A stretch of DNA of 64,000 nucleotides from Longibacter salinarum (GTDB lineage: Bacteria; Bacteroidota; Rhodothermia; Rhodothermales; Salinibacteraceae), in the NCBI RefSeq assembly GCF_002554795.1, contig NZ_PDEQ01000010.1, positions 62,001 through 126,000 on the forward strand, written 5' to 3'. The notes under the pieces were generated by a model. That model saw only the letters and a program-made list of their open reading frames with translations, had not been told where the DNA came from and did not search any database. Position 1 is the stretch's first letter. Each line of letters starts with the position of its first letter. Both the position numbers and the translations under genes were made by a program. Below are positions 1 to 64,000 of this stretch, piece by piece.

Positions 1-765
1 CCACGAGTACGCGCGCTCGCTCCCGATGAAGTAGGTCTCGCCTTCGGCGTCCTCGTGCATGGCGGAGTCGACCATGCCCCGGGCGAGGTCCTTCACGTGC
101 ACCAGGCTCACCGCGGGTTTCGACGCGGGACCCGCAACGGGGCAGATGTGGCGCTGGACGGACTGAAAGAACTGCAGGATATCCCGATCCCGGGGTCCGT
201 ACACGGCCGGCGGACGCACGATGGTGATTGGGAGCACGTCCGCGTACGACTCCGTCATCTGGTGGGCGCTCCGGATCGCCTGCTCCATCTCGGCCTTGCT
301 CCGCCCGTAGCGGCTGACCGGCTGCAGCGGCATGTCCTCGGTGGCCACGTCCGCTTCGCACCGACCGACCGCCGCCAGACTGCTCGTTACCAGCACGCGA
401 TCGACGTTCGGTGCGGCATGCTTGACTGCGCCAAGCAGGTTCATCGTGGCCTTGACGTTGGCCTCCTGCAGGGCGTCGTACGTTCGGGCCCGCGTCCGCC
501 CGCCGACATGATAGACGCGGTCGACGCCATCGAGAGCCTCCCACAGCATCTCGATATTCGACAGCTCGCCCCGCACGTACGTGATGCGGTCCGGGGCTTT
601 TGCTCGGATCTCATCCAACCACTTCGGCTCCGATCGGACGAGGCAGCGGATCTCGGAGACCCCGCGACGCAGGAGCTCTTCGACGAGGTGACTTCCCACG
701 AATCCGGTGCCTCCGGTGACGAATGCGGTGCCGGACAGGTCATCACTGCCTTTGGAGGCGGACAT
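1..765 (-). CDS. NAD-dependent epimerase/dehydratase (C-terminus cut by window edge)
   Basis: This is an extended short-chain dehydrogenase/reductase that would act on a nucleotide sugar or similar NAD(P)-linked substrate; the substrate cannot be read from the sequence. Near the N-terminus is the Rossmann motif TGGTGFVG (about residues 17-24), followed by a strand of the type RITYVRGEL, the VLVTSSLAAVG segment and the YGRSK version of the catalytic YxxxK pair. The C-terminus lies beyond base 1. The ATG at 765 was chosen; an in-frame GTG at 792 adds nine residues and is equally possible. The gene is read away from the lysM gene across a repeat-bearing spacer. Confidence 0.85.
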   Translation of the reverse strand, partial: MSASKGSDDLSGTAFVTGGTGFVGSHLVEELLRRGVSEIRCLVRSEPKWLDEIRAKAPDRITYVRGELSNIEMLWEALDGVDRVYHVGGRTRARTYDALQEANVKATMNLLGAVKHAAPNVDRVLVTSSLAAVGRCEADVATEDMPLQPVSRYGRSKAEMEQAIRSAHQMTESYADVLPITIVRPPAVYGPRDRDILQFFQSVQRHICPVAGPASKPAVSLVHVKDLARGMVDSAMHEDAEGETYFIGSERAYSW

Positions 766-1254
766 CGACTCGTACTGCGCGTAGGTGGTCACGGGGCGGG
801 AACGGATTGGTCAGGAGAAACACCGTATCGCGTAAGCGCCGAGCCGTGGAAGGTTCGGGACTGGAATTGCGAAGCGGGAAGTGCGAAAGGCGAAGTGTTT
901 ACATCGAACCGTCGCGCCGGACCATGAGCGCTTACACATCCACACATCCGAACCTTCAAACTTCCATACCTTCAGAACCTGTTTGGTGGATGAATCGGTA
1001 GCCGACACGAGCGAAGCGACTGACGCAGTAAACACAGTGGGCGAAGCCCGTGTGGAGCGCTCAGGCGAGTCATGTAGCGGAGCTACTTGGCAAGTGAAGT
1101 AGCTGCACAGGGCGAGATCCACGAAGTCGCAGACCAGAGACTGTCCGCCAAACAGGTTCTCAAACCTCCACACCGTTTTCCCTCGGACACATCCGATCGC
1201 ACAGCCCGTAGGTATTCGCGTGCATCGAACTTTTGTCACCCACCTTCCCAGCTC
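766..1254. other. Intergenic spacer with word-like sequence and an inverted-repeat element
   Basis: No credible gene is seen here. Bases 866-900 carry TTCGC-type word sequence in the reverse sense (GCGAAGCGGGAAGTGCGAAAG), and 935-975 carry CACACATCC / CTTCAAACTTCC words. The inverted-repeat element at 976-1158 follows. Confidence 0.6.
976..1158. repeat. Inverted-repeat element, variant copy A (183 bp)
   Basis: The left end AACCTGTTTGGTGGATGAATC and the right end CTGTCCGCCAAACAGGTT are inverted repeats of each other. The ends match those of the 198-bp copies at 10,065, 26,447 and 41,767, but the core is different and is rich in CGAAGC / GTAGCGGAGCTAC palindromes. It encodes no protein. It is probably a non-autonomous, MITE-like or REP-like element. 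Confidence 0.75.
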
Positions 1255-1692
1255 ATGGCCACCTTCGACTTTCCCCGCGAGTACGGCGTCGACCTGAATG
1301 CCAAGACGACCTTCGGTAGTGCCCGTGCGATTCAGAAACGGATCGAGGACGTCGTCTCCGGACAGATTAAGGATTTTCTCGTGATGGACGAAGGCAAGGA
1401 GGTCACGCTTATCGGGGAGGCGCCGTCGCAAGCTGTGCGCGAGACGGCCATTCTGCTCGCCGGCAACGTGAAGGGCACTGCCCGCGTCAATGACGACGCG
1501 TTGATGGTCCAGAACGCGGAGACGAAGCCGGAGGTGTCGTTTCACCGGGTCGAAGAAGGCCACACGCTGGCGAGCATCTCCGAAGCGGAATATGGCGACG
1601 CCGGCAACGCCATCCAAGTCCGTCAGGCGAATGATTTCCTGCTGGACGGGAACGAGGAGGTTGAACCGGGGCAGACCATCCGGCTACCGTAA
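1255..1692 (+). CDS. lysM: BON-LysM protein (Kbp/YgaU-like)
   Basis: This 145-aa protein has the two-domain plan of E. coli Kbp (YgaU, 149 aa). A BON domain spans roughly residues 20-87 (VTLIGEAPSQAVRETAILL) and a LysM domain spans about 95-145 (HRVEEGHTLASISEAEYGD, ending GQTIRLP). Kbp is a cytoplasmic potassium-binding protein; LysM modules otherwise bind peptidoglycan. No signal peptide is visible, which fits the cytoplasmic Kbp type. The ATG at 1255 gives the family's usual N-terminus. A strong intrinsic terminator follows 50 bases after the stop. Confidence 0.88.
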   Translation: MATFDFPREYGVDLNAKTTFGSARAIQKRIEDVVSGQIKDFLVMDEGKEVTLIGEAPSQAVRETAILLAGNVKGTARVNDDALMVQNAETKPEVSFHRVEEGHTLASISEAEYGDAGNAIQVRQANDFLLDGNEEVEPGQTIRLP

Positions 1693-1740
1693 GTGGGGTA
1701 TGGGCTGTGGGGTTGGGGGGCACGGATTTGTTCAAACCAA

Positions 1741-1783
1741 TCGTATGGGCGCATCGCAATGCGCCCATACGGCGTGTTTTTTA
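1741..1783 (+). terminator. Rho-independent terminator after lysM
   Basis: A perfect 13-bp stem (CGTATGGGCGCAT / ATGCGCCCATACG, 1742-1771) with the loop CGCA is followed by GCGTGTTTTTT. The T-run is on the + strand side only, so it serves the lysM transcript. It also separates lysM from the convergent rlmD gene. Confidence 0.85.
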
Positions 1784-1798
1784 CCCCATCCCCACATT

Positions 1799-3202
1799 TC
1801 ATTTCCGGGTGCAGCGGACGACGTTCTCGATGTGCGGCGTGTGGGGGAACATGTCGACCGGCTGGACGCGGTCGATGCGGTAATAATCCTTCAGCAGGTC
1901 GAGGTCGCGCGCCTGCGTCTGCGGGTTGCAGCTCACGTAAACGAACCGCTCTGGATGGAGGTCGGCAATCTGCTGGACGACCTTCTTGTGCATGCCCGCG
2001 CGCGGCGGGTCAGCGATCACCACGTCCGGTCGGCCGTGTTCGGCGATGAAGGACGGCGTGAACACATCCTTCAGGTCGCCGCTGCGGAAGGTGCAGTTGT
2101 GGATGTTGTTCATCGCCGCGTTGGTGCGGGCGTTGTCAACAGCCGCCTCGACCATTTCGACGCCAATGACCTTGTCGACGCGCTGCGAGAGGAAGACGGA
2201 AATCGTCCCTGCTCCGCAGTACAGGTCGTAGACCCGGTCGGTCGGCTTGAGGTCAGCAAAGTCCCGCGCCACCTCGTACAGCGTCTCCGCCTGGGTCGTG
2301 TTGGTCTGGAAGAAGGCGCTGGGGCTGATTGCGAAGCGATACCCGCCGATGACGTCGTAGATGACGCCCGAACCAAAGATCGTCCGCTCGCGGCCCTGCG
2401 GGTTCTGCGACTTGCCCTTATGGTTGGTGTGGATGAACGTCGACACCTCGGGGAATTCCTCCTGCAGAAAGGACGAGACGGCTTCGATGCGCTCCTCGTC
2501 GTAGCCATTCGTGACGAGGTTGACCATCACGTCGCCGGTGTGCTCACCCGTGCGGATCACGAGATGACGGAGAAAGCCGGTATGGTTTCGGATGTCCCAC
2601 GGCTTCCAGTCGCGTGCCTTCGCGAAATCCCGGATGCCATTCAGTAGCTTCGGCGTCACGGCCGACGGCAGGTGGCATTCCTGCAGATCCAACACCTTAA
2701 AGAAATTGCCGGGCACGTGGAGGCCGACCGCGAAGTCGGTGTCGAAGTCTTGCCCGCTGTCGATTTCTGCCGACGTCAGCCACCGGTCGGCGCTGAAGTC
2801 GAAGTCCATCTTGTTGCGGTACCGGTACGGCGAGTCACAGCCGATCACCGGGGGCACCTCGATGCCGGAAAAGTCGCTGTTATAGGCAAACGTCTCCTCG
2901 ACGCTCTGTCGCTTGGCTTCGAGCTGTGCTTCGTACTCGACGTGCTGCCACTTGCAGCCGCCGCACTCGTCGGCGTACCGGCAGCGGGGCTCCGTTCGGA
3001 GTTCGCTGGGCTCGATGACCTCGTCGATCTTCGCCTCCGCATAGCTCTTCTTTTTCTTGAAGACGTACGCCTTCACGCGGTCGCCGGGGACCGCGCCGTG
3101 GACGAAGACGACATAACCATCGACACGAGCGAGAGATTTTCCTTTGTCGGCGAACTTTTCGATCTCCAGCTCGATATGCTGGCCGCGTTTGATGCTGGCC
3201 AT
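1799..3202 (-). CDS. rlmD: 23S rRNA (uracil(1939)-C5)-methyltransferase RlmD/RumA family
   Basis: This 467-aa SAM-dependent enzyme methylates C5 of a uridine in 23S rRNA. An N-terminal TRAM domain covers about residues 4-63. The 4Fe-4S cysteines are C74, C80, C83 (CRYADECGGC) and C176. The SAM-binding motif is YDLYCGAGTISVF (325-337), ADPPRAGMH follows at 397-405, and the nucleophilic C425 lies in YVSCNPQTQARDL. RlmD and related RlmCD/TrmA enzymes share this fold, so the exact target base is inferred. The ATG at 3202 gives MASIKRG, a normal N-terminus for the TRAM domain; an upstream in-frame ATG at 3307 would add 35 atypical residues. Confidence 0.88.
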   Translation of the reverse strand: MASIKRGQHIELEIEKFADKGKSLARVDGYVVFVHGAVPGDRVKAYVFKKKKSYAEAKIDEVIEPSELRTEPRCRYADECGGCKWQHVEYEAQLEAKRQSVEETFAYNSDFSGIEVPPVIGCDSPYRYRNKMDFDFSADRWLTSAEIDSGQDFDTDFAVGLHVPGNFFKVLDLQECHLPSAVTPKLLNGIRDFAKARDWKPWDIRNHTGFLRHLVIRTGEHTGDVMVNLVTNGYDEERIEAVSSFLQEEFPEVSTFIHTNHKGKSQNPQGRERTIFGSGVIYDVIGGYRFAISPSAFFQTNTTQAETLYEVARDFADLKPTDRVYDLYCGAGTISVFLSQRVDKVIGVEMVEAAVDNARTNAAMNNIHNCTFRSGDLKDVFTPSFIAEHGRPDVVIADPPRAGMHKKVVQQIADLHPERFVYVSCNPQTQARDLDLLKDYYRIDRVQPVDMFPHTPHIENVVRCTRK

Positions 3203-3330
3203 GGGCGTCAGGGTGCTACGGGGAAAAAGCAGGTGGATGCCTTCCTGGAAGCGTGTCCGAGAAGGGGAGCGCCTCACGGCTGCCGGTGGGCTTCGGTTCC
3301 CCTTCACTGCGTCAGTTGGTGGCGTGGAAA

Positions 3331-3372
3331 ACGAAAAAAGCGAGCATCCGGAAAAATCCCGATGCTCGCTCG
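3331..3372 (-). terminator. Rho-independent terminator after the response regulator
   Basis: On the minus strand the stem AGCGAGCATC / GATGCTCGCT (3339-3370) is followed by TTTTTTCG. It lies between the response regulator stop (3424) and the rlmD start (3202), so the two minus-strand genes are probably separate transcripts. Confidence 0.85.
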
Positions 3373-3423
3373 AACGCTATTTATGGGTAGAAACGCAGGC
3401 TCTTACTCAACCGCGACAACGAG

Positions 3424-4119
3424 TTAACCCGCAAACTTGTAGCCGATGCCGTACACCGTCTCGATGAACTGAGGCTCGGTGGGGTCCGGCTCGATTTTCT
3501 TGCGGAGTGACGCGACGTGGCGGTCGATCGTGCGGGTCGTGATGTCGCCGCTGATTCCCCATACGTCGCGTAGAAGCTGCTTCCGGCTCACCGTTCGACC
3601 GCGGTGGTTGATGAAGTACTCCAGGATGTCGAACTCGAGCGACGTAAACTCGACCTCTTCTCCATCTTTAATGGCGGTGTGGGTGTCGAAGTCGACTTTG
3701 ACATCGCCGAATGTGAAGGCGTCGTCGTCCACCTCCGAGGAGCGGCTCCGCTCGAGCACGGCCCGGACGCGTGCCGCGAGCTCTTCTGCGTTGAATGGTT
3801 TCGTGACGTAGTCGTCCGCGCCCAGGTCGAAGCCCCGGAGCTTGTGCTTGTCCTGTCCCTTGACCGTCAGCATGATGACCGGGGAGTCGACCCCTGCCTT
3901 TCGCGCTTCACGGAGCACATCGAAGCCGTCCTTCTCCGGAAGCATCACGTCGAGCAGCACCACGTCGTACGGGGGAAGCGTTGTGATTTGCTGCATCGCT
4001 TCCGATCCGTCGGTGGCGCGGGTCACGTCGTAGCCTTTGATCGAGAAGAAGTCTTCCAGGCCGGTCCCGACTTCAGGATCATCCTCAACGATCAAAATTC
4101 GTGCGTTCGTGGTTTCCAT
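3424..4119 (-). CDS. OmpR/PhoB-family two-component response regulator
   Basis: This 231-aa DNA-binding response regulator has a receiver domain (about residues 6-120) with the acidic pair E12-D13, phospho-acceptor D57 in VVLLDVMLPEKDG, the conserved Thr in IMLTVKG and Lys in YVTKPF. A C-terminal winged-helix trans_reg_C domain ends RTIDRHVASLRKKIEPDP and VYGIGYKF. No histidine kinase is adjacent, so it is an orphan within this window and the signal is unknown. The ATG at 4119 (METTNARILIVEDD) is the family start. A short inverted-repeat derivative sits 36 bases upstream and could overlap its promoter. Confidence 0.92.
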   Translation of the reverse strand: METTNARILIVEDDPEVGTGLEDFFSIKGYDVTRATDGSEAMQQITTLPPYDVVLLDVMLPEKDGFDVLREARKAGVDSPVIMLTVKGQDKHKLRGFDLGADDYVTKPFNAEELAARVRAVLERSRSSEVDDDAFTFGDVKVDFDTHTAIKDGEEVEFTSLEFDILEYFINHRGRTVSRKQLLRDVWGISGDITTRTIDRHVASLRKKIEPDPTEPQFIETVYGIGYKFAG

Positions 4120-4154
4120 CGAGGCAAAAGCGGCAAGTGAGAGAAAGCGCGCAG

Positions 4155-4249
4155 AACCTGCTTGGTTGATCAATCTACAACGTCGCATCGCTCGGGGCGG
4201 AGCAATCGGGTGCCCTCGAGTTCGCCGAAGATATTTCCCCAAACAGGTT
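4155..4249. repeat. Short derivative of the inverted-repeat element (95 bp)
   Basis: The left end AACCTGCTTGGTTGAT and right end CCCCAAACAGGTT resemble the ends of the 198-bp elements, but only 95 bp lie between them. It is placed just upstream of the response regulator start. The assignment rests on the ends alone. Confidence 0.45.
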
Positions 4250-4571
4250 GTTATCGCATCGACGGCCGGCACCGCGGAATCACCGGCAATCAATAAGTGA
4301 AAGTAGGAAATAGATCCGGTAGATGCAGGCCGATTACGTCGTCATACGGCGAAACCCGCACCGTCCTGTCAGGATCCACGCCACATGTTACTCCACTAAC
4401 AATGGAGCATATCAGACAAGCCTCAATTCATGGTGGATTCGTCCGTGGCTCTGGTTCGCATCGCTACAGGCACGAACGGAAGCTTCTCGCCGTCGTTTAT
4501 GCTTTGAACCGTACGCTGCGCCGCAGTGTGCGATTGTTTTTACGGATACAGCGGTTTCCCCGCGCAAGCCT
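4250..4571. other. Intergenic spacer, nothing recognised
   Basis: This divergent spacer lies between the response regulator and the small membrane protein. No further gene, RNA or clear promoter could be supported. Confidence 0.4.
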
Positions 4572-4868
4572 ATGGATGGCAGCGTACTTTTTGACCCTAA
4601 ATATCTTCCGATCATTCTGGCCACGCTGATCGGATTCAGCATTCTGGCGGCCGCGCTACTCGTGCCCGTGTGGAGATTTTTGGAGCGGGAGGAGAAGGTC
4701 GCAGAGAAATGGACGCCCGACCAGATCGCAGAGCACATCGAGAACATTCGATCGGAGTACGAGGAGAAGGAGCAGGAGCAAGCCCCCTCGGAACGGGCTT
4801 TTTCGGATGTCGGATCACAGGCCCCGGCGGATCCAGAGACGCCGGCAGATAAGGCATCGGATCACTGA
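4572..4868 (+). CDS. Small single-pass membrane protein, unknown function
   Basis: This 98-aa protein has one strong transmembrane segment at about residues 10-32 (LPIILATLIGFSILAAALLV), then a charged stretch EREEKVAEKWTPDQIAEHIENIRSEYEEKEQEQ likely to form a coiled coil, and a disordered acidic, Pro/Ala-rich tail. No family was recognised. The ATG at 4572 was chosen because it directly precedes the hydrophobic segment; upstream in-frame sequence is not protein-like. The neighbouring comEA is convergent and ends 18 bases away. Confidence 0.65.
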   Translation: MDGSVLFDPKYLPIILATLIGFSILAAALLVPVWRFLEREEKVAEKWTPDQIAEHIENIRSEYEEKEQEQAPSERAFSDVGSQAPADPETPADKASDH

Positions 4869-4885
4869 GTCAGAGGGCCGATCGT

Positions 4886-5365
4886 TTATGGCGTATCCAC
4901 GACGATGAGCGGACGAACGTCCTCAAGCGTTTTCGGGCCAATGCCTCGTACGGCCGTCAGCTGCTCGACGCTTGTAAACCGACGCTTTTTCCGATACGCG
5001 ATCACGCGGCCGGCCAGGGACGGACCGATCCCCGGTAGCGACTGAAGTTCGGCTGACGAAGCGGTGTTCAGGTTAATCGTGCCCGGTGATTCAGCGACTG
5101 TATCCGAGTCGTGCAAGTTCTCCTCCTCGGGTGGCCCGGAGGTGCCGGATTCCGTGAGATTCGCCTCGGCTGTGAGTGCCGCGGTCGTGTCCGCAGCATC
5201 CAGCGAATCCGTAAGAAGGAGGCTTCGGTCGACCGGGGGAACGTTCTGCTTCTGAACGTACTGGATGACCAGTCCGGTGAAGAAGAGGGCGAGAACCGAC
5301 AGAATCGCCAGGGCTTCGCGTCGGGTGATGGCGAGCCGCTGTTGAAGGAGGTGAAGCCAGTGCAT
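4886..5365 (-). CDS. comEA: ComEA-type helix-hairpin-helix DNA-binding protein
   Basis: This 159-aa protein has an N-terminal membrane anchor (about residues 17-36), a low-complexity acidic linker (45-95) and a C-terminal ComEA domain. The domain starts with INLNTASSAELQSLPGIGP (97-115) and contains a second hairpin RGIGPKT (140-146). ComEA proteins bind incoming DNA at the membrane during natural transformation; related short HhH proteins have other DNA roles. No comEC or pilus gene is in the window, so competence is only inferred. The gene is convergent with the small membrane protein gene. Confidence 0.8.
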   Translation of the reverse strand: MHWLHLLQQRLAITRREALAILSVLALFFTGLVIQYVQKQNVPPVDRSLLLTDSLDAADTTAALTAEANLTESGTSGPPEEENLHDSDTVAESPGTINLNTASSAELQSLPGIGPSLAGRVIAYRKKRRFTSVEQLTAVRGIGPKTLEDVRPLIVVDTP

Positions 5366-5623
5366 GGGAGGCCAGTTGGAGCGGGAGGGCGGAGCACGAG
5401 TAGGATAATGTTATCGTGCGTGCTCCTTTATCTAGACACATCGAGGCCCGGTATCATAACATCGGGGCGAGTCTCGATGGGGTTTGTGCTCCCTGACGCC
5501 GGTGTGATTGGAACGCTGGTCCGTGGAAGGCTGGTTACCTCAAAACAGATGTGTCTCTACGGCTTGCTTGCGCAGTTAAAACGAGCGCTCGTGCATTCGC
5601 CATTCTATATCGTGTAATGACCC

Positions 5624-6388
5624 ATGGCCAAGCGTGACATCATTCGGAGTCAGGCCATCGTTTTGCGGGGCATGGACTACAGCGAGACCAGCCGGATCGT
5701 GACGCTGTTCACGAGAAAGCAGGGCAAGATCAGTGTAATGGCGAAGGGCGCGCGTCGGACGAAGAGCTCGTTCGGGTCGACGCTCCAGCCGATGGCGTAC
5801 ACGCAGGTCGTGTACTATTACAAGCCGACGCGGACGCTGCAGATGTTGACCGAGAGCAGCCACGTCACCGCGTTCCACGACCTGAATCGCCGCCTTGAAA
5901 AGATCACGATCGGGTTACGCATCGTGGAGCTCGTCGATGCGCTCATGGAAGAAGAGGACCGTCAGCCGTCCGTCTTCGCCCTCGTCCTACAGGCCCTGGA
6001 TGCACTTAACCGGGCCGAGGAGCGGATCGACAACCTGTGGCCCTTCGTGCAGTTACGCATCGCTCGTGCGCTCGGTGTTGCACCATCGATCGACCGCGAG
6101 AACGTCGAGGCCGTGACCGATGCCGGCGGGATCCTGTCGCTGGCGAACGGCGGGGTGTACCCACGGACCGCCCGCCCGAGTCACGCCCGAACAGCCTCTC
6201 GCGCCGCACTTCGAGCATTCGCTATTCTCGCTCGAGCCGACATCGACGTCATCCTCCGCATGGACCTGGACGAGCAGACCCGAGCGCGCGTCCACCGGCT
6301 CGTCGCCGAATACATGGAGTTCCACTTCGAGTCCGCGTACCCGACCCGCAGCCGCGACGTCATCGCCCAGCTGAAGTCTGGGGGATGA
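5624..6388 (+). CDS. recO: DNA repair protein RecO
   Basis: This 254-aa protein belongs to the RecO family, which loads RecA onto SSB-coated single-stranded DNA in the RecFOR pathway. The N-terminal OB-fold is recognisable from SQAIVLRGMDYSETSRIVTLF and GKISVMAKGARR (about residues 8-47). A helical domain (LVDALMEEEDRQPSVFALVL) and the C-terminal FHFESAYPTRSRD follow. The four-cysteine zinc site found in many RecO proteins is absent. The start at 5624 follows a spacer without an obvious ribosome-binding site. recO lies two genes from lexA, so repair functions are grouped here. Confidence 0.9.
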   Translation: MAKRDIIRSQAIVLRGMDYSETSRIVTLFTRKQGKISVMAKGARRTKSSFGSTLQPMAYTQVVYYYKPTRTLQMLTESSHVTAFHDLNRRLEKITIGLRIVELVDALMEEEDRQPSVFALVLQALDALNRAEERIDNLWPFVQLRIARALGVAPSIDRENVEAVTDAGGILSLANGGVYPRTARPSHARTASRAALRAFAILARADIDVILRMDLDEQTRARVHRLVAEYMEFHFESAYPTRSRDVIAQLKSGG

Positions 6389-6804
6389 GGTTTGGACGTT
6401 TGAAGGTATGGAAGTATGAGAGTGTGTGGGTGTGAGAGCGAGAGAGGAGAGGGCGAAAGGGTGAAGGGGAGAGAGGGGTGAAGTGTGGACGTTTGGAGGT
6501 GTGAACGTGTCGAGGTTTGGGAGCAAGAGAGGCGAGCGAAACGAGAAACGGGTTACAGCGATGATTCGAAGCGGCCCAGCACTATCCCCAACTCTGAACC
6601 TTGAACACTGAACTTTGAACCCTCCGAAGGAGACGCGCTTGACCTTTTGCGGTGGGGTGGCTACTCTTACTGTGTGGATCATATGTTCCGGGCTGCAACG
6701 CCGCCAGAGGCCGGTTTTTTGTCTCTTGTCGGTTTGGGCAGCGGTCGGCTTCTGGGCCGGCCATTCCGTTCGCCGAGTCGTGCGACAGATCACGCCGTCA
6801 ACCC
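6389..6804. other. Intergenic spacer filled with word-like sequence
   Basis: No gene is supported. Bases 6389-6530 are a run of GT-rich words (GTATGGAAGTATGAGAGTG, GTGTGGGTGTGAGAG, GTGTGGACGTTTGGAGGTG). Bases 6595-6622 repeat TTGAAC / CTGAAC. The lexA promoter must lie in the remaining 6625-6804, but no box was identified. Confidence 0.5.
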
Positions 6805-7443
6805 ATGGGTCGAAAAAAACTCACCGCCAAGCAGCACGAGTTTCTGCAGTTCCTGATCGATCACACCCAGGAGCATGAGGTGTGGCCGACGTATCGGGAG
6901 ATTATCGATCACTTCGGGTACCGCTCCCCGAACAGTGTCACGCAGAATCTGAAGGCGCTGCACCGGAAGAAGCATCTTGTCCGCGACAGTCAGGGATACC
7001 ACCTGGCTCCAAAGCATCGGGACGACGAGGAGGACACCGGCATCCCGGTTCGGGGCATCATCTCTGCCGGTACGCTGCAGGAGGCCGTCGAGGCGGATCT
7101 GGGCACGATCACGCTCGACATGATCTTCCCCAACATCGATCGCCTCTTCGCGATTCGCGTCTCCGGTCAGTCGATGCAGGGCGCCGACATTCGCGATGGC
7201 GACTACGTGCTTCTCATCGACGACGACATCCCTGAGGGTGGAATCGGGGCCGTGCTCTACAACGGGGAGACGTCACTGAAGCGCGTGTACCATGACAAAA
7301 ACGGCCTCCGGCTCGAGCCCTGCAATCCGGAGTACGACGACATCCACATCCACCCCGATGTCTTCGAAGAGGTAACCATTCTCGGTCGCTACGTCGGCCA
7401 TGTCAACGAGCGCGGCATTTTCAAGCGTCGCTCTGCCGCGTAG
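6805..7443 (+). CDS. lexA: LexA repressor
   Basis: This 212-aa SOS repressor and self-cleaving serine protease has an N-terminal winged helix (residues 1-65: LTAKQHEFLQFL, SPNSVTQNLKALHRKKHL) and a C-terminal S24 domain. The Ala88-Gly89 cleavage bond sits in IISAGTLQEA. The catalytic Ser123 (SGQSMQG) and Lys159 (TSLKRVY) form the dyad. On RecA-ssDNA filaments LexA cleaves itself and the SOS genes are released. The ATG at 6805 gives MGRKKLTAKQ, matching the family start; an upstream in-frame extension to 6652 is not protein-like. Its own operator could not be identified. Confidence 0.93.
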   Translation: MGRKKLTAKQHEFLQFLIDHTQEHEVWPTYREIIDHFGYRSPNSVTQNLKALHRKKHLVRDSQGYHLAPKHRDDEEDTGIPVRGIISAGTLQEAVEADLGTITLDMIFPNIDRLFAIRVSGQSMQGADIRDGDYVLLIDDDIPEGGIGAVLYNGETSLKRVYHDKNGLRLEPCNPEYDDIHIHPDVFEEVTILGRYVGHVNERGIFKRRSAA

Positions 7444-7715
7444 GCGAGATGGGGAGGGGGAGCAAGGGGTAAGGGTGAGGGAGAGAAAGAGGGAATGGGG
7501 GAATGGGGGAAAAGAGGCTTGATGCGAGTGCTACTGCTCGATTCGGGCGCTGAAATTAGGTCCTTTTCCTCGAGGAGACTGCTAACCCGAATGCCTTCAG
7601 GCGTGCAGGACGCAGGTTTTCCTGCCGAAAGAGTTCTGAAAGCTTTAGATGTCTGCCCTGAAGCTTGTGAGCGCGATTGGGAAGTCCTGTCACTGTCACT
7701 TCATCTCGACGTCTT

Positions 7716-8339
7716 ATGTCTATTCCGAACTGGTCCTCTCATGTCCGTCGCGGTGGGGGATTCTGGAGTGACGGTCGGTGGTATGATCTTCACCTGGAGC
7801 GCCGTATGCCGCTGGCGCTGCCGATGCTCGAAGAGTTGCGGGATGCTCTGCCACCTCTGCCGGCAGGGACGCGGGTTTGTGACCTGGCCTGTGGCACGGG
7901 CAACGGCGCGGTGACCGTGTTGAGCGCGTACCCAGAGGTCCACATCACGCTCCTGGACGAGGACCCCGACCTGCTCTCGGTCGCGCGGGAAAAGGTGGAT
8001 CCGCTTACGCTTGACGTCGAGGTGCTGCAGACAACGATCGATACCGACGGTGAAGCAATCCCCGGTGGGCCGTACGATGTGGTCATTGCCTCCCTTGCCC
8101 TCCACGCCATTGTCGGACACGACGTTGAGCGTGCGGAGGCCGAGTCTCGCTATGAACTTCTCTTTCGCAGCATCGCCGACGGTTTGGTCTCTGGCGGACA
8201 CTGCTTCGTCGGCGATCACGTCGGCACACTCCCGCTCTTCGCCCAGCTCAAAGCCATGGAGCGCGCCGGCTTTCGCGACGTCGACTGCGCCTGGCGCCAG
8301 GACGACTTCTTCGTCGCTGCAGGAAGGCTCGGGGAATAG
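7716..8339 (+). CDS. Class I SAM-dependent methyltransferase, unknown substrate
   Basis: This 207-aa protein has a Rossmann methyltransferase core with motif I VCDLACGTGNG near residue 60, an acidic residue at the end of the second strand (LLDED), and PYDVVIASLALHAI at motif IV. It resembles small-molecule methyltransferases of the UbiE/Methyltransf_25 kind, but nothing indicates the substrate. The ATG at 7716 was preferred to an in-frame ATG at 7677 because the N-terminus MSIPNWSSHV is more protein-like. Upstream sequence 7444-7520 is purine-rich, with GGGGAATGGGGG runs. Confidence 0.8.
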   Translation: MSIPNWSSHVRRGGGFWSDGRWYDLHLERRMPLALPMLEELRDALPPLPAGTRVCDLACGTGNGAVTVLSAYPEVHITLLDEDPDLLSVAREKVDPLTLDVEVLQTTIDTDGEAIPGGPYDVVIASLALHAIVGHDVERAEAESRYELLFRSIADGLVSGGHCFVGDHVGTLPLFAQLKAMERAGFRDVDCAWRQDDFFVAAGRLGE

Positions 8340-8520
8340 CAATCGGGGGATGAGGTATGCGCTGTGGGGGAGGAGAATACGCTCTTGATCCATAACTCTG
8401 GCGTTCGGCACGATGGTTCTGGGAAAATCCACGGTCCGCAAAATTAACGTTCCTACGTTCACACGTCCATACGCTAACACATCCACACATCCAAACCTCC
8501 AGATGTCCACACCGAACGGA
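8340..8520. other. Convergent spacer with CACACATCC words
   Basis: Bases 8447-8515 consist of words such as CCTACGTTCACACGTCCATA and CACACATCCAAACCTCC. This is the same family as at 940-975 and, in reverse sense, at 6389-6530. No hairpin terminator was found for either convergent gene. Confidence 0.45.
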
Positions 8521-9966
8521 TCACCGTTCTCCTCGGATGCGCTCGTAGGTTTTCTCCAGGTCGACATACGGCTCGGGGTAGTCGGCGCCAATGATGCAGC
8601 CGTACTCTTTCTGTTCCTCGCGGCTCATCGTGTGCGGCTCGTGGATGTATTGATCCGGCACGTCGGATAGCTCGGGCAGCCAGTGGCGGACGTAGTCGCC
8701 GTCGGAGTCGTAGCGCTGCGCCTGTTTGACGATGTTGAAGTAGCGGGAGCGCGGGTCATTGCCGACGCGGGAGTTGTATGCCCAGTTGCCCCAGTTGCTG
8801 GCGACATCGTAGTCGACCAATCGTGACTCGAAGTACGCCGCGCCCATGCGCCAGTCGAGCTTCAGGCTCTGGGAAAGCATACTGGCGACGTTCTGCCGGC
8901 CGCGGTTCGACATGAAGCCCGTCGTATTGAGCTCACGCATGTTGGCGTCAATGAACGGGATGCCCGTTGTCGCCGTCGCCCACTTCTCGAACGACTCGTC
9001 GTGGTAGGTCCAGTCGATGTCGTTGTCGTTGAGTCCGCCGGGGTGGAACAGCTTCGGCCCGGCCTTCCAGGTGACGTACGTGAAGAAGTCGCGCCAGATG
9101 AGCTCGAAGACCATCCAGTAGGTCGACTTATTGCTGACGCGCCGGTCCTCGTAGCGCTGGACCTCCTCGTAGATCTGTCGCGGCGTAATGCAGCCGTGCG
9201 CGAGCCACGGGCTGAACTTCGACGAGTAGCCTTCGCCCAGCAGGCCGTTGCGCGTCGCCTTGTATTCCTTCAGGTGATCGTCGCGCCAGATGTATTGCTG
9301 AATGCGGTCGAGGCCGCGCGTCTCGCCGCCCTTCCAGGGGAGCACGCCCCGCTCGTCGGCCGTCGCGTTGCCCTCGACCCCGAGATCCTCATTTGTCGGT
9401 ATGGTGCCGGGATCCAGGTCCTCCGGCAGGGGGGCGAGCGTCTCCGGCGGATCGATTGTCGGGCGCACCTCCGACTGCTTCTGCAGCTTCTTCCGGAACG
9501 GCGTGAACACGTCCGGCACGTCGTCCGCGCTCTCGAACGGCGCATCGTCCAGGTGGTAGAGCGTCTTCCCCCAGAAGTAGGCCGGCTGTGCGTTGGTGTT
9601 GCGGAGGGCCTCCTCAACCGCGTTCTCGACCTCCTTTTCCTCCGTGCCCACCTCCTCGAACATGTACACGTCCGTCGCACTCGTCTCGCGGACCAGCTCG
9701 GGCAGCACGTCCTCCGGTTTCGCATGGCGCACCACGAGGTCCGCACCCAGACCCTTGAGTGACTCCCGCAGGTCGGCAACGCTCTCCCGGAGAAAACGAG
9801 CGCGGATCGCCCCCGTCTTCGGCAGATCGAACATCGTCGTCGCGAAGTGTCGCGGGTCGAAGCAGTAGACCGGGATCACCACATCGTGGTGCTCCGCTGC
9901 ATACGACAGCGCCTCATGATCGCGAATGCGAAGGTCGTTCCGGTGCCAGACGATGGCCGTGGACAT
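8521..9966 (-). CDS. Cryptochrome DASH / photolyase-family flavoprotein
   Basis: This 481-aa FAD-dependent blue-light protein belongs to the CRY-DASH group, which repairs cyclobutane pyrimidine dimers mainly in single-stranded DNA. The N-terminal photolyase alpha/beta domain starts TAIVWHRNDLRIRDHEAL. The FAD-binding domain contains GEGYSSKFSPWLAHGCI, the DASH-like FELIWRDFFTYVTWKAG, MRELNTTGFMSNRGRQN and the WGNWAYNSRVGNDPR segment. Length and motifs are complete. A DUF2256 gene lies upstream on the same strand, a known pairing with cryptochromes, but a 198-bp inverted-repeat element separates them. Confidence 0.92.
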   Translation of the reverse strand: MSTAIVWHRNDLRIRDHEALSYAAEHHDVVIPVYCFDPRHFATTMFDLPKTGAIRARFLRESVADLRESLKGLGADLVVRHAKPEDVLPELVRETSATDVYMFEEVGTEEKEVENAVEEALRNTNAQPAYFWGKTLYHLDDAPFESADDVPDVFTPFRKKLQKQSEVRPTIDPPETLAPLPEDLDPGTIPTNEDLGVEGNATADERGVLPWKGGETRGLDRIQQYIWRDDHLKEYKATRNGLLGEGYSSKFSPWLAHGCITPRQIYEEVQRYEDRRVSNKSTYWMVFELIWRDFFTYVTWKAGPKLFHPGGLNDNDIDWTYHDESFEKWATATTGIPFIDANMRELNTTGFMSNRGRQNVASMLSQSLKLDWRMGAAYFESRLVDYDVASNWGNWAYNSRVGNDPRSRYFNIVKQAQRYDSDGDYVRHWLPELSDVPDQYIHEPHTMSREEQKEYGCIIGADYPEPYVDLEKTYERIRGER

Positions 9967-10064
9967 AGCTTGTAAGTATGGACGTGTGGATGTTTGGAGG
10001 TGTGAATGTTCGGGGGGGCGGTCTCGTAGCGAAGAGAAAGACCTTCATACTTCCATACTTTCAG

Positions 10065-10262
10065 AACCTGTTTGGCGGATGGATCGCGGGAATATACGCA
10101 TGACCGTTCATTTCTATCGGAGGCCTGTTGGGATCCTTTCGCGATGACGCCGCAGACACCGGTGCGCGAGAACAGCTAATCCTCGTGCTACGAACGTCGG
10201 GAGGACCGACCACCGGGAGGTCCGTACCTTTAGATCGCCGAAGGCTGTCCGCCAAACAGGTT
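10065..10262. repeat. 198-bp inverted-repeat element, copy B
   Basis: The ends AACCTGTTTGGCGGATGGATC and CTGTCCGCCAAACAGGTT are inverted repeats. The core shares TTTCGCGATGACG, GGACCGACC and GGGAGGTCCGTACC with copies C and D. It fills the gap between CRY-DASH and DUF2256, ending one base before the DUF2256 stop codon. It is non-coding. Confidence 0.85.
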
Positions 10263-10263
10263 A

Positions 10264-10437
10264 TCAGCCTTTCACTTCTTTTCGCCAGGGGACGTGGTCG
10301 CGGTTCTTGTTGCGGCGGCAGCGCTGGGAGCAGTACTTGACGTTTTCCCAGTCGTCTTCCCATTTCTTTCGCCACTTGAACTCGCGGTTACAGACCGGGC
10401 AGGTCTTTGTCGGGAGATTGCCTTTCTGGTGACTCAT
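10264..10437 (-). CDS. DUF2256 family protein
   Basis: This 57-aa protein carries two CxxC-type zinc pairs, [18 protein letters not shown] and CSQRCRRNK, typical of DUF2256. The family is often adjacent or fused to cryptochrome/photolyase genes, and here it is upstream of CRY-DASH on the same strand. Its biochemical role is unknown. The ATG at 10437 ([13 protein letters not shown]) is the usual start; an in-frame ATG 13 codons upstream is unlikely. Its stop codon abuts the inverted-repeat element. Confidence 0.85.
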
Positions 10438-10694
10438 CGTGTGCAAGTCGGTCCTTGACGTGGGCAGAGAGCGCAACGACAGTGGGGGTCAGAGGTGCCT
10501 GTCCGCGCGAGGATCTTACCGGCTCGTCAAGACCTACCTGCTGGTGCAGCTTTCCGCGGGTGGTGCCCCCGTTCATTGATTTCTCACGGCGTCGGCGTGG
10601 CCGGTGCGGATGCGTGCCGGAACAGGGGAAAAGAGGCAGCGTTTGCACAGCCGACTTATGACGACGCTCCGCCCACCGCGGAGACGATCCAGAT

Positions 10695-10767
10695 GGGGCT
10701 ATAGCTCAGTTGGTAGAGCGCTGCAATCGCACTGCAGAGGTCAGGAGTTCGAATCTCCTTAGCTCCA
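10695..10767 (+). tRNA. tRNA-Ala (anticodon CGC)
   Basis: A full cloverleaf can be folded. The acceptor is GGGGCTA / TAGCTCC with one G-U pair, the D-arm GCTCAGTTGGTAGAGC, the anticodon stem CTGCA / TGCAG with loop ATCGCAC (anticodon CGC), and the T-arm AGGAG-TTCGAAT-CTCCT. The discriminator is A, as expected for Ala, and CCA is not encoded. A terminator follows immediately, so the tRNA is a single-gene transcript. Confidence 0.95.
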
Positions 10768-10771
10768 CACA

Positions 10772-10817
10772 CGAAACCCCCGCCCGAACGTCTGTTCGAG
10801 TGGGGGTTTCTGTTTTC
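10772..10817 (+). terminator. Rho-independent terminator after tRNA-Ala
   Basis: The stem GAAACCCCC / GGGGGTTTC (10,773-10,810), with an inner CGAAC / GTTCG pairing, is followed by TGTTTTC. Confidence 0.85.
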
Positions 10818-10866
10818 GTCTCGGTTCTTGCAGCGTTGGACTGCGGGCCTCCTCGGGAATGTGACC

Positions 10867-12582
10867 TCAGGATCGTTCTTCGTCGGAGGGGGAGGCTGTC
10901 GCGCTGTTGGAGAAGAGATCCTCCGGTCGGAGAGTGGGCTGAGGAGAGGAGGAGGCTTTGGCGCTTACGTTCTGATTGTTCGTTTTCGACGTGTCTACCT
11001 GCTCAGGGTCGTCCTGACGATCGTCGACGCGAATGCAGATGGCCAGTGCGATCGCTGCGACGCCGCCGAGGAGAGATCCGACGTCGACGCCCACGACGGC
11101 CCACTGCCCGGCGGCCCATGCGTCCCAGATCCACGCCCCCGTCGTCCATCCGTTGGCGATGGGGACGAGGAGCCACAGTCCTCCGCCCACCTGGAGGAGG
11201 CGGCGGTGAGAACGTGCCACGATGGGCTGCAGAAGGGCATAGACCACGAACAAAACCCATGTGCCGAAGAAGACCGCATTCACCCACCACCCGGGCTGGC
11301 TCACAGAGGCGGGAAGCCAGCGGTCGGTGAGAAACAGTAGGGCCAGTGCCGGCAGCATTCCGGTTGCGACGCCGGCGGTCAGGCGGGCGAGCATGCGGTG
11401 GATCCAACGGTTCTTTGCGCGGCGCACCTCCAGCCACGTCAGGTTGCCCGTCAATATCACGCTGCAGGAGGCGATGCCGAGGAGGAAGAAGAGAAGCTTG
11501 AGCGCCTGTCCCCCAAACTCGGCGAAGTGGAGCATCTCCATGCTCTGGACGGCGTCGTTGAGCGCACCGGCTTCGCTCGGAGCTTCCCGAAGAAGCACCT
11601 CCCCGGTGCGGGCGTGGAAGACAACCGATCCGGTTCCGCCGAAGACTGTCCCATCGGTACGGCCGAGCACCTCGACGCGCCCGTCCGGTTCGTCGACGCT
11701 ATGCAGGATCATCGTCTGGGGAGTGAAGTCGTCCCATGCACTTGCAGCGCGCGTGGCAAGCTCGTCCAGTCGTTGCGGCGAGTGCTGCGCCGTCGCGACC
11801 GAGTCGACCGTGACCGTCGGGGCGTAGTATCCGGCTTCCCGGTAGAACTCGCCCACGTTGCCCCCAAAGAGAAGCGAGGCGTACGGAAGGGCGATCAGTC
11901 CCACGAGTCCAAAGTAGGCCCCCGTGAAGACGTACATCGTCTGAAAGGGCAGTCCGATGGTCCCGAGGACTTTGTGCGCGTCGGCCCAGGCAACGCGCAA
12001 CTTCTTCGTGGGGCGGAACTGCAGAAAGTCCTTCACGAGCCGATCGATATGAACGGCGGTGCCCGTGGTGACGGCAAGCAGACCCAGTAGCGCGACGAAT
12101 CCGCTAAGATACAGGCCCCACGTGCCGAGCTGAAAGAAGAAGTGGAGGTAGTATAGGAGTCGTGTCACCGCTCCTTCGTCCGGATTGGATACCCAGGCTC
12201 CGGTAGTCGGGTTGACCCACACGTCGTGCGAAGCACCCACGGTCCCGCCGGTCAGATACATGTAGAGGTTTGCATGCTCCGCGCCCGGCAGCGTCATGTA
12301 TACGTAGGACGGATCCCCATCGCCGCGGCTGAGCGAGTCAAGAACCGGCTGCGTCAGGGTCGTGAGCGATTGCGACTCGCCAGGCGTATGTCGAAGGGAC
12401 GGTTCCTCCCATTGACGGATCTCCCCGCGGTACAGAAGCAGGGCGCCGGTCGCAAAAATGACAAACAGGGCCAGGCCAATGACGATGCCCGCGGCGGAGT
12501 GGGCATCCCACAACAGTTTATATGCCCGAGATGGAAGCTTCGGCATTGAGAAACGTCGGGAGCGTAAGGGTGAGGACGACAA
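10867..12582 (-). CDS. PepSY-associated transmembrane protein, iron-uptake operon
   Basis: This 571-aa inner-membrane protein of the PepSY_TM family has a first helix WDAHSAAGIVIGLALFVIFATGALLLY (about residues 26-52), two periplasmic PepSY-like regions and several further helices towards the C-terminus (TAGVATGMLPALALLFLTD and others). Such proteins accompany TonB-dependent siderophore receptors and are thought to reduce ferric siderophores or handle the ligand. It is the last gene of the four-gene operon that starts with the TonB receptor, 10 bases after the preceding gene. The start could also be the internal ATG at 12,546 (MPKLPSRAYKLLW). Confidence 0.85.
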   Translation of the reverse strand: MSSSPLRSRRFSMPKLPSRAYKLLWDAHSAAGIVIGLALFVIFATGALLLYRGEIRQWEEPSLRHTPGESQSLTTLTQPVLDSLSRGDGDPSYVYMTLPGAEHANLYMYLTGGTVGASHDVWVNPTTGAWVSNPDEGAVTRLLYYLHFFFQLGTWGLYLSGFVALLGLLAVTTGTAVHIDRLVKDFLQFRPTKKLRVAWADAHKVLGTIGLPFQTMYVFTGAYFGLVGLIALPYASLLFGGNVGEFYREAGYYAPTVTVDSVATAQHSPQRLDELATRAASAWDDFTPQTMILHSVDEPDGRVEVLGRTDGTVFGGTGSVVFHARTGEVLLREAPSEAGALNDAVQSMEMLHFAEFGGQALKLLFFLLGIASCSVILTGNLTWLEVRRAKNRWIHRMLARLTAGVATGMLPALALLFLTDRWLPASVSQPGWWVNAVFFGTWVLFVVYALLQPIVARSHRRLLQVGGGLWLLVPIANGWTTGAWIWDAWAAGQWAVVGVDVGSLLGGVAAIALAICIRVDDRQDDPEQVDTSKTNNQNVSAKASSSPQPTLRPEDLFSNSATASPSDEERS

Positions 12583-12592
12583 GAGATACGGC

Positions 12593-12874
12593 CTACAGAA
12601 AATGGATGCTGAGAAACGCCCAAGCGCTCAGAAGGAGAGTCGCTCCAGCGAGAACCACCCAGGCCCGCACGGACGTCCGAGCGAGAACGGCATAGCAGCC
12701 TGCGCCCACCCACAGAGGAAATCCGGCCATGATGCCGATCGCCATCCCGGTGCTATGGGCAACCGGCAGTGCGGTGACACACAGATAGGAGAAGGCCACA
12801 AAGAGGGCCGAGCTTGCGAGAAGAGAAGCACTTCCCCGCCCGAAGGCTTCTGCAGTGGTCCAGTCATACTTCAT
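12593..12874 (-). CDS. Small membrane protein, DUF3649-like
   Basis: This 93-aa, three-helix membrane protein (LLASSALFVAFSYLCVTAL, GIMAGFPLWVGAGCYAVL, WVVLAGATLLLSAWAFL) matches in size, topology and position the DUF3649 proteins that sit between DUF3325 and PepSY genes in siderophore operons. The family name rests mainly on context. It lies 61 bases after the DUF3325-like gene and 10 bases before the PepSY gene. Confidence 0.7.
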   Translation of the reverse strand: MKYDWTTAEAFGRGSASLLASSALFVAFSYLCVTALPVAHSTGMAIGIMAGFPLWVGAGCYAVLARTSVRAWVVLAGATLLLSAWAFLSIHFL

Positions 12875-12935
12875 TGGAATAGGGGCCTTGCGTGCGACAT
12901 GCAGGCGATAGAAACAAAAAGAAAAGGCAACTGCA

Positions 12936-13283
12936 TCAGAGCCACGTGCCGATCACAGCGATCACGAGGGCGAGTGCTGAACTGACCTTCACAAAGCTGC
13001 TCGCAAGAGGGGCAGCAATCACCAGCAGCGACAGCGACATCATCACCGCAGAAAGCCACACCAGAAGCCCGGCACCGACGGGATAGATCACCGCGAACCC
13101 GAGTCCGCTCAGGCCAAGCAGAGCCAGACCGCCTCGATGCATCCAGCGTGGCGACCGTACGCCGCGACGTTCCCCCTGCCCCGGGGTCGCTGGGGCAAAA
13201 ACGATGGAGGAGGACGTCGACGGCGAAGCCGCATAGCACAGAGCGGCCGCGATGTATGTGAGACCGAGGAAAGCGGCGGTCAT
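12936..13283 (-). CDS. Small membrane protein, DUF3325-like
   Basis: This 115-aa protein has an N-terminal helix starting MTAAFLGLTYIAAALCYAAS and two or three further helices (GLALLGLSGLGFAVIYPV, LVWLSAVMMSLSLLVIAAPL). Size, topology and position directly downstream of a TonB siderophore receptor fit DUF3325. Its function is unknown; the operon points to iron uptake. The ATG at 13,283 starts right at the hydrophobic segment; a longer in-frame ORF from 13,388 would overlap the receptor gene. Confidence 0.7.
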   Translation of the reverse strand: MTAAFLGLTYIAAALCYAASPSTSSSIVFAPATPGQGERRGVRSPRWMHRGGLALLGLSGLGFAVIYPVGAGLLVWLSAVMMSLSLLVIAAPLASSFVKVSSALALVIAVIGTWL

Positions 13284-13341
13284 GCTAGAGAGTTCGGGTG
13301 AGAACCGACGGTGCGAGAAAAAGGTGGGTATGGTAGCCGGG

Positions 13342-15696
13342 CTACCAGCGGTAGCGAAGGCGAGCCGTGATCGTGCGCGCTGCGCCATAGGTAGCGTAGT
13401 CCTGCGCTCCGCTCACGAAGGTTGAGGCGACGTACTCGTTGTCGAACACGTTATCCGCATTGACCTGAAAGCGAACCCCGTTCCAGTCGTAGTGAACGGT
13501 CGCGTCCACCAGTGTGACGGACGGTGCCTCCAGGGTGTTGGGAACGTCTCCGAAGCTCGGTCCAAGATACCGAACGCCGCCACCGACGCCAAGCCCCTGC
13601 AGTGGTCCTTCCTGAAGCGTGTAATCTGCCCAGAAGGAGCCCATCTGCTCGCGGACTTGCACAGGCCGCTCGCCTTCTTCTGCCGCCACGACACTTTCGG
13701 TGATCTCAACAGCCTGTCGCGTGTAGCTGAGCGTGAGGTCGAGACCGACGCCAAGGCTGGCGACGCCTTCCACCTCGATACCCTGAGAGTTCGCTTCACC
13801 CGTCTGTACCTGCTGAAACGATTGCGGGTCGACCTGGAGGAAGTTCTGACGGGTGAGGTCGAAGAGCGCAACGGTCAGGAAGCTGTTTCGTCCGGGCGGC
13901 TGGTACTTGGCGCCGACCTCCCACTGTTCGCCGAGGGCGGGATCGAACGGCTCTCCGTTCGCATCGGTGCCAAGCTGGGGAAGGAAGGACTGTGAGTAGC
14001 TGGCGTACGGGTTCAGGCCGATCTGCGACGTGTACACGAGTCCGGCCCGACCGCTAAACTTGCGGTCGCTTTGCTCCATCTCACTATCGGACAGGTTCAT
14101 GACCGTCTCCGTCCGTGCCCAGTCCATTCGCCCATTGAGCGTAAAGATCAGGCGGTCGTAGAGCGTCGCCTGCTCCTGGAGATAGACGCCGATCTGGCGC
14201 TGCGTGATGTCGTTGTCAGCGAACGGTGCAGGATCCGCGATGGCTTGACCGTACGTCGGGTCGAAGACGTCGATGGACGGCGCGCTCCCGAAATTCTGCT
14301 TCGAGCCGACCGTGATGCGCTGAATGTCTGCGCCGAGGAGGAACGTGTGATCCGCCGGCCCGGTCGTCAGGTTCGCCTGCAGCTGGTTATCGATGGCGAG
14401 GCCGTCGAGGTCGCCGAAGCTTTCAAAGAGTGACCGGCTGAGTGTCCGTTCGTCGTTGGCGAGCCCGGCCGCGCTGCCGAAGACGGTCACATCATCGACG
14501 TCCACGGAATAGTAGCGAAGCTTCTGGTCGACGCGCCACGTGTCGTTGAATGTGTGCTGGAACAGGTAGCCGGCCGACCACTGCTCCCGGTCGTACTGGT
14601 CGACGCCCGGCTCACCGAGATACCGGTTGACGGGGATCGTGCCGTTCGGGTTCGACTCCAGCGTGCCCGAGACCGGGAGTCGCTGCGAGGGCCGCGTCTC
14701 ATCGTTCTGGTACCGCCCGAGGAGGGTCAGCTTGGTTGCGTCCGTCGGCTGCCAGCTAAATGCGGGAGCGACGAAGATGCGATCGTTGGGAATGTTGTCA
14801 ACCTGCGTATCCGCTTCTCGAACCAGACCCGTCAGCCGGTAGGAAAACGTCCCGTCTGTACCGATCGGGCCGCTCAGGTCGAGTTGTCCCTGCCAGCGGT
14901 TATACGTGCCGGGTTCAACGACAACCTCTCCAAACGGCTGCTGGGTCGGGCGCTTTGAGATGAAGTTGACCAGCCCGCCCAGGCTGCCTGCTCCGTACAG
15001 AACCGAGGCCGGGCCTCGCGGGACCTCCACGCGCTCAGCGCCATAGGGCTCCGGGCTGTAGCCGACGGCAAACGACGGATTCCGCAACTGAAGTCCATTG
15101 CGGTAGAGTCCTGATGTCGTAGCGTCGAACCCGCGAAAGCGGAGGAAGAACGTGCGCGGTTCAAACCCGAACGTCTCGCCCTGCGTGCCCGGTGTGTACC
15201 GGAGCGCCTCGGATAGCCGGTCGAGACCCCGAGCAGCGAGCTGGTCGCGCGTGATCACCGAAACGGACTGTGGCGTTTCCGAGAGAGGCGCGCCAATCTT
15301 GGTTACGCTGGACACGTCGCTGGCAACGTAGCCGCCGCGCCGCCCCGTCACGCGGATCTCGCTCAATTCGACAGACTCTTTGGACAGTTGAATCTGCAGC
15401 GTCGTCGTCTCGCTCGTCTCGACACGAAGGGAACGCTCCGTCGTGGAATATCCGACGAGACTTGCGCGGACCGTGTACGTCCCAACGGGGACGTCCGTGA
15501 TCGTAAACTGCCCGTCATTGCCGGTTGCGGCACCGAGCGGCGTATCGACGATCCCGACGTTCACGGCCGGGAGGGGCTCGCCTGTTTCCTCTTCGACGAC
15601 GGTTCCAGTGATTGTCCCTTGCTGGGCATATGCCGTACTACTTCCAGCCAGCAATAAGACGACGAAGACAATTAGAGTGGAGAAACGAGAAGGCAC
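13342..15696 (-). CDS. TonB-dependent siderophore receptor
   Basis: This 784-aa outer-membrane receptor imports a ferric siderophore using TonB energy. A signal peptide (residues 1-24, ending AYAQQ) is followed by a carboxypeptidase-like regulatory domain (GTITGTVVEEETGEPLPAVNVG) and a TonB-box-like SEIRVTGRR. The plug domain holds SETPQSVSVITRDQLAARGL and GFDATTSGLYRNG. The 22-strand barrel ends with the aromatic signature TITARLRYRW. The SETPQSVSVI motif marks the TonB-siderophore subfamily. It is the first gene of the iron operon; a palindrome 17-32 bases upstream may be the metal-regulator site. Confidence 0.92.
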   Translation of the reverse strand: MPSRFSTLIVFVVLLLAGSSTAYAQQGTITGTVVEEETGEPLPAVNVGIVDTPLGAATGNDGQFTITDVPVGTYTVRASLVGYSTTERSLRVETSETTTLQIQLSKESVELSEIRVTGRRGGYVASDVSSVTKIGAPLSETPQSVSVITRDQLAARGLDRLSEALRYTPGTQGETFGFEPRTFFLRFRGFDATTSGLYRNGLQLRNPSFAVGYSPEPYGAERVEVPRGPASVLYGAGSLGGLVNFISKRPTQQPFGEVVVEPGTYNRWQGQLDLSGPIGTDGTFSYRLTGLVREADTQVDNIPNDRIFVAPAFSWQPTDATKLTLLGRYQNDETRPSQRLPVSGTLESNPNGTIPVNRYLGEPGVDQYDREQWSAGYLFQHTFNDTWRVDQKLRYYSVDVDDVTVFGSAAGLANDERTLSRSLFESFGDLDGLAIDNQLQANLTTGPADHTFLLGADIQRITVGSKQNFGSAPSIDVFDPTYGQAIADPAPFADNDITQRQIGVYLQEQATLYDRLIFTLNGRMDWARTETVMNLSDSEMEQSDRKFSGRAGLVYTSQIGLNPYASYSQSFLPQLGTDANGEPFDPALGEQWEVGAKYQPPGRNSFLTVALFDLTRQNFLQVDPQSFQQVQTGEANSQGIEVEGVASLGVGLDLTLSYTRQAVEITESVVAAEEGERPVQVREQMGSFWADYTLQEGPLQGLGVGGGVRYLGPSFGDVPNTLEAPSVTLVDATVHYDWNGVRFQVNADNVFDNEYVASTFVSGAQDYATYGAARTITARLRYRW

Positions 15697-15711
15697 GGTA
15701 AGCTATCGTTA

Positions 15712-15728
15712 TTTAGACTAGTTCTAAT
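15712..15728. promoter_or_regulatory. Candidate iron-regulator operator (Fur or DtxR type)
   Basis: TTAGA-CTAGT-TCTAA (15,713-15,727) is a near-perfect palindrome just upstream of the TonB receptor start, in an AT-rich patch. Arms of the TTAG / CTAA kind resemble DtxR/IdeR boxes. No second copy was found, so the assignment is positional. Confidence 0.4.
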
Positions 15729-16283
15729 CTGTGGTCTCTTACGATACTGTATGCGGCCCCGGTTTTCAATTTTGTCACTTCGATAACTGTATTAAGACAG
15801 ATACCGATCGGTGCGACGGTGCCCATCACCGCCCTCGGCATCAACGAGGCGAGCGGCTGTATGTGACATGAGCGTTCAGGTCAGCACCAACAGGTCCCAG
15901 AAGAAGCATCGGATCAACATTTTCGCTTACCTTAGTTCTCAGTAATAAGGGCCGGCGGATGCCTGTCCCGGTCATGCAGCGAGTGATTTCCCAGTTGTCA
16001 TCAGCCGGAGGTGTTCAGCTGAATACGGCCGGTATGACCTCGACGTCTCGACCGCGTGCTCCAGCGTATAGGTATGACATCCTCCGAATACGATACCACT
16101 AGACTCTACCTCGGTGGGAACTGTAGACTTGATGCGATCGCCGGGCTGCCGTGTTCGACATATCATTTGTATGTTTACCCTCCGGTCGATTCCGCCGCGA
16201 CGTACGTTCGAGTCTCTATCCTTTCAGGATTCGGTCTCGTGGTCACGGCTCGCTCAGGCACGCAGTTTCCCCATTTCGTCTCC
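15729..16283. other. Divergent spacer, nothing further recognised
   Basis: This spacer lies between the iron operon and the potassium channel. Apart from the candidate operator at its left end I see no gene, RNA or strong hairpin. An in-frame extension of the channel ORF into it (from 16,056) is not protein-like. Confidence 0.4.
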
Positions 16284-17984
16284 ATGAAGACCCTCAGCAC
16301 GCAGCTCTCCTATTTTCTGCAGAATAAGGAGATCAGGCAGAATCTCCCCATTCTGCTGAAATACGTCGGCTTTCTCGTGGTTGTGATCGTCGTATTTACG
16401 GTCCTCTTCCACTTCATCATGCTCTACGCCGAGGGGGAGGAGCACTCGTGGATCACGGGCCTGTACTGGACGCTCACCGTGATGAGCACGCTCGGGTTCG
16501 GAGACATCACGTTCCAGAGCGACATCGGTCGGCTTTTCAGCGTGATCGTCCTCATCACGGGTATCGTGATGCTGCTCATCGTGCTGCCGTTTGCGTTCAT
16601 ACGGTTCTTCTATGCACCCTGGCTCGAAGCACAGGTCCGGTCGCGTGCACCGCGCGAGCTGCCTCCGGGTACGGAAGGTCATGTGTTGCTGGTGGCCCGC
16701 GATGCCATTGCGCCCGGTCTGATCAAGCGATTGGAGCGAAGCAATATCGATTACGCGTTGGTCGAGCCGGATCCGTCGGTCGCCTCCGCCTGGTTCACCG
16801 AAGGTCTGTCGGTGGTCGTGGGGGAGATCGATGACCAGGAGACGTATCGCCGCCTGCGGGCCGACCAGGCGCGACTCGTGGTGGCGAACCGCGACGACAT
16901 CGTGAATACAAACGTCACGTTGACCGTGCGTGAGGCAGCTCCTCATGTGCCCATTGCCGCCGTGGCTGACAACGAGGATGCGATCGATATACTGGAGCTC
17001 AGTGGCGCCACCCATGTATTGCCGCTCAAGCGCTGGTTGGGCGAGCAACTGGCCAACCGAATCAACACGCAACACGCGGGTCTGCATGTTATCGGTGAGT
17101 ACGAGGACCTCAAGATCGCAGAGCTTCCGGTGCACCGGACGCCGCTTGCCGGAAAGACCATTCGCGAGACGCAACTGCGCGAAAAGACGGGCGTCAGCAT
17201 TATCGGGGTCTGGAAGCGAGGACGGATGGAGGCTGCTCGTCCCGACACGTTGCTCACCGACCAGTGCGTGCCGGTCGTGATGGGCAGCGCCGAGCGACTT
17301 GAAGACCTCGACATGATGCTGTTGATCTACGACGTGAATCCGAACCCGGTGCTGCTCATCGGAGGTGGCATGGTGGGATCGGCCGCCGCCCGGGCGCTGA
17401 CGGATAAAGACGTTCCCGTCCATCTCGTCGAGCGCGATCGCCGTCGCTGCCGTATGCTGCGTGGCACATGCACGAAGGTGTTTCACGGCGACGCCTCGGA
17501 CTACCACCTGCTCCACGAGGCCGGCATCGACAGGGCGCCCTCGGTGCTGCTCACCACCAACGACGATGCCGTCAATGTGTACCTGACGTCCTACTGCCGA
17601 CGGCTGAATCCAGAGTTGCGGATCGTGAGCCGGATCACGCACGAACGGAATCTGGACGCCATCCACCGTGCGGGAGCAGACTTCGTGCTGAGCTATTCGA
17701 CCTTGGGCGTCGATGCAGTGATTTCGATCGTGAATGGGCGCGAGCTCGTCGTGCTGGGGGAGGGCGTCGACCTTTTCTCTCGCGAACTGCCCCGAACCCT
17801 GCACGGCACGACGCTGGGAGAGAGCGGTATCGGTGCGAAAACCGCACTCAACGTGGTGGCCGTCAAGCACAACGGACAGGTCATGACCGATCTATCGCCG
17901 GACCTGCATTTGAAGGAAGGCGATACCCTCGTGATGGTCGGGTCCGACGAGCAGATGGACGCGTTCGTTGATAGGTACGAATAG
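16284..17984 (+). CDS. Potassium channel with two RCK (TrkA) modules
   Basis: This 566-aa protein has a two-helix pore domain: TM1 at about residues 26-47, a pore loop with selectivity filter STLGFGD (68-74), and TM2 at 83-108. It is followed by two RCK/TrkA units, each with a Rossmann NAD-binding start (HVLLVARDAI and PVLLIGGGMVGSAAARAL). A TrkA-C domain ends the protein (LKEGDTLVMVGSDEQMD). Channels of this MthK/GsuK kind are gated by ligands bound to a ring of RCK domains. The filter reads GFG rather than the common GYG. The ATG at 16,284 is the natural start. Confidence 0.88.
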   Translation: MKTLSTQLSYFLQNKEIRQNLPILLKYVGFLVVVIVVFTVLFHFIMLYAEGEEHSWITGLYWTLTVMSTLGFGDITFQSDIGRLFSVIVLITGIVMLLIVLPFAFIRFFYAPWLEAQVRSRAPRELPPGTEGHVLLVARDAIAPGLIKRLERSNIDYALVEPDPSVASAWFTEGLSVVVGEIDDQETYRRLRADQARLVVANRDDIVNTNVTLTVREAAPHVPIAAVADNEDAIDILELSGATHVLPLKRWLGEQLANRINTQHAGLHVIGEYEDLKIAELPVHRTPLAGKTIRETQLREKTGVSIIGVWKRGRMEAARPDTLLTDQCVPVVMGSAERLEDLDMMLLIYDVNPNPVLLIGGGMVGSAAARALTDKDVPVHLVERDRRRCRMLRGTCTKVFHGDASDYHLLHEAGIDRAPSVLLTTNDDAVNVYLTSYCRRLNPELRIVSRITHERNLDAIHRAGADFVLSYSTLGVDAVISIVNGRELVVLGEGVDLFSRELPRTLHGTTLGESGIGAKTALNVVAVKHNGQVMTDLSPDLHLKEGDTLVMVGSDEQMDAFVDRYE

Positions 17985-20665
<2,681 letters not shown>

Positions 20666-20689
20666 ATCCACGGCGAGACATTCGACGGA

Positions 20690-20725
20690 AACGAAAAGCC
20701 TCGGCCTTATGGTCGGGGCTTTTTG
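20690..20725 (+). terminator. Rho-independent terminator after katG
   Basis: The stem AAAAGCCTCGGCC / GGTCGGGGCTTTTT (20,694-20,724) has the loop TTAT and ends in a T-run, 30 bases after the katG stop. Confidence 0.88.
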
Positions 20726-20979
20726 TATTTGAACTCTAGCTTCAACACAGGTCGCTCTTCATTCCAAGTATCCTCTGCAGGCCTCTCTTTGTCGTCACCT
20801 CTGGCGCCCATGGATGATGGTGTCGGATCGACTGCGTGTAGGGTATAATATCGCTGTTGGTCTTATTAGTCAGCGTTGCGATATACGACATGCTGCCGTC
20901 CAGAGAGGATATGACAGGCATTTCTGGTCGATCAGATCAAGTGGTAGCAATTCATTCCTGACTCAAACCATAAGGCCAT

Positions 20980-21951
20980 ATGTCGTCTCCTCTATCGTTC
21001 TCTTTCGCCCGCGCTCTAAGCATCGTCTGCCTGATGGCGGCGGTCATTCTCGTATCTGCCTGCGACACGGAGCCGTCGGCCGTAAGTACTCTTTCTGATG
21101 CACCGGATAGTGAGTCGTCTCCACTCGTGACGGGTGATAAGGCCCTTGCCGACCTAAGTAGTCATAAACTGGTTTTGGGTGTTGCCGAATATTTGACCGA
21201 CCCCGCCTCCGGGGAGGCCGGGCGCGTGGAGTGGTTCCAGAAAGACCTGGGCAACGCCAACCTCGGCCACGACTTCGTTTACAACGATCCTCGTGCTACG
21301 TGGGATGATGTGGATGACCTGACGTTCGCAGTCAAGCAGGGCGCAACGTCGTCTGACGCCAATCTGACGAATCAGTCCTTCTGGTTCGAAGAGAGCTTCC
21401 GGATCTGGGAGAGCGAGCAGTGCTCCGGTCTCGTGCTCGAAGAAAACGTCTCGACGGGGAATACCGGCGTGATCGAAACCTTTTTTGCCGGGGGTGGGAT
21501 CGATGTCAGTCTTATTGAGGCGGATGTGACTCAGGTTGGTTTTCGGGGCGTCGGTCCGCTCTTCGCTCCCGGTTCTAGCACGCTTGGAGTCGCCTATACG
21601 CTGTTTTGGACGGATGCCAGTGGCAACCTGACAGATATCGACGGGAACGGGAAAATCGACGCCGCTTTCCGCGAGATCTACTACAATGATCAGTATACCT
21701 GGGCCGACGATGGGACCGAGGGGCCGCAGGCAAACGGCACGTACGTCTTCGACTTCCCGTCGGTAGCGATCCATGAGGCCGGCCACGGGCTCAGTGCAGC
21801 GCACTTCGGGTCGATCGGCGTGAAGGACGGGTTCCTGTTCGCGAAGCCGCGCGCGGTGATGAATGCTGTCTACGGTGGAACGCTTCGCGATCTACTGGGC
21901 CGAGACGTGGGGAGCCACTGCAGTAACTGGGCCGAGTGGCCGTACAACTAG
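20980..21951 (+). CDS. Metzincin-type zinc metalloprotease lipoprotein
   Basis: This 323-aa secreted lipoprotein has a signal peptide with lipobox VSAC (Cys28). It carries the full metzincin zinc site HEAGHGLSAAH (His265, Glu266, His269, His275) and a downstream Met-turn candidate AVMNA (Met294), the arrangement of matrixin-like proteases. A calcium-like DGNGKID segment precedes it (221-227). It should sit on the outer surface or in the periplasm and cleave an unknown protein. The upstream 320 bases contain only the katG terminator and AT-rich sequence. Confidence 0.72.
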   Translation: MSSPLSFSFARALSIVCLMAAVILVSACDTEPSAVSTLSDAPDSESSPLVTGDKALADLSSHKLVLGVAEYLTDPASGEAGRVEWFQKDLGNANLGHDFVYNDPRATWDDVDDLTFAVKQGATSSDANLTNQSFWFEESFRIWESEQCSGLVLEENVSTGNTGVIETFFAGGGIDVSLIEADVTQVGFRGVGPLFAPGSSTLGVAYTLFWTDASGNLTDIDGNGKIDAAFREIYYNDQYTWADDGTEGPQANGTYVFDFPSVAIHEAGHGLSAAHFGSIGVKDGFLFAKPRAVMNAVYGGTLRDLLGRDVGSHCSNWAEWPYN

Positions 21952-22332
21952 TATCGACTCCTAATGCAGGATAAGCATTGCATCGCTTGCGTGGTGGTGC
22001 GATCGACGAGCGCCCGGGCCCATTGGCTTGGGCGTTCGCATGTTATGGGGAGAAAGTCGAAGAGAACCCAGGACATTCGGGTGAACTGAAGAGCACCGCC
22101 CGCCGGTTCATACATGACGCGGCACCCGAAAACGGCGAGAGCGCACGTCGAGGAAGGCCGACCATCCATCCGGTATCGTCGCTTCTTCCATCAGTTCACA
22201 AAGCGTATCGTACGGGGGACTTGTCGTGGCGGCAGAGAGGCCCGACCTCTTGCGTGTAACAACAAAAATTTCGCGCTCGTGATAGCTTACGAACTAATCG
22301 TCTACTGAACTGATGAAGTGTACTGCGTAGAT
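21952..22332. other. Spacer, nothing firm recognised
   Basis: GAGCGCCCGGGCC and GGCTTGGGCGTTC (22,008-22,037) can form a GC-rich hairpin without a T-run, perhaps a weak terminator. Short open frames here do not look like proteins. Confidence 0.35.
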
Positions 22333-23016
22333 ATGAATCATCTGAATGTCCCATTCGATCACAAGCTTCTGCGCTGGGCCGCTGTGGTGACCTTCCTCCT
22401 ATCTGGACTATTCGCCGGGCCCGCGCGGGCTCAGTACGGACTGAACCCGACGCCAGACACGCTGACGCAGTCCGTTCTCATCCACCCACCGATTGACGCG
22501 ACCGGCGAGGGACTTTCGTTAGCGACAAGCGAGCATACGTATAAGCCACATCTCCGTCTCGGAGACCAGCTCGGGCGCGACTTTGGCGTGGAGAAGCTCC
22601 AGGAAGATGGAATCGCACGCCCGTACACGCCGGGCACTCGAGGCAAGCAAAATGAGGACTGGTACGGGTGGCGACGAGACGTCCTCGCTCCGTTCGAGGC
22701 GACGGTCGTTCGTGTGACTGAGCCCGATACGACGAATCAGCCCGGGACGATGAATCGGGAGGCTCAGCCGGGATTCATCGTGTTCGAGACGGATGATGCC
22801 TCCCTGGTCTATGCTCACGTACGGGAGATTGAGGTGGAGAAAGGAGACACCGTTCAGCCGGGGGATGTCGTCGCTAAGGTCGGAAACAACGGGAATTCGC
22901 GGGCGCCGCATGTCCATATCGGTGCGTGGACGGGCGAGGGGTCGCTGGGTGGATCGAAAACTGGAGGTACGCCCCTTCAGATTCAGGTTGATCTCTACGC
23001 GTCGGAACGGAAATGA
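22333..23016 (+). CDS. M23-family peptidase-like protein with an altered zinc site
   Basis: This exported protein of about 227 aa has a signal peptide ending in PARAQ and an M23/LytM fold. Two expected His motifs are present, YAHVREIEVEKGD and the HxH in RAPHVHIGAW. The first zinc motif, normally HxGxD, reads YGWRRDVLAP: the Asp is kept but the His position is Gly. It may therefore be a non-catalytic or differently metallated LytM domain, as in NlpD/EnvC-type regulators. The ATG at 22,333 was chosen; an in-frame ATG lies five codons upstream. Confidence 0.75.
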   Translation: MNHLNVPFDHKLLRWAAVVTFLLSGLFAGPARAQYGLNPTPDTLTQSVLIHPPIDATGEGLSLATSEHTYKPHLRLGDQLGRDFGVEKLQEDGIARPYTPGTRGKQNEDWYGWRRDVLAPFEATVVRVTEPDTTNQPGTMNREAQPGFIVFETDDASLVYAHVREIEVEKGDTVQPGDVVAKVGNNGNSRAPHVHIGAWTGEGSLGGSKTGGTPLQIQVDLYASERK

Positions 23017-23138
23017 GGCAATCTCTTCGAATCCAATCCAATGGGACAAATGGGGTGATGAATCGAGCGACCGGATCGGAGAGATGAAAGCTGTTCTCCG
23101 ATTGAGAGTAACGCTGTAGGAAAAGGCAGAGGTATGCG

Positions 23139-23161
23139 CCGCTACTGCTCAACAGTAGCGG
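23139..23161. other. Perfect hairpin between the M23-like gene and mscS
   Basis: CCGCTACTG-CTCAA-CAGTAGCGG forms a perfect 9-bp stem and is flanked by direct GGTATGC copies. No T-run follows, so a terminator role is uncertain. Confidence 0.5.
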
Positions 23162-23287
23162 GTATGCATGGTTGGATTTACATGCTTCGGCGGCAGGTGC
23201 ACGACCACGTCGTCTAAATTTAAGACCGTCTCTTCTGACTGTACGCCGACCTACGCTAGCGATTTCGCCTCACGCTTCTCGCTCGAC

Positions 23288-24214
23288 ATGGAATGGCAGT
23301 CATTTCTCGAAAGCGCGTACCGGTGGCTCATCACGACCGGCGCGGAAATCCTGGTCATTCTCCTGGTGACGGTCATCGCGCTGCGGCTCTTGCGTGCGTT
23401 AATCGACCGCTTCAACCGATCCCTTGAGAATGGAAAGCGCGACGGAGAAGCGATAAAGCGAGCCGATACCCTGAGTTCAGTCATCCGATATGCGGCCCAG
23501 ATCATCATCTGGGTTATCGCGGCGATGATGGTCCTTGGCGCACTAGGTATCGACATCGGTCCGATCTTGGCAGCGGCCGGTGTGCTCGGTCTGGCCGTTG
23601 GATTTGGGGCGCAGAGCCTCGTTCAAGACGTCATCAGCGGCTTCTTCATCCTGCTGGAAGATCAGATTCGCGTCGGGGATGTCGTCGATATCGCCGGAAA
23701 AGGGGGCGTCGTGGAGCGGTTGAATCTTCGCATGGTCGTGCTCCGCGATCTCTCTGGCAACGTGCACTACGTCCGCAACAACCAGATCGACGTGGTGACG
23801 AACATGACGAAAGAGTTCTCCTACTACGTCTTCGACATCGGAATTGCCTATCGGGAAAATGTCGACGAAGCGATCGAGATCATCCAGCGCGTGGGGGCGG
23901 ACCTGCGAGACGACCCCGATTACCAGGACGATATCCTCGATGACCTGGAGGTGCTGGGGGTCGATCAGCTTGGTGACTCGGCGGTCGTGATCAAGGCGCG
24001 CTTCAAGACGAAGCCGATTAAGCAGTGGCGCGTTGGGAGAGAGTACAACCGTCGCATCAAATCGGCCTTCGACGCAGAAAACATCGAGATTCCGTTCCCC
24101 CACATGACGGTCTACATGGGCGAGGACAAGGACGGCGCCGCTCCCCCGATGCACGTACAGCTGAATAATGATGGGGAGAGCCAACCATCCGGTAGCACGA
24201 CGGCGCAGGGGTAA
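23288..24214 (+). CDS. mscS: Small-conductance mechanosensitive channel MscS family
   Basis: This 308-aa channel opens under membrane tension to release solutes on hypo-osmotic shock. It has three transmembrane helices (about residues 14-34, 65-85, 90-115). The pore-lining TM3 has the Gly/Ala pattern AAAGVLGLAVGFGAQSLVQDVISGFFI, followed by the beta-domain EDQIRVGDVVDIAG and a C-terminal alpha/beta domain ending IEIPFPHMTVYM. The last 35 residues are polar and disordered. The ATG at 23,288 begins just before TM1; the longer in-frame ORF from 23,168 is less likely. Confidence 0.92.
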   Translation: MEWQSFLESAYRWLITTGAEILVILLVTVIALRLLRALIDRFNRSLENGKRDGEAIKRADTLSSVIRYAAQIIIWVIAAMMVLGALGIDIGPILAAAGVLGLAVGFGAQSLVQDVISGFFILLEDQIRVGDVVDIAGKGGVVERLNLRMVVLRDLSGNVHYVRNNQIDVVTNMTKEFSYYVFDIGIAYRENVDEAIEIIQRVGADLRDDPDYQDDILDDLEVLGVDQLGDSAVVIKARFKTKPIKQWRVGREYNRRIKSAFDAENIEIPFPHMTVYMGEDKDGAAPPMHVQLNNDGESQPSGSTTAQG

Positions 24215-24642
24215 AGTCCGCAGGCTAGCTGCCGGATATTTTCACAGGTGCCTGCGTCAATTTCACATTCCCCTGTCGCCGCTGCTCCCCAGTGCGTGGG
24301 AGTATGAGGGTATGGGCGTGTGAGAGTTCGACGTGTCTCGACGTTCAGGCCTCGCCGAAGCGCATGAGACCCTGCGAGGTTCGTTTCTCAATGTCGCGCG
24401 AAGACATTCCGTTTTGAAATCAATCTGCCCGGTAGCTAGGTCCGCAGGTAGAGTTTGGGTTTAGCTCGAACATCGGGGCACCCGATGGGGCCGGAAGATG
24501 ACGCAGACGACGCACCGGCTTCGTAGGTAGAAGATGTCTGTCTACTGGATGATGAGACGGGGCCTGTAGTTGCGATGCCTGAACGTGGTGTCTTGCGTGC
24601 TCGCGACGGCTGATATTCCTCATACACAGCGATAACGGCACC
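24215..24642. other. Spacer with word-like sequence
   Basis: Bases 24,296-24,350 carry GTGGGAGTATGAGGGTATGG and GTGTGAGAGTTCGACG words. No gene or terminator is supported. Confidence 0.4.
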
Positions 24643-25200
24643 ATGATCGACTGGGGTTGGATTTCGGGCACGAGCACCGCGAGCCTGATGGTTTTGCTAT
24701 CAGGGATCGGCATTTACTTTGTCCTGCTGGTGCTCACCCGATTTACCGGGTTGCGGAGCTTCTCGAAGATGTCGAGCTTTGACTTCGCGATCACCGTTGC
24801 GATTGGCTCGGTTGTCGCCTCGACGATCCTCGCAAAGAGCCCATCGCTTCTCATCGGGGCGGTCGGGTTAGCGGTTCTCTATGGGATTCAGTATGTCGTC
24901 TCGACCAGTCGTCGGATGACTGAAACCGTCGAGCGCATGGTAGATAATGAGCCGCTTCTCTTGATGGCCGGGGAGGAGGTGATCAGCGATCACCTGGATC
25001 AGGCGCGGATGACGGAAGACGACCTCCGGTCCAAGCTTCGCATGGCCGGTGTAACGACACCCAGCGAGGTGCTGGCCGTAGTTTTTGAGACGACCGGAGA
25101 CGTTTCGGTGCTCACGACGAGCGACGAGGTTGACCCGTGGATCTTCGAGGAAGTGCGCGGATGCGGTCGTATCGATTTTTCTCAGGCGAAGAGACAGTAA
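24643..25200 (+). CDS. DUF421 membrane protein (YetF-like)
   Basis: This 185-aa protein has N-terminal helices (LMVLLSGIGIYFVLLVLTRF and SSFDFAITVAIGSVVASTIL) and the DUF421 landmark RFTGLRSFSKMSSFDF. The C-terminal soluble part contains DDLRSKLRMAGVTTPSEVLAVVFETTGDVSV. YetF proteins of spore formers work in germination, but the wider family has no agreed function. The metallophosphoesterase gene starts 56 bases downstream on the same strand, so the two may be co-transcribed. Confidence 0.85.
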   Translation: MIDWGWISGTSTASLMVLLSGIGIYFVLLVLTRFTGLRSFSKMSSFDFAITVAIGSVVASTILAKSPSLLIGAVGLAVLYGIQYVVSTSRRMTETVERMVDNEPLLLMAGEEVISDHLDQARMTEDDLRSKLRMAGVTTPSEVLAVVFETTGDVSVLTTSDEVDPWIFEEVRGCGRIDFSQAKRQ

Positions 25201-25255
25201 GGGCGCTCAGGTACGGGACGCTGGCCGAGACTCTCCTCATTCACGACGCGATTCC

Positions 25256-26179
25256 ATGCGAAAGGCTGGCTACTTCCTCCTCGCTCTCCTCTGTGGCGTC
25301 ATCATTTATGGGAGCGTCGTCGAGCCGAGATACCGTCTCCACGAGAAACCGGTCGAGGCTGAGCTCCCAGGCTTACCCAGAGGCTGGGATGGCCGTCAGA
25401 TTGCGCTTCTCGCGGACTTTCAGATCGGGATGTGGGCGGGCAACACCGGAGTGATTCGAGACGCGGTCGATCGTGCGATCCGCGACTCCGTTTCGCTCGC
25501 GCTTATCGCGGGCGATTTCGTCTACAAGCCCGACTCCTCCCGCGTGCGGCGGGCCGTTGATATCATCCGTCCGCTCGTGGATGCTGGCATTCCGACGGTC
25601 GCTGTGCTTGGAAATCACGACTACTCGCTGGCGCACAACACGCCGAAGCGTATCGATCAGTACGCTGCGTATCTCGAGGCGCGACTCGAAGGCATCGGCG
25701 CGACGGTTCTGCAAAACGAAGCAACGCCCGTGACGGCAGGAGACGATTCGCTGTGGGTCGTCGGCGTCGGCTCGGTGTGGGCAGAGCTCGCAGATGTGGA
25801 CATGGCGATGGAGTCGCTACCGGAGGGCGCGCCGCGAATCTGGCTTATGCACAACGCGGAGGCGTTTCGCGAAATACCGGCGGAGCAAGCGCACCTTGCT
25901 TTTGCCGGCCACACGCACGGAGGGCAAGTTCGCCTCATCCCCGGAAGGCAAAACTCGTGGCTCGACATCGTTCGTAAAGGCGAGATCATTGGTCACGGAT
26001 GGGCGGCCGACTCCCTTGGCGCCGCGCCTAATCGCATCTACATCAACCGGGGCATCGGTTTCTCCACCATTCCGATGCGGATCAACTGCCGTCCCGAGCT
26101 GACCAAAATTACGCTTCGTCGCTCGGATGATGTCGTGCCGACGCGCGGGCCGGACGAGTCCGACCTGATGGGTTCATAA
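25256..26179 (+). CDS. Membrane-anchored metallophosphoesterase (YkuE/YaeI-like)
   Basis: This 307-aa calcineurin-like phosphoesterase has an N-terminal membrane anchor (residues 5-22). Most metal motifs are present: GDFVYKPD, GNHDYS, MHNAE and GHTHGGQ. The first motif reads ADFQIG (D54, Q56), so the usual metal-binding His of the DxH motif is Gln. Relatives act on lipid head groups or nucleotides at the membrane; the substrate here is unknown. The ATG at 25,256 gives the anchor directly after the start. Confidence 0.85.
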   Translation: MRKAGYFLLALLCGVIIYGSVVEPRYRLHEKPVEAELPGLPRGWDGRQIALLADFQIGMWAGNTGVIRDAVDRAIRDSVSLALIAGDFVYKPDSSRVRRAVDIIRPLVDAGIPTVAVLGNHDYSLAHNTPKRIDQYAAYLEARLEGIGATVLQNEATPVTAGDDSLWVVGVGSVWAELADVDMAMESLPEGAPRIWLMHNAEAFREIPAEQAHLAFAGHTHGGQVRLIPGRQNSWLDIVRKGEIIGHGWAADSLGAAPNRIYINRGIGFSTIPMRINCRPELTKITLRRSDDVVPTRGPDESDLMGS

Positions 26180-26215
26180 CTTGTCTGGCGGATGGATCGC
26201 GAAAAAGAAGGGCAG
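26178..26215. repeat. Solo left end of the inverted-repeat element
   Basis: AACTTGTCTGGCGGATGGATCGCG matches the left terminus of the 198-bp elements, but no right end is found nearby. It starts inside the stop codon of the metallophosphoesterase gene. It is probably a remnant, or one arm of a larger composite with copy C at 26,447. Confidence 0.5.
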
Positions 26216-26446
26216 GATGCTATGCACCGGACGCTTTCATTAGACCCTGTGTTAATTCAGCATTCCTCGGCGCAGCTGTTCCGAAATGGACGGGAGTATG
26301 TGGGTATGGGAGTGTGAGAGTGCGTCGTTTTCGGCGGTAATACTGAATCCAAATGATCGTGTCCGGATGCCGTGCCTTGGCTGTGGGGGCGACTCGATCG
26401 AAAAAGAGGAAGAGACGCAGAAATCAACGTTTTGTGGCACCTTCAC
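26216..26446. other. Spacer with word-like sequence
   Basis: Bases 26,285-26,320 carry GGGAGTATGTGGGTATGGG and AGTGTGAGAGTGCG words. Nothing else is recognised. Confidence 0.4.
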
Positions 26447-26644
26447 AACCTGTTTGGCGGATGGGTAGCGAAAACGGAAGCGCAGTCGTTTATGGTTAAA
26501 CGCAGGCCTGAAGGAGGCCTTTCGCAATGACGTAGTTGACCCGGCTCGCGAGATCATCCAAGCTTTGGATTGCGAGCGGAGCGAGGACCGACCGGCGGGA
26601 GGTCCGTACCGTTGGATCGCCGGAGGCTGTCGGACAAACAGGTT
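26447..26644. repeat. 198-bp inverted-repeat element, copy C
   Basis: The ends are AACCTGTTTGGCGGATGGGTA and GGACAAACAGGTT. The core contains TTTCGCAATGACG, CGCGAGATCATCC, ATTGCGAGCGGAGCGAGGAC and GGGAGGTCCGTACCG, closely matching copy D and partly copy B. It encodes no protein. Confidence 0.88.
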
Positions 26645-26857
26645 CTCATAGCCTTCTACGTTGGCGCATGAGCGGAATGTTGACCCATCCGATGCACATC
26701 GAGTCGGCGTTGCGCATGGGGGCTTGTAGCAAGATACCGGTTGGAGGAGGGACGACCAGGCGGGCCGATGGGGCAGGGGAAAGTGGCTCGTTCGATGTGC
26801 TAATGGGGTACCTCGTATCGCCCCTCCACCGGACTTCCGAAACGAAGGCGTGAAAGG

Positions 26858-28720
26858 GTGCTTCCGCGTCACAGGAAGCTTTCATTGTCGTCGGAAAAGG
26901 AGGATCACGCGGCGCGTCACGTCATAGAGCAGCCTCATGACCGTGAGTTCGCATCGACTGCCCGCGCAACGATCCTACTGCTTTTGAAACGTCTCCATTC
27001 GAAACGACTGATATCGCTTGGTACGGTCCTCGTCATAGTTACCGTGCTTCTTGCAGGGTGCCAGGATGATTCTCCACCGCCACTCAAGCGGGTTCTCGAT
27101 GATGAGGTGCGCACCTACGATGGGGCTCGCGACAGTGTCGTACGGCGGGCGTATGTTCAGCATGAGTGGCAACCCGTCTGGTTGACGAAAGACGGGCCGA
27201 CGCCAGAAGCTCGGGCTCTTCTTCGTCAATTGTGCGAGGCTCCGAACGAGGGCCTGCCCCGGGAACGATACAACGCGCAGGGGCTCATCGATACGTTGCG
27301 GTCTGCCTACATCGACCCGGTAGACGACGACAAGGCGCAATCCGATTCGCTCCGCCGGGCCACGCTCGCCTCCGCAGACATTGCGCTGACACGCGCGTTC
27401 TTGCGCTATGCGAACGACCTGAGCGTGGGCCGACTCAATCCGGAGGACGTGCAGGGAACGTGGCACGTCGACCAGGACCGTGCGGCGACCATCGACGTGT
27501 TCGAGCAGGCGATGCAGGAGGGCGTTCAACAAACACTCGACGACATCTCTGCTCGTCACCTCGATTACGTCCCGCTGCGTCAGGCCTTCAATCGCTACCG
27601 GCAGATTGCGCAGAACGGCGGGTGGCCAACGCTTCCGAGCGGGGTCACTCTCGCACCGGGCGACTCCAGCGAAACCGTGACGCTCCTCCGACGACGTCTC
27701 GCTGCAACCAACGACCTTGAGGCGACGGCGAGCGACTCCGCCGCGGTCGCGACCGTCTATGATGGTGCGGTCGAGCAGGCGGTGAATCACTTTCAGCGAC
27801 GCCATGGACTGGAGATTAACGGCGTGGTCAACGACGCCACGCGAGCTGCACTGAACGTTAGTGCCGACGAACGCGCACGACAGCTTGCTCTAAACCTTGA
27901 GCGGCATCGCTGGCTGCCCGAAAACCTGGGGCAAGACTTCATCTTCGTCAACCTGATGGACTTTCGCCTGAACGCATTCCGCGAGGGGGAAGAGGCCATG
28001 GAGATGCCCGTCATCGTCGGGGAAAAGGACAAACAAACGACGGCGTTCGCTGACACCATGAGCTATGTCGTCTTCGGTCCGTACTGGAATATCCCGAAGT
28101 CCATCGCTATCGACGAGATCCTTCCCAAGGTGAAGGATGATGAGGAGTACTTGGCGCAAAACGACTACGAGGTCGTGAACGCTGCGGGGGACGTGGTCGA
28201 CGCGTCGCTTCTGAGCAAGGAAGCACTGGAGCGTTATGACGTGCGTCTTCGTGAGAAACCCGGGCCGGGCAACTCGCTCGGCTTGGTCAAATTCATGTTC
28301 CCGAATGACCACGACATCTACCTCCACGACACGCCCGCCGATCACCTGTTCGATGCGAAGACGCGAACCTTCAGCCACGGTTGTGTGCGCGTCGAGAGCC
28401 CGGATCAGTTTGCGGAGTTTGTCCTCCCCGATGATTGGACGGAGGAGAAGGTTCGGGAGGCAATGAACGCGGACGAACGAAAACGCGTGCGGCTGGAAAA
28501 AAGTCTTCCAGTTTACCTCGTCTATCTAACGGCCTGGGCAGAGCCGGACGGCGCCGTACACTTTCGGAGCGACCTTTACAACCACGACGACGAGCTCCGC
28601 CGGGCCTTGGATGAGCCAGAGCAACGCCCGAAATCCTGTGCGCAGCTCGACTCATTTCTACAGAAACTCGACGAAGCCGCGAACGAAAATGACGGTCTTC
28701 TGACGAGGGTCTTTCGCTAA
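26858..28720 (+). CDS. L,D-transpeptidase of the YcbB (LdtD) type, lipoprotein
   Basis: This protein of about 620 aa cross-links peptidoglycan through 3-3 bonds in the periplasm. It has the three-part YcbB layout: an N-terminal scaffold (WQPVWLTKDGPTPEARAL), a peptidoglycan-binding module (VNHFQRRHGLEINGVVNDATRAAL) and a YkuD catalytic domain with SHGCVRVE (Ser506 to Glu513, nucleophile Cys509). A lipobox VLLAGC lies about residue 66. The only upstream ATG (26,858) gives an oddly long leader before it. An in-frame TTG at 26,984 would give MKRLHSKRLISLGTVLVIVT, a normal lipoprotein signal, and may be the true start. An M15 peptidase gene follows. Confidence 0.9.
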   Translation: MLPRHRKLSLSSEKEDHAARHVIEQPHDREFASTARATILLLLKRLHSKRLISLGTVLVIVTVLLAGCQDDSPPPLKRVLDDEVRTYDGARDSVVRRAYVQHEWQPVWLTKDGPTPEARALLRQLCEAPNEGLPRERYNAQGLIDTLRSAYIDPVDDDKAQSDSLRRATLASADIALTRAFLRYANDLSVGRLNPEDVQGTWHVDQDRAATIDVFEQAMQEGVQQTLDDISARHLDYVPLRQAFNRYRQIAQNGGWPTLPSGVTLAPGDSSETVTLLRRRLAATNDLEATASDSAAVATVYDGAVEQAVNHFQRRHGLEINGVVNDATRAALNVSADERARQLALNLERHRWLPENLGQDFIFVNLMDFRLNAFREGEEAMEMPVIVGEKDKQTTAFADTMSYVVFGPYWNIPKSIAIDEILPKVKDDEEYLAQNDYEVVNAAGDVVDASLLSKEALERYDVRLREKPGPGNSLGLVKFMFPNDHDIYLHDTPADHLFDAKTRTFSHGCVRVESPDQFAEFVLPDDWTEEKVREAMNADERKRVRLEKSLPVYLVYLTAWAEPDGAVHFRSDLYNHDDELRRALDEPEQRPKSCAQLDSFLQKLDEAANENDGLLTRVFR

Positions 28721-28787
28721 GCGTGCTCTACGCGCGGACCGTATCTGCTGACGCATCCTCGGCTCTTTCGATCTCCCGCTTCCCGCT

Positions 28788-29789
28788 ATGCTACGCGCCC
28801 TGAGCTGCCTACTGGTTCTGGCTTTTGTGTTCATCGGACCCACCGGTGTCTCGACCGGGCAACCGGTCGCGTTCGACGAAGTGGGTCCGCTCACCCCGCG
28901 TGAGGCCGAAGCTGAGTCCGACTTCATGCTGCAGGTGGATGACGATGTCGTGCCGTACTCGGTCATGGCCACGTTTGTGATGCCGGGTGAGACGCTCCCG
29001 CTGGACGTTCTCCTACCATCCGGAACGAATGACTTCACGGCTCGCGCAGAGGCAGGAGACTTGGATGCCAAATCCGGACGCCCTGGATGGACGTGGACGG
29101 CGCCGGAGAAGCCGGGTCTCGTGCCGATCGTCGTCGAAGATGCTGTGAGCGGCGAGCAAATTCGCATCAACGCGTTCGTTTTGACCCCGTTTGATCACGC
29201 GAGTAACCGACTCGGGGAGTATCGCATCGGAGCTTACGAGGCGAAGCCGCTTCGCAACGACCCCGCCTATCAGCGGCCGGAAGGGTTTGTGCGGGTGACT
29301 AAAGAAAACCGAGACGTGCGTGTCAGCCCTCATTTTCGGCTGCGGCAATTCCTGAGCAAGCAGGTCGACCGTGAGAGCACGTTTCCGCAGTACACCCTCG
29401 TTCGCGTGCCGCTGCTCTTGAAGCTGGAGATGATCCTCGATGAGGTCCAGGAGGAGGGATTCGACGTGGAGACTCTGCACGTGATGAGCGGTTTTCGCAC
29501 GCCCTATTACAATCGCCTCATCGGCAACACGACATCGTACAGCCGACATCTATATGGCGGTGCGGCGGATGTCTACGTGGATGCGAACGGAAATGGGATG
29601 ATGGACGACCTGACGGGAGACAACCGGGTCACGCGAGCCGATGCCCGCTTTCTGGCGAACGTTGTGGAGTCCATGCGGGACGAGTCATGGTACGAGCCGC
29701 TCGTGGGTGGGCTCGGCGTCTATGGCCCGGCGCCGCACCGAGGCCCATTCATCCACGTCGACACCCGCGGCCGCCCCGCCCGCTGGTAG
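28788..29789 (+). CDS. M15-family peptidase (YcbK/MepK-like)
   Basis: This 333-aa exported protein has a signal peptide (residues 1-24). The C-terminal peptidase M15A domain has zinc ligands in SRHLYGGAADVYVD (His254, Asp261) and FIHVDTRG (His323). The central part contains LKLEMILDEVQ and VMSGFRTPYYN, as in YcbK proteins. E. coli MepK (YcbK) cuts 3-3 cross-links, and its gene neighbours ycbB; the same order appears here, with 67 bases between the genes. The extra N-terminal 150 residues form a beta-rich domain not found in E. coli YcbK. Confidence 0.87.
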   Translation: MLRALSCLLVLAFVFIGPTGVSTGQPVAFDEVGPLTPREAEAESDFMLQVDDDVVPYSVMATFVMPGETLPLDVLLPSGTNDFTARAEAGDLDAKSGRPGWTWTAPEKPGLVPIVVEDAVSGEQIRINAFVLTPFDHASNRLGEYRIGAYEAKPLRNDPAYQRPEGFVRVTKENRDVRVSPHFRLRQFLSKQVDRESTFPQYTLVRVPLLLKLEMILDEVQEEGFDVETLHVMSGFRTPYYNRLIGNTTSYSRHLYGGAADVYVDANGNGMMDDLTGDNRVTRADARFLANVVESMRDESWYEPLVGGLGVYGPAPHRGPFIHVDTRGRPARW

Positions 29790-29814
29790 GACGGTGAGGT
29801 GTGAGGTTTGAGGT

Positions 29815-30222
29815 GTGAGGTGTCGGCGTGCGGGCCATTCCATTGCGGGTGATGCGTCAGTGCCCGATGTTGCGTACGGTGAGACCGTGTCCTTCACGTC
29901 GCGCCTCGTTTTTGGCTTACGTGCCGCCGTTGGAGCATGGGCTCTCTTTTTTCCATTTGAATCAACGTCGCCGCCGTATCTTCTGGTGGAGGCTGCTCTC
30001 ATCGTTTTGAGCGTCGTGTTAGGCTTTACCATTGAGCAATGGCACCAGAGTAATGACGTGGAATTGCGTGCGCAGCGCGCGCTCGTTTCCTTCCATCAGT
30101 AGATCGAAAACAATCGCGCCTAACTGGAAGACGCCCTCGCCATCTACCTAGAGGCCGTTGAAGATGTTCTTGTTTCACCGTAGGAATTGGCAGCGCTTGT
30201 TGAGCCTCTCGATGCATTCGTG
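29815..30222 (+). pseudogene. Decayed small membrane protein gene with three in-frame stops
   Basis: One reading frame gives a transmembrane segment PPYLLVEAALIVLSVVLGFT, then IEQWHQSNDVELRAQRALVSFHQ. It continues in protein-like sequence (IENNRA, LEDALAIYLEAVEDVLVSP, ELAALVEPLDAF) interrupted by TAG, TAA and TAG at about 30,100, 30,121 and 30,181. The pattern resembles small coiled-coil membrane proteins seen in related bacteria. The 5' end is uncertain and contains GTGAGGTGTGAGGTTTGAGG words. Confidence 0.55.
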
Positions 30223-30243
30223 CGGGGCACCGGCCGGCATTCG

Positions 30244-31359
30244 TCACGAAAGGTCGATCCACGCTTCGCCGTTGTCCGACGATTGCATGATGGCGCGCAC
30301 GATTCGGATGTCGGTCAACCCCTCCGTACCTGGGACGATCGGGGCGGTGTCGTTCTGGATAGCCTGCGCGTCATTGTCCATCTGGCGGGCTTGCTGGTCT
30401 CCGCCGGCGGGCGGGAGGCGCGTGCCGTCGCTTGTGCGGCCGCGGACGCCGCTGTACGTCTGGAAGGGCCGCAGCTGGTAGGACCCGTCCGCGCACTCGA
30501 CGTCCAGGTAGTTCGTCGACTTGCCGAAGCTCGTCTCCCCGCGGGCGGTCACGCCCTCGGGGAATTTCATTTCGAAGGTGGCGAACTCGGGCACCTCGCT
30601 ATACATCTCCTCTCGCTCGGACCAGAGCCGCCCTTTCACCGAGATCGGTTCCATCTGGGTCGCGTACCGGGCAGCATTGATAGGGTATACGCCCATATCG
30701 TAGAGCGCCCCGCCGCCGAGTTCTGCGTCGCGACGCCAGTCGTCCGGGTTCGGGTGCGCCCCGTTGTAGCCCGCGCCGGTTCGCACCGAGGTGGCGGCGC
30801 CGTAGGTTTGCTCCCGGGCGTAGCGCATGATCGTCCGGTTGTTGGGCTCGTGCTGGAGCCGGTAGCCGACGGTGAGCTGCACGCCGTTTCGGTCCGCGGC
30901 GTCGATGATCGACTGGCATTCCTCTTCGTCCATGGCCATGGGCTTTTCGCACCAGACGTGCTTCCCCGCATCCGCGGCTTTGATGGCGTCACGGGCGTGA
31001 ATGCCGGGTGGCGTGACGATGTAGACGACATCGATGTCGTCGTTATTCGCTATCTCCGGCAGCGTCTCGTAGCTGTAGACGTTCCGGTCGGGAATATCGT
31101 ACTTCCGCTGCCAGCGAGGAATCTTGCTCGGCGACCCCGTGATGATGCCGCGCAGTTCGCAGCGCTCCGTTTCTTGCAGTCCCGGTGCGAGTTGGGTGGT
31201 GCTGTACGTGCCGAGGCCGCACAGTGCGACGCCAATTGGTTTCTGCCTCTGGGGAAGGAGGACTGCCGGTGCGCCGACGGCGCCCAGGGCCAGCGCCGAG
31301 CCGGCCTGCTTCAGAAACGTGCGCCGGGAGGAGGACCGTGAGCTGGAGTCGTCTGGCAT
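30244..31359 (-). CDS. Gfo/Idh/MocA-family oxidoreductase with Tat signal
   Basis: This 371-aa NAD(P)-dependent sugar oxidoreductase carries an N-terminal twin-arginine signal SSRRTFLKQAGSALALG, so it is exported folded with its cofactor, like glucose-fructose oxidoreductase. The Rossmann start IGVALCGLGTYSTTQLAP, the catalytic-region motif WCEKPMAMDE and ELGGGALYDMGVYPINAAR are family landmarks. The natural substrate cannot be read. The ATG at 31,359 (MPDDSSSRSSSRR) places the Tat motif correctly; an upstream ATG at 31,410 adds 17 residues. Confidence 0.9.
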   Translation of the reverse strand: MPDDSSSRSSSRRTFLKQAGSALALGAVGAPAVLLPQRQKPIGVALCGLGTYSTTQLAPGLQETERCELRGIITGSPSKIPRWQRKYDIPDRNVYSYETLPEIANNDDIDVVYIVTPPGIHARDAIKAADAGKHVWCEKPMAMDEEECQSIIDAADRNGVQLTVGYRLQHEPNNRTIMRYAREQTYGAATSVRTGAGYNGAHPNPDDWRRDAELGGGALYDMGVYPINAARYATQMEPISVKGRLWSEREEMYSEVPEFATFEMKFPEGVTARGETSFGKSTNYLDVECADGSYQLRPFQTYSGVRGRTSDGTRLPPAGGDQQARQMDNDAQAIQNDTAPIVPGTEGLTDIRIVRAIMQSSDNGEAWIDLS

Positions 31360-31439
31360 AACGTGCAGCGTCAGATAGTGGGGAGCGTAGCGATGGAGGT
31401 TCGTGCACACGCGTATTTAATACAAAAAACCGCGCCATC

Positions 31440-31570
31440 GCGTTGCGTCAGGCGTTCCGTTCGGCATCGTCACCTAGCTCCGATTCCGATCCCACCCACC
31501 ATCCACAATCTACCCATACCAAAAACCCCGGCGCCGCCGCTCCGGCCTTTCGCCAGAGGACACCACCGGG
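31440..31570. repeat. Direct repeat, left copy
   Basis: TAGCTCCGATTCCGATCCC, ACCCACCATCCACAATC and CTTTCGCCAGAGGACA appear here in the same order and orientation as at 32,865-32,997. Together the copies bracket the lipoprotein gene. Confidence 0.7.
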
Positions 31571-31667
31571 ATTTACTAAACCTCTCGGATGTCGAAATCG
31601 CCAAAAGGACACCCGAGATCGGCAGTTCGAAATGGGATATAATCAACGGGGAGTCTGTGCGCAGGGA

Positions 31668-32636
31668 TTACCTGATTTCATCAACGGGCTGCGTAATAGA
31701 TCGACTCACGCCTGGCTTTTGCACGTTGACGGAAGAACGATTCGGAGAGGAAGTTTGGAAGCGAAATATGTGCTTCCTGGCCGGTTGCTTCGTCGCCACG
31801 GGGGCCTCGACTTGTGTATAAGTATACTCTTGCTTCGACTGCCCCCCGTCGAATCGATCGGGGTAAAATTTAGTCGCGCGTGTTCCGTCTGGGTTGTACG
31901 TATATTCAATATCAAACGTCTCCCAGCTGACGATCTCGTCACGAGTAGCAGCTCTGGGCGTCTTCTCTTTACCCTTCACGGCACGCTGTGCATCGTCTCG
32001 ATCTGTCACCCAGAGCGATGAAAACTCAAACCAGGATTGCTCGTCGGGATCCCACTGTTCGTACGTTTCTGCCACGTTGAGGCCCTCCGAATCCTTTTCG
32101 TGAATCGTGAGCCGGTCCATGTTCTGCCAGCGACCGTTTACCATCTGCTCCTTTAGTATCTGGACTTCACGGTGTTGGTCATCTCGATCCTGGATTGTCG
32201 TCCGATGTTTCAGGCTATTCGAGCTTTGAAAATCCTTGATCAGGACGTGTGGTTGTCCGTTGGTGTCGTGCGACTCAACGCGCTGGATATATTCCAGTGT
32301 TAGTTCAGGATACTCGGTCGCCCACGTGCTCCACCGGACTCGTTCCTGGAGTCGTCCCTGGTCGTCGTACCGGAGCGTATCTCGGTGCGCTGAGTTGTAA
32401 TAAAAGCTTCGGTAGGCTTCTGTGTGGAGGCGTCCTTCACTGTCGTACCCCCATGTTTTCTTCCACCTCAGTTCCCATGTTGAATCAGGGTCGCTCCGGT
32501 AATAGATGGCGCGCTCCGTGAGAACTGTGCGTTTCTCTGTCTCCGTAGGATTCGTGCTGTCGCACCCGACGAGAAGCAAAAACCCACTGACCAGTAGTAT
32601 CGGAAGGTACAACGGATGCAGATAGCTATGAAGCAT
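31668..32636 (-). CDS. Lipoprotein with RHS/YD-like motifs, unknown function
   Basis: This 322-aa protein has a signal peptide and lipobox LLVGC (Cys about residue 25). The body has repeated strand motifs such as WGYDSEGRLHTEAY, LRYDDQGRLQERV and IEYTYNPDGTRATKF, resembling YD/RHS-type repeats. It has no catalytic signature. Base composition is lower in G+C than its neighbours, and the gene is flanked by two direct repeats of 110-130 bp, so it may have been acquired or shuffled as a cassette. Confidence 0.78.
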   Translation of the reverse strand: MLHSYLHPLYLPILLVSGFLLLVGCDSTNPTETEKRTVLTERAIYYRSDPDSTWELRWKKTWGYDSEGRLHTEAYRSFYYNSAHRDTLRYDDQGRLQERVRWSTWATEYPELTLEYIQRVESHDTNGQPHVLIKDFQSSNSLKHRTTIQDRDDQHREVQILKEQMVNGRWQNMDRLTIHEKDSEGLNVAETYEQWDPDEQSWFEFSSLWVTDRDDAQRAVKGKEKTPRAATRDEIVSWETFDIEYTYNPDGTRATKFYPDRFDGGQSKQEYTYTQVEAPVATKQPARKHIFRFQTSSPNRSSVNVQKPGVSRSITQPVDEIR

Positions 32637-32864
32637 GGGAACGACGCGTACAACGAGAAGGGTGTAATAGAGTTGAGCAAAATGTCTAATGTAATATGCT
32701 GGTTTTAACGCTCGGATGCGAGTGTAAGCACATTCGATTCAATAATTATTGAATCAGTGTCATCAAGTAATGTATGGTTGATCATCTGGGACGCTTCTGA
32801 AAGTGGAAATTTATTCAGAAGGTGATCCATGTTGTTTTGCATGCCCCAAACAGCAGGGGTGCAC
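32637..32864. other. AT-rich spacer with a 20-bp palindrome
   Basis: A perfect palindrome GATTCAATAATTATTGAATC lies at 32,736-32,755, 100 bases upstream of the lipoprotein start. The minus strand around it reads LDDTDSIIIESNVLTLASER, which could be the end of a lost gene, but no more can be supported. Confidence 0.5.
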
Positions 32865-32997
32865 CGCAATGCGCCTATTTGGCAGCGTCGCCCAGCTCCG
32901 ATTTTGATCCCACCCACCATCCACAATCCCTATCCCTCGATCGACGAAAAAAACCCGATGTCGTCACTCCGGTCTTTCGCCAGAGGACAACACCGGG
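32865..32997. repeat. Direct repeat, right copy
   Basis: AGCTCCGATTTTGATCCC, ACCCACCATCCACAATC and GTCTTTCGCCAGAGGACAAC match the copy at 31,440-31,570 in the same orientation. Confidence 0.7.
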
Positions 32998-33047
32998 GTC
33001 ACAGACTCCTCACGAATCAGAGAGCCGAAACGGTTTCTTGAGAACTG

Positions 33048-33752
33048 CTAGTTCAAGATGGCCCGCGCACGGGGAAAGAGAATGTGGTTCTCCTTGTGTA
33101 CGTGCCGGTGCATGTCCGACTCGAGGTCCCGCAGTCCATTGATGAGCGCCCGGAACGTCGGGCAGGCCCATTCGGGGGGCGTGTAGTCGTTGCTCAGGCG
33201 ACGGAGTTTCTGAAGAGCATCGCCTGCTTCGTCGTGCTCCTCGATCATCTGGTGGAGCGGATCGGTGTCGAGTTCGCTGGTGTCGGGGCCGTTCGATCCT
33301 TTGGCGGCCGCCTGAATTAGTGGGAAGACGATCTCCTCTTCCTTGCGCATGTGGTCGACGAGCTCGTCGCGCAATTCGGTGAAGACCCCTCTCGCTTCGC
33401 TCACCCAGGTTGCCTCTTCGCCGTGCGCCCATTCGACGCGCTCGAAGTGACGGCTGAGACGCGGGAGTTCAGAGCGGAGGAAGTTGTGATGCGACCCGAT
33501 AATGTGTTCGATCAGCTGATCGAGCGGACGGTCCGTCCACGTCTCTGCGGGCGTCTCGTCAGGCCCGCTCGGCGTACTGACCATCGCTACAACGGCATCC
33601 GGGTCGAGGTCTTTTGCTTCCGCTGCTTCACGAAGCGAGCGACCGCCCCCGCAGCAATAGTCGATTTTCAGGGCGTCGAAGACACGGGCACGATCCGGGC
33701 GTTCGGCAACAAGATCGCCCACGGAAGTGTCGAGAAGATTTGGGACTGACAT
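33048..33752 (-). CDS. ric: Iron-sulfur cluster repair di-iron protein (Ric/ScdA/YtfE)
   Basis: This 234-aa hemerythrin-like protein restores Fe-S clusters damaged by nitric oxide or peroxide. The N-terminal DUF542 domain has VGDLVAERPDRARVFDALKIDYCCGGG with Cys33-Cys34. The hemerythrin part supplies the di-iron ligands in HIIGSHHNFL, HMRKEEEIVFP, HQMIEEHDEAGD and HRHVHKENHILFP. It lies at the downstream end of the nitrous oxide reductase gene set on the same strand, but a 250-base word-rich spacer separates it from nosY, so it may have its own promoter. Its role in NO stress fits the neighbourhood. Confidence 0.92.
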   Translation of the reverse strand: MSVPNLLDTSVGDLVAERPDRARVFDALKIDYCCGGGRSLREAAEAKDLDPDAVVAMVSTPSGPDETPAETWTDRPLDQLIEHIIGSHHNFLRSELPRLSRHFERVEWAHGEEATWVSEARGVFTELRDELVDHMRKEEEIVFPLIQAAAKGSNGPDTSELDTDPLHQMIEEHDEAGDALQKLRRLSNDYTPPEWACPTFRALINGLRDLESDMHRHVHKENHILFPRARAILN

Positions 33753-34004
33753 AGTGTTGAGATTTGAGGAATGGGAGGGTGTGAGAAACGGCGAGAGGGT
33801 GAAAGGACGAAACGAGAAGGCGAAATTTGGAGTGCGGAGGGCGAAATGTGGCGACAGGTACGAGAGGGTCCGCGGGGTATGTCGGCTTTGGAAAAGTGGG
33901 GACCGATTGGTGGCGCCGATTCGGTATCGGAGTCAACCGGATCCGCAATCCTCAATCCGCAATCCCGAACCATTTCGCAATTCGCCCTTCCCATTTCGCA
34001 GTCG
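33753..34004. other. Word-like spacer between nosY and ric
   Basis: Bases 33,770-33,850 carry GAGAGGGTGAAAGGACG and GGAGTGCGGAGGGCGAAATG. Bases 33,940-34,005 repeat AATCC[TC]CAATCCGCAATCCC, CATTTCGCAATTCGCCC and CATTTCGCAGTCGC. Confidence 0.5.
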
Positions 34005-34823
34005 CTAAAAGTCTTTTTTCTGGAAGCCGCGCAGGGCGATCGCGAGCGGGATGACAACCCACAGCGCCAGGGCACTGAAGGAGAGCGCCATGCCCCACGC
34101 GCTGCCGAAGAACTGCTCGAAGATTGCGCCGGTGTAGCCCATCAGGGCGGAGATGTCGAACTGCAGCATCAGCAGGACGCGGCCGAGGTCGATCGGATTG
34201 AGCATCGTAAGGCCGATCATCGGTTTCTCCAGCGGATAAGCGGTGTAGGTGCTAGCGATCACGAGCACGAGTCCGTCGTAGATCACGGCAAAGAACAGCC
34301 AGCCGATGACCGAGACGGCGAGGCCGCGCACCTTGTCCTGCACGTACGTCGAGACCAGCGCGGCCAGACCGACGAACACGAACGTGAGTATGACGCCGAT
34401 GCCGAGCAGGAGCGCGAGCTCCACCCCGTTCCCCGCGACGGCACCGCGCAGGACGAACGGAAGTGCGACGCCGATGACGAAGCTGGCTGCGAGCGGCACA
34501 GCGAGGCCGGTATACAGGCCAAAGAAGAGGCTCGACCGGCGAACCGGCTGCGACAGCATGAGCTCGGTAAACTCCCGGGCGTTGTACAGATACATCGTCC
34601 CGAAAATGGCGCACACCAGCGGGACGAGGAACAGAACAACGTTCATTAGCCCAAGCAGGACCGATTCGCTGCTGCCGCTGAAGCGGAAGAAGCCCTCCGC
34701 GGCGAGAGCGAAGAAGACCGCGTAGGCGAGCACGCCGTTGTTGCGCAGGACATCGCTCAGTTCGTACGAAAAGATTTTGGCACTCGAGGAAAGCGCCGAT
34801 CGGGTGGTGGAGAGGGCCGTCAT
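34005..34823 (-). CDS. nosY: NosY-type ABC transporter permease
   Basis: This 272-aa integral membrane protein has about six helices and forms, with NosF, the ABC transporter needed to mature the copper-sulfide site of nitrous oxide reductase. Recognisable parts are FSYELSDVLRNNGVLAYAVFF, the coupling region LYNAREFTELMLSQPVRRSSLFFGLY and the C-terminal ALSFSALALWVVIPLAIALRGF. Its start overlaps the nosF stop by four bases (ATGA), so the two are translationally coupled. Homologous ABC-2 permeases have other roles; nosDFL context decides the name. Confidence 0.9.
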   Translation of the reverse strand: MTALSTTRSALSSSAKIFSYELSDVLRNNGVLAYAVFFALAAEGFFRFSGSSESVLLGLMNVVLFLVPLVCAIFGTMYLYNAREFTELMLSQPVRRSSLFFGLYTGLAVPLAASFVIGVALPFVLRGAVAGNGVELALLLGIGVILTFVFVGLAALVSTYVQDKVRGLAVSVIGWLFFAVIYDGLVLVIASTYTAYPLEKPMIGLTMLNPIDLGRVLLMLQFDISALMGYTGAIFEQFFGSAWGMALSFSALALWVVIPLAIALRGFQKKDF

Positions 34824-35530
34824 ATCTGGTTGCCTTGCATCAGGTGGGCGATGGCGCGTTCGAGGTTGTGGCAGCCGGTCGATTGCTTGAGGTCGTCGAT
34901 CGGCCCGTTGAACTGAATGGTGCCGTTGAGCAGGAATGCGAGGTGGTCCGCCAGTTCTTCCAGCTCGCTCATGACGTGCGAGGTCAGGATGAAGGTGGTA
35001 CCGGCCTGTCGCTCCGCCTGGATTTTGTCTTTCAGCACGCTGCTGGCCGTCGGGTCGAGACCGGCGGTCGGTTCGTCGAGGATGACGAGGTCAGGGCGAA
35101 AAAGGAACGCCGTGACGGCATTGACCTTCTGCCGGTTGCCGCCGGAAAGCGTCCGGATCGGCTTATCCAGCTCCGGTGCCAGGTCGAAGGCATCGATGAG
35201 CTCCTCGTCGGTATTTTCGGGGTTGCCGCGCAGATCTTTCAGCATTGCGATAATCTCGCGCGCCGTCAGGTTTTCCGGAAAGGGGGCGCCCTGTGGCATG
35301 TAGCCGATCCGCTCGCGGTATTGCCAGCTTCCATCGAGCGTCGTCCCGTCGATCGTGACGGTGCCGGCGTCCGGTCGCACGAGGCCAAGGATGCACTTGA
35401 TGAGCGTCGTTTTTCCAGAGCCATTCGGTCCGACGATAGCGGTTATGTCCCCCTTCGCTACGTGCGTGGTCACTCCGCGGAGGACACGTAGATCACCGAA
35501 TCGTTTTTTGAGGTTCTGAAGGTCAATCAT
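34820..35530 (-). CDS. nosF: NosF-type ABC transporter ATP-binding protein
   Basis: This 236-aa ATPase energises NosDFY maturation of NosZ, probably by moving sulfur or copper cargo. Walker A is GPNGSGKT (34-41), the signature LSGGNRQKVNAV, Walker B LVILDEPTAGLDP, and the switch His lies in ILTSHVMSELEELADH. The ATG at 35,530 (MIDLQNLKKRFG) is the standard start for the family; an in-frame ATG at 35,611 would add 27 Pro/Arg-rich residues and overlap nosD. Confidence 0.92.
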   Translation of the reverse strand: MIDLQNLKKRFGDLRVLRGVTTHVAKGDITAIVGPNGSGKTTLIKCILGLVRPDAGTVTIDGTTLDGSWQYRERIGYMPQGAPFPENLTAREIIAMLKDLRGNPENTDEELIDAFDLAPELDKPIRTLSGGNRQKVNAVTAFLFRPDLVILDEPTAGLDPTASSVLKDKIQAERQAGTTFILTSHVMSELEELADHLAFLLNGTIQFNGPIDDLKQSTGCHNLERAIAHLMQGNQI

Positions 35531-35607
35531 GGAAGGGGCAGGTGCGGGCCGAGGCACAGGCCGAAGGGGCGACCGGTCGGCCGTTTGGGTGCGGAGGGCA
35601 GAGAGCG

Positions 35608-36888
35608 TCATGGGCGGAGAGGGAGGCGGTGCATGGAGGGGCGAGCGTCGACGAGCGTCTCGGGCGTGATCGTGGGGACCACGCGTTCGGCGGCATCAAG
35701 CAGGTCGACGAAGAGGCTGCGCATCAGGATGATGCTCGGCTCGTTCTTCTCGATGAGGTAGGCGAAAAGGCGCACGGGGCGATAGGGCACGTCGCCCACG
35801 CCGTCGCGGTCAAGATCGTAGCCGGTGTAAGCGCTCCAGTAGTTGCCACGGAACGTGTTCGGGTTCTGCTGGCTGTTTGTCGTGACATCGAAGGAGTTGC
35901 CGATGAAGTTATTTTGGGCAAACAGGTTGTCCTGCGAGTTGGCCAGCACCTTCGCGCCCCAGCCGTTATTCCGGAACGTGTTTCCCGTTACCTCCACGCG
36001 CGTCGAGTTTTCAGAATAGACGCCGATGGTGTTCTCGATGAACTCGTTGCCGGAGATGGTGCTGTCGTAGATGTCCTTGAGCAGAAGTCCGTAGGCGGCG
36101 CTTCCCCAGTTGCGGACGAAGCGGTTCCCGATCATCTCGACGTGGCGCGTAAACATCACGGCTACGCCGGCGCCGTTCTCGCGAAACAGGTTGTTTTCGT
36201 ACCGGCAGTGGTCCGAGTACATGAAGTGGAGCCCGTACCGCAGATTGTCCTCACTGTGGTTGTTGGTGACGGTGCTCTCTTCGACGAACTCGAAGTAGAT
36301 GCCATCGCGGTGGCCCCTGACGGTGTTGTTTTCGATCGTCATGTCGCGCGAGTACCAGAGCTGGATGCCGTTGCCGGCCATGGACTCGCGGTCCTGGTAC
36401 GCCTGTAGCTCATTGCCTGCGATGCGGCAGCCCTCGGATTTGCCGATCCAGATGCCGAAGAAGGCGTTGTCGAGCCGGTTATTTTCGATGACGCATCCTC
36501 GGCTCTGTTCGACTTTAATCGCGGCGCGATCTTCCGTGAAGCTCGTGCCCACGTTGCGGAGGTCGAGGCCTCGGATCGTCACGCTATCGGCGCGGACGTG
36601 GATCAGCTGCCGGTCCTCCTCGCCGTCGATGACGGGACGCCCGGTGCCTTCGAGGGTTAGGCCGGGCGTCTCGATCACGATCGTCGGCTCGCGGTACGTG
36701 CCGGGGCGAACGGTGATGTGGGCGCCGGGTCGGGCCTGTTTGATCGCCTTGGAAATGGTCCGAATCGGGCCATCGGGGGAGACGGTGAGCGTCTGCGGCG
36801 TCGGTTGGGCCTGGGCCGGACCGACAAGCAGAACGGCGGCAGCCAGGAGGGCGATGGCAGCTCGAATGTCAGGGAAGCATCGTCGCAT
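35608..36888 (-). CDS. nosD: Nitrous oxide reductase maturation protein NosD
   Basis: This 426-aa periplasmic protein has a signal peptide (residues 1-27, ending GPAQAQ) and a right-handed beta-helix built from repeats of the IENNTVRG / GNRFVRN / VTGNTFRNN kind (CASH domain). NosD partners NosFY in loading copper and sulfide into NosZ. It has the usual family length. Its gene starts 39 bases after nosL and reads with the rest of the cluster. Confidence 0.93.
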   Translation of the reverse strand: MRRCFPDIRAAIALLAAAVLLVGPAQAQPTPQTLTVSPDGPIRTISKAIKQARPGAHITVRPGTYREPTIVIETPGLTLEGTGRPVIDGEEDRQLIHVRADSVTIRGLDLRNVGTSFTEDRAAIKVEQSRGCVIENNRLDNAFFGIWIGKSEGCRIAGNELQAYQDRESMAGNGIQLWYSRDMTIENNTVRGHRDGIYFEFVEESTVTNNHSEDNLRYGLHFMYSDHCRYENNLFRENGAGVAVMFTRHVEMIGNRFVRNWGSAAYGLLLKDIYDSTISGNEFIENTIGVYSENSTRVEVTGNTFRNNGWGAKVLANSQDNLFAQNNFIGNSFDVTTNSQQNPNTFRGNYWSAYTGYDLDRDGVGDVPYRPVRLFAYLIEKNEPSIILMRSLFVDLLDAAERVVPTITPETLVDARPSMHRLPLRP

Positions 36889-36927
36889 GAGAGGGAGGGC
36901 GAGGATATAAAAGGAGGGGCGGATCCG

Positions 36928-37461
36928 CTACGAACCGGAAAAGGGCATCTGTCTGAGTCCGGTGTGGCCGGTCGGCATGCTGTGGTGCCCGCTCGTGTGG
37001 GAGGAGTCGGCGTTCCGTTCGCGGACCATCGTCCTGAGGTGATCCCATTTTGTCACCGTGCCGCCGGTGGAGTCGGCAACGGTTTGGGGGGAGGATGCCG
37101 ATGCGGAGAAGGCGGCCACATTCATGGCCATCGGGCTGCGGAGCGTTCCCCCCTGTATGAAGAAGGCGTCGTCGACATTAATCAGTGTGCCGGGCCGTTT
37201 GTAGTCCGAGACCCAGAGCGAGTGGATGTCCACCTTGTTCGGACCGGTGTTTTCGTTCACGAAGCCAGCGAGGCACTCGACGGAGTCGAAGGTGTAGGTC
37301 TTGCCTGTGGTCGTGACGAGCTCAGCGCCGTATCGCGCATCGGCAATGGTCATTCGGCAGAAGGAGCAGGCGTCGTTGCCATACCGGATGGGTTCCGGCT
37401 CCGGCGAGCACCCGAGCAACAGGGCCGTAAGTGCGGCAAATAGAAGCGAGCGTAGCATCAT
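36928..37461 (-). CDS. nosL: NosL copper chaperone lipoprotein
   Basis: This 177-aa lipoprotein (signal peptide with LLLGC) delivers Cu(I) to apo-NosZ. The NosL signature is GNDACSFCRMTIADARYGAEL, with the CxxCxM copper site, followed by TFDSVECLAGFV and VSDYKRPGTLINVDDAFF. A C-terminal tail with His and Met residues (SHTSGHHSMPTGH) may add copper-binding capacity. The ATG at 37,461 gives the lipoprotein start and is one base from the upstream gene's stop. A longer in-frame ORF to 37,635 overlaps that gene and is not protein-like. Confidence 0.9.
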   Translation of the reverse strand: MMLRSLLFAALTALLLGCSPEPEPIRYGNDACSFCRMTIADARYGAELVTTTGKTYTFDSVECLAGFVNENTGPNKVDIHSLWVSDYKRPGTLINVDDAFFIQGGTLRSPMAMNVAAFSASASSPQTVADSTGGTVTKWDHLRTMVRERNADSSHTSGHHSMPTGHTGLRQMPFSGS

Positions 37462-37462
37462 G

Positions 37463-38179
37463 TCAGGCCACCGATGTCGACGAGGAGGAAGCAGAAGAGG
37501 CCGAGGGATGCACGTCAATGGAAGCATCCGTGCTCGCAGGGGCGGACGACGGCGCTGTGTCCGTATCCGAGGCGTTTTGATCAGGCGTGTCCGCCCAGAA
37601 TAGTTCGAAAGCCGTAAGGCCGCATGCCGCTGCACAGGAAAGCATCATGATGATGCCGCCGATAGCAGGCCAGGAGCCGGCGGTGATGTTGAGCATTTGC
37701 TTCGTCCCGAGGATCGGCGGCATGTACGACATGCCCGGCACCTTGATGGCTGCCTCCGGATTCAGGTCGTGCCCGTAGTCGTAGGCCCAGATGTAGAAGT
37801 CAACCATACCGGCGATGGCGAAGAGGAGGAAGAGGGTGGCCCAGAGGGCGAGCGCCCAGCGCCGGTTGATGAGCGCGACGCCGAGACCGAGCACCATGAG
37901 GCCGGCGATGATCCACGGCATGTAGACGAGCTCCGGAATCGTGTCCGGGTCGATCTCTTTCATGCCGATGTAGTGATTCAGGCCGTTGATATTTTGGAGG
38001 TCGTTCGGGTTTTCACCGGTGACGGTGTGGACCCAGATTTCCATCCCCAGACCTTCGGGATACTGCGGCGCATCCAGCGAGATCTGCCAGATGGGAAAGA
38101 TGTAGACCGCCACGAGGGCGATCGCTGCGATCGCTACGGCCCATCGCGTGCGGGATTGGAGGGGAGCGGACCATTGCAT
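37463..38179 (-). CDS. NosB-like membrane protein of the nos cluster
   Basis: This 238-aa protein has about five transmembrane helices (AVAIAAIALVAVYIFPIW, MPWIIAGLMVLGLGVAL, ALWATLFLLFAIAGMVDFYI, PAIGGIIMMLSCAAACGL) and a Ser/Asp-rich C-terminal tail. It carries conserved-looking YIWAYDYGHDLNPEAAIKVPGM. Clade II nos clusters such as that of Wolinella have a membrane protein NosB directly after nosZ; this gene has that position and topology. Its function is unknown. It lies between nosZ and nosL, one base from the nosL start. Confidence 0.75.
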   Translation of the reverse strand: MQWSAPLQSRTRWAVAIAAIALVAVYIFPIWQISLDAPQYPEGLGMEIWVHTVTGENPNDLQNINGLNHYIGMKEIDPDTIPELVYMPWIIAGLMVLGLGVALINRRWALALWATLFLLFAIAGMVDFYIWAYDYGHDLNPEAAIKVPGMSYMPPILGTKQMLNITAGSWPAIGGIIMMLSCAAACGLTAFELFWADTPDQNASDTDTAPSSAPASTDASIDVHPSASSASSSSTSVA

Positions 38180-38280
38180 AGAACTGTGGGGAGAGGTGAA
38201 TGAAGGTGAGCCTTGTACACCGAGTCTGCCGCCGTCCCGGCAGGTTGTGCGGACCTGCCGGGTGGGAGCAGAGAGATGTG

Positions 38281-40290
38281 TTATTTAGACAAGAGCTGAG
38301 AGCCGGGACGCTCCTGGCCGGCGTTCGAAGCGAGCGGCACGTCCGATCCTTCCGGGGAGACGCGGACGTAGCCCTGCATCTCCTGGTGAAGCGCGGAGCA
38401 GAAGTCCGTGCAGTAGAAGGGGAAGACGCCGGTCTTCGTGGGCGTCCACTTCAGCGTGCGCGTCTGGCCGGGCATGACCAGCACCTCGGCGGTGTTGGCG
38501 CCCTGGACAGCAAAGCCGTGCGGGATATCCCAGTCCTGCTCCAGGTTGGTCACGTGGAAGTAGACCTCGTCACCCAGCTTGATACCTTCGATGTTATCCG
38601 GAACGAAGTGGCTGCGGATCGCGGACATGTAGACGTGAACCTCGTTCCCGCGCCGTTCGATACCGGTTTCGTCTTCGTTCAGTACCTTGTACGGGTTGCC
38701 GTTCTCCGTCTTGATGTCGTAGATCTTCCGCTGCTTGTCCTTGATCATGTCCGCCGGGATCGCCTGGGCGTAGTGCGGCTCACCGGATGTCGGGAAGTCG
38801 AGCAGAAGCTTCATCTTGTCGCCGCTGATGTCGATCAGCTGTGCGGAGTGCCACAGTTCGGGACCTGTCGGCAGGTAGCGGTCCTTCGTGATCTTGTTAA
38901 GCGCGACCAGGTACTGCCCGAACGGCTCCTGACTGTCTCCACCCGGAATCATGAGGTGACCCGGGGAATAGTAGGTGTCGATTCGGTCGACGACCTCCGT
39001 TTTCTCGATGTCCCACTTCACGATCTCAGACGAAATGAACGCGGTGGTGTAGGCGTATCCCTTGCCGTCGAACTCCGTGTGCAGCGGTCCGAGGCCCGGA
39101 TTTTCGACCTCACCATGCAGCAATTCGTTGTAGTTCAAGACCGGAATTCCGTCGATGTCTTTCGCAAAAGACTCGCGCTCGATGGCGTCGATCATCTTGT
39201 CGAATGCAAATACCGGAATGATCGTCGAGAGCTTGCCGCCGGCAATGATGTACTGGCCCGTCGGATCGACGTCCACACCGTGGGGCGATTTTGGCGTCGG
39301 CAGGAAGTAGACCATGCCCGGGTTGTCTGCGGGGTTCAGCACGCAGACCTCATCCCGCATTTCAGATTCCGCCAGACCGGTATCGTGGTTGACGTGGTTG
39401 TGGGCGTGTTCGCCCGGCACCATGCGGCACTCCCCATTGTTGGCGTACTCTTCCGCTTTGCGCCAATTCACCGCCGCGATGAAGTCCTTGTCGTTGCGCG
39501 AGGCATTCTTCTCGAGCATCGTGTTCGCTTCCTCGCTGTTGTAGCTCGTGAAGAAGGACCAGCCGTCGGACGGGCCTTTGCCTGCGTGGGAAAGGTCGTA
39601 ATCATATCCCGGTACGAGAATCTGGAAGCTGACCTCCATTTCGCCGGGTTTGTCGGCGCGGATGAAGGAGATCGTTCCGTTGAAGTTTTCCTTGTAAGAG
39701 TCGATGGAGACATCCTGGTTTTGCAGGTTCTCCTCGTCCATCGGAATGCTAAAGCGCGTTGCCGCGGACACGTACTCCGAGTTCGGCGTGACGAACGCAG
39801 ACGCGTGGTTACCTGCAGAGTTTGGGATTTCGAGAACTTCCGTCGTCTCGAACGTCGTCAGGTCGACGCGTGCGATTCGCGGGGTATTGTTCTCGTTGAT
39901 GAAGAGCCACCGGCCGTCGGGTACACCGTCGGTCTGCGAGACCTTCGGATGGTGCGCATCGCCCCATGGCACGAAGCCAAAGGACGTCTGGAGGAGCGGA
40001 CGGGTGTCTTCGGAATAGCCGTACCCGTTCTCGCCGAACTGCGAGAAGACGGGCACGGTCTTCAGGTGGCGACCGGACGGGAGGCCGTAGATGCCGAGCT
40101 GGCCGCTATACCCGCCGGACATGAAGGCGTAGAATTCATCGTGTTCGCCTGGCGCGACGTAGACTTTTTCGGCCGCATCCGAGTTCGACGCGTCCGTTGA
40201 GCTGGTCGATTGGCATGCGAACGCAAAGGAGCCGGCAATCAACAGCAGAGCCGCGCCTAAGGCCGTTCGTTTAATGGATTGGAAAGACAT
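38281..40290 (-). CDS. nosZ: Nitrous oxide reductase NosZ, clade II (Sec-dependent)
   Basis: This 669-aa periplasmic copper enzyme reduces N2O to N2 at the end of denitrification. The Sec-type signal (ALLLIAGSFAFACQS) with a possible lipobox, rather than a Tat signal, marks clade II. The seven-bladed propeller holding CuZ starts GEHDEFYAFMSGGYSG, and its His ligands are spread through segments such as GDAHHPKV and PKSPHGVDVDP. The C-terminal cupredoxin has the CuA site FYCTDFCSALHQEM. Length is typical. The gene sits between a c-type cytochrome gene and the NosB-like gene. Confidence 0.96.
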   Translation of the reverse strand: MSFQSIKRTALGAALLLIAGSFAFACQSTSSTDASNSDAAEKVYVAPGEHDEFYAFMSGGYSGQLGIYGLPSGRHLKTVPVFSQFGENGYGYSEDTRPLLQTSFGFVPWGDAHHPKVSQTDGVPDGRWLFINENNTPRIARVDLTTFETTEVLEIPNSAGNHASAFVTPNSEYVSAATRFSIPMDEENLQNQDVSIDSYKENFNGTISFIRADKPGEMEVSFQILVPGYDYDLSHAGKGPSDGWSFFTSYNSEEANTMLEKNASRNDKDFIAAVNWRKAEEYANNGECRMVPGEHAHNHVNHDTGLAESEMRDEVCVLNPADNPGMVYFLPTPKSPHGVDVDPTGQYIIAGGKLSTIIPVFAFDKMIDAIERESFAKDIDGIPVLNYNELLHGEVENPGLGPLHTEFDGKGYAYTTAFISSEIVKWDIEKTEVVDRIDTYYSPGHLMIPGGDSQEPFGQYLVALNKITKDRYLPTGPELWHSAQLIDISGDKMKLLLDFPTSGEPHYAQAIPADMIKDKQRKIYDIKTENGNPYKVLNEDETGIERRGNEVHVYMSAIRSHFVPDNIEGIKLGDEVYFHVTNLEQDWDIPHGFAVQGANTAEVLVMPGQTRTLKWTPTKTGVFPFYCTDFCSALHQEMQGYVRVSPEGSDVPLASNAGQERPGSQLLSK

Positions 40291-40340
40291 GGTGTGGGAG
40301 AGATTGGTGAAAGGTGGGAGGATCGATGGGGCGTTGGAGG

Positions 40341-40781
40341 CTACTTGGCCTGCTGCCGGAAATACTCGAGCAGTGCGCGGGCTTCCTCGCGTGACAGGTT
40401 TTGATTTGTCATCATCACGCCGTATTCGGAGAAGAGCTTGCGGGCTTCGGGATGGTTCTGCACCATTTCCTCGGGGGCAAGGATCATGTTCATGATGAAG
40501 GCCGGATCGCGGCGTTCGGTGATGTCGCCAAGCGCGGGGCCGACATGCTCGCCGTCAAGCAGGTGACAGGTCTTGCAGCGCACGTCGAAGAGCTCCTTGC
40601 CTTCGGCGGCGAGCTGGTCTTCAATCGGACCGAGATCGACCGACTTGACCGGACCGACCGTCGTGGTCTCGTTTGAAGCCGAGCCGTTTGCCTCTTCCGA
40701 AGAGTCAGACGAAGAGCCGCCGCAGGCCGCGAGGCTCAGGGCGAGCACGAGAAGGAGCGGGAGGGTAAGCAGTCGAGTCAT
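40341..40781 (-). CDS. c-type cytochrome lipoprotein, likely NosZ electron donor
   Basis: This 146-aa protein has a lipoprotein signal (LALSLAACGG) and a single heme site CKTCHLLDGEHVGPALG, with a downstream Met ligand candidate in the FIMNMIL / VMMTNQN region. Monoheme cytochromes c in nos clusters carry electrons from the quinol pool to NosZ. It is the first gene of the minus-strand nos operon, 50 bases before nosZ, and faces the divergent Rrf2 regulator. Confidence 0.88.
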   Translation of the reverse strand: MTRLLTLPLLLVLALSLAACGGSSSDSSEEANGSASNETTTVGPVKSVDLGPIEDQLAAEGKELFDVRCKTCHLLDGEHVGPALGDITERRDPAFIMNMILAPEEMVQNHPEARKLFSEYGVMMTNQNLSREEARALLEYFRQQAK

Positions 40782-41140
40782 CGCAGGTCACAAAACAGTG
40801 GGAGGGAGGCCAAAGGGAGAGCAGGAGATCGTGGTCTCGCCCGTTCTATTCGGTTTTCAGAGTCTCCTATCCGAATAAGAGGTATTGGTTGCACTTGGAG
40901 TACGAAGAAACGACGAAGGGGCGGATTTAGGCCGGCTATTTTGCTTGTGGGGAGATTCCCCACGGATCGAAACGTCTCAATAAGGACTATGAAAGACGAA
41001 TTGGAAACCGGCCTCATCGGCGTTTAGGCAGAGTGAAGCTAAAAATTCCTGGGAACCCGCGTCCCTTCTTTTAATATAGACATGCGACTCCGAATTAAAT
41101 TGGTATGATTCATTCCTCCCTTCGTCTTCTCCAGTCGATC
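40782..41140. promoter_or_regulatory. Divergent nos / Rrf2-regulator control region with two inverted repeats
   Basis: Two inverted repeats stand out: TATTCGG-N17-CCGAATA (40,847-40,877) and GTGGGGA-GAT-TCCCCAC (40,947-40,963, perfect 7-bp arms). Either could bind the adjacent Rrf2-type regulator or an FNR-type activator. Neither matches a known NsrR or FNR consensus closely. Confidence 0.45.
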
Positions 41141-41623
41141 ATGCTTCTCTCGAAAGGATGTGAACACGGTCTGCGTTCAATGCTCTACCTATCTCTCCGC
41201 GAAAATGGGGAGTACGTGTCCATCCGAGAGATCGGCGATGCCCTTGACATCTCATCCACGTTTCTGACGAAGGTCTTCCAGGAGCTCAATGACGCCGGTC
41301 TTGTCGACTCGCGGCGGGGACGGTACGGTGGCGTGACGCTCGCCCGCGAGCCGGATGGCATTACGCTGTATCAAATCGTCGCTGCCGTGGATGGCGAGTC
41401 GCTTTTCACGGAGTGTGTGCTGGGTCTTCCAGGCTGCGGCAAGGAGAAGCCCTGTCCGTTGCACCGAGAGTGGGCACGACAGCGCGACCAGCTTGAACTG
41501 ATGTTTCGGCGGATGACCATGAAGGAAATGGCCGATCGCGCCATCGACCGCAATATTCGCATCACGGCCGAGGCGATCATCGACGAGATGATGGCCTCTG
41601 AGGATCGGGAGGAGCAAGAGTGA
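41141..41623 (+). CDS. Rrf2-family Fe-S transcriptional regulator (NsrR/IscR-like)
   Basis: This 160-aa repressor has the Rrf2 winged helix (MLLSKGCEHGLRSMLYLS, VSIREIGDALDISSTFLTKV, RGRYGGVTLAREP) and a three-cysteine cluster site Cys92, Cys99, Cys105 in ECVLGLPGCGKEKPCPLH. Members sense NO (NsrR) or Fe-S status (IscR) through the cluster. Divergence from the nos operon and closeness to ric favour NO sensing. The ATG at 41,141 is the family start. A 24-nt perfect palindrome follows the gene. Confidence 0.88.
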   Translation: MLLSKGCEHGLRSMLYLSLRENGEYVSIREIGDALDISSTFLTKVFQELNDAGLVDSRRGRYGGVTLAREPDGITLYQIVAAVDGESLFTECVLGLPGCGKEKPCPLHREWARQRDQLELMFRRMTMKEMADRAIDRNIRITAEAIIDEMMASEDREEQE

Positions 41624-41718
41624 GCCACAGCTGGGCGACCGGGTGTGGGCTTTACGTCAGAGCTGGAACGGAGGGCCCACACCTTCTTCGATGGGGCGGG
41701 GCGGAATAAAACCAAACA

Positions 41719-41742
41719 AGCGTCGCACGGCCGTGCGACGCT
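41719..41742. terminator. Perfect 24-nt palindrome downstream of the Rrf2 gene
   Basis: AGCGTCGCACGG-CCGTGCGACGCT folds without mismatch. It lies about 95 bases after the regulator stop, with weak T-content on the plus side and AAAACCAAACA on the other, so a terminator role is likely but the direction is uncertain. Confidence 0.55.
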
Positions 41743-41766
41743 GTGTTGCCCCTGTTGAGCGTTGAC

Positions 41767-41964
41767 AATCTGTTTGGTAGATAGATCGAAAAACGGACGA
41801 GCCGTTGTTCGAGCAGATTCATAGGTCTGCTCCTGATATTTTCGCGATGACGCAGGAGGCACGGTACGCGAGATCATCCGAGTCTTGTATTGCGAGCATA
41901 GCGAGGACCGACCAGCGGGAAGTCCGTACCGTGGGATCGCCGAAGGCTGTCCGCCAAACGGCTT
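41767..41964. repeat. 198-bp inverted-repeat element, copy D
   Basis: The left end AATCTGTTTGGTAGATAGATC and right end GGCTGTCCGCCAAACGGCTT are slightly degenerate. The core TTTTCGCGATGACGC, GCGAGATCATCCGAG, ATTGCGAGCATAGCGAGG, GGAAGTCCGTACCG and GGATCGCCGAAGG matches copy C almost word for word, and its length is exactly 198 bp. Confidence 0.85.
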
Positions 41965-42032
41965 CTGCTAGGTTCACCTCAGCCCGTTAACACTTCGACA
42001 CCTTAGCAACACCCCATCGTAGACCGGTTGTT

Positions 42033-43292
42033 ATGTCCATGTCTTCCCCTTCTGCACCGGCGATCGACCCCGAGTCCAAATCCACAGCGTCTGTTCGGGG
42101 GCGCCAGACGAGTCAGTCGATGGCCGTATGGCTCGGTGCCCTGCTCTGCTTCGTCCTTGCAGGAAGTACGGGCGCGTTTTTCCGGGCCGCGCCATGGTTT
42201 GGATGGACGGCAGGCTTCGATCTTGGTAACGTGCGGCACGCGCATTCGCATCTGATGTATTTCGGCTGGGTCATGCCTGCTGCCATGGCGATTCTGGCGA
42301 CGCACCTGTCATCGCGCCGAATTCGCACGCTGGGATGGGCGACACTCTGGCTCGCCGCGCTCTCATATCCTCCGTTTTTTCTGTACGGATACGGGATGGC
42401 CACGGTGGGTAGCATGCAGCTCCCACTCTCCGTCATTCTCGCGACGGCCAATTTACTGGCGTGGTACGTTCTAGCCGGCTTTTACGTCATGGAGCGGGGA
42501 AAGGCCCCGGACGCCGCCCGCGGATTTTGGGATGGGGCCGTCGGATTGCTTGTGCTCTCATCGATCGGCGCATGGGGGCTAGGCGTGGTGCAGGCGATTC
42601 GGCCCGAGAGTTCCTTCTGGTTCGCCGCGGCTTTGCACCTCTTCCTCGATCTTTTCGCCCACGGCTGGATTCTGTTATTTGTCCTCGGGTGCGCCGCTCT
42701 CGCGCTCGATTCCTCGGCATCGCTGCTCCTGCGTTGGAGCCGGCGCCTCCTCATCGGAGCCGTTCCGTTTACCTTCGTGCTCAGCATCCCACCGTCGCTC
42801 GTTCCGCCCTCGTTGAACGTCGTCGGTGCCCTCGGCGGGTTGTTCGCCGGCATCGGCGCCCTCGGTGTTCTCGTCGCGCTCCTGAGAGCATGGGGGCAGC
42901 GCGATGACGGTGGGTTCTGGCTGCCCGGCCTGATCGCGTTCCTCGTCGTCGCCCTCGCCTGGATTGGCATGAGTATCCCCGATGTGGGCGCCTGGGGACT
43001 CGACGCCGGCCTCCGCATCCCGTACCTGCATATACTGCTGCTCGGAGGCGCCACGCTTGGGCTCTGGTCAGCCGCGCGGGCCACGTGGGGGCCAGGAGCT
43101 ACGCCGGGGCATGGCCTCTTCGTTGTCGCCTCGGTGTTGCTCCTTGTCTCCCTCTGGCCGCTGACCGGGATTTTTCCCGGCGCCTGGCGTGGGAGCTGGG
43201 TGATGCGCGCGGTACTCGCGGGAGCGGCAGCGCCGGTTTTGGCGGCCGTCTACACGGTCGTCCGGCTGGGGGTGACGGCTCGCTCCACGTGA
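42033..43292 (+). CDS. Heme-copper-oxidase-like polytopic membrane protein
   Basis: This 419-aa protein has about twelve transmembrane helices. His pairs in membrane segments (NVRHAHSHLMYFGWVMPAAM, ALHLFLDLFAHGWILL, RIPYLHILLLGGATLGLW) resemble the heme-binding helices of subunit I-like or NnrS-like proteins, but the full metal set of an oxidase was not found. Its location beyond the nos cluster and Rrf2 regulator suggests a role in NO or quinol chemistry; this is inference. The start at 42,033 gives a short polar N-terminus before the first helix. Confidence 0.6.
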   Translation: MSMSSPSAPAIDPESKSTASVRGRQTSQSMAVWLGALLCFVLAGSTGAFFRAAPWFGWTAGFDLGNVRHAHSHLMYFGWVMPAAMAILATHLSSRRIRTLGWATLWLAALSYPPFFLYGYGMATVGSMQLPLSVILATANLLAWYVLAGFYVMERGKAPDAARGFWDGAVGLLVLSSIGAWGLGVVQAIRPESSFWFAAALHLFLDLFAHGWILLFVLGCAALALDSSASLLLRWSRRLLIGAVPFTFVLSIPPSLVPPSLNVVGALGGLFAGIGALGVLVALLRAWGQRDDGGFWLPGLIAFLVVALAWIGMSIPDVGAWGLDAGLRIPYLHILLLGGATLGLWSAARATWGPGATPGHGLFVVASVLLLVSLWPLTGIFPGAWRGSWVMRAVLAGAAAPVLAAVYTVVRLGVTARST

Positions 43293-43369
43293 GCCAATAC
43301 GTGCATTTCGCAGCAGCCGCCAGATTGGCTCTGGTTATCCGCGAGACGCGATGATCTGTTTCCATTACA

Positions 43370-43412
43370 TAATAAATTGCCCTCGTCATCTGTCTTCCAG
43401 AGGACGAGGGCA
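43370..43412 (-). terminator. Terminator-like hairpin after the 168-aa lipoprotein gene
   Basis: On the minus strand GCCCTCGTC / GACGAGGGC (43,379-43,411) forms a perfect 9-bp stem followed by AATTTATTATG. The weak T-run makes it a probable, not certain, terminator. Confidence 0.55.
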
Positions 43413-43496
43413 GCGCGATGCAGGACGGAGCGCCCAGTCGTTTACACGGTTTCTGGCACGCTCCAATTCTCACTGAATGAGTGGGTGAACGGCACC

Positions 43497-44003
43497 TTAT
43501 TGCTCGATTTTCGAGATGTCTACGTTAGCAGGATCGGTCTCTTCAGAGGTTTCTTCGCTTCCGGTTTCCGACTCATCTTTTTGGACCGGAGCGTCAGCCG
43601 CTGCCTCGTCGTTTTTCTCTTCCCATTCTCGGTATACGTAAATGGCAATCATTTCCGAGTCATTATCCGACGGCGTACCGAAGAATGCTGCGGCTATCTG
43701 CTCACCCGTGCCAGCCTCTTCGTAGTTTCGAAAGAGGACGCCATTCGCTCCAATTGCAGCAGCTTCCTCACGGGCTTTTTCGAAAAGATCCTCTTGGTCA
43801 GTCCACCCTGATGAGCCGGAGAGATCGATTAATGCCATTTTTTCGAACTCACCCTCAATGTCTTCTTCTTCGAGATAGACCTTGACGATTGAAGGGGGAA
43901 TGGGATCGCGTTCCGTATTATTCAGACGCGATACGCTAGACGTAACACAGCCTGTCAGACCGACGCAGAAAAGAAGAAGGTAGGTGACGAGTGTACCGCG
44001 CAT
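43497..44003 (-). CDS. Lipoprotein, unknown function
   Basis: This 168-aa lipoprotein has lipobox GLTGC. A small alpha/beta domain (SIVKVYLEEEDIEGEFEKMALIDL, AREEAAAIGANGVLFRNY, EMIAIYVYREWEE) has the look of DUF4156/YbjQ-like periplasmic lipoproteins in which Gly-Ala-Asn-Gly follows a helix. The C-terminal 45 residues are acidic and disordered. The G+C content is lower than average. The ATG at 44,003 is preferred because it starts the signal peptide. Confidence 0.75.
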   Translation of the reverse strand: MRGTLVTYLLLFCVGLTGCVTSSVSRLNNTERDPIPPSIVKVYLEEEDIEGEFEKMALIDLSGSSGWTDQEDLFEKAREEAAAIGANGVLFRNYEEAGTGEQIAAAFFGTPSDNDSEMIAIYVYREWEEKNDEAAADAPVQKDESETGSEETSEETDPANVDISKIEQ

Positions 44004-44266
44004 TATACTAGAGTTGTGTATTTGTACATCGAGGATATTTAGAATGTATATGGTGACCTCGGAAATTTTAGGCTTCGAATAACAAATACTATTGAAATAT
44101 TTGTGCCTCCTCTTTCTGTAAAAGCGGGGTGCATATCTGTCCAATGGTAATAAGGCTTAAAGATCCTACTCCTTCATTGATGCCTCTTTGGTCTGGCGGT
44201 TGATTTCTGCCAGGCACAGGTGTTCTCAAGAGAAATATTATTTATTCTGAGTCCGAGCAGATGAAG

Positions 44267-44764
44267 TCATTTTTGGTCATGCGTGAACAGGATGCGCATG
44301 CCTTTAACGAACGACCAAATGCCGGCTCCTCCGGCGAAGGTGCCAGCGACAATCATCGGCACGCCGATGGCGTCAATCGGGCTATTGGAGCGAAGGGCGA
44401 ATATGCCACCGACGATTAACATAACACTGCCGCTTATTCCTAGCAGTCCGACCATCGTGTAGGCAACGCCGTCGATACGCTGTTCGCCGAAGGGCGCGGA
44501 TGAAACCGACGCGGTGTAGAGATCTGAATGCGGATCGCAGACCCAGGTCTGCTGTGCCGTGGACCGGCTCGTCCCCGAAAACGCAGGCGAAGGAGGCAGA
44601 GGATTGACGATGCAGACCGCTGCAGGTTGCTCTTCAGCCCGTTCGGACTGCGCGTACGATTCTCCCGGTAGGAAGATGAGGCCGCCGACGAGGAGAGACA
44701 GGGCGAATCGTACGGTCGAGTAGAGGTCAACCCGAGATGAATGAGCATACGAAGGGCAGGCCAT
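44267..44764 (-). CDS. Exported or membrane protein, unknown function
   Basis: This 165-aa protein has a first hydrophobic segment (LSLLVGGLIFLPGESYAQS, a probable signal peptide) and two C-terminal helices (YTMVGLLGISGSVMLIVGGIFAL and IGVPMIVAGTFAGGAGIWSFV). The middle carries two cysteines (AAVCIV, WVCDP) that might form a disulfide. No family was recognised. The neighbouring gene upstream on the same strand is 120 bases away. Confidence 0.6.
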   Translation of the reverse strand: MACPSYAHSSRVDLYSTVRFALSLLVGGLIFLPGESYAQSERAEEQPAAVCIVNPLPPSPAFSGTSRSTAQQTWVCDPHSDLYTASVSSAPFGEQRIDGVAYTMVGLLGISGSVMLIVGGIFALRSNSPIDAIGVPMIVAGTFAGGAGIWSFVKGMRILFTHDQK

Positions 44765-44887
44765 CAGTCAGAACATGTTCTGAACGGTTCGTCGAATACA
44801 GGTGTAAATATACCCATGTACTCGACGGCAATCTACCCGTGTCGCTGTGATTCTGACGGTGGTACGGTGTCACTACGTTGACCCGTA

Positions 44888-45754
44888 TCAGGCTAGCTCT
44901 TCGACCGGTCCGGGGGCGCGGACCGCCTCGTGCAGGCTCCACACACCGAGGAAGCTGAGCACCGCGAGATCGACGAAGAGAAGAGGCGCAAAGACGGGAG
45001 CGCCGAAGACAATCTGATCCCAGAGCGTGGCTCCGCTCGGCTCGGTCCAGATCGGGGCGATGTGCAGGAAGAAGCCGAGAACGCCGACCCCAGCGTTCGC
45101 GCCGAGGACGATGTACGCGAAGTGGATGTCGCGATCGTTCGGCCGCTGTAGCAGAAGCATGGCCAGCGAGCCAACCGCGAAGGCGGCAACGATCACGGGG
45201 ATCCATTCCGTCGCATAAAAGAAGGCGTTTTGGGCGTGATCGGCGAGGCTCAGGGCGAAGTTGCCGACCCAGCCGCCCCACGCCATGAAGACAACCCATT
45301 GTGCCCACTCGACGCTCGCTCCATCAAGCCGCCGGTTCATGATCAAGAGAAGTCCGAGTCCGGCGAAGGCGAGAGGCGCGATGAACGGCGCCGAGTAGAC
45401 CAGGCTCTTCAGGGTGGTGGCTTCGAAGAACCAGGCTTCCAGGTGCCATCCGAATCCAATCACGCCCACGGCCACGCCCATCCATCCGACCACCTCGCCC
45501 GTCCACCAGGAGGCCCTCGGAAATCCGGATGAGCGCCCCCACTGCATTCCCACGCTGACGGCCAGAGCGACCGTGCCCGCAGCCGTGTAGACCAGCGGCA
45601 CGTATTCGCCCCAGTGCGCGAACTCGTTCAGGGAATGCGCAACGTAGATATCGGCAATCAGGAAGCCGATGTTCGACAGCACGAACGCCTCGAGAAGAAA
45701 CGTTCGATTCGAGAGTATCGGATGGTCGAACCACGAACGGGAGTCGTCGGACAT
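44888..45754 (-). CDS. Eight-helix membrane protein paired with the octaheme cytochrome
   Basis: This 288-aa protein has about eight predicted transmembrane helices (TFLLEAFVLSNIGFLIADIY, GVAVGVIGFGWHL, FIAPLAFAGLGLLLIM, WIPVIVAAFAVGSLAMLLL, IVLGANAGVGVLGFFLHIAP and others) and several His residues near the membrane surface. No family could be named. It starts 48 bases after the octaheme cytochrome gene on the same strand, so it could be a quinone-linked partner for that cytochrome; this is inferred from position and topology only. Confidence 0.7.
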   Translation of the reverse strand: MSDDSRSWFDHPILSNRTFLLEAFVLSNIGFLIADIYVAHSLNEFAHWGEYVPLVYTAAGTVALAVSVGMQWGRSSGFPRASWWTGEVVGWMGVAVGVIGFGWHLEAWFFEATTLKSLVYSAPFIAPLAFAGLGLLLIMNRRLDGASVEWAQWVVFMAWGGWVGNFALSLADHAQNAFFYATEWIPVIVAAFAVGSLAMLLLQRPNDRDIHFAYIVLGANAGVGVLGFFLHIAPIWTEPSGATLWDQIVFGAPVFAPLLFVDLAVLSFLGVWSLHEAVRAPGPVEELA

Positions 45755-45802
45755 AGCGGGTCGAGAGCGGAATCTCAGAAGGGCGAGAGCCGGGCGCAGT
45801 CC

Positions 45803-47086
45803 TTACTCGGAGGACGCGGCGGCCGGCTGTGGCTCCTCGTATCCGATATCGTACTCGTCGACCGAGATGCCATTCTTCTTTGCTGCATCGCGGAGCTTGA
45901 CCCAGTAGTGCAGGAGCTCATAATTGCCGTGCCACTGGACGTAGTCGGCGCCATTCATAAACGCACCGTGCTTCGCTGTCCGTCCGTAGTAGTGCCAGAA
46001 GTCAAAGATGGCGAACTCGAGCTCCTCGTCGAATGGCTCCTCCGAAAGAACGCCCTCGTCGCGAAGCTTTTGAACGAGCGACATGTACGTTTCGACCTTC
46101 TCGTTTGTCGCTCGTACAACGGCCTCTGCGCCTTCGTAATACTCGTCCGTGTGCTGTTGTGTGTGGCAGTTTGCGCAGGCCTCTTTCATCGCGGCCTGTC
46201 CCTGTGCGTAGGTCGGTCGTTTCTCCGAGACCGGCGCGAAGAGCCACCAGGAGAGTCGCTCGGTGACGTCATGTGTGGCTGAGAGATTGCCTTGACCGCT
46301 CATGTGGCACGTGGCGCAGGTCGGCGCGGGCATATCTTCCACAGTGAGTTCGGACGGGTCCACGTCCATATTGAATTCGTCCTTGTACGTCGAATAGATC
46401 ACGCCGTGCTTCGACTCGCGGTAGATCTCGAGCTGCGAGTGATCCGGTCCCATGTGGCACGACCCGCATGTTCGTGGCTGACGCGCAAATTCGACGGAGG
46501 CACGGTGCCTCGTGTGGCACTGCGTGCACTGCCCGATGGAGCCGTCGTCGTTCGGTTTTCCGATCGAGTGACAGCCTTCGCACCCAACCTGGGTTGCCGC
46601 TTCGCCCTCAAGACGGGCGAGTTCGTTCGGCGGACGCTTGACGGCCCCCTCGTGGAATTTCTCCGACCGCTCGATCTGCTCCTCTGTAAAGTCCTTTGAG
46701 CCGTGAACAGCTGCCCAGGCCGGAGCGCCATGACGGCTCCGCGTGAATTGGCGATAGGCGTCTGCGTGGCACTGCTGACAGTTTTTGGACGTCAGAGACT
46801 GGCTGATTTCGAATCCACGGTGCTCCAGAACCTCTTGCCCTTTCTGAGGACGGTGGCAATCCAGGCAGTTGACGCCCTCCTGCACGTGCGGACTCCGCTC
46901 GTGGGCTGTGACGATTGCCGGCGTTTCCTGTCGGTGGCACGAGGCGCACTTTCCGGTTGCCTTTACGAGCTCGGCCGTGGGCTGCTCGGTTTCGATGGAG
47001 GGTCGGTTGGCCGAGAGGAAGAAGGCGGCGACGACCAGACCGCCGGCGATGACGACGGCGAGGAAGATCGAACGGAAGGAGCTCAT
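45803..47086 (-). CDS. Octaheme c-type cytochrome (HAO-like multiheme)
   Basis: This 427-aa exported or membrane-anchored protein (N-terminal helix SIFLAVVIAGGLVVAAFFL) has eight CxxCH heme sites: CASCH, CLDCH, CQQCH, CEGCH, CTQCH, CGSCH, CATCH and CANCH. The spacing and the helical C-terminal part (TYMSLVQKLRDEG, WHYYGRTAKHGAFMNGADYVQWHGNYEL) recall hydroxylamine oxidoreductase-type cytochromes, which oxidise or reduce hydroxylamine or nitrite. Assignment beyond octaheme cytochrome is inferred from this and from the nearby nos genes. The ATG at 47,086 is chosen over 47,116. Confidence 0.85.
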   Translation of the reverse strand: MSSFRSIFLAVVIAGGLVVAAFFLSANRPSIETEQPTAELVKATGKCASCHRQETPAIVTAHERSPHVQEGVNCLDCHRPQKGQEVLEHRGFEISQSLTSKNCQQCHADAYRQFTRSRHGAPAWAAVHGSKDFTEEQIERSEKFHEGAVKRPPNELARLEGEAATQVGCEGCHSIGKPNDDGSIGQCTQCHTRHRASVEFARQPRTCGSCHMGPDHSQLEIYRESKHGVIYSTYKDEFNMDVDPSELTVEDMPAPTCATCHMSGQGNLSATHDVTERLSWWLFAPVSEKRPTYAQGQAAMKEACANCHTQQHTDEYYEGAEAVVRATNEKVETYMSLVQKLRDEGVLSEEPFDEELEFAIFDFWHYYGRTAKHGAFMNGADYVQWHGNYELLHYWVKLRDAAKKNGISVDEYDIGYEEPQPAAASSE

Positions 47087-47410
47087 GGCATAGAGGAGCA
47101 GGCGGACAAAAAACACGCGAGCTACCGGAGATGCCGAAGAGACCGTTCCCGGGCAAAAGGAGGCCTCGCTTATTAACCGGTAGATGGAATCCAGAAGGTG
47201 AGGGGAAGCAATGTATGTGATCCGTTACACAAATGCAGATTTCGTGATGGCGCGCAGTTCATAGAAAGCCTGCACTTCCCAGAGCTTCACGACTTGGTTC
47301 GAGACGGGTGCACAGGGTTTGGGGGATGGGGGAGAGGGAGAATGGGGGAAAGGGAGAATGGGGGAAAGGGGGAGAGGGCGTGATACTTCATTTTGTCTCT
47401 GGCGAAGGTG
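47087..47410. other. Spacer with a dense G-tract next to CRISPR leader 1
   Basis: Bases 47,314-47,379 hold at least eight runs of three to five G (GGGTTTGGGGGATGGGGG, AATGGGGGAAAGGG repeated), able to form a G-quadruplex on the + strand. No gene is supported. Confidence 0.6.
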
Positions 47411-47579
47411 TGACACCAAATTGTCACAGCTAGACAATCTCGAAGAGAAAGGGGGAACCGGTCGGGTGACGAGATGGCAGTAGCAACGGCTTCGTTAATT
47501 TCGCGCCTCGCTCGCCAGAAACAGCGATGTGCAAAGACGCGGTTGCATTTTGAGGTCGATACTGACATTTTGCGGTAGG
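47411..47579 (+). promoter_or_regulatory. CRISPR array 1 leader
   Basis: This 169-bp region precedes the first repeat. It has three blocks conserved in the leader of array 2 at the same distances: TGACACCAAATTGTCA at -169, CGGTCGGGTGACGAGATGGC near -120, and TGACATTTTGCGGTAGG next to the repeat. The orientation agrees with the E. coli-like strand of the repeat. Confidence 0.75.
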
Positions 47580-49620
47580 GATGACCCCACGCGAGTGGGG
47601 ATAGACCCTTCTGGGTCTTGGCCCGCAAGCACGTAAAACGGATGACCCCACGCGAGTGGGGATAGACCGCAGATCCTGCGCTCGCATATGCGCCTCACCG
47701 TGATGACCCCACGCGAGTGGGGATAGACCCTTGTAGGGAGCAGCCATGTTATTGCGTGTTAGGATGACCCCACGCGAGTGGGGATAGACCGCGACTGGAA
47801 GAGCTTGGCATTAGCAATACGTCGATGACCCCACGCGAGTGGGGATAGACCTCATATCAGTCAGTCGGTCATTGGAGTGCGTGCGATGACCCCACGCGAG
47901 TGGGGATAGACCCGCGAGAGTGGCCGGTTCTAGATGCCCTCCTGTGATGACCCCACGCGAGTGGGGATAGACCCTCTGCGATGGACTCATCCGTGATGCT
48001 TCGGCCGATGACCCCACGCGAGTGGGGATAGACCCCATTGCCAGCTGTAGCGAGGGTGCGGGCGCCTGATGACCCCACGCGAGTGGGGATAGACCCAGCC
48101 ACCAGGCCAAACAGGCAGCCGAGAAGCTGATGACCCCACGCGAGTGGGGATAGACCCTCTTGATTGATTGACTGGAAAATGCCCAGCCGGATGACCCCAC
48201 GCGAGTGGGGATAGACCCCAGACGGTGCATAGCGCGTGCTTATTTACAGCGATGACCCCACGCGAGTGGGGATAGACCCTCATTGTGATCCGTGGTTGTT
48301 AGGATGCGCGTGATGACCCCACGCGAGTGGGGATAGACCCCGGATGCTCGGTGCTGAGGCAGCTACGGCGTTGATGACCCCACGCGAGTGGGGATAGACC
48401 TGATGCTGCAGCCACGCGCGCGAGTCTGGACTTGATGACCCCACGCGAGTGGGGATAGACCTCTCGGGTTCGGGGAGAAGGCCAGCGCGAATCAGATGAC
48501 CCCACGCGAGTGGGGATAGACCCACGTCGGTCGGCTGCCATCCATCTTCCTCCGCGATGACCCCACGCGAGTGGGGATAGACCCCCGCTCGTCATGGCCG
48601 TCATTGGCGGCGTGATGATGACCCCACGCGAGTGGGGATAGACCGCCTTTCAGATGCTGGAAGCGCAAGGGCTCACGGATGACCCCACGCGAGTGGGGAT
48701 AGACCCCTGGGCACGCAGGATCTGCGCGCGCTCAAGGTGATGACCCCACGCGAGTGGGGATAGACCCCAGACGTCGCCTCGCCTCTGGGGCCTTCCGGTG
48801 ATGACCCCACGCGAGTGGGGATAGACCGATCCCCGCGTCCCAGGTCGGCTTTAGCCTGTCGATGACCCCACGCGAGTGGGGATAGACCCCTGGCGGACAT
48901 ACTCCCCAGAGTCCCGCCCGAGATGACCCCACGCGAGTGGGGATAGACCCCGAGGAGTTCGGGGATGAGGTGCAGCTAGAGTGATGACCCCACGCGAGTG
49001 GGGATAGACCCCATATCCCCGCCGAAGTTTCGCTCGGCAACGAGATGACCCCACGCGAGTGGGGATAGACCCGCCGATGGCGAGAAGGTGGGCGACTCCA
49101 TTCGGATGACCCCACGCGAGTGGGGATAGACCCGTGAGGGACATGCTCCGCGCGGACCCGAAGGCGATGACCCCACGCGAGTGGGGATAGACCCTTGGTG
49201 CACCCAACGGCACGAAGAACCAATCCGATGACCCCACGCGAGTGGGGATAGACCCGGACTCGGCAAGTCGGGGCTTCTGACGATCCTGATGACCCCACGC
49301 GAGTGGGGATAGACCCGTCTGTGCGCCCGTCTGCATCGGTGGCGTACGGATGACCCCACGCGAGTGGGGATAGACCCGATAATAGCACACCTGAGACGAT
49401 GAGCCAAAAGATGACCCCACGCGAGTGGGGATAGACCTGATATCGTGCATCCTTCTTCTGCTTCTCGCTTGATGACCCCACGCGAGTGGGGATAGACCTC
49501 GTCGCAGTGCCTGCACTGTACGCACCATCAAGATGACCCCACGCGAGTGGGGATAGACCTGGCGCGTGAGAGACGGGGTGCGCGCTCGATGCGATGACCC
49601 CACGCGAGTGGGGATAGACC
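47580..49620 (+). CRISPR. CRISPR array 1, type I-E, 34 repeats and 33 spacers
   Basis: The 28-bp repeat begins GATGACCCCAC, has the hairpin CCCCAC-GCGA-GTGGGG, and ends GGGGATAGACC. The period is exactly 61 bp throughout, so spacers are 33 bp (or 32 bp if the mostly conserved C after the repeat is counted as repeat). No repeat between first and last differs from the consensus as far as I checked, which indicates a well-kept array. The 3' part GGGGATAGACC parallels E. coli GGGGATAAACC, so transcription is on the + strand with the leader on the left. Confidence 0.98.
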
Positions 49621-49823
49621 CAATTTGAGGTATGGGGAATGGGGGAAAGGGGGATGAGGAGGAGCCGAGGTCTTGGTCAATGTTTGTGTCGGATGAGGGG
49701 GGACGTTGTCCCGTCTTTAGCGTGACTGAGGGCGCCATTTTGCTCGAGTCTTTTCTCGGGTCGGCATAGTCCGTTTTCTTTCTATGAACCACTTCGCATT
49801 TCGCCCTTTGCAGTTCGACTTCG
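49621..49823. repeat. Array 1 trailer, first copy of a tandem duplication
   Basis: The 203 bp after the last repeat are repeated, with some changes, at 49,852-50,054 (TTTGAGGTATGGGGAATGGG, GGTCAATGTTTGTGTCGGATG, CTATGAACCACTTCGC). The two copies are separated by a degenerate CRISPR repeat. Confidence 0.85.
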
Positions 49824-49851
49824 CGCAGACCCCACGCGAGTGGGGATAGAC
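49824..49851 (+). CRISPR. Detached degenerate CRISPR repeat in the trailer
   Basis: Twenty-six of 28 bases match the array 1 repeat; it begins GCAGACCCC instead of GATGACCCC. The hairpin and the GATAGACC end are intact. It lies 231 bp after the last true repeat, too far to be a normal array unit. Confidence 0.9.
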
Positions 49852-50302
49852 CCGATTTGAGGTATGGGGAATGGGGGAAAGGGGGATGAGGAGGAGCTGA
49901 GGTCCTGGTCAATGTTTGTGTCGGATGAGGTGAGATGTTGTCCCGTTTTTGTCGTGATCGGGGCGTCCTTCTGCTGGAAACCTTTTCGGGTCGGCGTGCA
50001 CCGCTTCATTCCTATGAACCACTTCGCGTTTCGCATTTAGCATTTCGCCCTTGGCTCACTTCGCCCTCGATTCACGCGAATCCCCAATCCTCAATCCACA
50101 TCCATAAACCATCCCGGTTGCGTGCCGAGCCGCTACGATCTGGCTTAATCATCTCCCACCGCAGAGTGGATCGATTGATCGACGCACGATCCAACGTCAA
50201 CGTTCAACCGCGAAACGTTTACATGCACTAAACCAATGGTTCAAACACTGACTGCACTGTAGTGTATGTGCTGGGTGTTTATATTAAGTAGCTTATATTT
50301 GC
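49852..50302. repeat. Array 1 trailer, second copy, and spacer
   Basis: This is the second copy of the trailer duplication (to about 50,054), followed by TTCGCATTTAGCATTTCGCCC and AATCCCCAATCCTCAATCC words (50,020-50,110) and AT-rich sequence. TATATTTG at 50,294-50,301 fits the Bacteroidota -7 box TAnnTTTG but nearly touches the next ATG. Confidence 0.6.
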
Positions 50303-51070
50303 ATGGGAAAAAGAGACGCATATCCGTCAATTGTGGCATGGGGTCTGTCAAAGCATTTTGGTAAAACCGACGTGCTAGACAACTGCGACCTGGAAATCAG
50401 AGGAGGAATGTGTTTGTGCGTGCTCGGACGGAATGGTGCGGGGAAGAGCACGCTCATCCACCTACTTGCAGACTTGATCGCCCCGGATTCTGGCGGCGTG
50501 CGGATCGATGAGCTGAGTTACGCAGACCATTCGGTCGAGATTAAGTCGCGGCTTGGCGTGTTTCCGGAGCAGAACCCGGCGATTCCCGAGCTGACCGGCG
50601 ACGAGTATCTTGAATTCGTCGGCCGCCTCCACGGGTTACCCGAAGCAGATCGGGTCGAACGGTCGGCAAGCCTGATCAAGTTCTTTTTCGATGGCGCGTA
50701 TCCCACGGACACTCGTATCAAGAACTACTCAGCGGGGATGCGTCAGAAGATCGGCTTGATTGGAGCCTTGCTCCATAAGCCGTCCCATCTGATTCTCGAC
50801 GAGCCTTTTGCGTCTCTCGATCCGCCCTCGGCCATGCAGCTCGTCAACCTCTTGAATGACTATCGGTCTTCGCAGCGGACGATGCTGATTTCCTCCCACG
50901 ATCTTGCCTACGCAGAGCAAGTGGCGACACACGTGACGCTTCTGGAAGGCGGCCACCTCTCCGAGCCTCAGCCTATCGAGAGTCTAGCAGAGGGGACGGC
51001 GGGACAGCGTCTGCTCGAGTTCTTTGGCGATAACCACGAGTCCGTTCCGGAATGGCTAACCCAAGCTTGA
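50303..51070 (+). CDS. ABC transporter ATP-binding protein
   Basis: This 255-aa ATPase has Walker A GRNGAGKST (42-50), Q-loop FPEQNP, signature YSAGMRQKIGL, Walker B LILDEPFASLDP and switch His in ISSHDLAYAEQ. It pairs with the following membrane protein, whose start overlaps its end by 19 bases. The cargo is unknown. If the TATATTTG at 50,294 is the promoter, the in-frame GTG at 50,333 (giving a start at VAWGLSKHFG) would be a better start than this ATG. It sits between array 1 and the cas genes but has no known CRISPR role. Confidence 0.85.
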   Translation: MGKRDAYPSIVAWGLSKHFGKTDVLDNCDLEIRGGMCLCVLGRNGAGKSTLIHLLADLIAPDSGGVRIDELSYADHSVEIKSRLGVFPEQNPAIPELTGDEYLEFVGRLHGLPEADRVERSASLIKFFFDGAYPTDTRIKNYSAGMRQKIGLIGALLHKPSHLILDEPFASLDPPSAMQLVNLLNDYRSSQRTMLISSHDLAYAEQVATHVTLLEGGHLSEPQPIESLAEGTAGQRLLEFFGDNHESVPEWLTQA

Positions 51071-52416
51071 CATCGTTGGGGCTTTTTATCGCTCGCAAGC
51101 AGCTCGCCGCCTACGGGAACCACCGGCTCCGAATCCTCACCCACGCGTTTCTTGCCCTGACGGCCGTGGGCTATGCGGTCCTTTTTGCTCTGCTGATTGA
51201 CCGTCCACACATCTTGGGCGCTAGCAGTCAGACCATGATTGCGCTACTGAATGTCGGTGGAGCGGTCTTCGTGCTCATTTCCGGATGGTTTCCCAGCGTC
51301 AAGCGACGCCAGCACATCATCCATCCGGTGCATCCGATCGGGAAGTGGCGTGCCGCGTCTCTGGAAACAGGATTAGCCCTGCTCGGCTTCGGTGCCTTTT
51401 GTGCGGCAGCCGCCCTGGTGACTATCAGCGTTGTCAGCGCGACGTACGGTCTGCCGGCGGCCATCGTGACCGTTCTGTGCTGGTGGGGCGCATTCACGGC
51501 GGATCGTACCTTGCGACTCCTGGTGCAGCGGTCGGCAAAAGACGACAGAGGTGCAGCAATTGCTTTCCTGTTTTCCGTTGTGGGATGGGGTCTCGCGCTC
51601 GCTCTCCTTTCTTGGAAGGGGATGTCAGTAGCAGTTATCAGCATCCTCACTCTTGCCGTACCGGCGGAGACCGCGGCGGCCCTGCGACTCGAGGGACTTC
51701 TTCGAACGGCAACGGCACGCGGAGGCAGGGACACGACCCAATCCACCCGGATCGGTGCGCACATCGCGACTGTCTACCGCACCCGACCGGTACGCATTTC
51801 TCTCGGCGTCGCGTTCGGGACAAAAATAATGATGCTGATACTTGATATCGTGTCGCGGACGAAAGGTACGCCCCTCCTGGGGGGCGAGTGGTTAACGAAC
51901 GCTTGGTTGGGTACACCATTTATCTATTTTACGTTCGTGTTTGCTAATACCTATGGGCACGTTCGACAACTCTGGCTCACAGAGTGTATCCATGCAACAG
52001 CGCGCCCGAACCCACTGTGGCGGTACATCCAGATCGTCGCGCCGGTGATCATCGTCGATATTTTCGTAAGTGCAGCTTACTTCCGGGCGACGCAAAGCCT
52101 CCATCTTGAAACAGCAATTTTGTATACGACGACGCTGATCCTACTCGTCGCGACAGGGTTTATCGCCTCGATTTATCTGCCTCGGTTCGTGGAGAAAGTG
52201 ATCTCATTTACAAATCCTCAGAACTCCGTTTCGATGCTTGTCACGCTACCCGTGGCAGCAACTGTGGGTGTCAATGCTCTTCTCGTCGCATCCGGACACT
52301 ATGTTTTAGCCGCTGGGCTCGTGACGTTGTTGATGGGGGGCACCTGGGCAGTCGGTCGGGTGCAGTCGAGATTTTTGGCACACCGGATGTACGCCCGGCT
52401 CTTCACCGAAGACTGA
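51052..52416 (+). CDS. Polytopic membrane protein, ABC transporter permease partner
   Basis: This 454-aa protein has about ten to twelve transmembrane helices (TVLCWWGAFTADRTLRLLV, AIAFLFSVVGWGLALALL, IIVDIFVSAAYF, AILYTTTLILLVATGFIASIYL and others) and no catalytic motif. The coupled start inside the ATPase gene identifies it as the likely transmembrane half of that transporter. The family could not be named. Many bacterial export systems of this two-gene kind move lipids or drugs, but nothing here specifies the cargo. Confidence 0.78.
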   Translation: MANPSLTSLGLFIARKQLAAYGNHRLRILTHAFLALTAVGYAVLFALLIDRPHILGASSQTMIALLNVGGAVFVLISGWFPSVKRRQHIIHPVHPIGKWRAASLETGLALLGFGAFCAAAALVTISVVSATYGLPAAIVTVLCWWGAFTADRTLRLLVQRSAKDDRGAAIAFLFSVVGWGLALALLSWKGMSVAVISILTLAVPAETAAALRLEGLLRTATARGGRDTTQSTRIGAHIATVYRTRPVRISLGVAFGTKIMMLILDIVSRTKGTPLLGGEWLTNAWLGTPFIYFTFVFANTYGHVRQLWLTECIHATARPNPLWRYIQIVAPVIIVDIFVSAAYFRATQSLHLETAILYTTTLILLVATGFIASIYLPRFVEKVISFTNPQNSVSMLVTLPVAATVGVNALLVASGHYVLAAGLVTLLMGGTWAVGRVQSRFLAHRMYARLFTED

Positions 52417-52497
52417 GGTGCGGAGCGAGGAGAGGGGATTAGGGACAAAGGCGAATCCCCAATTCGAAGTTCGAAATTCGCAATTCCAATTGAGTCA

Positions 52498-53067
52498 ATG
52501 CGAGGAACCGAACGATCATTGTGCCGACCGTCCACGCCGCTGGTCGTGGCTCCCCTCCGGTTTCTCGACATCGAAACCTCGGGGCTGCGCGCCGACCGCG
52601 GGGCACGGATTACGGAGATTGCGTTGCTGTCCGATCGTGACGTGAAGCTCGACTGGTGCTACGACGAATGTGGCGAGATCGGATCGGAGGCTCACGATGT
52701 AGCGGTGCACTCACAACTCGCTCATCTCGTTCGGGGCATGTCGGAAACCGTTATCGTCGCGCACAACGCTCCGTTCGACCTTAAATTTATCGCGTACGAG
52801 GCGCGGAGACTTGGCGTACGGGGTCTGGACGTTCGGGTGATCGACACGCTCGCACTGTCGCGACGGCTTCACCCGGACCTCCGGAACCATCGGCTGGAGA
52901 CGCTGGCGGAGGCGTTCGGGCTTTCCGCTCCCGGTCCATTCCATACCGCGATGACGGATGCTAATGTCACGCGCTCCCTCTTTCAGCATTTACAGACGGA
53001 CGGAGCGCTCGACACGCTCGGTGACGCAGGCATTCGGCGCCTCCGGTGGTCGGAGCCGATGGAATAG
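52498..53067 (+). CDS. DnaQ-like DEDDh 3'-5' exonuclease
   Basis: This 189-aa nuclease has a complete DEDDh active site: Asp24 and Glu26 in FLDIETSG, Asp94 in VAHNAPFDLKF, and His149 with Asp154 in FHTAMTDAN. Related proteins are the proofreading subunit epsilon, RNase T and the exonuclease domains fused to Cas2 in some type I-E systems, where they trim prespacers. It lies 196 bases before cas3 on the same strand, and the cas2 here has no fused DnaQ domain. A link to adaptation is possible but unproven. Confidence 0.87.
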   Translation: MRGTERSLCRPSTPLVVAPLRFLDIETSGLRADRGARITEIALLSDRDVKLDWCYDECGEIGSEAHDVAVHSQLAHLVRGMSETVIVAHNAPFDLKFIAYEARRLGVRGLDVRVIDTLALSRRLHPDLRNHRLETLAEAFGLSAPGPFHTAMTDANVTRSLFQHLQTDGALDTLGDAGIRRLRWSEPME

Positions 53068-53111
53068 GCGGGTGGTCCTCGGCGGCGTGGACGCGGGAGG
53101 GACGTGTCGGG

Positions 53112-53139
53112 TTGGCCCGCTACGTCTCGTATATATATT
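53112..53139 (+). promoter_or_regulatory. Candidate promoter of the cas operon
   Basis: TTGGCC (53,112-53,117), 16 bases, then TATATT (53,134-53,139) form a sigma-70-like pair in the only strongly AT-rich patch before cas3. A start site near 53,146 would give a 118-base untranslated leader containing the palindromic CTTGTTTTTGATCAAG. Confidence 0.35.
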
Positions 53140-53263
53140 ACAGGCGAGCAATTAAACGAAACAAATAGTTGGTGGTATAGACCGCTGCCACATACCTTGT
53201 TTTTGATCAAGCACTCGTGGGGGCGCTGCGCACGGCTCCTTCCTTCGTACGAGAAACCAGTAG

Positions 53264-56014
53264 ATGATGGAGGGACGTCCTGATACGACGCAGTTCTGGG
53301 CGAAGCTGGAATACGGAGACGATGGTAGACGTGCGTCTGATATCACGGCGTGGCACCCGCTTCTCGCGCACTCGGCCGACGTGGCGGCTGCTCTCGAGGT
53401 GCTCCTGCGTGATACGATTGTCGGGCGAAGGCTTGCTGGCCTCGGTGGGCTCGTTGAACTTGGACCGATCCGTATCGCTCGTCTCTGCGCCCTCGCCACG
53501 ATTCACGACGCGGGCAAAGCGAACCATGGTTTTCAGGACCGGGCGTTCAAGGGAGGGGCAAGGCGAAAGGGACATCAGAAGCCGATCATTCAAGTCGGAG
53601 ACGATGGTGGTCTTTCGGATCGGATCTGGGTACCGCTGGAGATTGGAAGCATGATGCGGTGGTTCCGCGAGAGGATTGACTTGAAGTCATTTCTCCATAC
53701 CACGTGGTCTCATCACGGGAGGCCTGTGAAGGCAAAGGGAGGCATCTCATATGCGATCTGGGATGACAACAACCGTCGATCGCCGGCTGAGGAGATCGCG
53801 CGCTTGGGTAAAGCTGCTCTGCACTGGTTCCCGGATGCCTTCCAAAGCGGAGATCTGCTCCCCGGCGCGACTGGTCCGTTTGAGCATGCGTTCAATGGGG
53901 CGCTCACGCTGGCCGACTGGATCGGCTCGAGCTTTCCGTTCTGGAATCCGGACGAAGACGGCGATCCCAACGACCTGGACGCGCTCATCACGCGGGCTCG
54001 GCGTCTGGCCGAAGATCGATTGCAGAAGCGAGCCCTCATCGCGGCGCCGTTTCAGTCCGCCATCGCCGACCGTGTGCCATTCGGCGGGGTGCTGGACGAT
54101 CCGGGATGGACGCCTCGCCCCGTTCAGTCGGTGACTGCTGATCGACCGATATTCGAGGAGGGAGCGCTGACGATCCTGGAGTCGGATACCGGCTCGGGAA
54201 AAACGGAGGCGGCGCTGGAGCGATTCTTTCACTTGTACGAGAAGGGGGCCGTTGACGGGCTGTACTTTGCGCTGCCGACGCGAACGGCCGCACGGCAGAT
54301 CTACAACCGCGTGGAGCGAGTCGTAAAGCGCGTATTCGAGGTCCACGACGCCGATCCGCCGCCCGTGATTCAAGCTGTGCCGGGATACATCGAAGCCGAC
54401 GGCGTGAAGGGCGTGCCGATCGACCGGTTCGATGTGCAATGGCACGACGATATGGAGGAAGACGTCGCCCGCGAGCGACGGTGGGCCGCCGAGCAGCCCA
54501 AGCAGTATCTCGCTGGATCGGTCGTGATCGGAACGGTGGACCAGGCACTACTGTCGGCGCTACAGACGCGCTACGCCCATGCTCGCGGCACGGCACTTCT
54601 CCGGCATTTCCTTGTGGTGGATGAGGTGCATGCGTCGGACATGTACATGACGCAGATCCTAAATGCCGTCCTGGACCATCACCTCTCCGCCGGGGGACAC
54701 GCCCTCTTGATGTCCGCCACCCTTGGTACGGCAGCGCGCATAGCGTTTTCAGAACAGAAGACCGGCCGTCAGCACGTACCGGATGTAGAGGAGGCCATGA
54801 GGGCCGGCTACCCGCTCGTAACGCACGTCTCAGCCGAGCGACATACGCCGGATCCGCAGGCGACTGATCCGTCTGGATACCGGAAGGCAGTCGAAATGCA
54901 GGTTGCTCCCGTTGCCGGGGATCCGGACGCCATTGCCCAACGCGCGATCGAAGCGGCCCGCGATGGAGCTCGAGTCCTCATCATTCGGAACCGGGTGGAA
55001 GACTGCATTGATGTGCAGAAGGCGGTCGAGGCGCACCTTGCACCCGATGAGCGGGATCTTCTTCTACAGGTTCACGGCACGCCCGCACCGCATCATTCTC
55101 GTTTCGCGAAGGCAGATCGGTCGGCGCTGGATGATGCGATCGAGACGGCCTTCGGAAAGGACGAACCGATTCGAGGCGTCATCGCGGTGGCAACACAGAC
55201 CGTCCAGATGTCTCTCGACCTGTCGGCATCGCTGATGATTACGGATCTATGCCCCGTAGATGTGCTTTTGCAGCGGATCGGGCGGCTCCACCGGCATGGT
55301 CGCGATGAGCATCCTGCTGGCTACGATGTGCCGCGATGCGTCGTGCTGACGCCGGAATCACGTGAGATGGCGGAATGGATATGGGAGGGACGCGGGGACC
55401 TGCAGGATATGGCGATCAAGGGGCCGCACGGCCTCGGCACGGTCTATCAGGATCTGCGCGTGATCGAAGCGACGTGGCGATTGGTCGAGCCGGGAGATGG
55501 AGACGAGATGGTGACCTGGACGATTCCCGACGATAACCGAAAGCTCGTTGAGCGCGGCACAAACCCGCACGTCCTCGACCGGATCATGGACGAGAACATG
55601 GGGCGGGAAGACGCTACCGCGTGGCAGAAGCACGCCGATTATCTCTTCGGTCAAAACAGCGCCGCAAAGCTCAGCGCAAAGAACGTTTGCCTCCCGTACG
55701 ACCGGCCCTTCATGAACGTCACTTTCCCGGACGACGATATCAATGCCGCAAAGACGCGCCTGGGTCTCGACGACGTCACAGTGGAGCTTCCCGAAGCGGT
55801 TCCGAGTCCGTTTCAGCCGGACGGACCCGCCGTCGTCCGCCGATTCTCGATCCCGAGATACTGGCTGCGCGACCGCGATGATGATACGCCGCTACCGGAT
55901 GACTTTGATGTCACAGTCGAACAGGACTGCGATCGGACCGGTGGTAATATTATCTTAACATTATTGGGTAAATCGTTTCTATACAGTCGGTTAGGGTTTA
56001 GGAAGCGCGGTTAG
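53264..56014 (+). CDS. cas3: Cas3 nuclease-helicase, type I-E
   Basis: This 916-aa effector nuclease is recruited by Cascade to unwind and degrade target DNA. The N-terminal HD nuclease has His36 (HPLLAHSADV), His81-Asp82 (IHDAGK), His150-His151 (WSHHG) and Asp218 (LADWIG). The superfamily 2 helicase follows with Walker A DTGSGKT (308-314), DEVH (453-456), MSATLG, TQTVQMSLDLSA and motif VI QRIGRLHRHGR. A C-terminal domain completes it. All key residues are present, so it should be active. The ATG pair at 53,264/53,267 starts the gene. It is the first gene of the cas block. Confidence 0.96.
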   Translation: MMEGRPDTTQFWAKLEYGDDGRRASDITAWHPLLAHSADVAAALEVLLRDTIVGRRLAGLGGLVELGPIRIARLCALATIHDAGKANHGFQDRAFKGGARRKGHQKPIIQVGDDGGLSDRIWVPLEIGSMMRWFRERIDLKSFLHTTWSHHGRPVKAKGGISYAIWDDNNRRSPAEEIARLGKAALHWFPDAFQSGDLLPGATGPFEHAFNGALTLADWIGSSFPFWNPDEDGDPNDLDALITRARRLAEDRLQKRALIAAPFQSAIADRVPFGGVLDDPGWTPRPVQSVTADRPIFEEGALTILESDTGSGKTEAALERFFHLYEKGAVDGLYFALPTRTAARQIYNRVERVVKRVFEVHDADPPPVIQAVPGYIEADGVKGVPIDRFDVQWHDDMEEDVARERRWAAEQPKQYLAGSVVIGTVDQALLSALQTRYAHARGTALLRHFLVVDEVHASDMYMTQILNAVLDHHLSAGGHALLMSATLGTAARIAFSEQKTGRQHVPDVEEAMRAGYPLVTHVSAERHTPDPQATDPSGYRKAVEMQVAPVAGDPDAIAQRAIEAARDGARVLIIRNRVEDCIDVQKAVEAHLAPDERDLLLQVHGTPAPHHSRFAKADRSALDDAIETAFGKDEPIRGVIAVATQTVQMSLDLSASLMITDLCPVDVLLQRIGRLHRHGRDEHPAGYDVPRCVVLTPESREMAEWIWEGRGDLQDMAIKGPHGLGTVYQDLRVIEATWRLVEPGDGDEMVTWTIPDDNRKLVERGTNPHVLDRIMDENMGREDATAWQKHADYLFGQNSAAKLSAKNVCLPYDRPFMNVTFPDDDINAAKTRLGLDDVTVELPEAVPSPFQPDGPAVVRRFSIPRYWLRDRDDDTPLPDDFDVTVEQDCDRTGGNIILTLLGKSFLYSRLGFRKRG

Positions 56015-56233
56015 TCACGAGTAACGTCTGGTATGTTCTTGATTTTCGTTCTCCTGGGACCTTCGTTGTATTTGCGACGCTGATTGATCAGCGATAGCCC
56101 GATACCAGACGTGACAAGTACTGGTACCGATACAGTGGCTCCGATTTCTCGGAGGAAAAGAAAAGCCCCGCCACTGAAGATGGCGGAGCTCGAAAGCGCC
56201 GAGGACGAGTCGGCGCTGAAGCTGTAATCAGCG
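56015..56233 (-). ncRNA. Hairpin-rich segment between cas3 and the 158-aa gene; candidate structured RNA
   Basis: Four structures lie within 200 bp. An 11-bp inverted repeat ACGTCTGGTAT / ATACCAGACGT (56,024-56,034 and 56,102-56,112) encloses a hairpin CGCTGA-TTGA-TCAGCG (56,079-56,094). A perfect 8-bp stem AGCGCCGA / TCGGCGCT lies at 56,195-56,217, and a terminator hairpin at 56,152-56,190. The terminator works only on the minus strand, and no convincing minus-strand protein gene precedes it. A small minus-strand RNA that ends here is the simplest reading; its start is not known. Confidence 0.4.
56152..56190 (-). terminator. Minus-strand Rho-independent terminator inside the cas operon
   Basis: On the minus strand AGCTCCGCCA / TGGCGGGGCT (one mismatch, 7-base loop TCTTCAG) is followed by TTTTCTTTTCC. 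It faces against the cas genes. Confidence 0.75.
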
Positions 56234-56710
56234 ATGGAGACCGCTACAATCACAGCAAAACCAAGTTACGGCATGCGTCGAAAAAGTCAAATTCAGGATG
56301 TACTCGGGCGAATGGTTCTGGCAGGACTGACGCCGATACCGGTTATAGGCGCAGACATACGCCATTTCCGTTTGGGACACGAGTGTCGTTTTGCACTGCT
56401 TTCCAGCAACAGATCCGGAGACTTGTGGGAGGTGAGCCTGTCGGAACGAGTTGTTTGCGGGTTGAAGTCGATGCTGCGACAAAAGCGATCCCTTTTCGAT
56501 CGGTTTAGCATTGGACTGGCCTGCGGGAGTGAACTCTGCTGGCTTCACGAAGATGAGTGGACCAAACTCATTGATTTGGACAAGCCTGCAGCCCAGAAGC
56601 TCTTTGTTCGCCGGCCGGAAAACTGCTCATTTAGAGTCTGGAGCGAGTCGAGTTTCCTCTCGAAAACAGTACCGCTCAAGCGTCTTTCTACCCTCGCAAA
56701 AGCCGCGTAG
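56234..56710 (+). CDS. Unknown 158-aa protein encoded between cas3 and cas8e
   Basis: The ORF ends four bases before the cas8e ATG and lies in the cas reading direction. The protein is basic, with a compact alpha/beta-like pattern (IRHFRLGHECRFALLSSN, GDLWEVSLSERVVCGLKSML, LFDRFSIGLACGSELCWL, DEWTKLIDLDKPAAQKLFV) and four cysteines. No signal peptide, membrane segment or known motif is visible. Codon use is less G+C-rich at third positions than in the cas genes, suggesting separate origin. I do not recognise the family. It could be a regulator, an accessory nuclease or an anti-MGE factor; no function is assigned. A later start (Met at residue 14) is possible. Confidence 0.6.
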   Translation: METATITAKPSYGMRRKSQIQDVLGRMVLAGLTPIPVIGADIRHFRLGHECRFALLSSNRSGDLWEVSLSERVVCGLKSMLRQKRSLFDRFSIGLACGSELCWLHEDEWTKLIDLDKPAAQKLFVRRPENCSFRVWSESSFLSKTVPLKRLSTLAKAA

Positions 56711-56714
56711 AATC

Positions 56715-58268
56715 ATGGAAGCAGAAGAGAATAAATTTTCCCTTCTCGACGACGGACTGTTTCGCGTTCGCGGCGATGACGGTGTGCGGGAGTGCTCGTT
56801 GCCGGAGGTCCTGGCGGCGCTGCAGGCGGATGCCGTGGCGAGCTTCGACGGTCTGCAGGCGCATCAGGAGCAGGCGTGGTATGCATTCCTCGTCCAGCTT
56901 GCGGCGATGATCCGCGCGCGCACCGACCGCACCGGCGACCTCGATACGTCCGACTGGCGCAGCGGCTGTCTCGACCTGGCCGAGGGCAACGAAAATGCCT
57001 GGCACCTGGTCGTTTCTGACGTTACCGAGCCGGCGTTCATGCAGTCGCCGGTCCCGGAAGGATCGCTCGACGAGGCAAAGTACAAGAGCGACATTCCATC
57101 GCCGTCGTCGCTGGACGTGCTGGTCACGTCCAAGAACCACGACGTGAAGCAAACTCCGATTCGCTACCCGCGGACGGAGCACTGGATCTACGCGTTGATC
57201 ACGCTGCAGACCATGGAGGGCTTCCTCGGTCGTGGCAATTACGGGATTGCGCGTATGAACGGAGGGTTCGGGAATCGTCCGCTTGTGGGGCTGGCCCCTG
57301 GGCTATCGTTCGGGGAGCGGTTTCGGCGCGATGTGCGTGTGCTTGCAGAGACCCACGACGACACGGTGCTCTGGGATGCGGACGGCCGATTCAAACTACT
57401 CTGGACCGAGCCGTGGGACGGCGCGAAGGCAAGCGCGATCTCGCTGGACAACTGTGACCCGTACGTGATCGAGATCTGCCGGCGCATCCGGTTCACGATG
57501 GATGACGGCTCGCTGACCTGCTGGCGGGCGAACACAAAGGGACAGCGTCTCAACGTGCCGTCGTCGCTCAGCGGACAAACGGAAGACCCGTGGACGCCGG
57601 TTGATAAGGGCGAAGACAAGGCGCTGACGCTTGGTGGCGGCGGGTTTACGTACCGCAAGCTCACCGATATTCTCAGCGGAAATTATGAGCGGCCGGTCAC
57701 CCTTGAGCGGCAGTCTAATGATGCCGGGGCCATGTTCGTAACGGCCCGGAGTCTCGTGCGTGGTCAGGGGAAAACGGAAGGTCTGCACCACCGAGATATT
57801 TTTGTACCGGGAGAAGCGAGCGGTTTCTTTTCTCAAGGAAGCGACCTTTGGCAGAAGCTCGCCGAGATCTCCGAGCAACGTGTGGAGATGGTGCAGGAGG
57901 TTGAGTCTCGCGTACTGCGCCCGGCTGTGGCGGCGCTCCTCACAGGCGGCCGGCGGGACGAGCAACCCGATTGGGATGTCGTTCAGCCGTGGATCGATGC
58001 CTTCGACACTCGGGTCAACGAGGTCTTTTTCGAAAAGCTGTGGGCCGCCGTCAATCTCGACAAACGTCAAGCCCAGAACGCCTGGGAGCATTTTCTGAAA
58101 ACAGAGGCCTGCAGTCAGTTCGAGGCGGCGACCGAAAACGTGCCCATTCCGGACCTGCGCAAATGGCGCGCCCTCAGCGCCGCCCGATCCATTTTCGAGA
58201 GCCGAATCCGCGACACGCTGGAGATGGCGTACGACGACGAATCTTCTTCAACCGACACGGACGAATAG
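56715..58268 (+). CDS. cas8e: Cas8e (CasA/Cse1), Cascade large subunit
   Basis: This 517-aa subunit recognises the PAM and recruits Cas3. The N-terminal part has FSLLDDGLFRVRGDDG and VRECSLPEVLAALQAD. The central Cse1 region includes DVLVTSKNHDVKQTPIRYPRTEHWIYALITLQTMEG and the glycine-rich GRGNYGIARMNGGFGNRPLVGL, which resembles the L1/PAM-recognition region. The C-terminal four-helix bundle follows (about 380-517). The ATG at 56,715 (MEAEENKFSLL) is the natural start; the longer frame from 56,511 overlaps the 158-aa gene. cas11 starts nine bases after its stop. Confidence 0.93.
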   Translation: MEAEENKFSLLDDGLFRVRGDDGVRECSLPEVLAALQADAVASFDGLQAHQEQAWYAFLVQLAAMIRARTDRTGDLDTSDWRSGCLDLAEGNENAWHLVVSDVTEPAFMQSPVPEGSLDEAKYKSDIPSPSSLDVLVTSKNHDVKQTPIRYPRTEHWIYALITLQTMEGFLGRGNYGIARMNGGFGNRPLVGLAPGLSFGERFRRDVRVLAETHDDTVLWDADGRFKLLWTEPWDGAKASAISLDNCDPYVIEICRRIRFTMDDGSLTCWRANTKGQRLNVPSSLSGQTEDPWTPVDKGEDKALTLGGGGFTYRKLTDILSGNYERPVTLERQSNDAGAMFVTARSLVRGQGKTEGLHHRDIFVPGEASGFFSQGSDLWQKLAEISEQRVEMVQEVESRVLRPAVAALLTGGRRDEQPDWDVVQPWIDAFDTRVNEVFFEKLWAAVNLDKRQAQNAWEHFLKTEACSQFEAATENVPIPDLRKWRALSAARSIFESRIRDTLEMAYDDESSSTDTDE

Positions 58269-58277
58269 CGATCTGAT

Positions 58278-58886
58278 ATGTACCGATTTCAGCAAACGAA
58301 GTACGCCCGGGCCGATGCGGCGACGGGAGAGACACCGGCCGCGGATGCATCGACCACGACATCTGAAGACGAGATCTCAAGGCGACTGAACAGCGCCATT
58401 GGAAAGATCGCGCGTCGCATGGGACCGGACGGCGAGATGTCGAACGGAAATATCGCGGAGTTGCGGCGGATTTCTTCTGAGAACCCCTTTACCCCTGCAC
58501 TCTGGAAGGTGTTATTCGACTACGACCTGGAGAATGCCCGGCTCGGACTCGACCAGGACACATACGAGCGCCGGATGGCGACCCTCCTCATGGGAATGGC
58601 GCATTGTGCCGGGCTCCACGATTACGGCACGTCGCTCGGGCAAGCGCTCGCGGAGGCCGGATGGTCGGAGCTTCGGTTCGTCCGGCTCATGGAGGCACGG
58701 GGCGAAACCCTCGAGTCCCTCATCCGCCGCCTCGCGCAGTACCTCGCAAGCAAAGGACAGCCTGCGAACTGGGTCGACGTTGCGCGGCTTCTTCTCCAAC
58801 AAGAAGGCGATAAAGCAGAAACGACACGGCTTAACATCTCCCGGAGCTACTACGGCACGCTCTATAGCAAGGAAAACACCGAATGA
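58278..58886 (+). CDS. casB: Cas11 (CasB/Cse2), Cascade small subunit
   Basis: This 202-aa, mainly helical protein is present in two copies per Cascade and stabilises the displaced DNA strand. The Cse2 features are NIAELRRISSENPFTPALWKVL, TLLMGMAHCAG, GWSELRFVRLMEARGETL and a C-terminal RLNISRSYYGTLY. The first 30 residues are Ala/Thr/Ser-rich and probably disordered. Its TGA overlaps the ATG of cas7e (ATGA), so translation is coupled. Confidence 0.92.
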   Translation: MYRFQQTKYARADAATGETPAADASTTTSEDEISRRLNSAIGKIARRMGPDGEMSNGNIAELRRISSENPFTPALWKVLFDYDLENARLGLDQDTYERRMATLLMGMAHCAGLHDYGTSLGQALAEAGWSELRFVRLMEARGETLESLIRRLAQYLASKGQPANWVDVARLLLQQEGDKAETTRLNISRSYYGTLYSKENTE

Positions 58887-60214
58887 GTTCGGAGTGGCAT
58901 ACCCCGACAGTTCCTCTCGACGATCAACGACGTACGTCTATGTTTCTTCAGTTCCACACCCTGACCTCGTATCCCGGCACGCTCCTCAACCGCGATGACG
59001 CCGGCTTCGCCAAACGCTTGCCCTTCGGCGGCTCGACGCGAATCCGCGTGTCCTCGCAGTGCCTGAAATACCACTGGCGCAACTTCGACGGCGAGAATGC
59101 CCTCTACCGGATGGATGTGCCGAAGTCGCTTCGGTCGCGCGAAACGTTCCGCCGCCGCATCGCTCAGCCGCTCATCGACGACGGATATCCCGAGCCGCTC
59201 GTTTACGCCGTGACGCTTTCGCTGAAGGAGCGGGTCGTCTCCGGGGGTACCGCAAATAAGTCGGATGTTAAGAAAGCCATCCAGGCGGAAGAGCCGAAAG
59301 AGATCTCCGAAGCGCTGGACACGAATCAGGTGACGATTCTCGGCGCACCGGAGATGAACTACCTTCACGACCTGGCCGCCGACGTGCTCGACAGCGTCGA
59401 GGATGAGTTTTCGGTGTTCTGGGAGGACAACGGGGAGCCGGACAGCGATGCCGTGGGCGACGCCGCGGATGCCATCCGGAAGTCCGATCTCCTAAAGGCA
59501 AAGGATGTCAAGAAAAACCTGAAGGGGCTGTCTCTGGCTTCGGGACTCGATGCCGCACTGTTCGGGCGTATGGCGACGAGCGACGTGCTTGCGCGAGGCG
59601 ATGCGGCCATTCACGTTGCCCACGCTTTTACGACGCACAAAGGTGAGGCGGAGAGCGACTACTTCTCTGCGGTGGATGAACTGCGACGGGACGAGCCAGA
59701 GGAGAGTGGCGAAATGGGCGCCGGACACATCAATAGCCAGGAGCTGACGAGCGGGCTGTTCTACAGCTACGTCGTCATCGACGTGTCGCTTCTCGTGTCG
59801 AACCTCGAAGGCTGTCCGCGAGAGGAGTGGACCGAGGCGGATCATACGCTCGCGTCTTCGGTCGTGGAGCGGTTTGTGCATCTCATGGCAACGGTTTCCC
59901 CCGGGGCCAAACTCGGTTCGACCGCGCCGTACAGCTACGCGCAGTGCATGATCGGTGAGGCCGGCACCGCTCAGCCCCGAACGCTCGCCAACGCCTTCCA
60001 GACGGCGGTCCCGCGCAACGACGTGTTGAACAGCAGCATGGCGTCCCTGGCGGAGCACATCGAGGGAATGAACGGGATGTACGGATCGACGAATGACGTG
60101 CGATTGGCCGCGATGGGCGAGACGGATGCTCTGGCCGATGCCCTCGGCGTGGAGGACACCGTCTCCGTTCCGGAAATCGCGGAATGGTCTGCCGGGGTCG
60201 TCCGCGGCGCGTAA
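58883..60214 (+). CDS. cas7e: Cas7e (CasC/Cse4), Cascade backbone
   Basis: This 443-aa RAMP protein forms the six-subunit crRNA-binding backbone. The family N-terminus FLQFHTLTSYPGTLLNRDDAG and FGGSTRIRVSSQCLKYHWR are clear, as are GHINSQELTSGLFYSYVVIDVSLLV and PGAKLGSTAPYSYAQCMI. The ATG at 58,883 overlaps the casB stop; an internal ATG at 58,940 would give the conventional N-terminus MFLQFHTLTS and may be the real start. The thumb-region helices lie in the middle. Confidence 0.94.
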   Translation: MSSEWHTPTVPLDDQRRTSMFLQFHTLTSYPGTLLNRDDAGFAKRLPFGGSTRIRVSSQCLKYHWRNFDGENALYRMDVPKSLRSRETFRRRIAQPLIDDGYPEPLVYAVTLSLKERVVSGGTANKSDVKKAIQAEEPKEISEALDTNQVTILGAPEMNYLHDLAADVLDSVEDEFSVFWEDNGEPDSDAVGDAADAIRKSDLLKAKDVKKNLKGLSLASGLDAALFGRMATSDVLARGDAAIHVAHAFTTHKGEAESDYFSAVDELRRDEPEESGEMGAGHINSQELTSGLFYSYVVIDVSLLVSNLEGCPREEWTEADHTLASSVVERFVHLMATVSPGAKLGSTAPYSYAQCMIGEAGTAQPRTLANAFQTAVPRNDVLNSSMASLAEHIEGMNGMYGSTNDVRLAAMGETDALADALGVEDTVSVPEIAEWSAGVVRGA

Positions 60215-60252
60215 TCTCCCGTGCGCTATTGTCTCTCCATCCCCACGTGATC

Positions 60253-60969
60253 ATGGATGTACTTTTCCTTCGATTCGACGCTCCGATGATGAGCTTCGGC
60301 GGCCCGATCATCGACAATCGCGGTGTGATTCAGGCATACCCGGCGCTGTCGATGATTACGGGCCTGCTCGGCAACGCCCTCGGCGTTGATCATAGCGAAC
60401 ACGAGCGACTGCAGGACTTGCAGGAGCGGATCCGCCATGCCGTCCGCCGCGACCGAGAGGGCAAGCGGCTTCAGGACTACCAGACAGTGGACTTTTCGAA
60501 GCCGTACATGGACGACGCACGAGCCTGGACGACCGACGGCAGGCTGGAGCAGCGAAAGGGCGGCTCGGCCAGTTCGGGGACGCATATCCGCGAGCGCGAT
60601 TACCTCGCCGGAGCGTGCTACACAATTGCACTGACTCTCGACCGTCCCTCCGAGTCTCCGACGCTAGACGATCTGGCCGATGCACTCCGTGCCCCGGCTC
60701 GTCCTCTCTTCATTGGTCGCAAGCCGTGTCTCCCTGCCGAGCCGTTGTACGCCGGGCGAACCACCGCAGAGGACTTGACAGCAGCACTGTCCGATCCGGA
60801 GTTCTTTCCGAATGAACGGGATGACGGGCCGTACGCCATCTGGATGGAGGCGGACCGCGACGATCCACAGGCGCGCCCCTATACCGACCGCCGCGACTGG
60901 CAGAACCAGGTGCACACGGGCCAGCGATGGGTCAAAGAGGACCACGTGGAGATCGCCACGTCGGCATAG
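60253..60969 (+). CDS. cas5e: Cas5e (CasD), crRNA 5'-handle-binding subunit
   Basis: This 238-aa RAMP protein caps the crRNA 5' handle in Cascade. The N-terminal VLFLRFDAPMMSFGGPIIDN is the family version of the first strand and glycine loop. ALSMITGLLGNALGVDHSE, THIRERDYLAGACYTIAL and ARPLFIGRKPCLPAEPLY are further landmarks. The ATG at 60,253 follows cas7e by 38 bases; the frame is open from 60,184, but that start would overlap cas7e and is not family-like. Confidence 0.93.
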   Translation: MDVLFLRFDAPMMSFGGPIIDNRGVIQAYPALSMITGLLGNALGVDHSEHERLQDLQERIRHAVRRDREGKRLQDYQTVDFSKPYMDDARAWTTDGRLEQRKGGSASSGTHIRERDYLAGACYTIALTLDRPSESPTLDDLADALRAPARPLFIGRKPCLPAEPLYAGRTTAEDLTAALSDPEFFPNERDDGPYAIWMEADRDDPQARPYTDRRDWQNQVHTGQRWVKEDHVEIATSA

Positions 60970-60989
60970 CACCGACCTGACTTTTTGTA

Positions 60990-61814
60990 ATGACGTTTGA
61001 ACCCATGACGACCGATACCGCCGCGCTGCATATGGTGCAGCTCTTTCTCGACCCACGCCGTCTCGTACAGCTCGGGAAAATGATGAAGCTGCCGCTCCGC
61101 TCGACCGATACCAATTATCTCGTTCACTGTGCTCTCGGCGAGCTGTTCGGGGACGACGCCCCGAAGCCGTTTTTTGTGGACGACGATCCGCGCCCGGTTG
61201 AGGAGACGGGTGATCGCGACCGGTTCGTGCGGGTGCTTGGTTATGCCGAGATGCCCGATGAGGATCTAGAGGCCGAAGCGCGCCTGTGCCCTAATCCGAC
61301 GATCCACTCGATGTGCGACTGGGACCGGTTTGACAGTAGCGATATGCCCCGTCGTCTCGCGGTGGACCGCTGTCTTGAATTCCACCTTCGATGCTGTCCG
61401 ATCGTCCGGAAGGGCTCGGCGGGACAGGGGAAGAATGCTGAGGGAGAGGTCCGAACGTGGCGTGAAGGGCAGGAGCTCGACGCCTTCCTGAGCGCGGCGT
61501 GGGAGGCGGGGCCGGATGCCGAGATCGATCGGGAGTCCGCGTACGTGGACTGGCTGAAGCACCAGTTCGACGTCCGCGGCGGAGCCGAGATCGAATCGGC
61601 CGGCGTGGAGCGCTTTTCGATCGAACGAATGACCCGGCGTACGCAGTCCAATGGCGACGGCGAACGGACGGCAAAGACCATCAAACGGCCGGATGTGACG
61701 CTCCGTGGTGTCCTGCGGGTGACCGATGCCGAGGAATTCAACCACCTCCTACGCAGTGGAATCGGCCGGCACAAGAGCTTCGGATTCGGCATGCTCAAAA
61801 TCCGCCGCGCGTAG
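60990..61814 (+). CDS. cas6e: Cas6e (CasE), crRNA-processing endoribonuclease
   Basis: This 274-aa RAMP nuclease cuts the repeat RNA at the base of its hairpin. A candidate catalytic His46 lies in NYLVHCALGELFG, matching the position after the first strand and helix in CasE. The C-terminal glycine-rich loop GIGRHKSFGFGMLKIRR is diagnostic. It must process both repeat types in the window, whose stems differ by compensatory changes. An ATG 15 bases downstream (MTTDTAALHM) is an alternative start. Confidence 0.93.
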   Translation: MTFEPMTTDTAALHMVQLFLDPRRLVQLGKMMKLPLRSTDTNYLVHCALGELFGDDAPKPFFVDDDPRPVEETGDRDRFVRVLGYAEMPDEDLEAEARLCPNPTIHSMCDWDRFDSSDMPRRLAVDRCLEFHLRCCPIVRKGSAGQGKNAEGEVRTWREGQELDAFLSAAWEAGPDAEIDRESAYVDWLKHQFDVRGGAEIESAGVERFSIERMTRRTQSNGDGERTAKTIKRPDVTLRGVLRVTDAEEFNHLLRSGIGRHKSFGFGMLKIRRA

Positions 61815-61892
61815 TCGGCGTGCGGGTTTCATACACGTGATCTCGATTCACTTCGCATTTCGTATTTAGCCCTTCGAATTGCCTTCTGCTCC
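61815..61892. other. Word-like sequence inside the cas operon
   Basis: Between cas6e and cas1, 61,847-61,885 reads TTCACTTCGCATTTCGT and ATTTAGCCCTTCGAATTGCC, the same words seen after array 1 and near nosY. It is the only such insertion among the cas genes. Confidence 0.7.
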
Positions 61893-62798
61893 ATGGTTTT
61901 CAAAGGACGACTCGGCCTCGATACGGCGCGCGTACCGCACACGGATCGACACGGCCTGATGTGGCTCGAACGCGGACGGCTGGCCGTGGAGGATGGGAAT
62001 GTCGTGTTCACGACGGCCGGAAGCGACGTGCTGGCGGCGGGCCGGTATAACATTCCGTTTCAGCAGGTGTCGAACATCCTGCTCGGACCGGGTGGTGTCG
62101 TCAGTCATGATGCCCTCCGTCATCTCGCCCGGCAGCAGACGGGTCTCGTGGCAGTCGGGTCGAAGGGCGTGCGGTTGTACGCGGTGTTCATGCCATTCGG
62201 CCCCGACCGCTCCGATCGTGCGCGTCAGCACGCCGAGCTTTGGGCAGATCCGGATCGACGCATCGACGTGGCCCGCGCCATGTACGCTCGTCGGCTTGGG
62301 GGCGAACTGCCGCCCCATCGCCGCGACCTCGATTCGCTCCGTGGACTGGAGGGGACGCGCGTCCGGCAGGTGTACCGAACACTTTCCGAGCAGCACGGCG
62401 TCCCGTGGTCCGGGCGCCGGTATGACCGTTCGAACCCGGAATCGGCTGATCCGCCGAACCGCGCGCTGAATCACGTCGTCACCGCCATGTATGCCGCCGC
62501 CCGTGTGGCCGTCGCGCTCGCTGGTGCTCTACCACAGCTTGGGTTCATTCACGAGTCCTCTGGTCACGCCTTTGCCCTCGACATCGCGGACCTCTACCGT
62601 AGCGAGATCACCGTTCCCGTGGCCTTTCGTGCGGCCAAGCGATTCGAGGAGCGCGGAGGCCGAACGCTTGAGTCCGTCGCTCGAAAAATGGCCGGTCGGA
62701 CCCTCTACGAGGAGGACGTGATTCCGATGATGATCGACGATATCGACGAGTTGCTCACGCTCGATAAACAAGACGGTGAGTCTTCCGCGTCAGACTGA
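61893..62798 (+). CDS. cas1e: Cas1e integrase
   Basis: This 301-aa metal-dependent integrase, with Cas2, inserts new spacers at the leader end. The active-site residues align with E. coli Cas1 as Glu153 (RGLEGTRVRQVY), His220 (GFIHESSGHAF) and Asp230/Asp233 (LDIADLYR). An N-terminal beta domain (about 1-95) precedes the helical catalytic domain. All catalytic residues are present, so adaptation should be functional. It follows cas6e after 78 bases of word-like sequence, and cas2 follows 77 bases later. Confidence 0.96.
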   Translation: MVFKGRLGLDTARVPHTDRHGLMWLERGRLAVEDGNVVFTTAGSDVLAAGRYNIPFQQVSNILLGPGGVVSHDALRHLARQQTGLVAVGSKGVRLYAVFMPFGPDRSDRARQHAELWADPDRRIDVARAMYARRLGGELPPHRRDLDSLRGLEGTRVRQVYRTLSEQHGVPWSGRRYDRSNPESADPPNRALNHVVTAMYAAARVAVALAGALPQLGFIHESSGHAFALDIADLYRSEITVPVAFRAAKRFEERGGRTLESVARKMAGRTLYEEDVIPMMIDDIDELLTLDKQDGESSASD

Positions 62799-62875
62799 TC
62801 GGCTTGATGACAGCAGGCGCAGTTGCCGCAGGATGTCGCCGATAATTGCCATTTCGCACAGGCACTTCATTCCGT

Positions 62876-63283
62876 ATGACCATTGCCGTCACCCGAAATA
62901 CGCCTGGCCGATTTCGCGGCTTTCTGTGTTCGTGCATGCTCGAAATTGCGCCCGGCGTGTTTGCCGCACCGCGTATGAAAACGGCGGTGCGTGAGCGAGT
63001 GTGGAACGTCATGGTCGAATGGTCTGAACTCGTCCCGGACGATGGAGGTGTGGTCATGTTCTGGCGTGATGCCGAGGCTCCGTCCGGAATGGTCGTGCGT
63101 CTGATCGGGTATCCGAAGAAAGAGTTGCTGGAGCACGAAGGGGTGTGGCTCACGCTCACCAATCTGACGGCTGCGCACGACATCGAGGAGCTTCGAACGG
63201 TGTCCGACACCGACGAGGCGCCCGTCAATGACACCGACCCGATGCTCCCGCACCACCTTCAGAACGACGATTCAAGCGACTGA
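62876..63283 (+). CDS. cas2e: Cas2e
   Basis: This 135-aa ferredoxin-fold protein forms the Cas1-Cas2 integration complex. The type I-E form is clear from TIAVTRNTPGRFRGFLCSCMLEIAPGVFAAP, the VWNVMVEW helix and the MFWRDAEAPSGMVVRLIGYP strand pair. The C-terminal 45 residues are longer than in E. coli and acidic, without a nuclease domain. The stop codon TGA is the first three bases of the conserved palindrome of the array 2 leader. The ATG at 62,876 (MTIAVTRN) is the family start. Confidence 0.94.
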   Translation: MTIAVTRNTPGRFRGFLCSCMLEIAPGVFAAPRMKTAVRERVWNVMVEWSELVPDDGGVVMFWRDAEAPSGMVVRLIGYPKKELLEHEGVWLTLTNLTAAHDIEELRTVSDTDEAPVNDTDPMLPHHLQNDDSSD

Positions 63284-63449
63284 CACGAAAGTGTCATAGC
63301 GAGGTTGATCGTCTTCAGTGCAGGGTTTCGGCTCGGCTGCCGAAATGGCGGGCCGATCCGAAAGCTAAATCCAGCTTTATCCTTCGTCAGGCCGGATTAT
63401 CCTTTCGCACACTTGCTTTTCGCACCTGCATATGACATTATGCGGGAGA
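63281..63449 (+). promoter_or_regulatory. CRISPR array 2 leader
   Basis: This 169-bp leader is homologous to that of array 1. The palindrome TGACAC-GAAA-GTGTCA lies at -169 (overlapping the cas2 stop), CGGCTCGGCTGCCGAAATGGC near -120, and TGACATTATGCGGGAGA next to the repeat. Confidence 0.75.
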
Positions 63450-64000
63450 GGTGACCCCGTGCGAACGGGGATAGACCCATGAGTTTTCGACAGGATCAGG
63501 TAAAGGAAATGGTGACCCCGTGCGAACGGGGATAGACCCGCCCGAGCTGCCCCAGGCGCTGCGCAATCTCAGGTGACCCCGTGCGAACGGGGATAGACCC
63601 TTTGCGAAATCATTTCGAAGTACACAGAATGGGGTGACCCCGTGCGAACGGGGATAGACCCGAGATCCACCTAGACCACCTTCGCTGGGCGCCGGTGACC
63701 CCGTGCGAACGGGGATAGACCCGACCTTGTCGAGATGACGGGTCGTGGCGTCCGGGTGACCCCGTGCGAACGGGGATAGACCCACAAGGACACGGACACA
63801 CAAAGAGATCGCGAAGGTGACCCCGTGCGAACGGGGATAGACCTGATTAGGTCGTGAGGCTCGAGATGTGACGCATGGTGACCCCGTGCGAACGGGGATA
63901 GACCCTCTTGAGAATCCATATGTCCCGCTCCAGATTAGGTGACCCCGTGCGAACGGGGATAGACCCTCAACCAGCGCCTCATACGGGCTGTATGGATCGG
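63450..64000 (+). CRISPR. CRISPR array 2, type I-E, at least 9 repeats, cut by window edge
   Basis: Repeats start at 63,450, 63,511, 63,572, 63,633, 63,694, 63,755, 63,816, 63,877 and 63,938, an exact 61-bp period. The next repeat begins with GG at 63,999. The 28-bp repeat begins GGTGACCCCGT, has the hairpin CCCCGT-GCGA-ACGGGG, and ends GGGGATAGACC. It differs from array 1 at five positions, four of them paired in the stem. Spacers are 33 bp. Confidence 0.98.

Follow-up and report, generated by a model that had tools for sequence, protein, structure and literature searches.

Past the last CRISPR spacer of an array in the window, the 64,000-nucleotide stretch of Longibacter salinarum contig NZ_PDEQ01000010.1 that was analysed here, the DNA is present in two near-identical copies with one CRISPR repeat between them (49620-50020). 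Type I-E cas genes (Cas6e, Cas1e) lie downstream, and a second CRISPR array with a diverged repeat starts near 63,632. The intergenic spacer preceding an ABC-transporter ATPase gene (50303-51070 +) carries short tandem arrays on both of its sides, a G-strand array on the left (49858..49886) and a C-strand array on the right (50023..50048), where 'G' denotes an array whose plus strand is clearly richer in G than in C, and 'C' the opposite. The order within the CRISPR stretch is thus also G (49,858-49,886) then C (50,023-50,100), although this stretch was excluded from all counts. Further arrays of 7- or 8-bp units are found elsewhere in the window (Table 1). That at 33941..33965 is followed by TTCGC words at 33,974, 33,981, and 33,995, up to the stop codon of a minus-strand gene (34005-34823), and that at 47315..47378 lies between a minus-strand gene ending at 47116 and the CRISPR array.

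Table 1. Coordinates of short tandem arrays in the window
Position	Strand	Feature	Details
869..894	-	GCGAA words (reverse of TTCGC)	steps 14 and 7
6387..6446	+	G-strand octamer array GTTTGGAC/GTATGGAA	starts at stop codon of + gene ending 6388
7481..7511	+	G-strand octamer array GGGGGAAT	
8447..8509	+	C-strand octamer arrays ACGTTCCT.. and ACACATCC	adjoin stop side of minus-strand gene 8521-9966
29794..29823	+	G-strand heptamer array GTGAGGT	four bases past end (29789) of + gene
33941..33965	+	C-strand array AATCCGC/AATCCTC	Tandem Repeats Finder, direct reading
47315..47378	+	G-strand octamer array GGGGGAAA/GGGAGAAT	score 18.5; omitted from counts
49626..49654	+	G-strand partner in near copy of 49,858-50,100 spacer	
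49793..49804	+	TTCGCATTTCGC in near copy of the spacer holding 50023..50048	one CRISPR repeat earlier
49858..49886	+	G-strand partner TGAGGTATGGGGAATGGGGGAAAGGGGGA, 7/8-bp beat	scores 7.5 (period 7), 10.5 (period 8)
50023..50048	+	C-strand heptamer array TTCGCGT TTCGCAT TTAGCAT TTCGC	period 7, score 11.5
50079..50100	+	C-strand heptamer array AATCCCC AATCCTC AATCC	Tandem Repeats Finder and word steps
52463..52486	+	TTCGAAG/TTCGAAA/TTCGCAA array	between genes 51052-52416 + and 52498-53067 +
61852..61877	+	TTCGCAT TTCGTAT TTAGCCC TTCGA	step 7; directly before type I-E cas1 (61893-62798 +)

Words of the TTCGC/AATCC type, read directly, are present at all six places at which the original prediction had located them, and the main step from word to word at these places is 7 bp. 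Successive word starts are 7, 7, and 7 bp apart for TTCGC/TTAGC at 50,023-50,044 and for TTCGC/TTCGT/TTAGC/TTCGA at 61,852-61,873, and 7 and 7 bp apart for AATCC at both 50,079-50,093 and 33,947-33,961. The TTCGC starts at 49,793-49,800 show a step of 7 followed by steps of 14 and 6, the reverse-strand GCGAA starts at 866-900 steps of 14 and 7, and at 52,440-52,495 stand two related words, TTCGA and AATTC; this region includes a 7-bp array, which lies mid-spacer and was scored as an exception to the side rule described below. Steps of 13 and 16 also separate sub-arrays (33,961-33,974; 50,044-50,060-50,076). Tandem Repeats Finder reports period 7 at 33,941-33,965, 50,079-50,097, and 52,461-52,486.

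Beyond the window, the analysis covered contig C2 in full, portions of C4 and C5, and C10 around the window, giving 1,245,609 bases (28% of the 4.41-Mb genome) with 854 called genes and 835 spacers; genes were called with a home-made codon-score finder, and their start positions are approximate. A patch was defined as a stretch matching itself at a given shift, and patches were counted in spacers of at least 40 bp (785 spacers, 242.5 kb). Spacers below 40 bp (patch counts) or 60 bp (arrays) and the CRISPR stretch of the window were dropped, as were, from the array set onward, patches also periodic at 1-4 bp and the 4 of 102 arrays that had no clear strand. At lags 7 and 8, 63 and 42 patches were found, against shuffle means of 0.0 and 0.1, and the multiples 14, 16, 21, 24, and 28 gave 56, 34, 32, 15, and 19; every remaining lag from 3 to 30 gave 0 to 4, and ten dinucleotide shuffles averaged at most 0.6 patches per lag. 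By comparison, 602 high-scoring genes (857.7 kb) contained 2 patches at lag 7 and 0 at lag 8. For an initial 278 spacers, autocorrelation of base matches gave z values of 6.3 (lag 7), 9.0 (lag 8), and 9.8 (lag 14). In the same sets, lags 10 and 11 had z values of -0.3 and -2.0 and only 2 and 0 patches. The periodicity check proposed with the original prediction, here run on 28% of the genome, therefore returned both enrichment and periodicity, but with a beat of 7 and 8 bp in place of the 10-11 base rhythm expected.

A distinct repeat vocabulary in spacers, as had been proposed, is borne out by the contrast between spacer and coding DNA at lags 7 and 8: of 110 patches, 95 lie outside genes, 13 across a gene end, and 2 inside. 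The sequence TTCGCATTTCGC occurs 18 times in the whole genome (10 forward, 8 reverse; reversed pattern 0), and AATCCNCAATCC 32 times in the 1.25-Mb sample, 29 of them within called spacers (reversed control 0). Altogether 102 arrays were identified in 67 of the 717 spacers of at least 60 bp. By simple word count they fall into the families TGAAC (33 arrays), octamer ACTTC/ACGTC (18), AATCC (14), TTCGC (8), AACGY (6), and GGGGAAA (5), the six together comprising 84 of the 102, with 18 others. The word varies along a single array, whereas the step stays constant at 7 or 8. The description of these words as a 'second word family' was thus sound as to the words and understated as to their number, there being at least six families with one common layout.

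This layout is a strand rule. Of the polarised arrays, those of type G occupy the left half of their spacer in 47 cases and the right half in 5, those of type C in 7 and 39 cases, respectively (Fisher p 1e-14); that is, at either edge the G-rich strand mostly runs 5' to 3' away from the gene and into the spacer. The rule is significant separately in ++ spacers (left/right: G 17/0, C 3/7), -- spacers (G 15/5, C 1/18), and +- spacers (G 12/0, C 1/9), and the -+ spacers, with 10 arrays only, gave G 3/0 and C 2/5 (p 0.17). It is seen with both unit lengths (7-mers G 29/1, C 5/23; 8-mers G 18/4, C 2/16) and in weaker patches (G 26/6, C 6/26). Spacers with several arrays show the order G-C 20 times and C-G never, where 8.0 C-G orders were expected (P 8e-5, 200,000 label shuffles). 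A lone G array is present in 23 of the 67 array spacers and a lone C array in 15. At other lags, examined with a lower threshold, polarity was inconsistent, lags 10 and 11 leaning alike on small counts (6/2, 2/6; 7/5, 2/6), and when position was tested one word at a time, in an initial set of 243 spacers, the outcome was no more than a weak trend for TTCGC. G-quadruplexes were considered as a cause of the polarity and rejected: of the 98 polarised arrays, 84 do not reach four GGG runs and 43 do not reach four GG runs, and 39 of these 43 obey the side rule, compared with 35/41 and 12/14 in the other classes.

The arrays are also placed unevenly with respect to genes. At stop edges the median distance from stop codon to array is 12 bp, and 34 of 58 arrays begin within 30 bp (15% expected for random placement); at start edges the median distance to the start codon is 110 bp, with 12 of 40 within 30 bp. 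Twelve of the 110 patches cross a stop codon, 11 of them G-rich on the coding strand. Among spacers of 100-600 bp, arrays are present in 14/54 convergent, 6/90 divergent, 12/239 ++, and 23/149 -- cases, -- gene pairs having an array at roughly three times the rate of ++ pairs. G-C skew is flat in array-free convergent spacers, while array-bearing ones are skewed even with the arrays masked, and the polarity thus travels with the arrays at stop edges. Array-free divergent spacers have a skew of about 0.2 to -0.17, in the same sense as the array polarity at starts; since array-free spacers upstream of starts are equally skewed, composition or selection may set the polarity at start edges. At C2:714098, as read from the sequence, the last codons of a gene diverge from its counterpart in the sister species exactly where the array side begins.

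Arrays differ between L. salinarum and this sister species in presence, length, and word. Across 51 orthologous gaps an array is in neither species in 38, in both in 5, in L. salinarum only in 6, and in the sister species only in 2, gain and loss being indistinguishable with two species only; five of the eight one-species array spacers carry a G plus a C array. Three further pairs of stretches, with 20 collinear gaps, gave 16, 1, 1, and 2 for the same classes. Orthologous arrays differ in unit number (C2:118720, C2:714820) or in word (C2:111970). The strand rule itself is found again in 317 kb of the sister genome (left/right: G 19/1, C 3/10; order G-C 9, C-G 0), in stretches chosen partly by array hits.

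Other rearranging or repeated sequences accompany some of these spacers. A perfect 28-bp palindrome, CCACCGTCGCACGGCCGTGCGACGGTGG, is dispersed through the genome (C2:461884, 714169, 725038, C5:238312, and others), with 12 copies at up to 4 mismatches in the L. salinarum sample and 4 in that of the sister species. It stands directly between a G and a C array twice, and 5 of the 12 copies have no nearby array. The copy at C2:714169 is common to both species, but only in L. salinarum does it have arrays on its flanks, one G and one C. A single small open-frame gene is inverted between the species (C3:30642-31125 in L. salinarum, L248:2995-3461), and GGTTCAG-type arrays lie at the edges of the inverted segment, an arrangement that would fit recombination between inverted arrays in this one event.

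Among 60 relatives, 20 have a match to TTCGCATTTCGC, but only L. salinarum (18, control 0) and its genus mate, the sister species (14, control 1), stand out, the others having 0-3 copies with controls of 0-2. A GGTTCAG 20-mer is found in 4 of 296 same-phylum genomes, L. salinarum included. A 20-mer of the (TTCGCAT) array matches 116 stretches of the GTDB species collection (about 0.5 expected at random, by estimate) and only two IMG/VR contigs. The 80 GTDB stretches retrieved as loci include Planctomycetota, Verrucomicrobia, Gemmatimonadetes, Acidobacteria, Bacteroidales, Clostridia, and Proteobacteria, and with the seed masked they contain 137 lag-7 patches against 2 in one shuffle, with 17 at lag 8 and 14 at lag 9. 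Their order is G-C in 33 and C-G in 7 cases within 400 bp, and 0 and 12 at 600-3000 bp. In an ORF-based side test, 41 of 83 seeds fell within greedy ORFs and 16 at the edge of their locus; of the 25 that could be used, 16 had the right ORF as the closer one (p 0.23), but only 1 of 6 among the convergent cases. For these loci the ORF-based counts were set aside and the gene-free order counts only were used. The sequence GGTTCAGGGTTCAGGGTTCA retrieved 66 IMG/VR stretches, with G-C 38 and C-G 13 within 400 bp and, at a lower threshold, 48/3 within 100 bp and 3/14 at 101-400 bp. Several of these stretches lie on a common contig, and both samples are seed-picked. Four of the IMG/VR contigs (L337, L309, L339, L355) hold compact, partly phage-like gene clusters in which, at several boundaries, G arrays lie past stops and C arrays ahead of starts, and a GCGCAAGCG-type core recurs between arrays in L339 and L355. 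Of nine proteins beside arrays compared with PHROGs, one is a phage head/protease protein (L337) and the other eight had no match.

The arrays are of the same general kind as the cyanobacterial STRRs and the GGGAATC-type heptamers of Xanthomonas and Nostoc. The STRR unit, reportedly given as CCCCAAT by Mazel and colleagues in 1990, matches the L. salinarum word AATCCCC. Interspersed 7-bp tandem repeats, as described for STRRs of heterocystous cyanobacteria, occur here as well; the hairpin ability ascribed to STRRs in that description (PMC2670836) is seen in many GTDB and IMG/VR loci, but is not general in L. salinarum, where paired arrays fall below random complementarity. The account of GGGAATC repeats in two Xanthomonas and of GGGGA(C/T)T repeats in Nostoc is closer: their G-rich strand lies near the 5' neighbouring ORF in any gene orientation, and they are rare between divergent ORFs and in Xanthomonas form convergent plus/minus pairs (Rehm et al., 2015; PMC4692102). 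Degenerate heptamers, mostly intergenic and differing in length between sister species, are common to both systems, and the direct intergenic heptamer repeats (63 lag-7 patches in spacers, 2 in coding DNA), the nearness of the G array to the 5' ORF in any orientation, the convergent pairing (G-C order only), and the scarcity between divergent ORFs all recur in L. salinarum. The GGGNATC word with its quadruplex-capable G-tracts does not, only the AATCC family (14/102) being near it in word. L. salinarum further differs from the repeats so described in having many words per genome, 8-bp units, mostly different words on the two sides, and a polarity extending to arrays with fewer than four GG runs, and in its lower conservation between sister species (5 of 13 array-bearing gaps shared, against 83% of Xanthomonas repeats in the same gene context). 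On sequence and layout, its arrays appear to work like GGGNATC-type repeats and not to be members of that group.

The TAACTGA direct repeats, patchily distributed in Beggiatoaceae, Cyanobacteria, and Bacteroidetes, are likewise described as intergenic heptamers with 7-nt indel steps, mixed in some genomes with other heptamers (MacGregor, 2015; PMC4679880). In the Beggiatoaceae genome of that account, however, one fixed word lies mostly just upstream of starts, whereas in L. salinarum stop edges are favoured and words vary. In the titles and abstract openings listed by the literature searches, apart from the papers cited, no prior statement of a strand rule across words was found. The layout is known already, from the published account, for GGGAATC-type heptamers in Xanthomonas and Nostoc (PMC4692102), and what is new here is its independence of one word, of G-tracts, and of the 7-bp unit.

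We propose that these are strand-polarised short tandem arrays that would gain and lose whole units by slippage in tolerant spacer DNA, with a polarity set when the array forms, a reading to which we give about an even chance. Slippage in whole units fits the unit-number differences between orthologous arrays, and the prominence of lags 7 and 8 and their multiples alone, in spacers and not in genes, also bears in its favour; a link between heptamer slippage and polymerase contact length is a proposal of others cited by Rehm et al. (PMC4692102). If the growing 3' strand were the G-rich one, an assumed formation bias, the polarity would follow from array formation; it would then be no regulatory code, and no dedicated binding protein would be needed. 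Counting against slippage with formation-set polarity are the enrichment in convergent spacers, which would fit a role at gene ends as well, and the complementary two-side words of the GTDB and IMG/VR loci (28/40 and 37/51), against 6/26 here.

Polarity built in at formation is favoured, and its main rival is selection for a G-rich outgoing RNA. The arrays could be selected transcription-boundary elements insulating neighbouring genes, making the outgoing RNA G- or purine-rich (R-loop, quadruplex, pausing) and the incoming RNA C-rich (Rho-type sites). Their density, highest in convergent spacers and low in divergent ones, and the start of G-rich arrays just past stop codons would suit such a role, as would the transcription of the Xanthomonas heptamer repeats noted in the published account (PMC4692102). 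The array-free convergent spacers, however, lack such skew, which argues that there is no general need for it; only 67 of 717 spacers have an array, with a presence that varies between sister species; and the C-rich side is remote from the stop codon of the gene whose transcript it would terminate. We regard insulation of neighbouring genes as fairly unlikely.

A second rival, suggested for STRRs, is that G and C arrays form stem-loop elements by pairing with each other, in RNA or DNA, and serve as terminator, as processing site, or in transcript stability. The STRR description (PMC2670836) and the close G-C pairs of the seed-picked loci, most of which are complementary, speak for it. In L. 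salinarum, however, complementarity between the left and right arrays of a spacer falls below that of random pairs (mean score 7.27 versus 10.9, sd 1.4; 26 pairs), 20 of the 26 pairs share no 6-mer, and the many spacers with a lone G or lone C array leave no partner. Pairing is hence not what is kept, and hairpin pairing as a general cause is unsupported in this genome, although GTDB and IMG/VR loci are often complementary. Array spacers exceed array-free ones only slightly, if at all, in the length of their perfect hairpins (mean best arm, 100-600 bp: ++ 6.9/5.7, -- 5.4/5.3, +- 7.0/6.4, -+ 7.0/5.8). A stem-loop reading is already unlikely for this genome, and overall we consider it improbable.

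The arrays may also be scars of break repair in spacers: iterated additions of 7 or 8 bases, rich in G, would have lengthened the 3' strand of each broken end before the two ends were ligated head to head, much as two telomeres fuse. We consider this a long shot. The telomere unit of plants is GGGTTTA, and the word GGGTTCA found here is one base off it. Such repair, if it occurs, would explain the fixed G-to-C order and the independence of left and right words in L. salinarum, the spacers with both arrays in one species and none in the other, the arrays starting in last codons including the stop, and the abrupt G-to-C junctions. Head-to-head arrays with the G strand running 3' into the spacer and word-independent sides are indeed what is seen in this genome, but in the GTDB and IMG/VR loci the words of the two sides are not independent. 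As agents, an RVT_1 reverse transcriptase and Ku were both rejected: PF00078 had no match in L. salinarum (controls positive in 3 of 14 genomes; divergent enzymes lie outside the scope of this model), and PF02735, looked for as the sign of classical end joining and not of other end-joining routes, had none in L. salinarum or in the sister species, whose genome is 83% complete, with matches in 4 of 60 relatives. Break repair, if true, would thus amount to a bacterial end healing needing neither enzyme.

Start-codon-linked regulatory sites acting post-transcriptionally, as proposed for TAACTGA, are suggested by arrays adjoining starts, such as that before cas1 (61,852-61,877), and by the phage-like contigs, but arrays are commonest where both edges are stops and lie at a median 110 bp from starts. 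A start-codon role was rejected as a general explanation, convergent spacers being the richest, and seems to us most improbable.

Arrays as the ends or cargo of MITE-like mobile elements are, at best, a very slim prospect. A 206-221 bp repeated element with CTACCGG inverted ends (C2:82795, 105108, 203545, 482275, C4:98079) has an internal G-strand octamer patch in at least two copies and accounts for 2 of the 5 wrong-side G arrays, and the one-species spacers with both a G and a C array point the same way; the other arrays inspected, however, have no common core or ends, and their two sides differ in words. Within the window, a 185-bp element at 975-1159 with the inverted ends GAACCTGTTTGG/CCAAACAGGTTC appears MITE-like, having a second copy of equal length at C2:364399 and an end word present 14 times in the 1.25-Mb sample. 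Helically phased sites for nucleoid-associated proteins, which had been inferred from a 10-11 bp rhythm and would suit repeats nearly confined to spacers, fall with the absence of that rhythm at lags 10 and 11 and have next to no probability. A nucleoid protein could still read 7-8 bp units with no helical phasing, although nothing in the data pointed to one.

The strand rule holds for several unrelated 7- and 8-base words, in L. salinarum and in its sister species, and the same order prevails in seed-picked loci of several phyla and in phage-like contigs. As an explanation of the polarity, G-quadruplexes lose weight through these observations. What has to be explained is why short tandem arrays arise or persist for the most part in the orientation whose G-rich strand leads away from the gene, a question that touches on the growth of spacers in bacteria and on the resolution of breaks or slippage within them.

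What the first reader, a model, noticed from the sequence alone, without database searches (positions are those of the whole stretch)
56015..56233. Hairpin-rich segment with an outward-facing terminator inside the cas operon
Seen: within 200 bp between cas3 and the 158-aa gene there is an 11-bp inverted repeat enclosing a 6-bp hairpin, a perfect 8-bp stem, and a minus-strand intrinsic terminator. Known: small RNAs encoded between cas genes (for example CreA-type crRNA-like antitoxins and their toxins) control some type I systems. Inference: a minus-strand structured RNA is made here and may regulate the operon. No clear repeat-derived sequence was found, so it is not a plain CreA copy.
Basis: partly seen in the sequence, partly recalled or inferred. 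Interest (0 to 1): 0.75.

Follow-up and report, generated by a model that had tools for sequence, protein, structure and literature searches.

The report
CRISPR-derived guide RNA controlling its operon
The hairpins between two CRISPR genes are a disguised miniature CRISPR guide (two degenerate repeats around one spacer) whose spacer matches DNA just upstream of itself, so the bacterium's CRISPR complex probably switches off this stretch, including a neighbouring unknown gene, as long as the complex is intact.

Summary
On the plus strand, 56073-56162 is a crRNA-like unit: a degenerate type I-E repeat (6-bp stem, 4-nt loop, handle ATAGCCCG; array repeats have ATAGACCC), a 32-nt spacer-like stretch, and a second degenerate repeat. 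The two hairpins have exactly the array spacing. The '11-bp inverted repeat' is the first 11 nt of the spacer plus its protospacer at 56024-56034, flanked by PAM AAC. The unit recurs in all 7 I-E loci of the same class that carry orf158 between cas3 and cas8e, and in none of 12 loci without it. Stems covary, spacers are 32 or 20 nt, and 6 of 7 loci have their own, different, matching target with PAM AAC or AAT. A minus-strand terminator directly behind it is also conserved. It works like CreA/CreR (CreTA, CrePA): a Cas6e-processed RNA directs Cascade to repress its own upstream region. I infer that orf158, an uncharacterised protein family, is the guarded, toxin-like effector; co-repression of Cascade (CreR-like) is not excluded. 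There are no expression data. New variant of a known kind.

The parts
56024..56034 (-). protospacer-like target of the spacer seed (minus strand reads ATACCAGACGT), 11/11 identical to the start of psiS
   Evidence: the same kind of site upstream of the element in L012, L013, L014, L018, L031
56035..56037 (-). PAM AAC (minus strand); a TTGATT hexamer starts a few bases further (56039), a possible -35 box
   Evidence: last base of array repeats is C (32 of 43), T or G, never A, as expected if the PAM is AAC/AAT; the promoter itself is not convincing in the window
56073..56101 (+). psiR1: degenerate I-E repeat, stem 56078-56093, predicted 5' handle ATAGCCCG 56094-56101
   Evidence: 6-bp stem in 6 of 7 homologues, all six pairs covary; handle within 1 of 7 of ATAGACC in all seven
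56102..56133 (+). psiS: 32-nt spacer-like sequence ATACCAGACGTGACAAGTACTGGTACCGATAC
   Evidence: stem1-end to stem2-start is 45 nt, equal to the arrays (61-nt unit)
56134..56162 (+). psiR2: second degenerate repeat, stem 56139-56154 (6 bp + 4-nt loop)
   Evidence: same geometry in 7 of 7 homologues, 100% of cells paired
56163..56191 (-). conserved minus-strand terminator hairpin with U tract, directly behind psiR2
   Evidence: present in 7 of 7, more stable on minus in 7 of 7, U tract in 5 of 7
56195..56217 (.). perfect 8-bp stem-loop AGCGCCGA/TCGGCGCT between terminator and orf158
   Evidence: a hairpin of other sequence lies near this place in most homologues by eye; strand and role unknown
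56234..56710 (+). orf158, uncharacterised protein; putative Cascade-repressed effector; stop 4 bp before cas8e start (56715)
   Evidence: co-occurs with the element 7/7 versus 0/12
53264..56014 (+). cas3
   Evidence: Cas3_HD, Cas3-like_C_2
56715..58268 (+). cas8e (cse1), first gene of the Cascade block; followed by cse2, cas7, cas5, cas6e, cas1, cas2 to 63283
   Evidence: position and homology to the cas8 of related loci; Pfam identifies the other genes

Best explanation
The segment is a single-spacer, repeat-degenerate crRNA-like gene (creA/creR type) with its own DNA target, placed in front of orf158 and the Cascade genes. Model: (1) a promoter just upstream of 56073 transcribes psiR1-psiS-psiR2 on the plus strand, and the transcript may run on into orf158 and cas8e [inferred]; (2) Cas6e cuts behind the two 6-bp hairpins, giving a guide with handle AUAGCCCG and a 32-nt spacer [inferred from geometry]; (3) Cascade carrying it binds 56024-56034 next to PAM AAC through the 11-nt seed only [sequence match shown; binding inferred], which is too little pairing for Cas3 cutting in the characterised CreA systems; (4) this blocks transcription, so orf158 stays off while Cascade works and comes on when Cascade is lost, titrated by crRNAs or blocked by an anti-CRISPR [inferred]. 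Because the element is found only together with orf158, also as a cassette present in one species and absent in a congener, orf158 is most likely the guarded, probably toxic, effector. The adjacent Cascade genes may be repressed with it.
For: Handle + 6-bp hairpin + seed target with AA-PAM: 0/2800 shuffles, found in 5 of 7 gaps under strict rules; by relaxed rules all 7 orf158 loci carry the psiR1-psiS-psiR2 unit and 6 of 7 a target. Hairpin spacing exactly 45 nt (32-nt spacer) in 5 and 33 nt (20-nt spacer, two 6-nt steps shorter) in 2. Stem covariation: psiR1 6/6 pairs, psiR2 4/6 pairs changed on both sides, 100% paired, 0/500 shuffles for paired cells and covariation score, slid controls collapse. 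Targets differ in sequence in every locus yet match their own spacer: 10/10 counted seed positions in the window, L012 and L031, 9 in L013 and L018, 8 in L014; in three of the four imperfect targets position 6, which Cascade does not read, is among the mismatches. PAMs AAC x4, AAT x2, agreeing with array repeat ends. Presence/absence: 7/7 with orf158, 0/12 without, Fisher 2e-5. Cassette present in G195, absent in congener G194. Only two seed+PAM matches in the whole own genome, the other inside a gene. CreA needs seed positions 1-5 and 7-11 in experiments (PMC8501985).
Against: No transcript, processing or binding data. No convincing promoter in the window. L010 (G017) has the guide architecture but no target in its locus or by exact pattern in its incomplete genome. 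psiR1 of L012 lacks a clean hairpin. L014 has seed mismatches beyond the tolerated position. orf158 has no recognised domain, no PDB relative, and only a low-confidence model. Homologues live without CRISPR in G004, G178, G192, G301, G312 with no such element seen, so toxicity is a guess. The 7 versus 12 comparison ignores shared ancestry. The conserved minus-strand terminator is unexplained by the model.
Confidence: 0.68

Rival explanations
1. CreR-type autoregulation: the crRNA-like RNA serves to hold down the Cascade operon itself (feedback on crRNA supply and anti-CRISPRs); orf158 is a passenger or accessory subunit.
For: orf158 ends 4 bp before cas8e in the window and roughly 25-100 bp before it elsewhere, same strand, so one promoter can drive all. 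CreR is described as widespread in type I systems and not coupled to toxins (review PMC12737573).
Against: The element is absent from all 12 related I-E loci that lack orf158, although these have the same Cascade genes. The junction holds other toxin-antitoxin-like pairs in relatives.
Confidence: 0.25
2. Decayed mini-CRISPR: a leftover repeat-spacer-repeat without present function.
For: Repeats are degenerate; one homologue has lost the first hairpin and one lacks a target.
Against: Stems are kept by compensatory change, and targets are re-established locus by locus with matching PAM; decay would not do that.
Confidence: 0.03
3. One reading: a minus-strand structured RNA ending at about 56155-56163 is the regulator and the plus strand is not expressed.
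For: Terminator hairpin behind psiR2 conserved and biased to the minus strand, U tract in 5 of 7; the minus strand folds better overall.
Against: Pseudo-repeat geometry, handle, seed, PAM and G-U pairs all read on the plus strand. A minus-strand RNA that stops at the terminator would not contain the pseudo-repeats at all.
Confidence: 0.04

Closest known systems
CreA of CreTA modules (haloarchaeal I-B; PMC8501985, PMC9458426; Acinetobacter I-F, PMC10097628)
   Same: Two highly diverged pseudo-repeats flanking one spacer, conserved 8-nt 5' handle, partial (seed) match to nearby promoter-side DNA with PAM, location between cas genes.
   Different: No small RNA toxin gene fits between target and creA (about 40 bp in most loci). 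The linked gene is a 158-aa protein downstream of the guide. Spacer of 20 nt in two homologues.
CreTA of Citrobacter rodentium type I-E (PMC12055562)
   Same: Type I-E, cas3-casA (cas8e) junction, psiS target with PAM beside a promoter element; Cascade but not Cas3 needed.
   Different: There creA lies on the opposite strand to a 96-bp toxin ORF; here guide, orf158 and Cascade genes are co-directional. Sequences were not compared.
CrePA (protein toxin CreP under CreA control; Shu et al. 2024, read only through review PMC12737573)
   Same: A crRNA-like RNA represses a protein-coding gene that would act when Cascade fails.
   Different: CreP is described there as a KilA-N-type protein; orf158 has no Pfam or PDB match. 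Its toxicity is untested.
CreR (review PMC12737573; primary paper not held)
   Same: A crRNA-like RNA and Cascade acting on a site upstream of Cascade genes.
   Different: CreR is described as generally not tied to a toxin gene; this element occurs only with orf158.

Membership tests
CreA/CreR-type crRNA-like RNA | degenerate repeat(s) with conserved Cas6 hairpin and 8-nt handle | tested here: met
   6-bp stems, handle within 1 of 7 of the array handle
CreA/CreR-type crRNA-like RNA | spacer-like sequence with seed match (1-5, 7-11) to nearby regulatory DNA, with the PAM of the system | tested here: met
   11/11 with AAC in the window; 6 of 7 homologues have a target
CreA/CreR-type crRNA-like RNA | Cas6-processed RNA loaded on Cascade | not testable with these tools
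   needs small-RNA sequencing or pull-down
CreTA (type VIII toxin-antitoxin) | small toxic RNA or mini-ORF (creT) under the targeted promoter | tested here: inconclusive
   little room between target and psiR1 (about 40 bp); a 15-codon ORF at 56180-56227 was not examined for conservation
CrePA (protein toxin guarded by CreA) | downstream protein toxin, repressed by CreA-Cascade | not tested
   orf158 is linked 7/7 but toxicity unknown; no KilA-N or other domain found
CreR (cas autoregulation) | targeted promoter drives cas genes | tested here: inconclusive
   gene order allows it; promoter not identified
CreR (cas autoregulation) | not coupled to an accessory or toxin gene | tested here: not met
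   element seen only with orf158, 7/7 versus 0/12
Rfam family | match to a curated RNA model | tested here: not met
   only a tRNA in the window

The most novel reading that the evidence does not exclude
orf158 is a new family of Cascade-repressed protein effector (CreP-like in logic, unrelated in sequence), carried with its crRNA-like guard as a cassette that inserts between cas3 and cas8e of type I-E systems, sometimes using guides shortened by two Cas7 units.
Probability: 0.45. Interest if true: 0.78.

Novelty: new variant of a known kind. Interest (0 to 1): 0.66.

Why it matters
It adds seven related type I-E examples, in a bacterial class for which I found no report, to the few cases where Cascade is used as a gene switch, and points to an unknown protein family as the gene being guarded. 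Natural guides of 32 and 20 nt with self-targets of 8 to 10 matched seed positions give ready-made material to test how much pairing Cascade needs to repress without cutting. If orf158 is toxic, it is a Cascade-addiction or anti-anti-CRISPR device.

Tried and rejected
Rfam search: nothing but a tRNA. Sigma-70 promoter scan: none in 55500-57000; hexamer comparison across loci is only weakly above shuffles. Simple hairpin reading of the 11-bp inverted repeat: rejected, arm 2 begins exactly behind the handle, arm 1 carries a PAM, and the same holds in five other loci. orf158 function: Pfam, PADLOC and PDB sequence searches gave nothing firm; PHROG 28860 matches but has no function. The NCBIfam call failed on a coordinate slip and was not repeated. 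AlphaFold with two sequences gave pLDDT 54, and the fold hits (Holliday resolvase, tRNA splicing endonucleases, E > 0.1) are not used. Spacer hits to phages for an independent PAM: none usable. Relatives in phages, plasmids and viral contigs: none. Missing target of L010 elsewhere in G017: none by exact pattern. A covariance-model search was not run because CRISPR arrays would dominate its hits.

Full report
What is there. The window holds a complete type I-E cas operon on the plus strand: cas3 53264-56014, orf158 56234-56710, cas8e from 56715, cse2, cas7, cas5, cas6e, cas1, cas2 to 63283, with arrays on both sides. Array repeats are GATGACCCCACGCGAGTGGGGATAGACC+C and GGTGACCCCGTGCGAACGGGGATAGACC+C, unit 61.

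The missed reading. Immediately after the 6-bp hairpin CGCTGA-TTGA-TCAGCG (56078-56093) stands ATAGCCCG, close to the array handle ATAGACCC. Forty-five bases after the end of that hairpin begins a second hairpin with 6-bp stem and 4-nt loop (56139-56154). In the arrays the same distance is 8 (handle) + 32 (spacer) + 5 = 45. So 56073-56162 is repeat-spacer-repeat with both repeats degenerate. The first arm, 56024-56034, read on the minus strand, is the same 11 bases preceded by AAC. The inverted repeat is therefore a guide seed and its DNA target. In the 64-kb window no other place outside the arrays has this combination. In the whole own genome the seed with an AA-PAM occurs twice, once here and once inside a gene, about what chance allows for the second.

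Relatives. orf158 homologues were found by protein and profile search of the family (27 genomes), class (245) and phylum (394). The cas3-cas8e gaps of about 20 I-E loci in the class were read. A relaxed scan found the unit in the seven loci with orf158 and a readable gap (window, L010, L012, L013, L014, L018, L031) and in none of twelve complete gaps without orf158 (Fisher 2e-5, not corrected for shared ancestry). Of the seven, six have a target upstream: AAC in four, AAT in two. L010 has none in its locus or, by exact pattern, in its 83% complete genome. The spacers and targets differ completely between loci, yet each target matches its own spacer. Within positions 1-11, the window and L031 match throughout (L031 for 15), L012 differs only at position 6, which Cascade does not read, L013 at 6 and 11, L018 at 8, and L014, the weakest, at 6, 9 and 10. 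In shuffles of the seven gaps a handle with hairpin turned up in about 1%, with a target as well in 0 of 2800. The last base of array repeats, which in type I-E derives from the PAM (established for E. coli; my knowledge), is C or T, sometimes G, never A, fitting AAC and AAT.

Structure. psiR2 stems are 6 bp with a 4-nt loop in all seven; psiR1 stems are 6 bp in six of seven. Counted together with the two array repeats, all cells pair. Six of six psiR1 pairs and four of six psiR2 pairs show changes on both sides, and sliding the partners by one base drops pairing to 33-44%. The sequences were cut out around hairpins I had already found, so the paired percentages lean upward; the two-sided changes do not come from that. 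Spacer length is 32 nt in five loci and 20 nt in L014 and L018. The difference of 12 is two Cas7 steps of 6 nt, a length change Cascade is known to accept (my knowledge).

Strand. G-U pairs in the pseudo-repeat stems (L014, L018) are on the plus strand. The hairpin right behind psiR2 is the opposite: it is more stable on the minus strand in seven of seven loci, mostly through G-U pairs where plus has C-A, and is followed on minus by a U tract in five. What minus-strand transcript it ends is unknown. It may keep antisense transcription out of the guide and its target, or end a short antisense RNA over the orf158 leader (inference, untested).

What it does. In characterised CreA systems the seed 1-5 and 7-11 is needed, the RNA is cut by Cas6 and carried by Cascade, and repression does not need Cas3 (PMC8501985; PMC9458426; type I-E case PMC12055562). 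The anatomy here meets the sequence requirements. By analogy Cascade with this guide sits upstream of, or on, the promoter that makes the guide and possibly orf158 and the Cascade genes. TTG-type boxes lie at or next to the PAM in four loci, but the promoter evidence as a whole is weak, and absent by consensus scan in the window.

Which gene is guarded. The element is tied to orf158, not to Cascade: relatives with the same Cascade genes and no orf158 lack it. In one genus it is present in G195 and absent in G194, the gap being 755 against 114 bp between the same flanking sequences. The same junction carries other toxin-antitoxin-like pairs in relatives: RHH + PIN in L013, DUF4160 + DUF2442 in L018. 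This favours a guarded effector, as in CrePA, over plain cas autoregulation, as in CreR. But orf158 has no known domain, its homologues also live outside CRISPR loci without the element, and nothing here shows toxicity. I put about 0.45 on orf158 being a Cascade-repressed effector of a new family, and about 0.93 on the unit being a crRNA-like guide with a real self-target.

Novelty. CreA/CreR elements, including one at the cas3-casA junction of a type I-E system, are known. I found no report for this bacterial class, for a two-repeat I-E guide in front of this protein family, or for 20-nt natural guides. The primary CreR paper and one survey of CRISPR-derived regulatory RNAs were not held, so a prior listing cannot be excluded. 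Hence new variant of a known kind.

Noticed in passing
window 52498-53067; L010, L012-L015, L021, L022, L025, L026, L028-L032, L037: A DnaQ-like exonuclease gene lies just upstream of cas3 in most related I-E loci (RNase_T in the window; homologues), apparently a stable accessory of this I-E branch.
   Followed up: partly
L013 8316-9143, L022 gap, L018 3790-4306 (minus), L039 start: The cas3-cas8e junction of this class is a hotspot for toxin-antitoxin-like gene pairs (RHH + PIN; DUF4160 + DUF2442), with or without the crRNA-like element.
   Followed up: partly
L014 9342 and L018 3218 (reverse orientation): Pseudo-spacers of exactly 20 nt, 12 shorter than the array spacer length, i.e. two Cas7 steps.
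   Followed up: partly
window 56163-56191 and homologous places: Minus-strand terminator conserved behind the guide; the transcript it would end is unknown.
   Followed up: partly
L015 8746-9478: Remnants of cas3, an RHH antitoxin and orf158 lie in front of a second complete cas3: apparently a decayed older copy of the cassette-bearing operon.
   Followed up: no
L058/L059, L016, L056, L057: orf158 homologues outside CRISPR loci; in L059 directly preceded by a 104-aa gene in a two-gene unit.
   Followed up: no
L022, L019, L026 gaps: A different hairpin (CGGACACGAAACGTCCG CCCTGG and variants) stands before cas8e in loci without orf158.
   Followed up: no
window 49591-49957: Two 135-nt direct copies, 92% alike, 232 nt apart, at the end of the first CRISPR array.
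   Followed up: no

Follow-up and report, generated by a model that had tools for sequence, protein, structure and literature searches.

A fast-evolving gene of probable pseudo-nuclease fold at the cas3–cas8e junction of type I-E CRISPR loci in the Salinibacter/Rhodothermus group

The locus and its additional gene

The window, by which we mean the whole stretch of 64,000 nucleotides of Longibacter salinarum DNA that was analysed, contains a type I-E CRISPR-Cas locus in which a 158-aa open reading frame (ORF) lies between cas3 and cas8e (Table 1). The frame is open and ends with a stop codon at nt 56708–56710. The initial annotation had the ORF fit exactly between its two neighbours. This holds on the side of cas8e, from which it is separated by four bases, but not on the side of cas3, whose stop at nt 56014 is followed by 219 nt before the ATG of the ORF. 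The four-base spacer suggests that the ORF is co-transcribed with the Cascade genes, and translational coupling with them is possible. Translation may in fact start at Met14 (nt 56273), which would give a protein of 145 aa, since the homologues have their first residue at the corresponding position. The gene is present as a single copy in its own genome. A composition unlike that of the neighbours had been noted as well, and the figures agree, since GC is 52% and GC3 0.55 in the ORF as compared with 59–64% and 0.69–0.77 in the cas genes. An ORF of this length appears in 2.7% of random trials with 700-bp sequences of the same composition; length by itself is therefore weak evidence, and homology decides.

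The stretch between cas3 and the ORF is the probable promoter and regulatory region, and a search of it for a sigma-70-type promoter gave no match. Its inverted repeat has a perfect 11-bp arm, which was reached in 0 of 60 shuffles, and is a candidate for an operator-like element or an RNA structure. A different inverted repeat of 16 bp lies upstream of the Rhodothermus homologue described below, and nothing comparable was found in four other slots. Rfam returned two sub-threshold matches only, both on the terminator-like hairpin. GC-rich hairpins are also seen in other slots between cas3 and the ORF.

Two further features of the locus deserve mention. Directly upstream of cas3 lies a gene for a DEDDh (RNase T/DnaQ-like) exonuclease, which is kept at this place in many related type I-E loci and is a likely prespacer-trimming partner. 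Cas7e comprises 443 aa as against profile lengths of 309–335, and sizeable insertions are thus present.

Table 1. Features of the type I-E locus in the window, with coordinates in window positions.
Feature	Position	Strand	Basis or remark
DEDDh exonuclease gene	52498–53067
cas3, left edge of the cargo slot	53264–56014	+	Cas3_HD, helicase, PADLOC Cas3e
Intergenic stretch cas3/ORF	56015–56233	.	GC 53%; AT-richer DNA
Inverted repeat, GTAACGTCTGGTAT (56021–56034) and ATACCAGACGTGAC (56102–56115)	56021–56115	.	arms 67 nt apart
Terminator-like hairpin	56163–56191	-	12 pairs, T-run on minus strand; 2 such sites found, 1.0 expected
158-aa ORF, cas-linked member of PHROG 28860	56234–56710	+	open frame, homologues at same place, PHROG match, AlphaFold model
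Spacer ORF to cas8e, four bases	56711–56714	+	cas8e ATG at 56715
cas8e (cse1), right edge of the cargo slot	56715–58268	+	TIGR02547, PADLOC Cas8e E=3e-140
cas11e, cas7e, cas5e, cas6e, cas1, cas2 (remaining I-E operon)	58278–63283	+	profile matches
cas7e	58883–60214
CRISPR array	63451–64000	+	28-nt repeat GGTGACCCCGTGCGAACGGGGATAGACC, 61-nt period; continues past window end

Homologues and turnover at the cas3–cas8e junction

Homologues were searched for in 60 related genomes, followed by inspection of the surroundings of the matches. The best homologue was found with E=4e-19. The recurrence between cas3 and cas8e that the initial annotation had proposed as a check is indeed seen: six relatives carry a homologue immediately upstream of cas8e and in the same direction (G002, G012, G015, which is Salinibacter altiplanensis, G024, G028, a Rhodothermus, and G045), each in a type I-E locus that is otherwise complete as far as the contig allows. 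The expectation that sister strains would be free of disruption stands for these six intact relatives and fails for two sister loci with broken copies. One of them, G023, has lost the N-terminal half of the gene beside a DUF2442 remnant, and the other, G018, retains a broken relic of the gene beside a cas3 fragment. The G023 copy forms one open frame with cas8e; an ORF-Cas8e fusion was considered and rejected, the copy without its N-terminal half having merely lost its stop. As a separate observation, a more divergent set of I-E effector genes follows the cas3 fragment and relic of G018 (L037 8818–12119), which looks like a replacement of the earlier effector module.

In pairs with the window copy, identity is 0.39–0.46 at the first codon position, 0.48–0.59 at the second and 0.24–0.32 at the third, where 0.25 is expected by chance and the third positions are saturated. 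Conservation of positions 1 and 2 with position 3 near random indicates purifying selection on a fast-evolving protein, so the proposed check for selection gives a pattern that is not random. The ORF is a real protein-coding gene under selection, and a chance ORF is excluded by the homologues together with the codon-position conservation. The window protein used alone found nothing in the genome and viral collections, and the plasmid and phage GenBank collections yielded no convincing relative.

Standard type I-E loci had been said to have no extra gene here, and the survey is in accord with this: the gap between cas3 and cas8e is at most 80 nt in 53 of the 71 I-E loci with cas3 directly upstream, and the family gene is absent from the non-Rhodothermales I-E loci examined. 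The gap of the Salinibacter group measures about 590 nt to 1.7 kb. In the Salinibacter/Rhodothermus group the junction is a cargo slot. Within the Salinibacter group it holds the family gene, VapBC-like pairs (G012, G022 and G013), a DUF4160/DUF2442 pair (G045) and remnants, and it is a hotspot for addiction-type cassettes (L035 8316–9143, L093 3931–4719, L103 3830–4451 and L031 5189–5705). Where one slot carries both kinds of cargo, the toxin-antitoxin-type pair lies towards cas3 and the family gene next to cas8e.

Gain, loss or exchange of slot genes is seen between loci that are 80–99% identical in the adjoining cas genes, and the presence or absence of the family gene requires at least 5 changes on the Cas8e tree. 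For instance, the Rhodothermus G028 carries the gene, while the slot of G042 is empty with 93 nt and a nearly identical cas3 end. A VapBC pair is common to G012 and G022 at 87% DNA identity, and the family gene is present in G012 only. G024 and G015 have Cas8e proteins that are 90% identical and ORFs that are 34% identical, and their DNA alignment is lost from the cas3 end to about codon 38 of cas8e. The turnover of the family gene thus consists of gain, loss and swap independent of the flanking cas genes. An accessory character, as initially suggested, fits a gene that is kept in place beside cas8e and yet is missing from many sister loci. The suggestion that it is specific to this locus has to be dropped, since six further genomes carry the gene in the same slot and members of the family are also found outside cas loci.

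Other arrangements were seen at this junction. G024 possesses two cas3 copies, one of them broken, with a VapBC-like pair in between (L032 10168–15657). An uncultured Dehalococcoidia has an apparent CRISPR array, judged from translation, between cas3 and cas8e, followed by an RHH-like small gene (L154 4814–5560); in Corynebacterium, an array has been reported to lie between cas3 and cse1 (PMC12231136). The nearest anecdote to an extra gene is a single I-F locus of Vibrio cholerae with a hypothetical gene between cas3 and cas8f (PMC6360697). The open-licence papers searched contain no description of the family gene in I-E loci.

Family membership and predicted fold

The window protein matches PHROG 28860 over residues 62–148 with E=8e-4. 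A cas-slot homologue from the Salinibacter group (L035) matches it with E=8e-18 and the viral members with E=1e-19 to 6e-78. A whole-genome search with the PHROG 28860 profile left the window genome below threshold, so the membership of the window protein rests mainly on a chain of relatives. Profile searches also recovered members without cas genes in G003, G032, G033, the Chlorobi-like G300 and G311, G447 and five viral contigs; these members all fall in or near PHROG 28860. The members of G032 and G033 adjoin nitrate-assimilation and GAF-domain-like genes, which were named by eye from sequence. In the Chlorobi-like genomes (L061 4803–5618; L060 around 9500) the family gene comes directly after a conserved 104-aa gene, and in one such genome this partner gene is cut near IS21-like transposase genes.

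In the family tree, the members from cas loci cluster together with support of 79/92. No branch of this tree is longer than that of the window copy, whose Cas8e likewise has one of the longest branches in the Cas8e tree. The window protein belongs to the same family as PHROG 28860 but is the most diverged member and resides in a cas operon. Since free-standing relatives are found in viral contigs and islands, the protein may be able to function in the absence of Cascade. The window protein has no sequence match in Pfam, NCBIfam, PADLOC or the PDB, and a search of the PDB by sequence found nothing even with the family profile. No match to known anti-phage defence proteins was found in PADLOC-DB as it stood in 2023.

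AlphaFold models were built for the window protein (pLDDT 76, pTM 0.70) and the homologue L112 (pLDDT 81.6, pTM 0.78), both from one eight-sequence alignment, so that the two are not fully independent. The best Foldseek matches of both models are PD-(D/E)XK nucleases, with Hjc, RecU, PvuII, I-Ssp6803I, restriction enzymes and the nuclease domain of SPARDA at or near the top. Foldseek probabilities reach 1.00, with E-values above 0.001 for both models. The best VIA Z scores are 7.3 and 7.7, in the range below 8 where chance arrangements still occur, with rmsd of 3.8 and 3.3 Å over 119 and 104 residues. The case for a PD-(D/E)XK fold, to be taken with caution, lies in the accord between both models and in the way a single superfamily dominates the matches. 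The fold predicted for the window protein, and its size, resemble those of Hjc, RecU, PvuII, I-Ssp6803I and the SPARDA nuclease domain. Nevertheless, identity to Hjc and other PD-(D/E)XK nucleases is about 10% with no match at the sequence level, and their catalytic acids are not conserved in the window family.

The 16-member alignment shows no conserved acid at the catalytic D/E positions of strand 2 and strand 3, as mapped by secondary structure and sequence rather than coordinates, with the layout of Hjc taken from general knowledge. The lysine of the third catalytic position is kept in several members and is S, A, T or R in others, the window protein included. Given that no acid is conserved at the catalytic positions, the predicted PD-(D/E)XK-like fold without an active site is probably that of a non-catalytic pseudo-nuclease. 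The residues conserved across the 16 members are instead G, L, W, two C, D, Q and V/F/P, and a different activity through the W, two C, D and Q is possible. The window copy has lost some residues that are otherwise near-invariant, namely the first-helix G and the FP at the C-terminus, and a relaxation of constraint would be in keeping with this too.

Cas4 is a protein of PD-(D/E)XK-type fold encoded in cas loci, as is predicted for the window protein, and has RecB motifs and four cysteines for an iron-sulphur cluster. A Cas4 assignment was rejected, as the window family has two conserved cysteines, no catalytic acids and no Cas4 profile match. A parallel within type I-E is the reported Cas11-VRR-NUC fusion, in which a PD-(D/E)XK-type domain is likewise attached to the I-E system (PMC10910872). 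However, that domain is fused and is called a nuclease, whereas the window protein is encoded by a separate gene before cas8e and lacks the active site. The fusion is thus a precedent for the combination of the fold with I-E, not for the window gene, its place or the loss of the active site.

Possible roles of the slot protein

The reading we tentatively favour, short of holding it to be probable, is that the gene is pseudo-nuclease cargo at the operon head and encodes a nucleic-acid-binding accessory immunity protein that is co-expressed with Cascade. A small PD-(D/E)XK-like protein that has lost its catalytic acids would be encoded as cargo at the head of the Cascade operon of Rhodothermales-type I-E loci and would be transcribed together with cas8e. 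The pseudo-nuclease would attach to nucleic acid directly, or to a protein bound there, and leave the nucleic acid uncut. It would serve as an accessory immunity factor that can function in the absence of Cascade and owes its retention in the cas operon to co-expression. The fast sequence change and the allele swapping of the gene are those expected from an arms race with mobile elements.

A further-reaching proposal, which we regard as unlikely though worth stating, is a new accessory Cas protein of the Rhodothermales branch of I-E. Here a protein with a dead nuclease fold, produced along with Cascade and swapped between strains in the manner of immune alleles, would guard or tune Cascade, for example by binding target DNA or countering inhibitors, and the junction would be a cargo slot for immunity and addiction genes.

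Alternatively, and in line with the regulatory role that the initial annotation also mentioned, the protein could be a transcriptional regulator whose non-catalytic nuclease fold binds the 219-nt region and tunes the genes from the ORF and cas8e through cas11, cas7, cas5, cas6, cas1 and cas2. This is the main rival, again an unlikely one. In its favour, the ORF opens the presumed operon, the window and the Rhodothermus G028 both have inverted repeats upstream of the gene, and exchange of the entire slot as a unit would be accounted for by a regulator that changes along with its operator. However, a comparable repeat is missing in four other slots, members of the family are also found at a distance from cas genes and within viral contigs, sister loci manage without the gene, and no known DNA-binding regulator domain was found.

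The cargo that shares the slot raises the possibility of an addiction element, that is, a toxin, an antitoxin or the relic of a pair, acting as a slot cassette that stabilises the cas locus. VapBC-like pairs (G012, G022, G013) and DUF4160/DUF2442 (G045) occupy the same slot, and a small conserved partner gene precedes the family gene in the Chlorobi-like genomes. Addiction modules inside cas loci are known from CreTA, CRISPR-regulated toxin-antitoxin RNA pairs with degenerate CRISPR repeats (PMC10097628, PMC9458426), which likewise are extra elements inside a type I cas locus. Nevertheless, CreTA consists of RNA pairs whereas the window element is a conserved protein gene; the family gene is without a partner in every cas slot, VapBC or DUF4160/DUF2442 are complete by themselves where present, and no match to known toxin or antitoxin families was found in Pfam, NCBIfam and PADLOC. 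We consider this role improbable. A CreTA-like guide was looked for separately and rejected, since the best repeat match of 17 out of 28 bases is reached by 7.8% of shuffles.

Slightly less credence still is given to a mobile-element passenger with no present immune role, kept because it is harmless to the operon. The relatives in PHROG 28860 and viral contigs, the low GC, the repeated loss with one truncated copy and the long branch of the window copy are in line with such an origin, yet the codon-position conservation points to selection on the protein, the placement is constant across genera, and the long branch is matched by that of the window's Cas8e. An active nuclease whose active site is displaced or unusual, for instance one that trims prespacers in a subtype without Cas4, is the least probable of the alternatives: the fold matches are active nucleases, a VRR-NUC domain of the same type has been reported as a fusion to Cas11 in I-E (PMC10910872) and several members have a lysine at the expected position, but the metal-ligand positions are without conserved acids, several members, that of the window among them, have S, A, T or R in place of the lysine, the DEDDh exonuclease beside cas3 is the likelier trimming enzyme, and the gene is missing from many loci.

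Among the multi-subunit CRISPR subtypes, type I-E has been studied most thoroughly, and its gene set is usually regarded as complete with eight genes. A recurrent, selected and quickly exchanged ninth gene at a fixed junction, with a predicted nuclease fold that lacks the active site, would point to an unstudied layer of Cascade regulation or protection in the halophilic and thermophilic Rhodothermales. The gene also gives a first functional lead on an orphan family in prophage-like contigs, and the closely matched loci with and without it permit a direct test.
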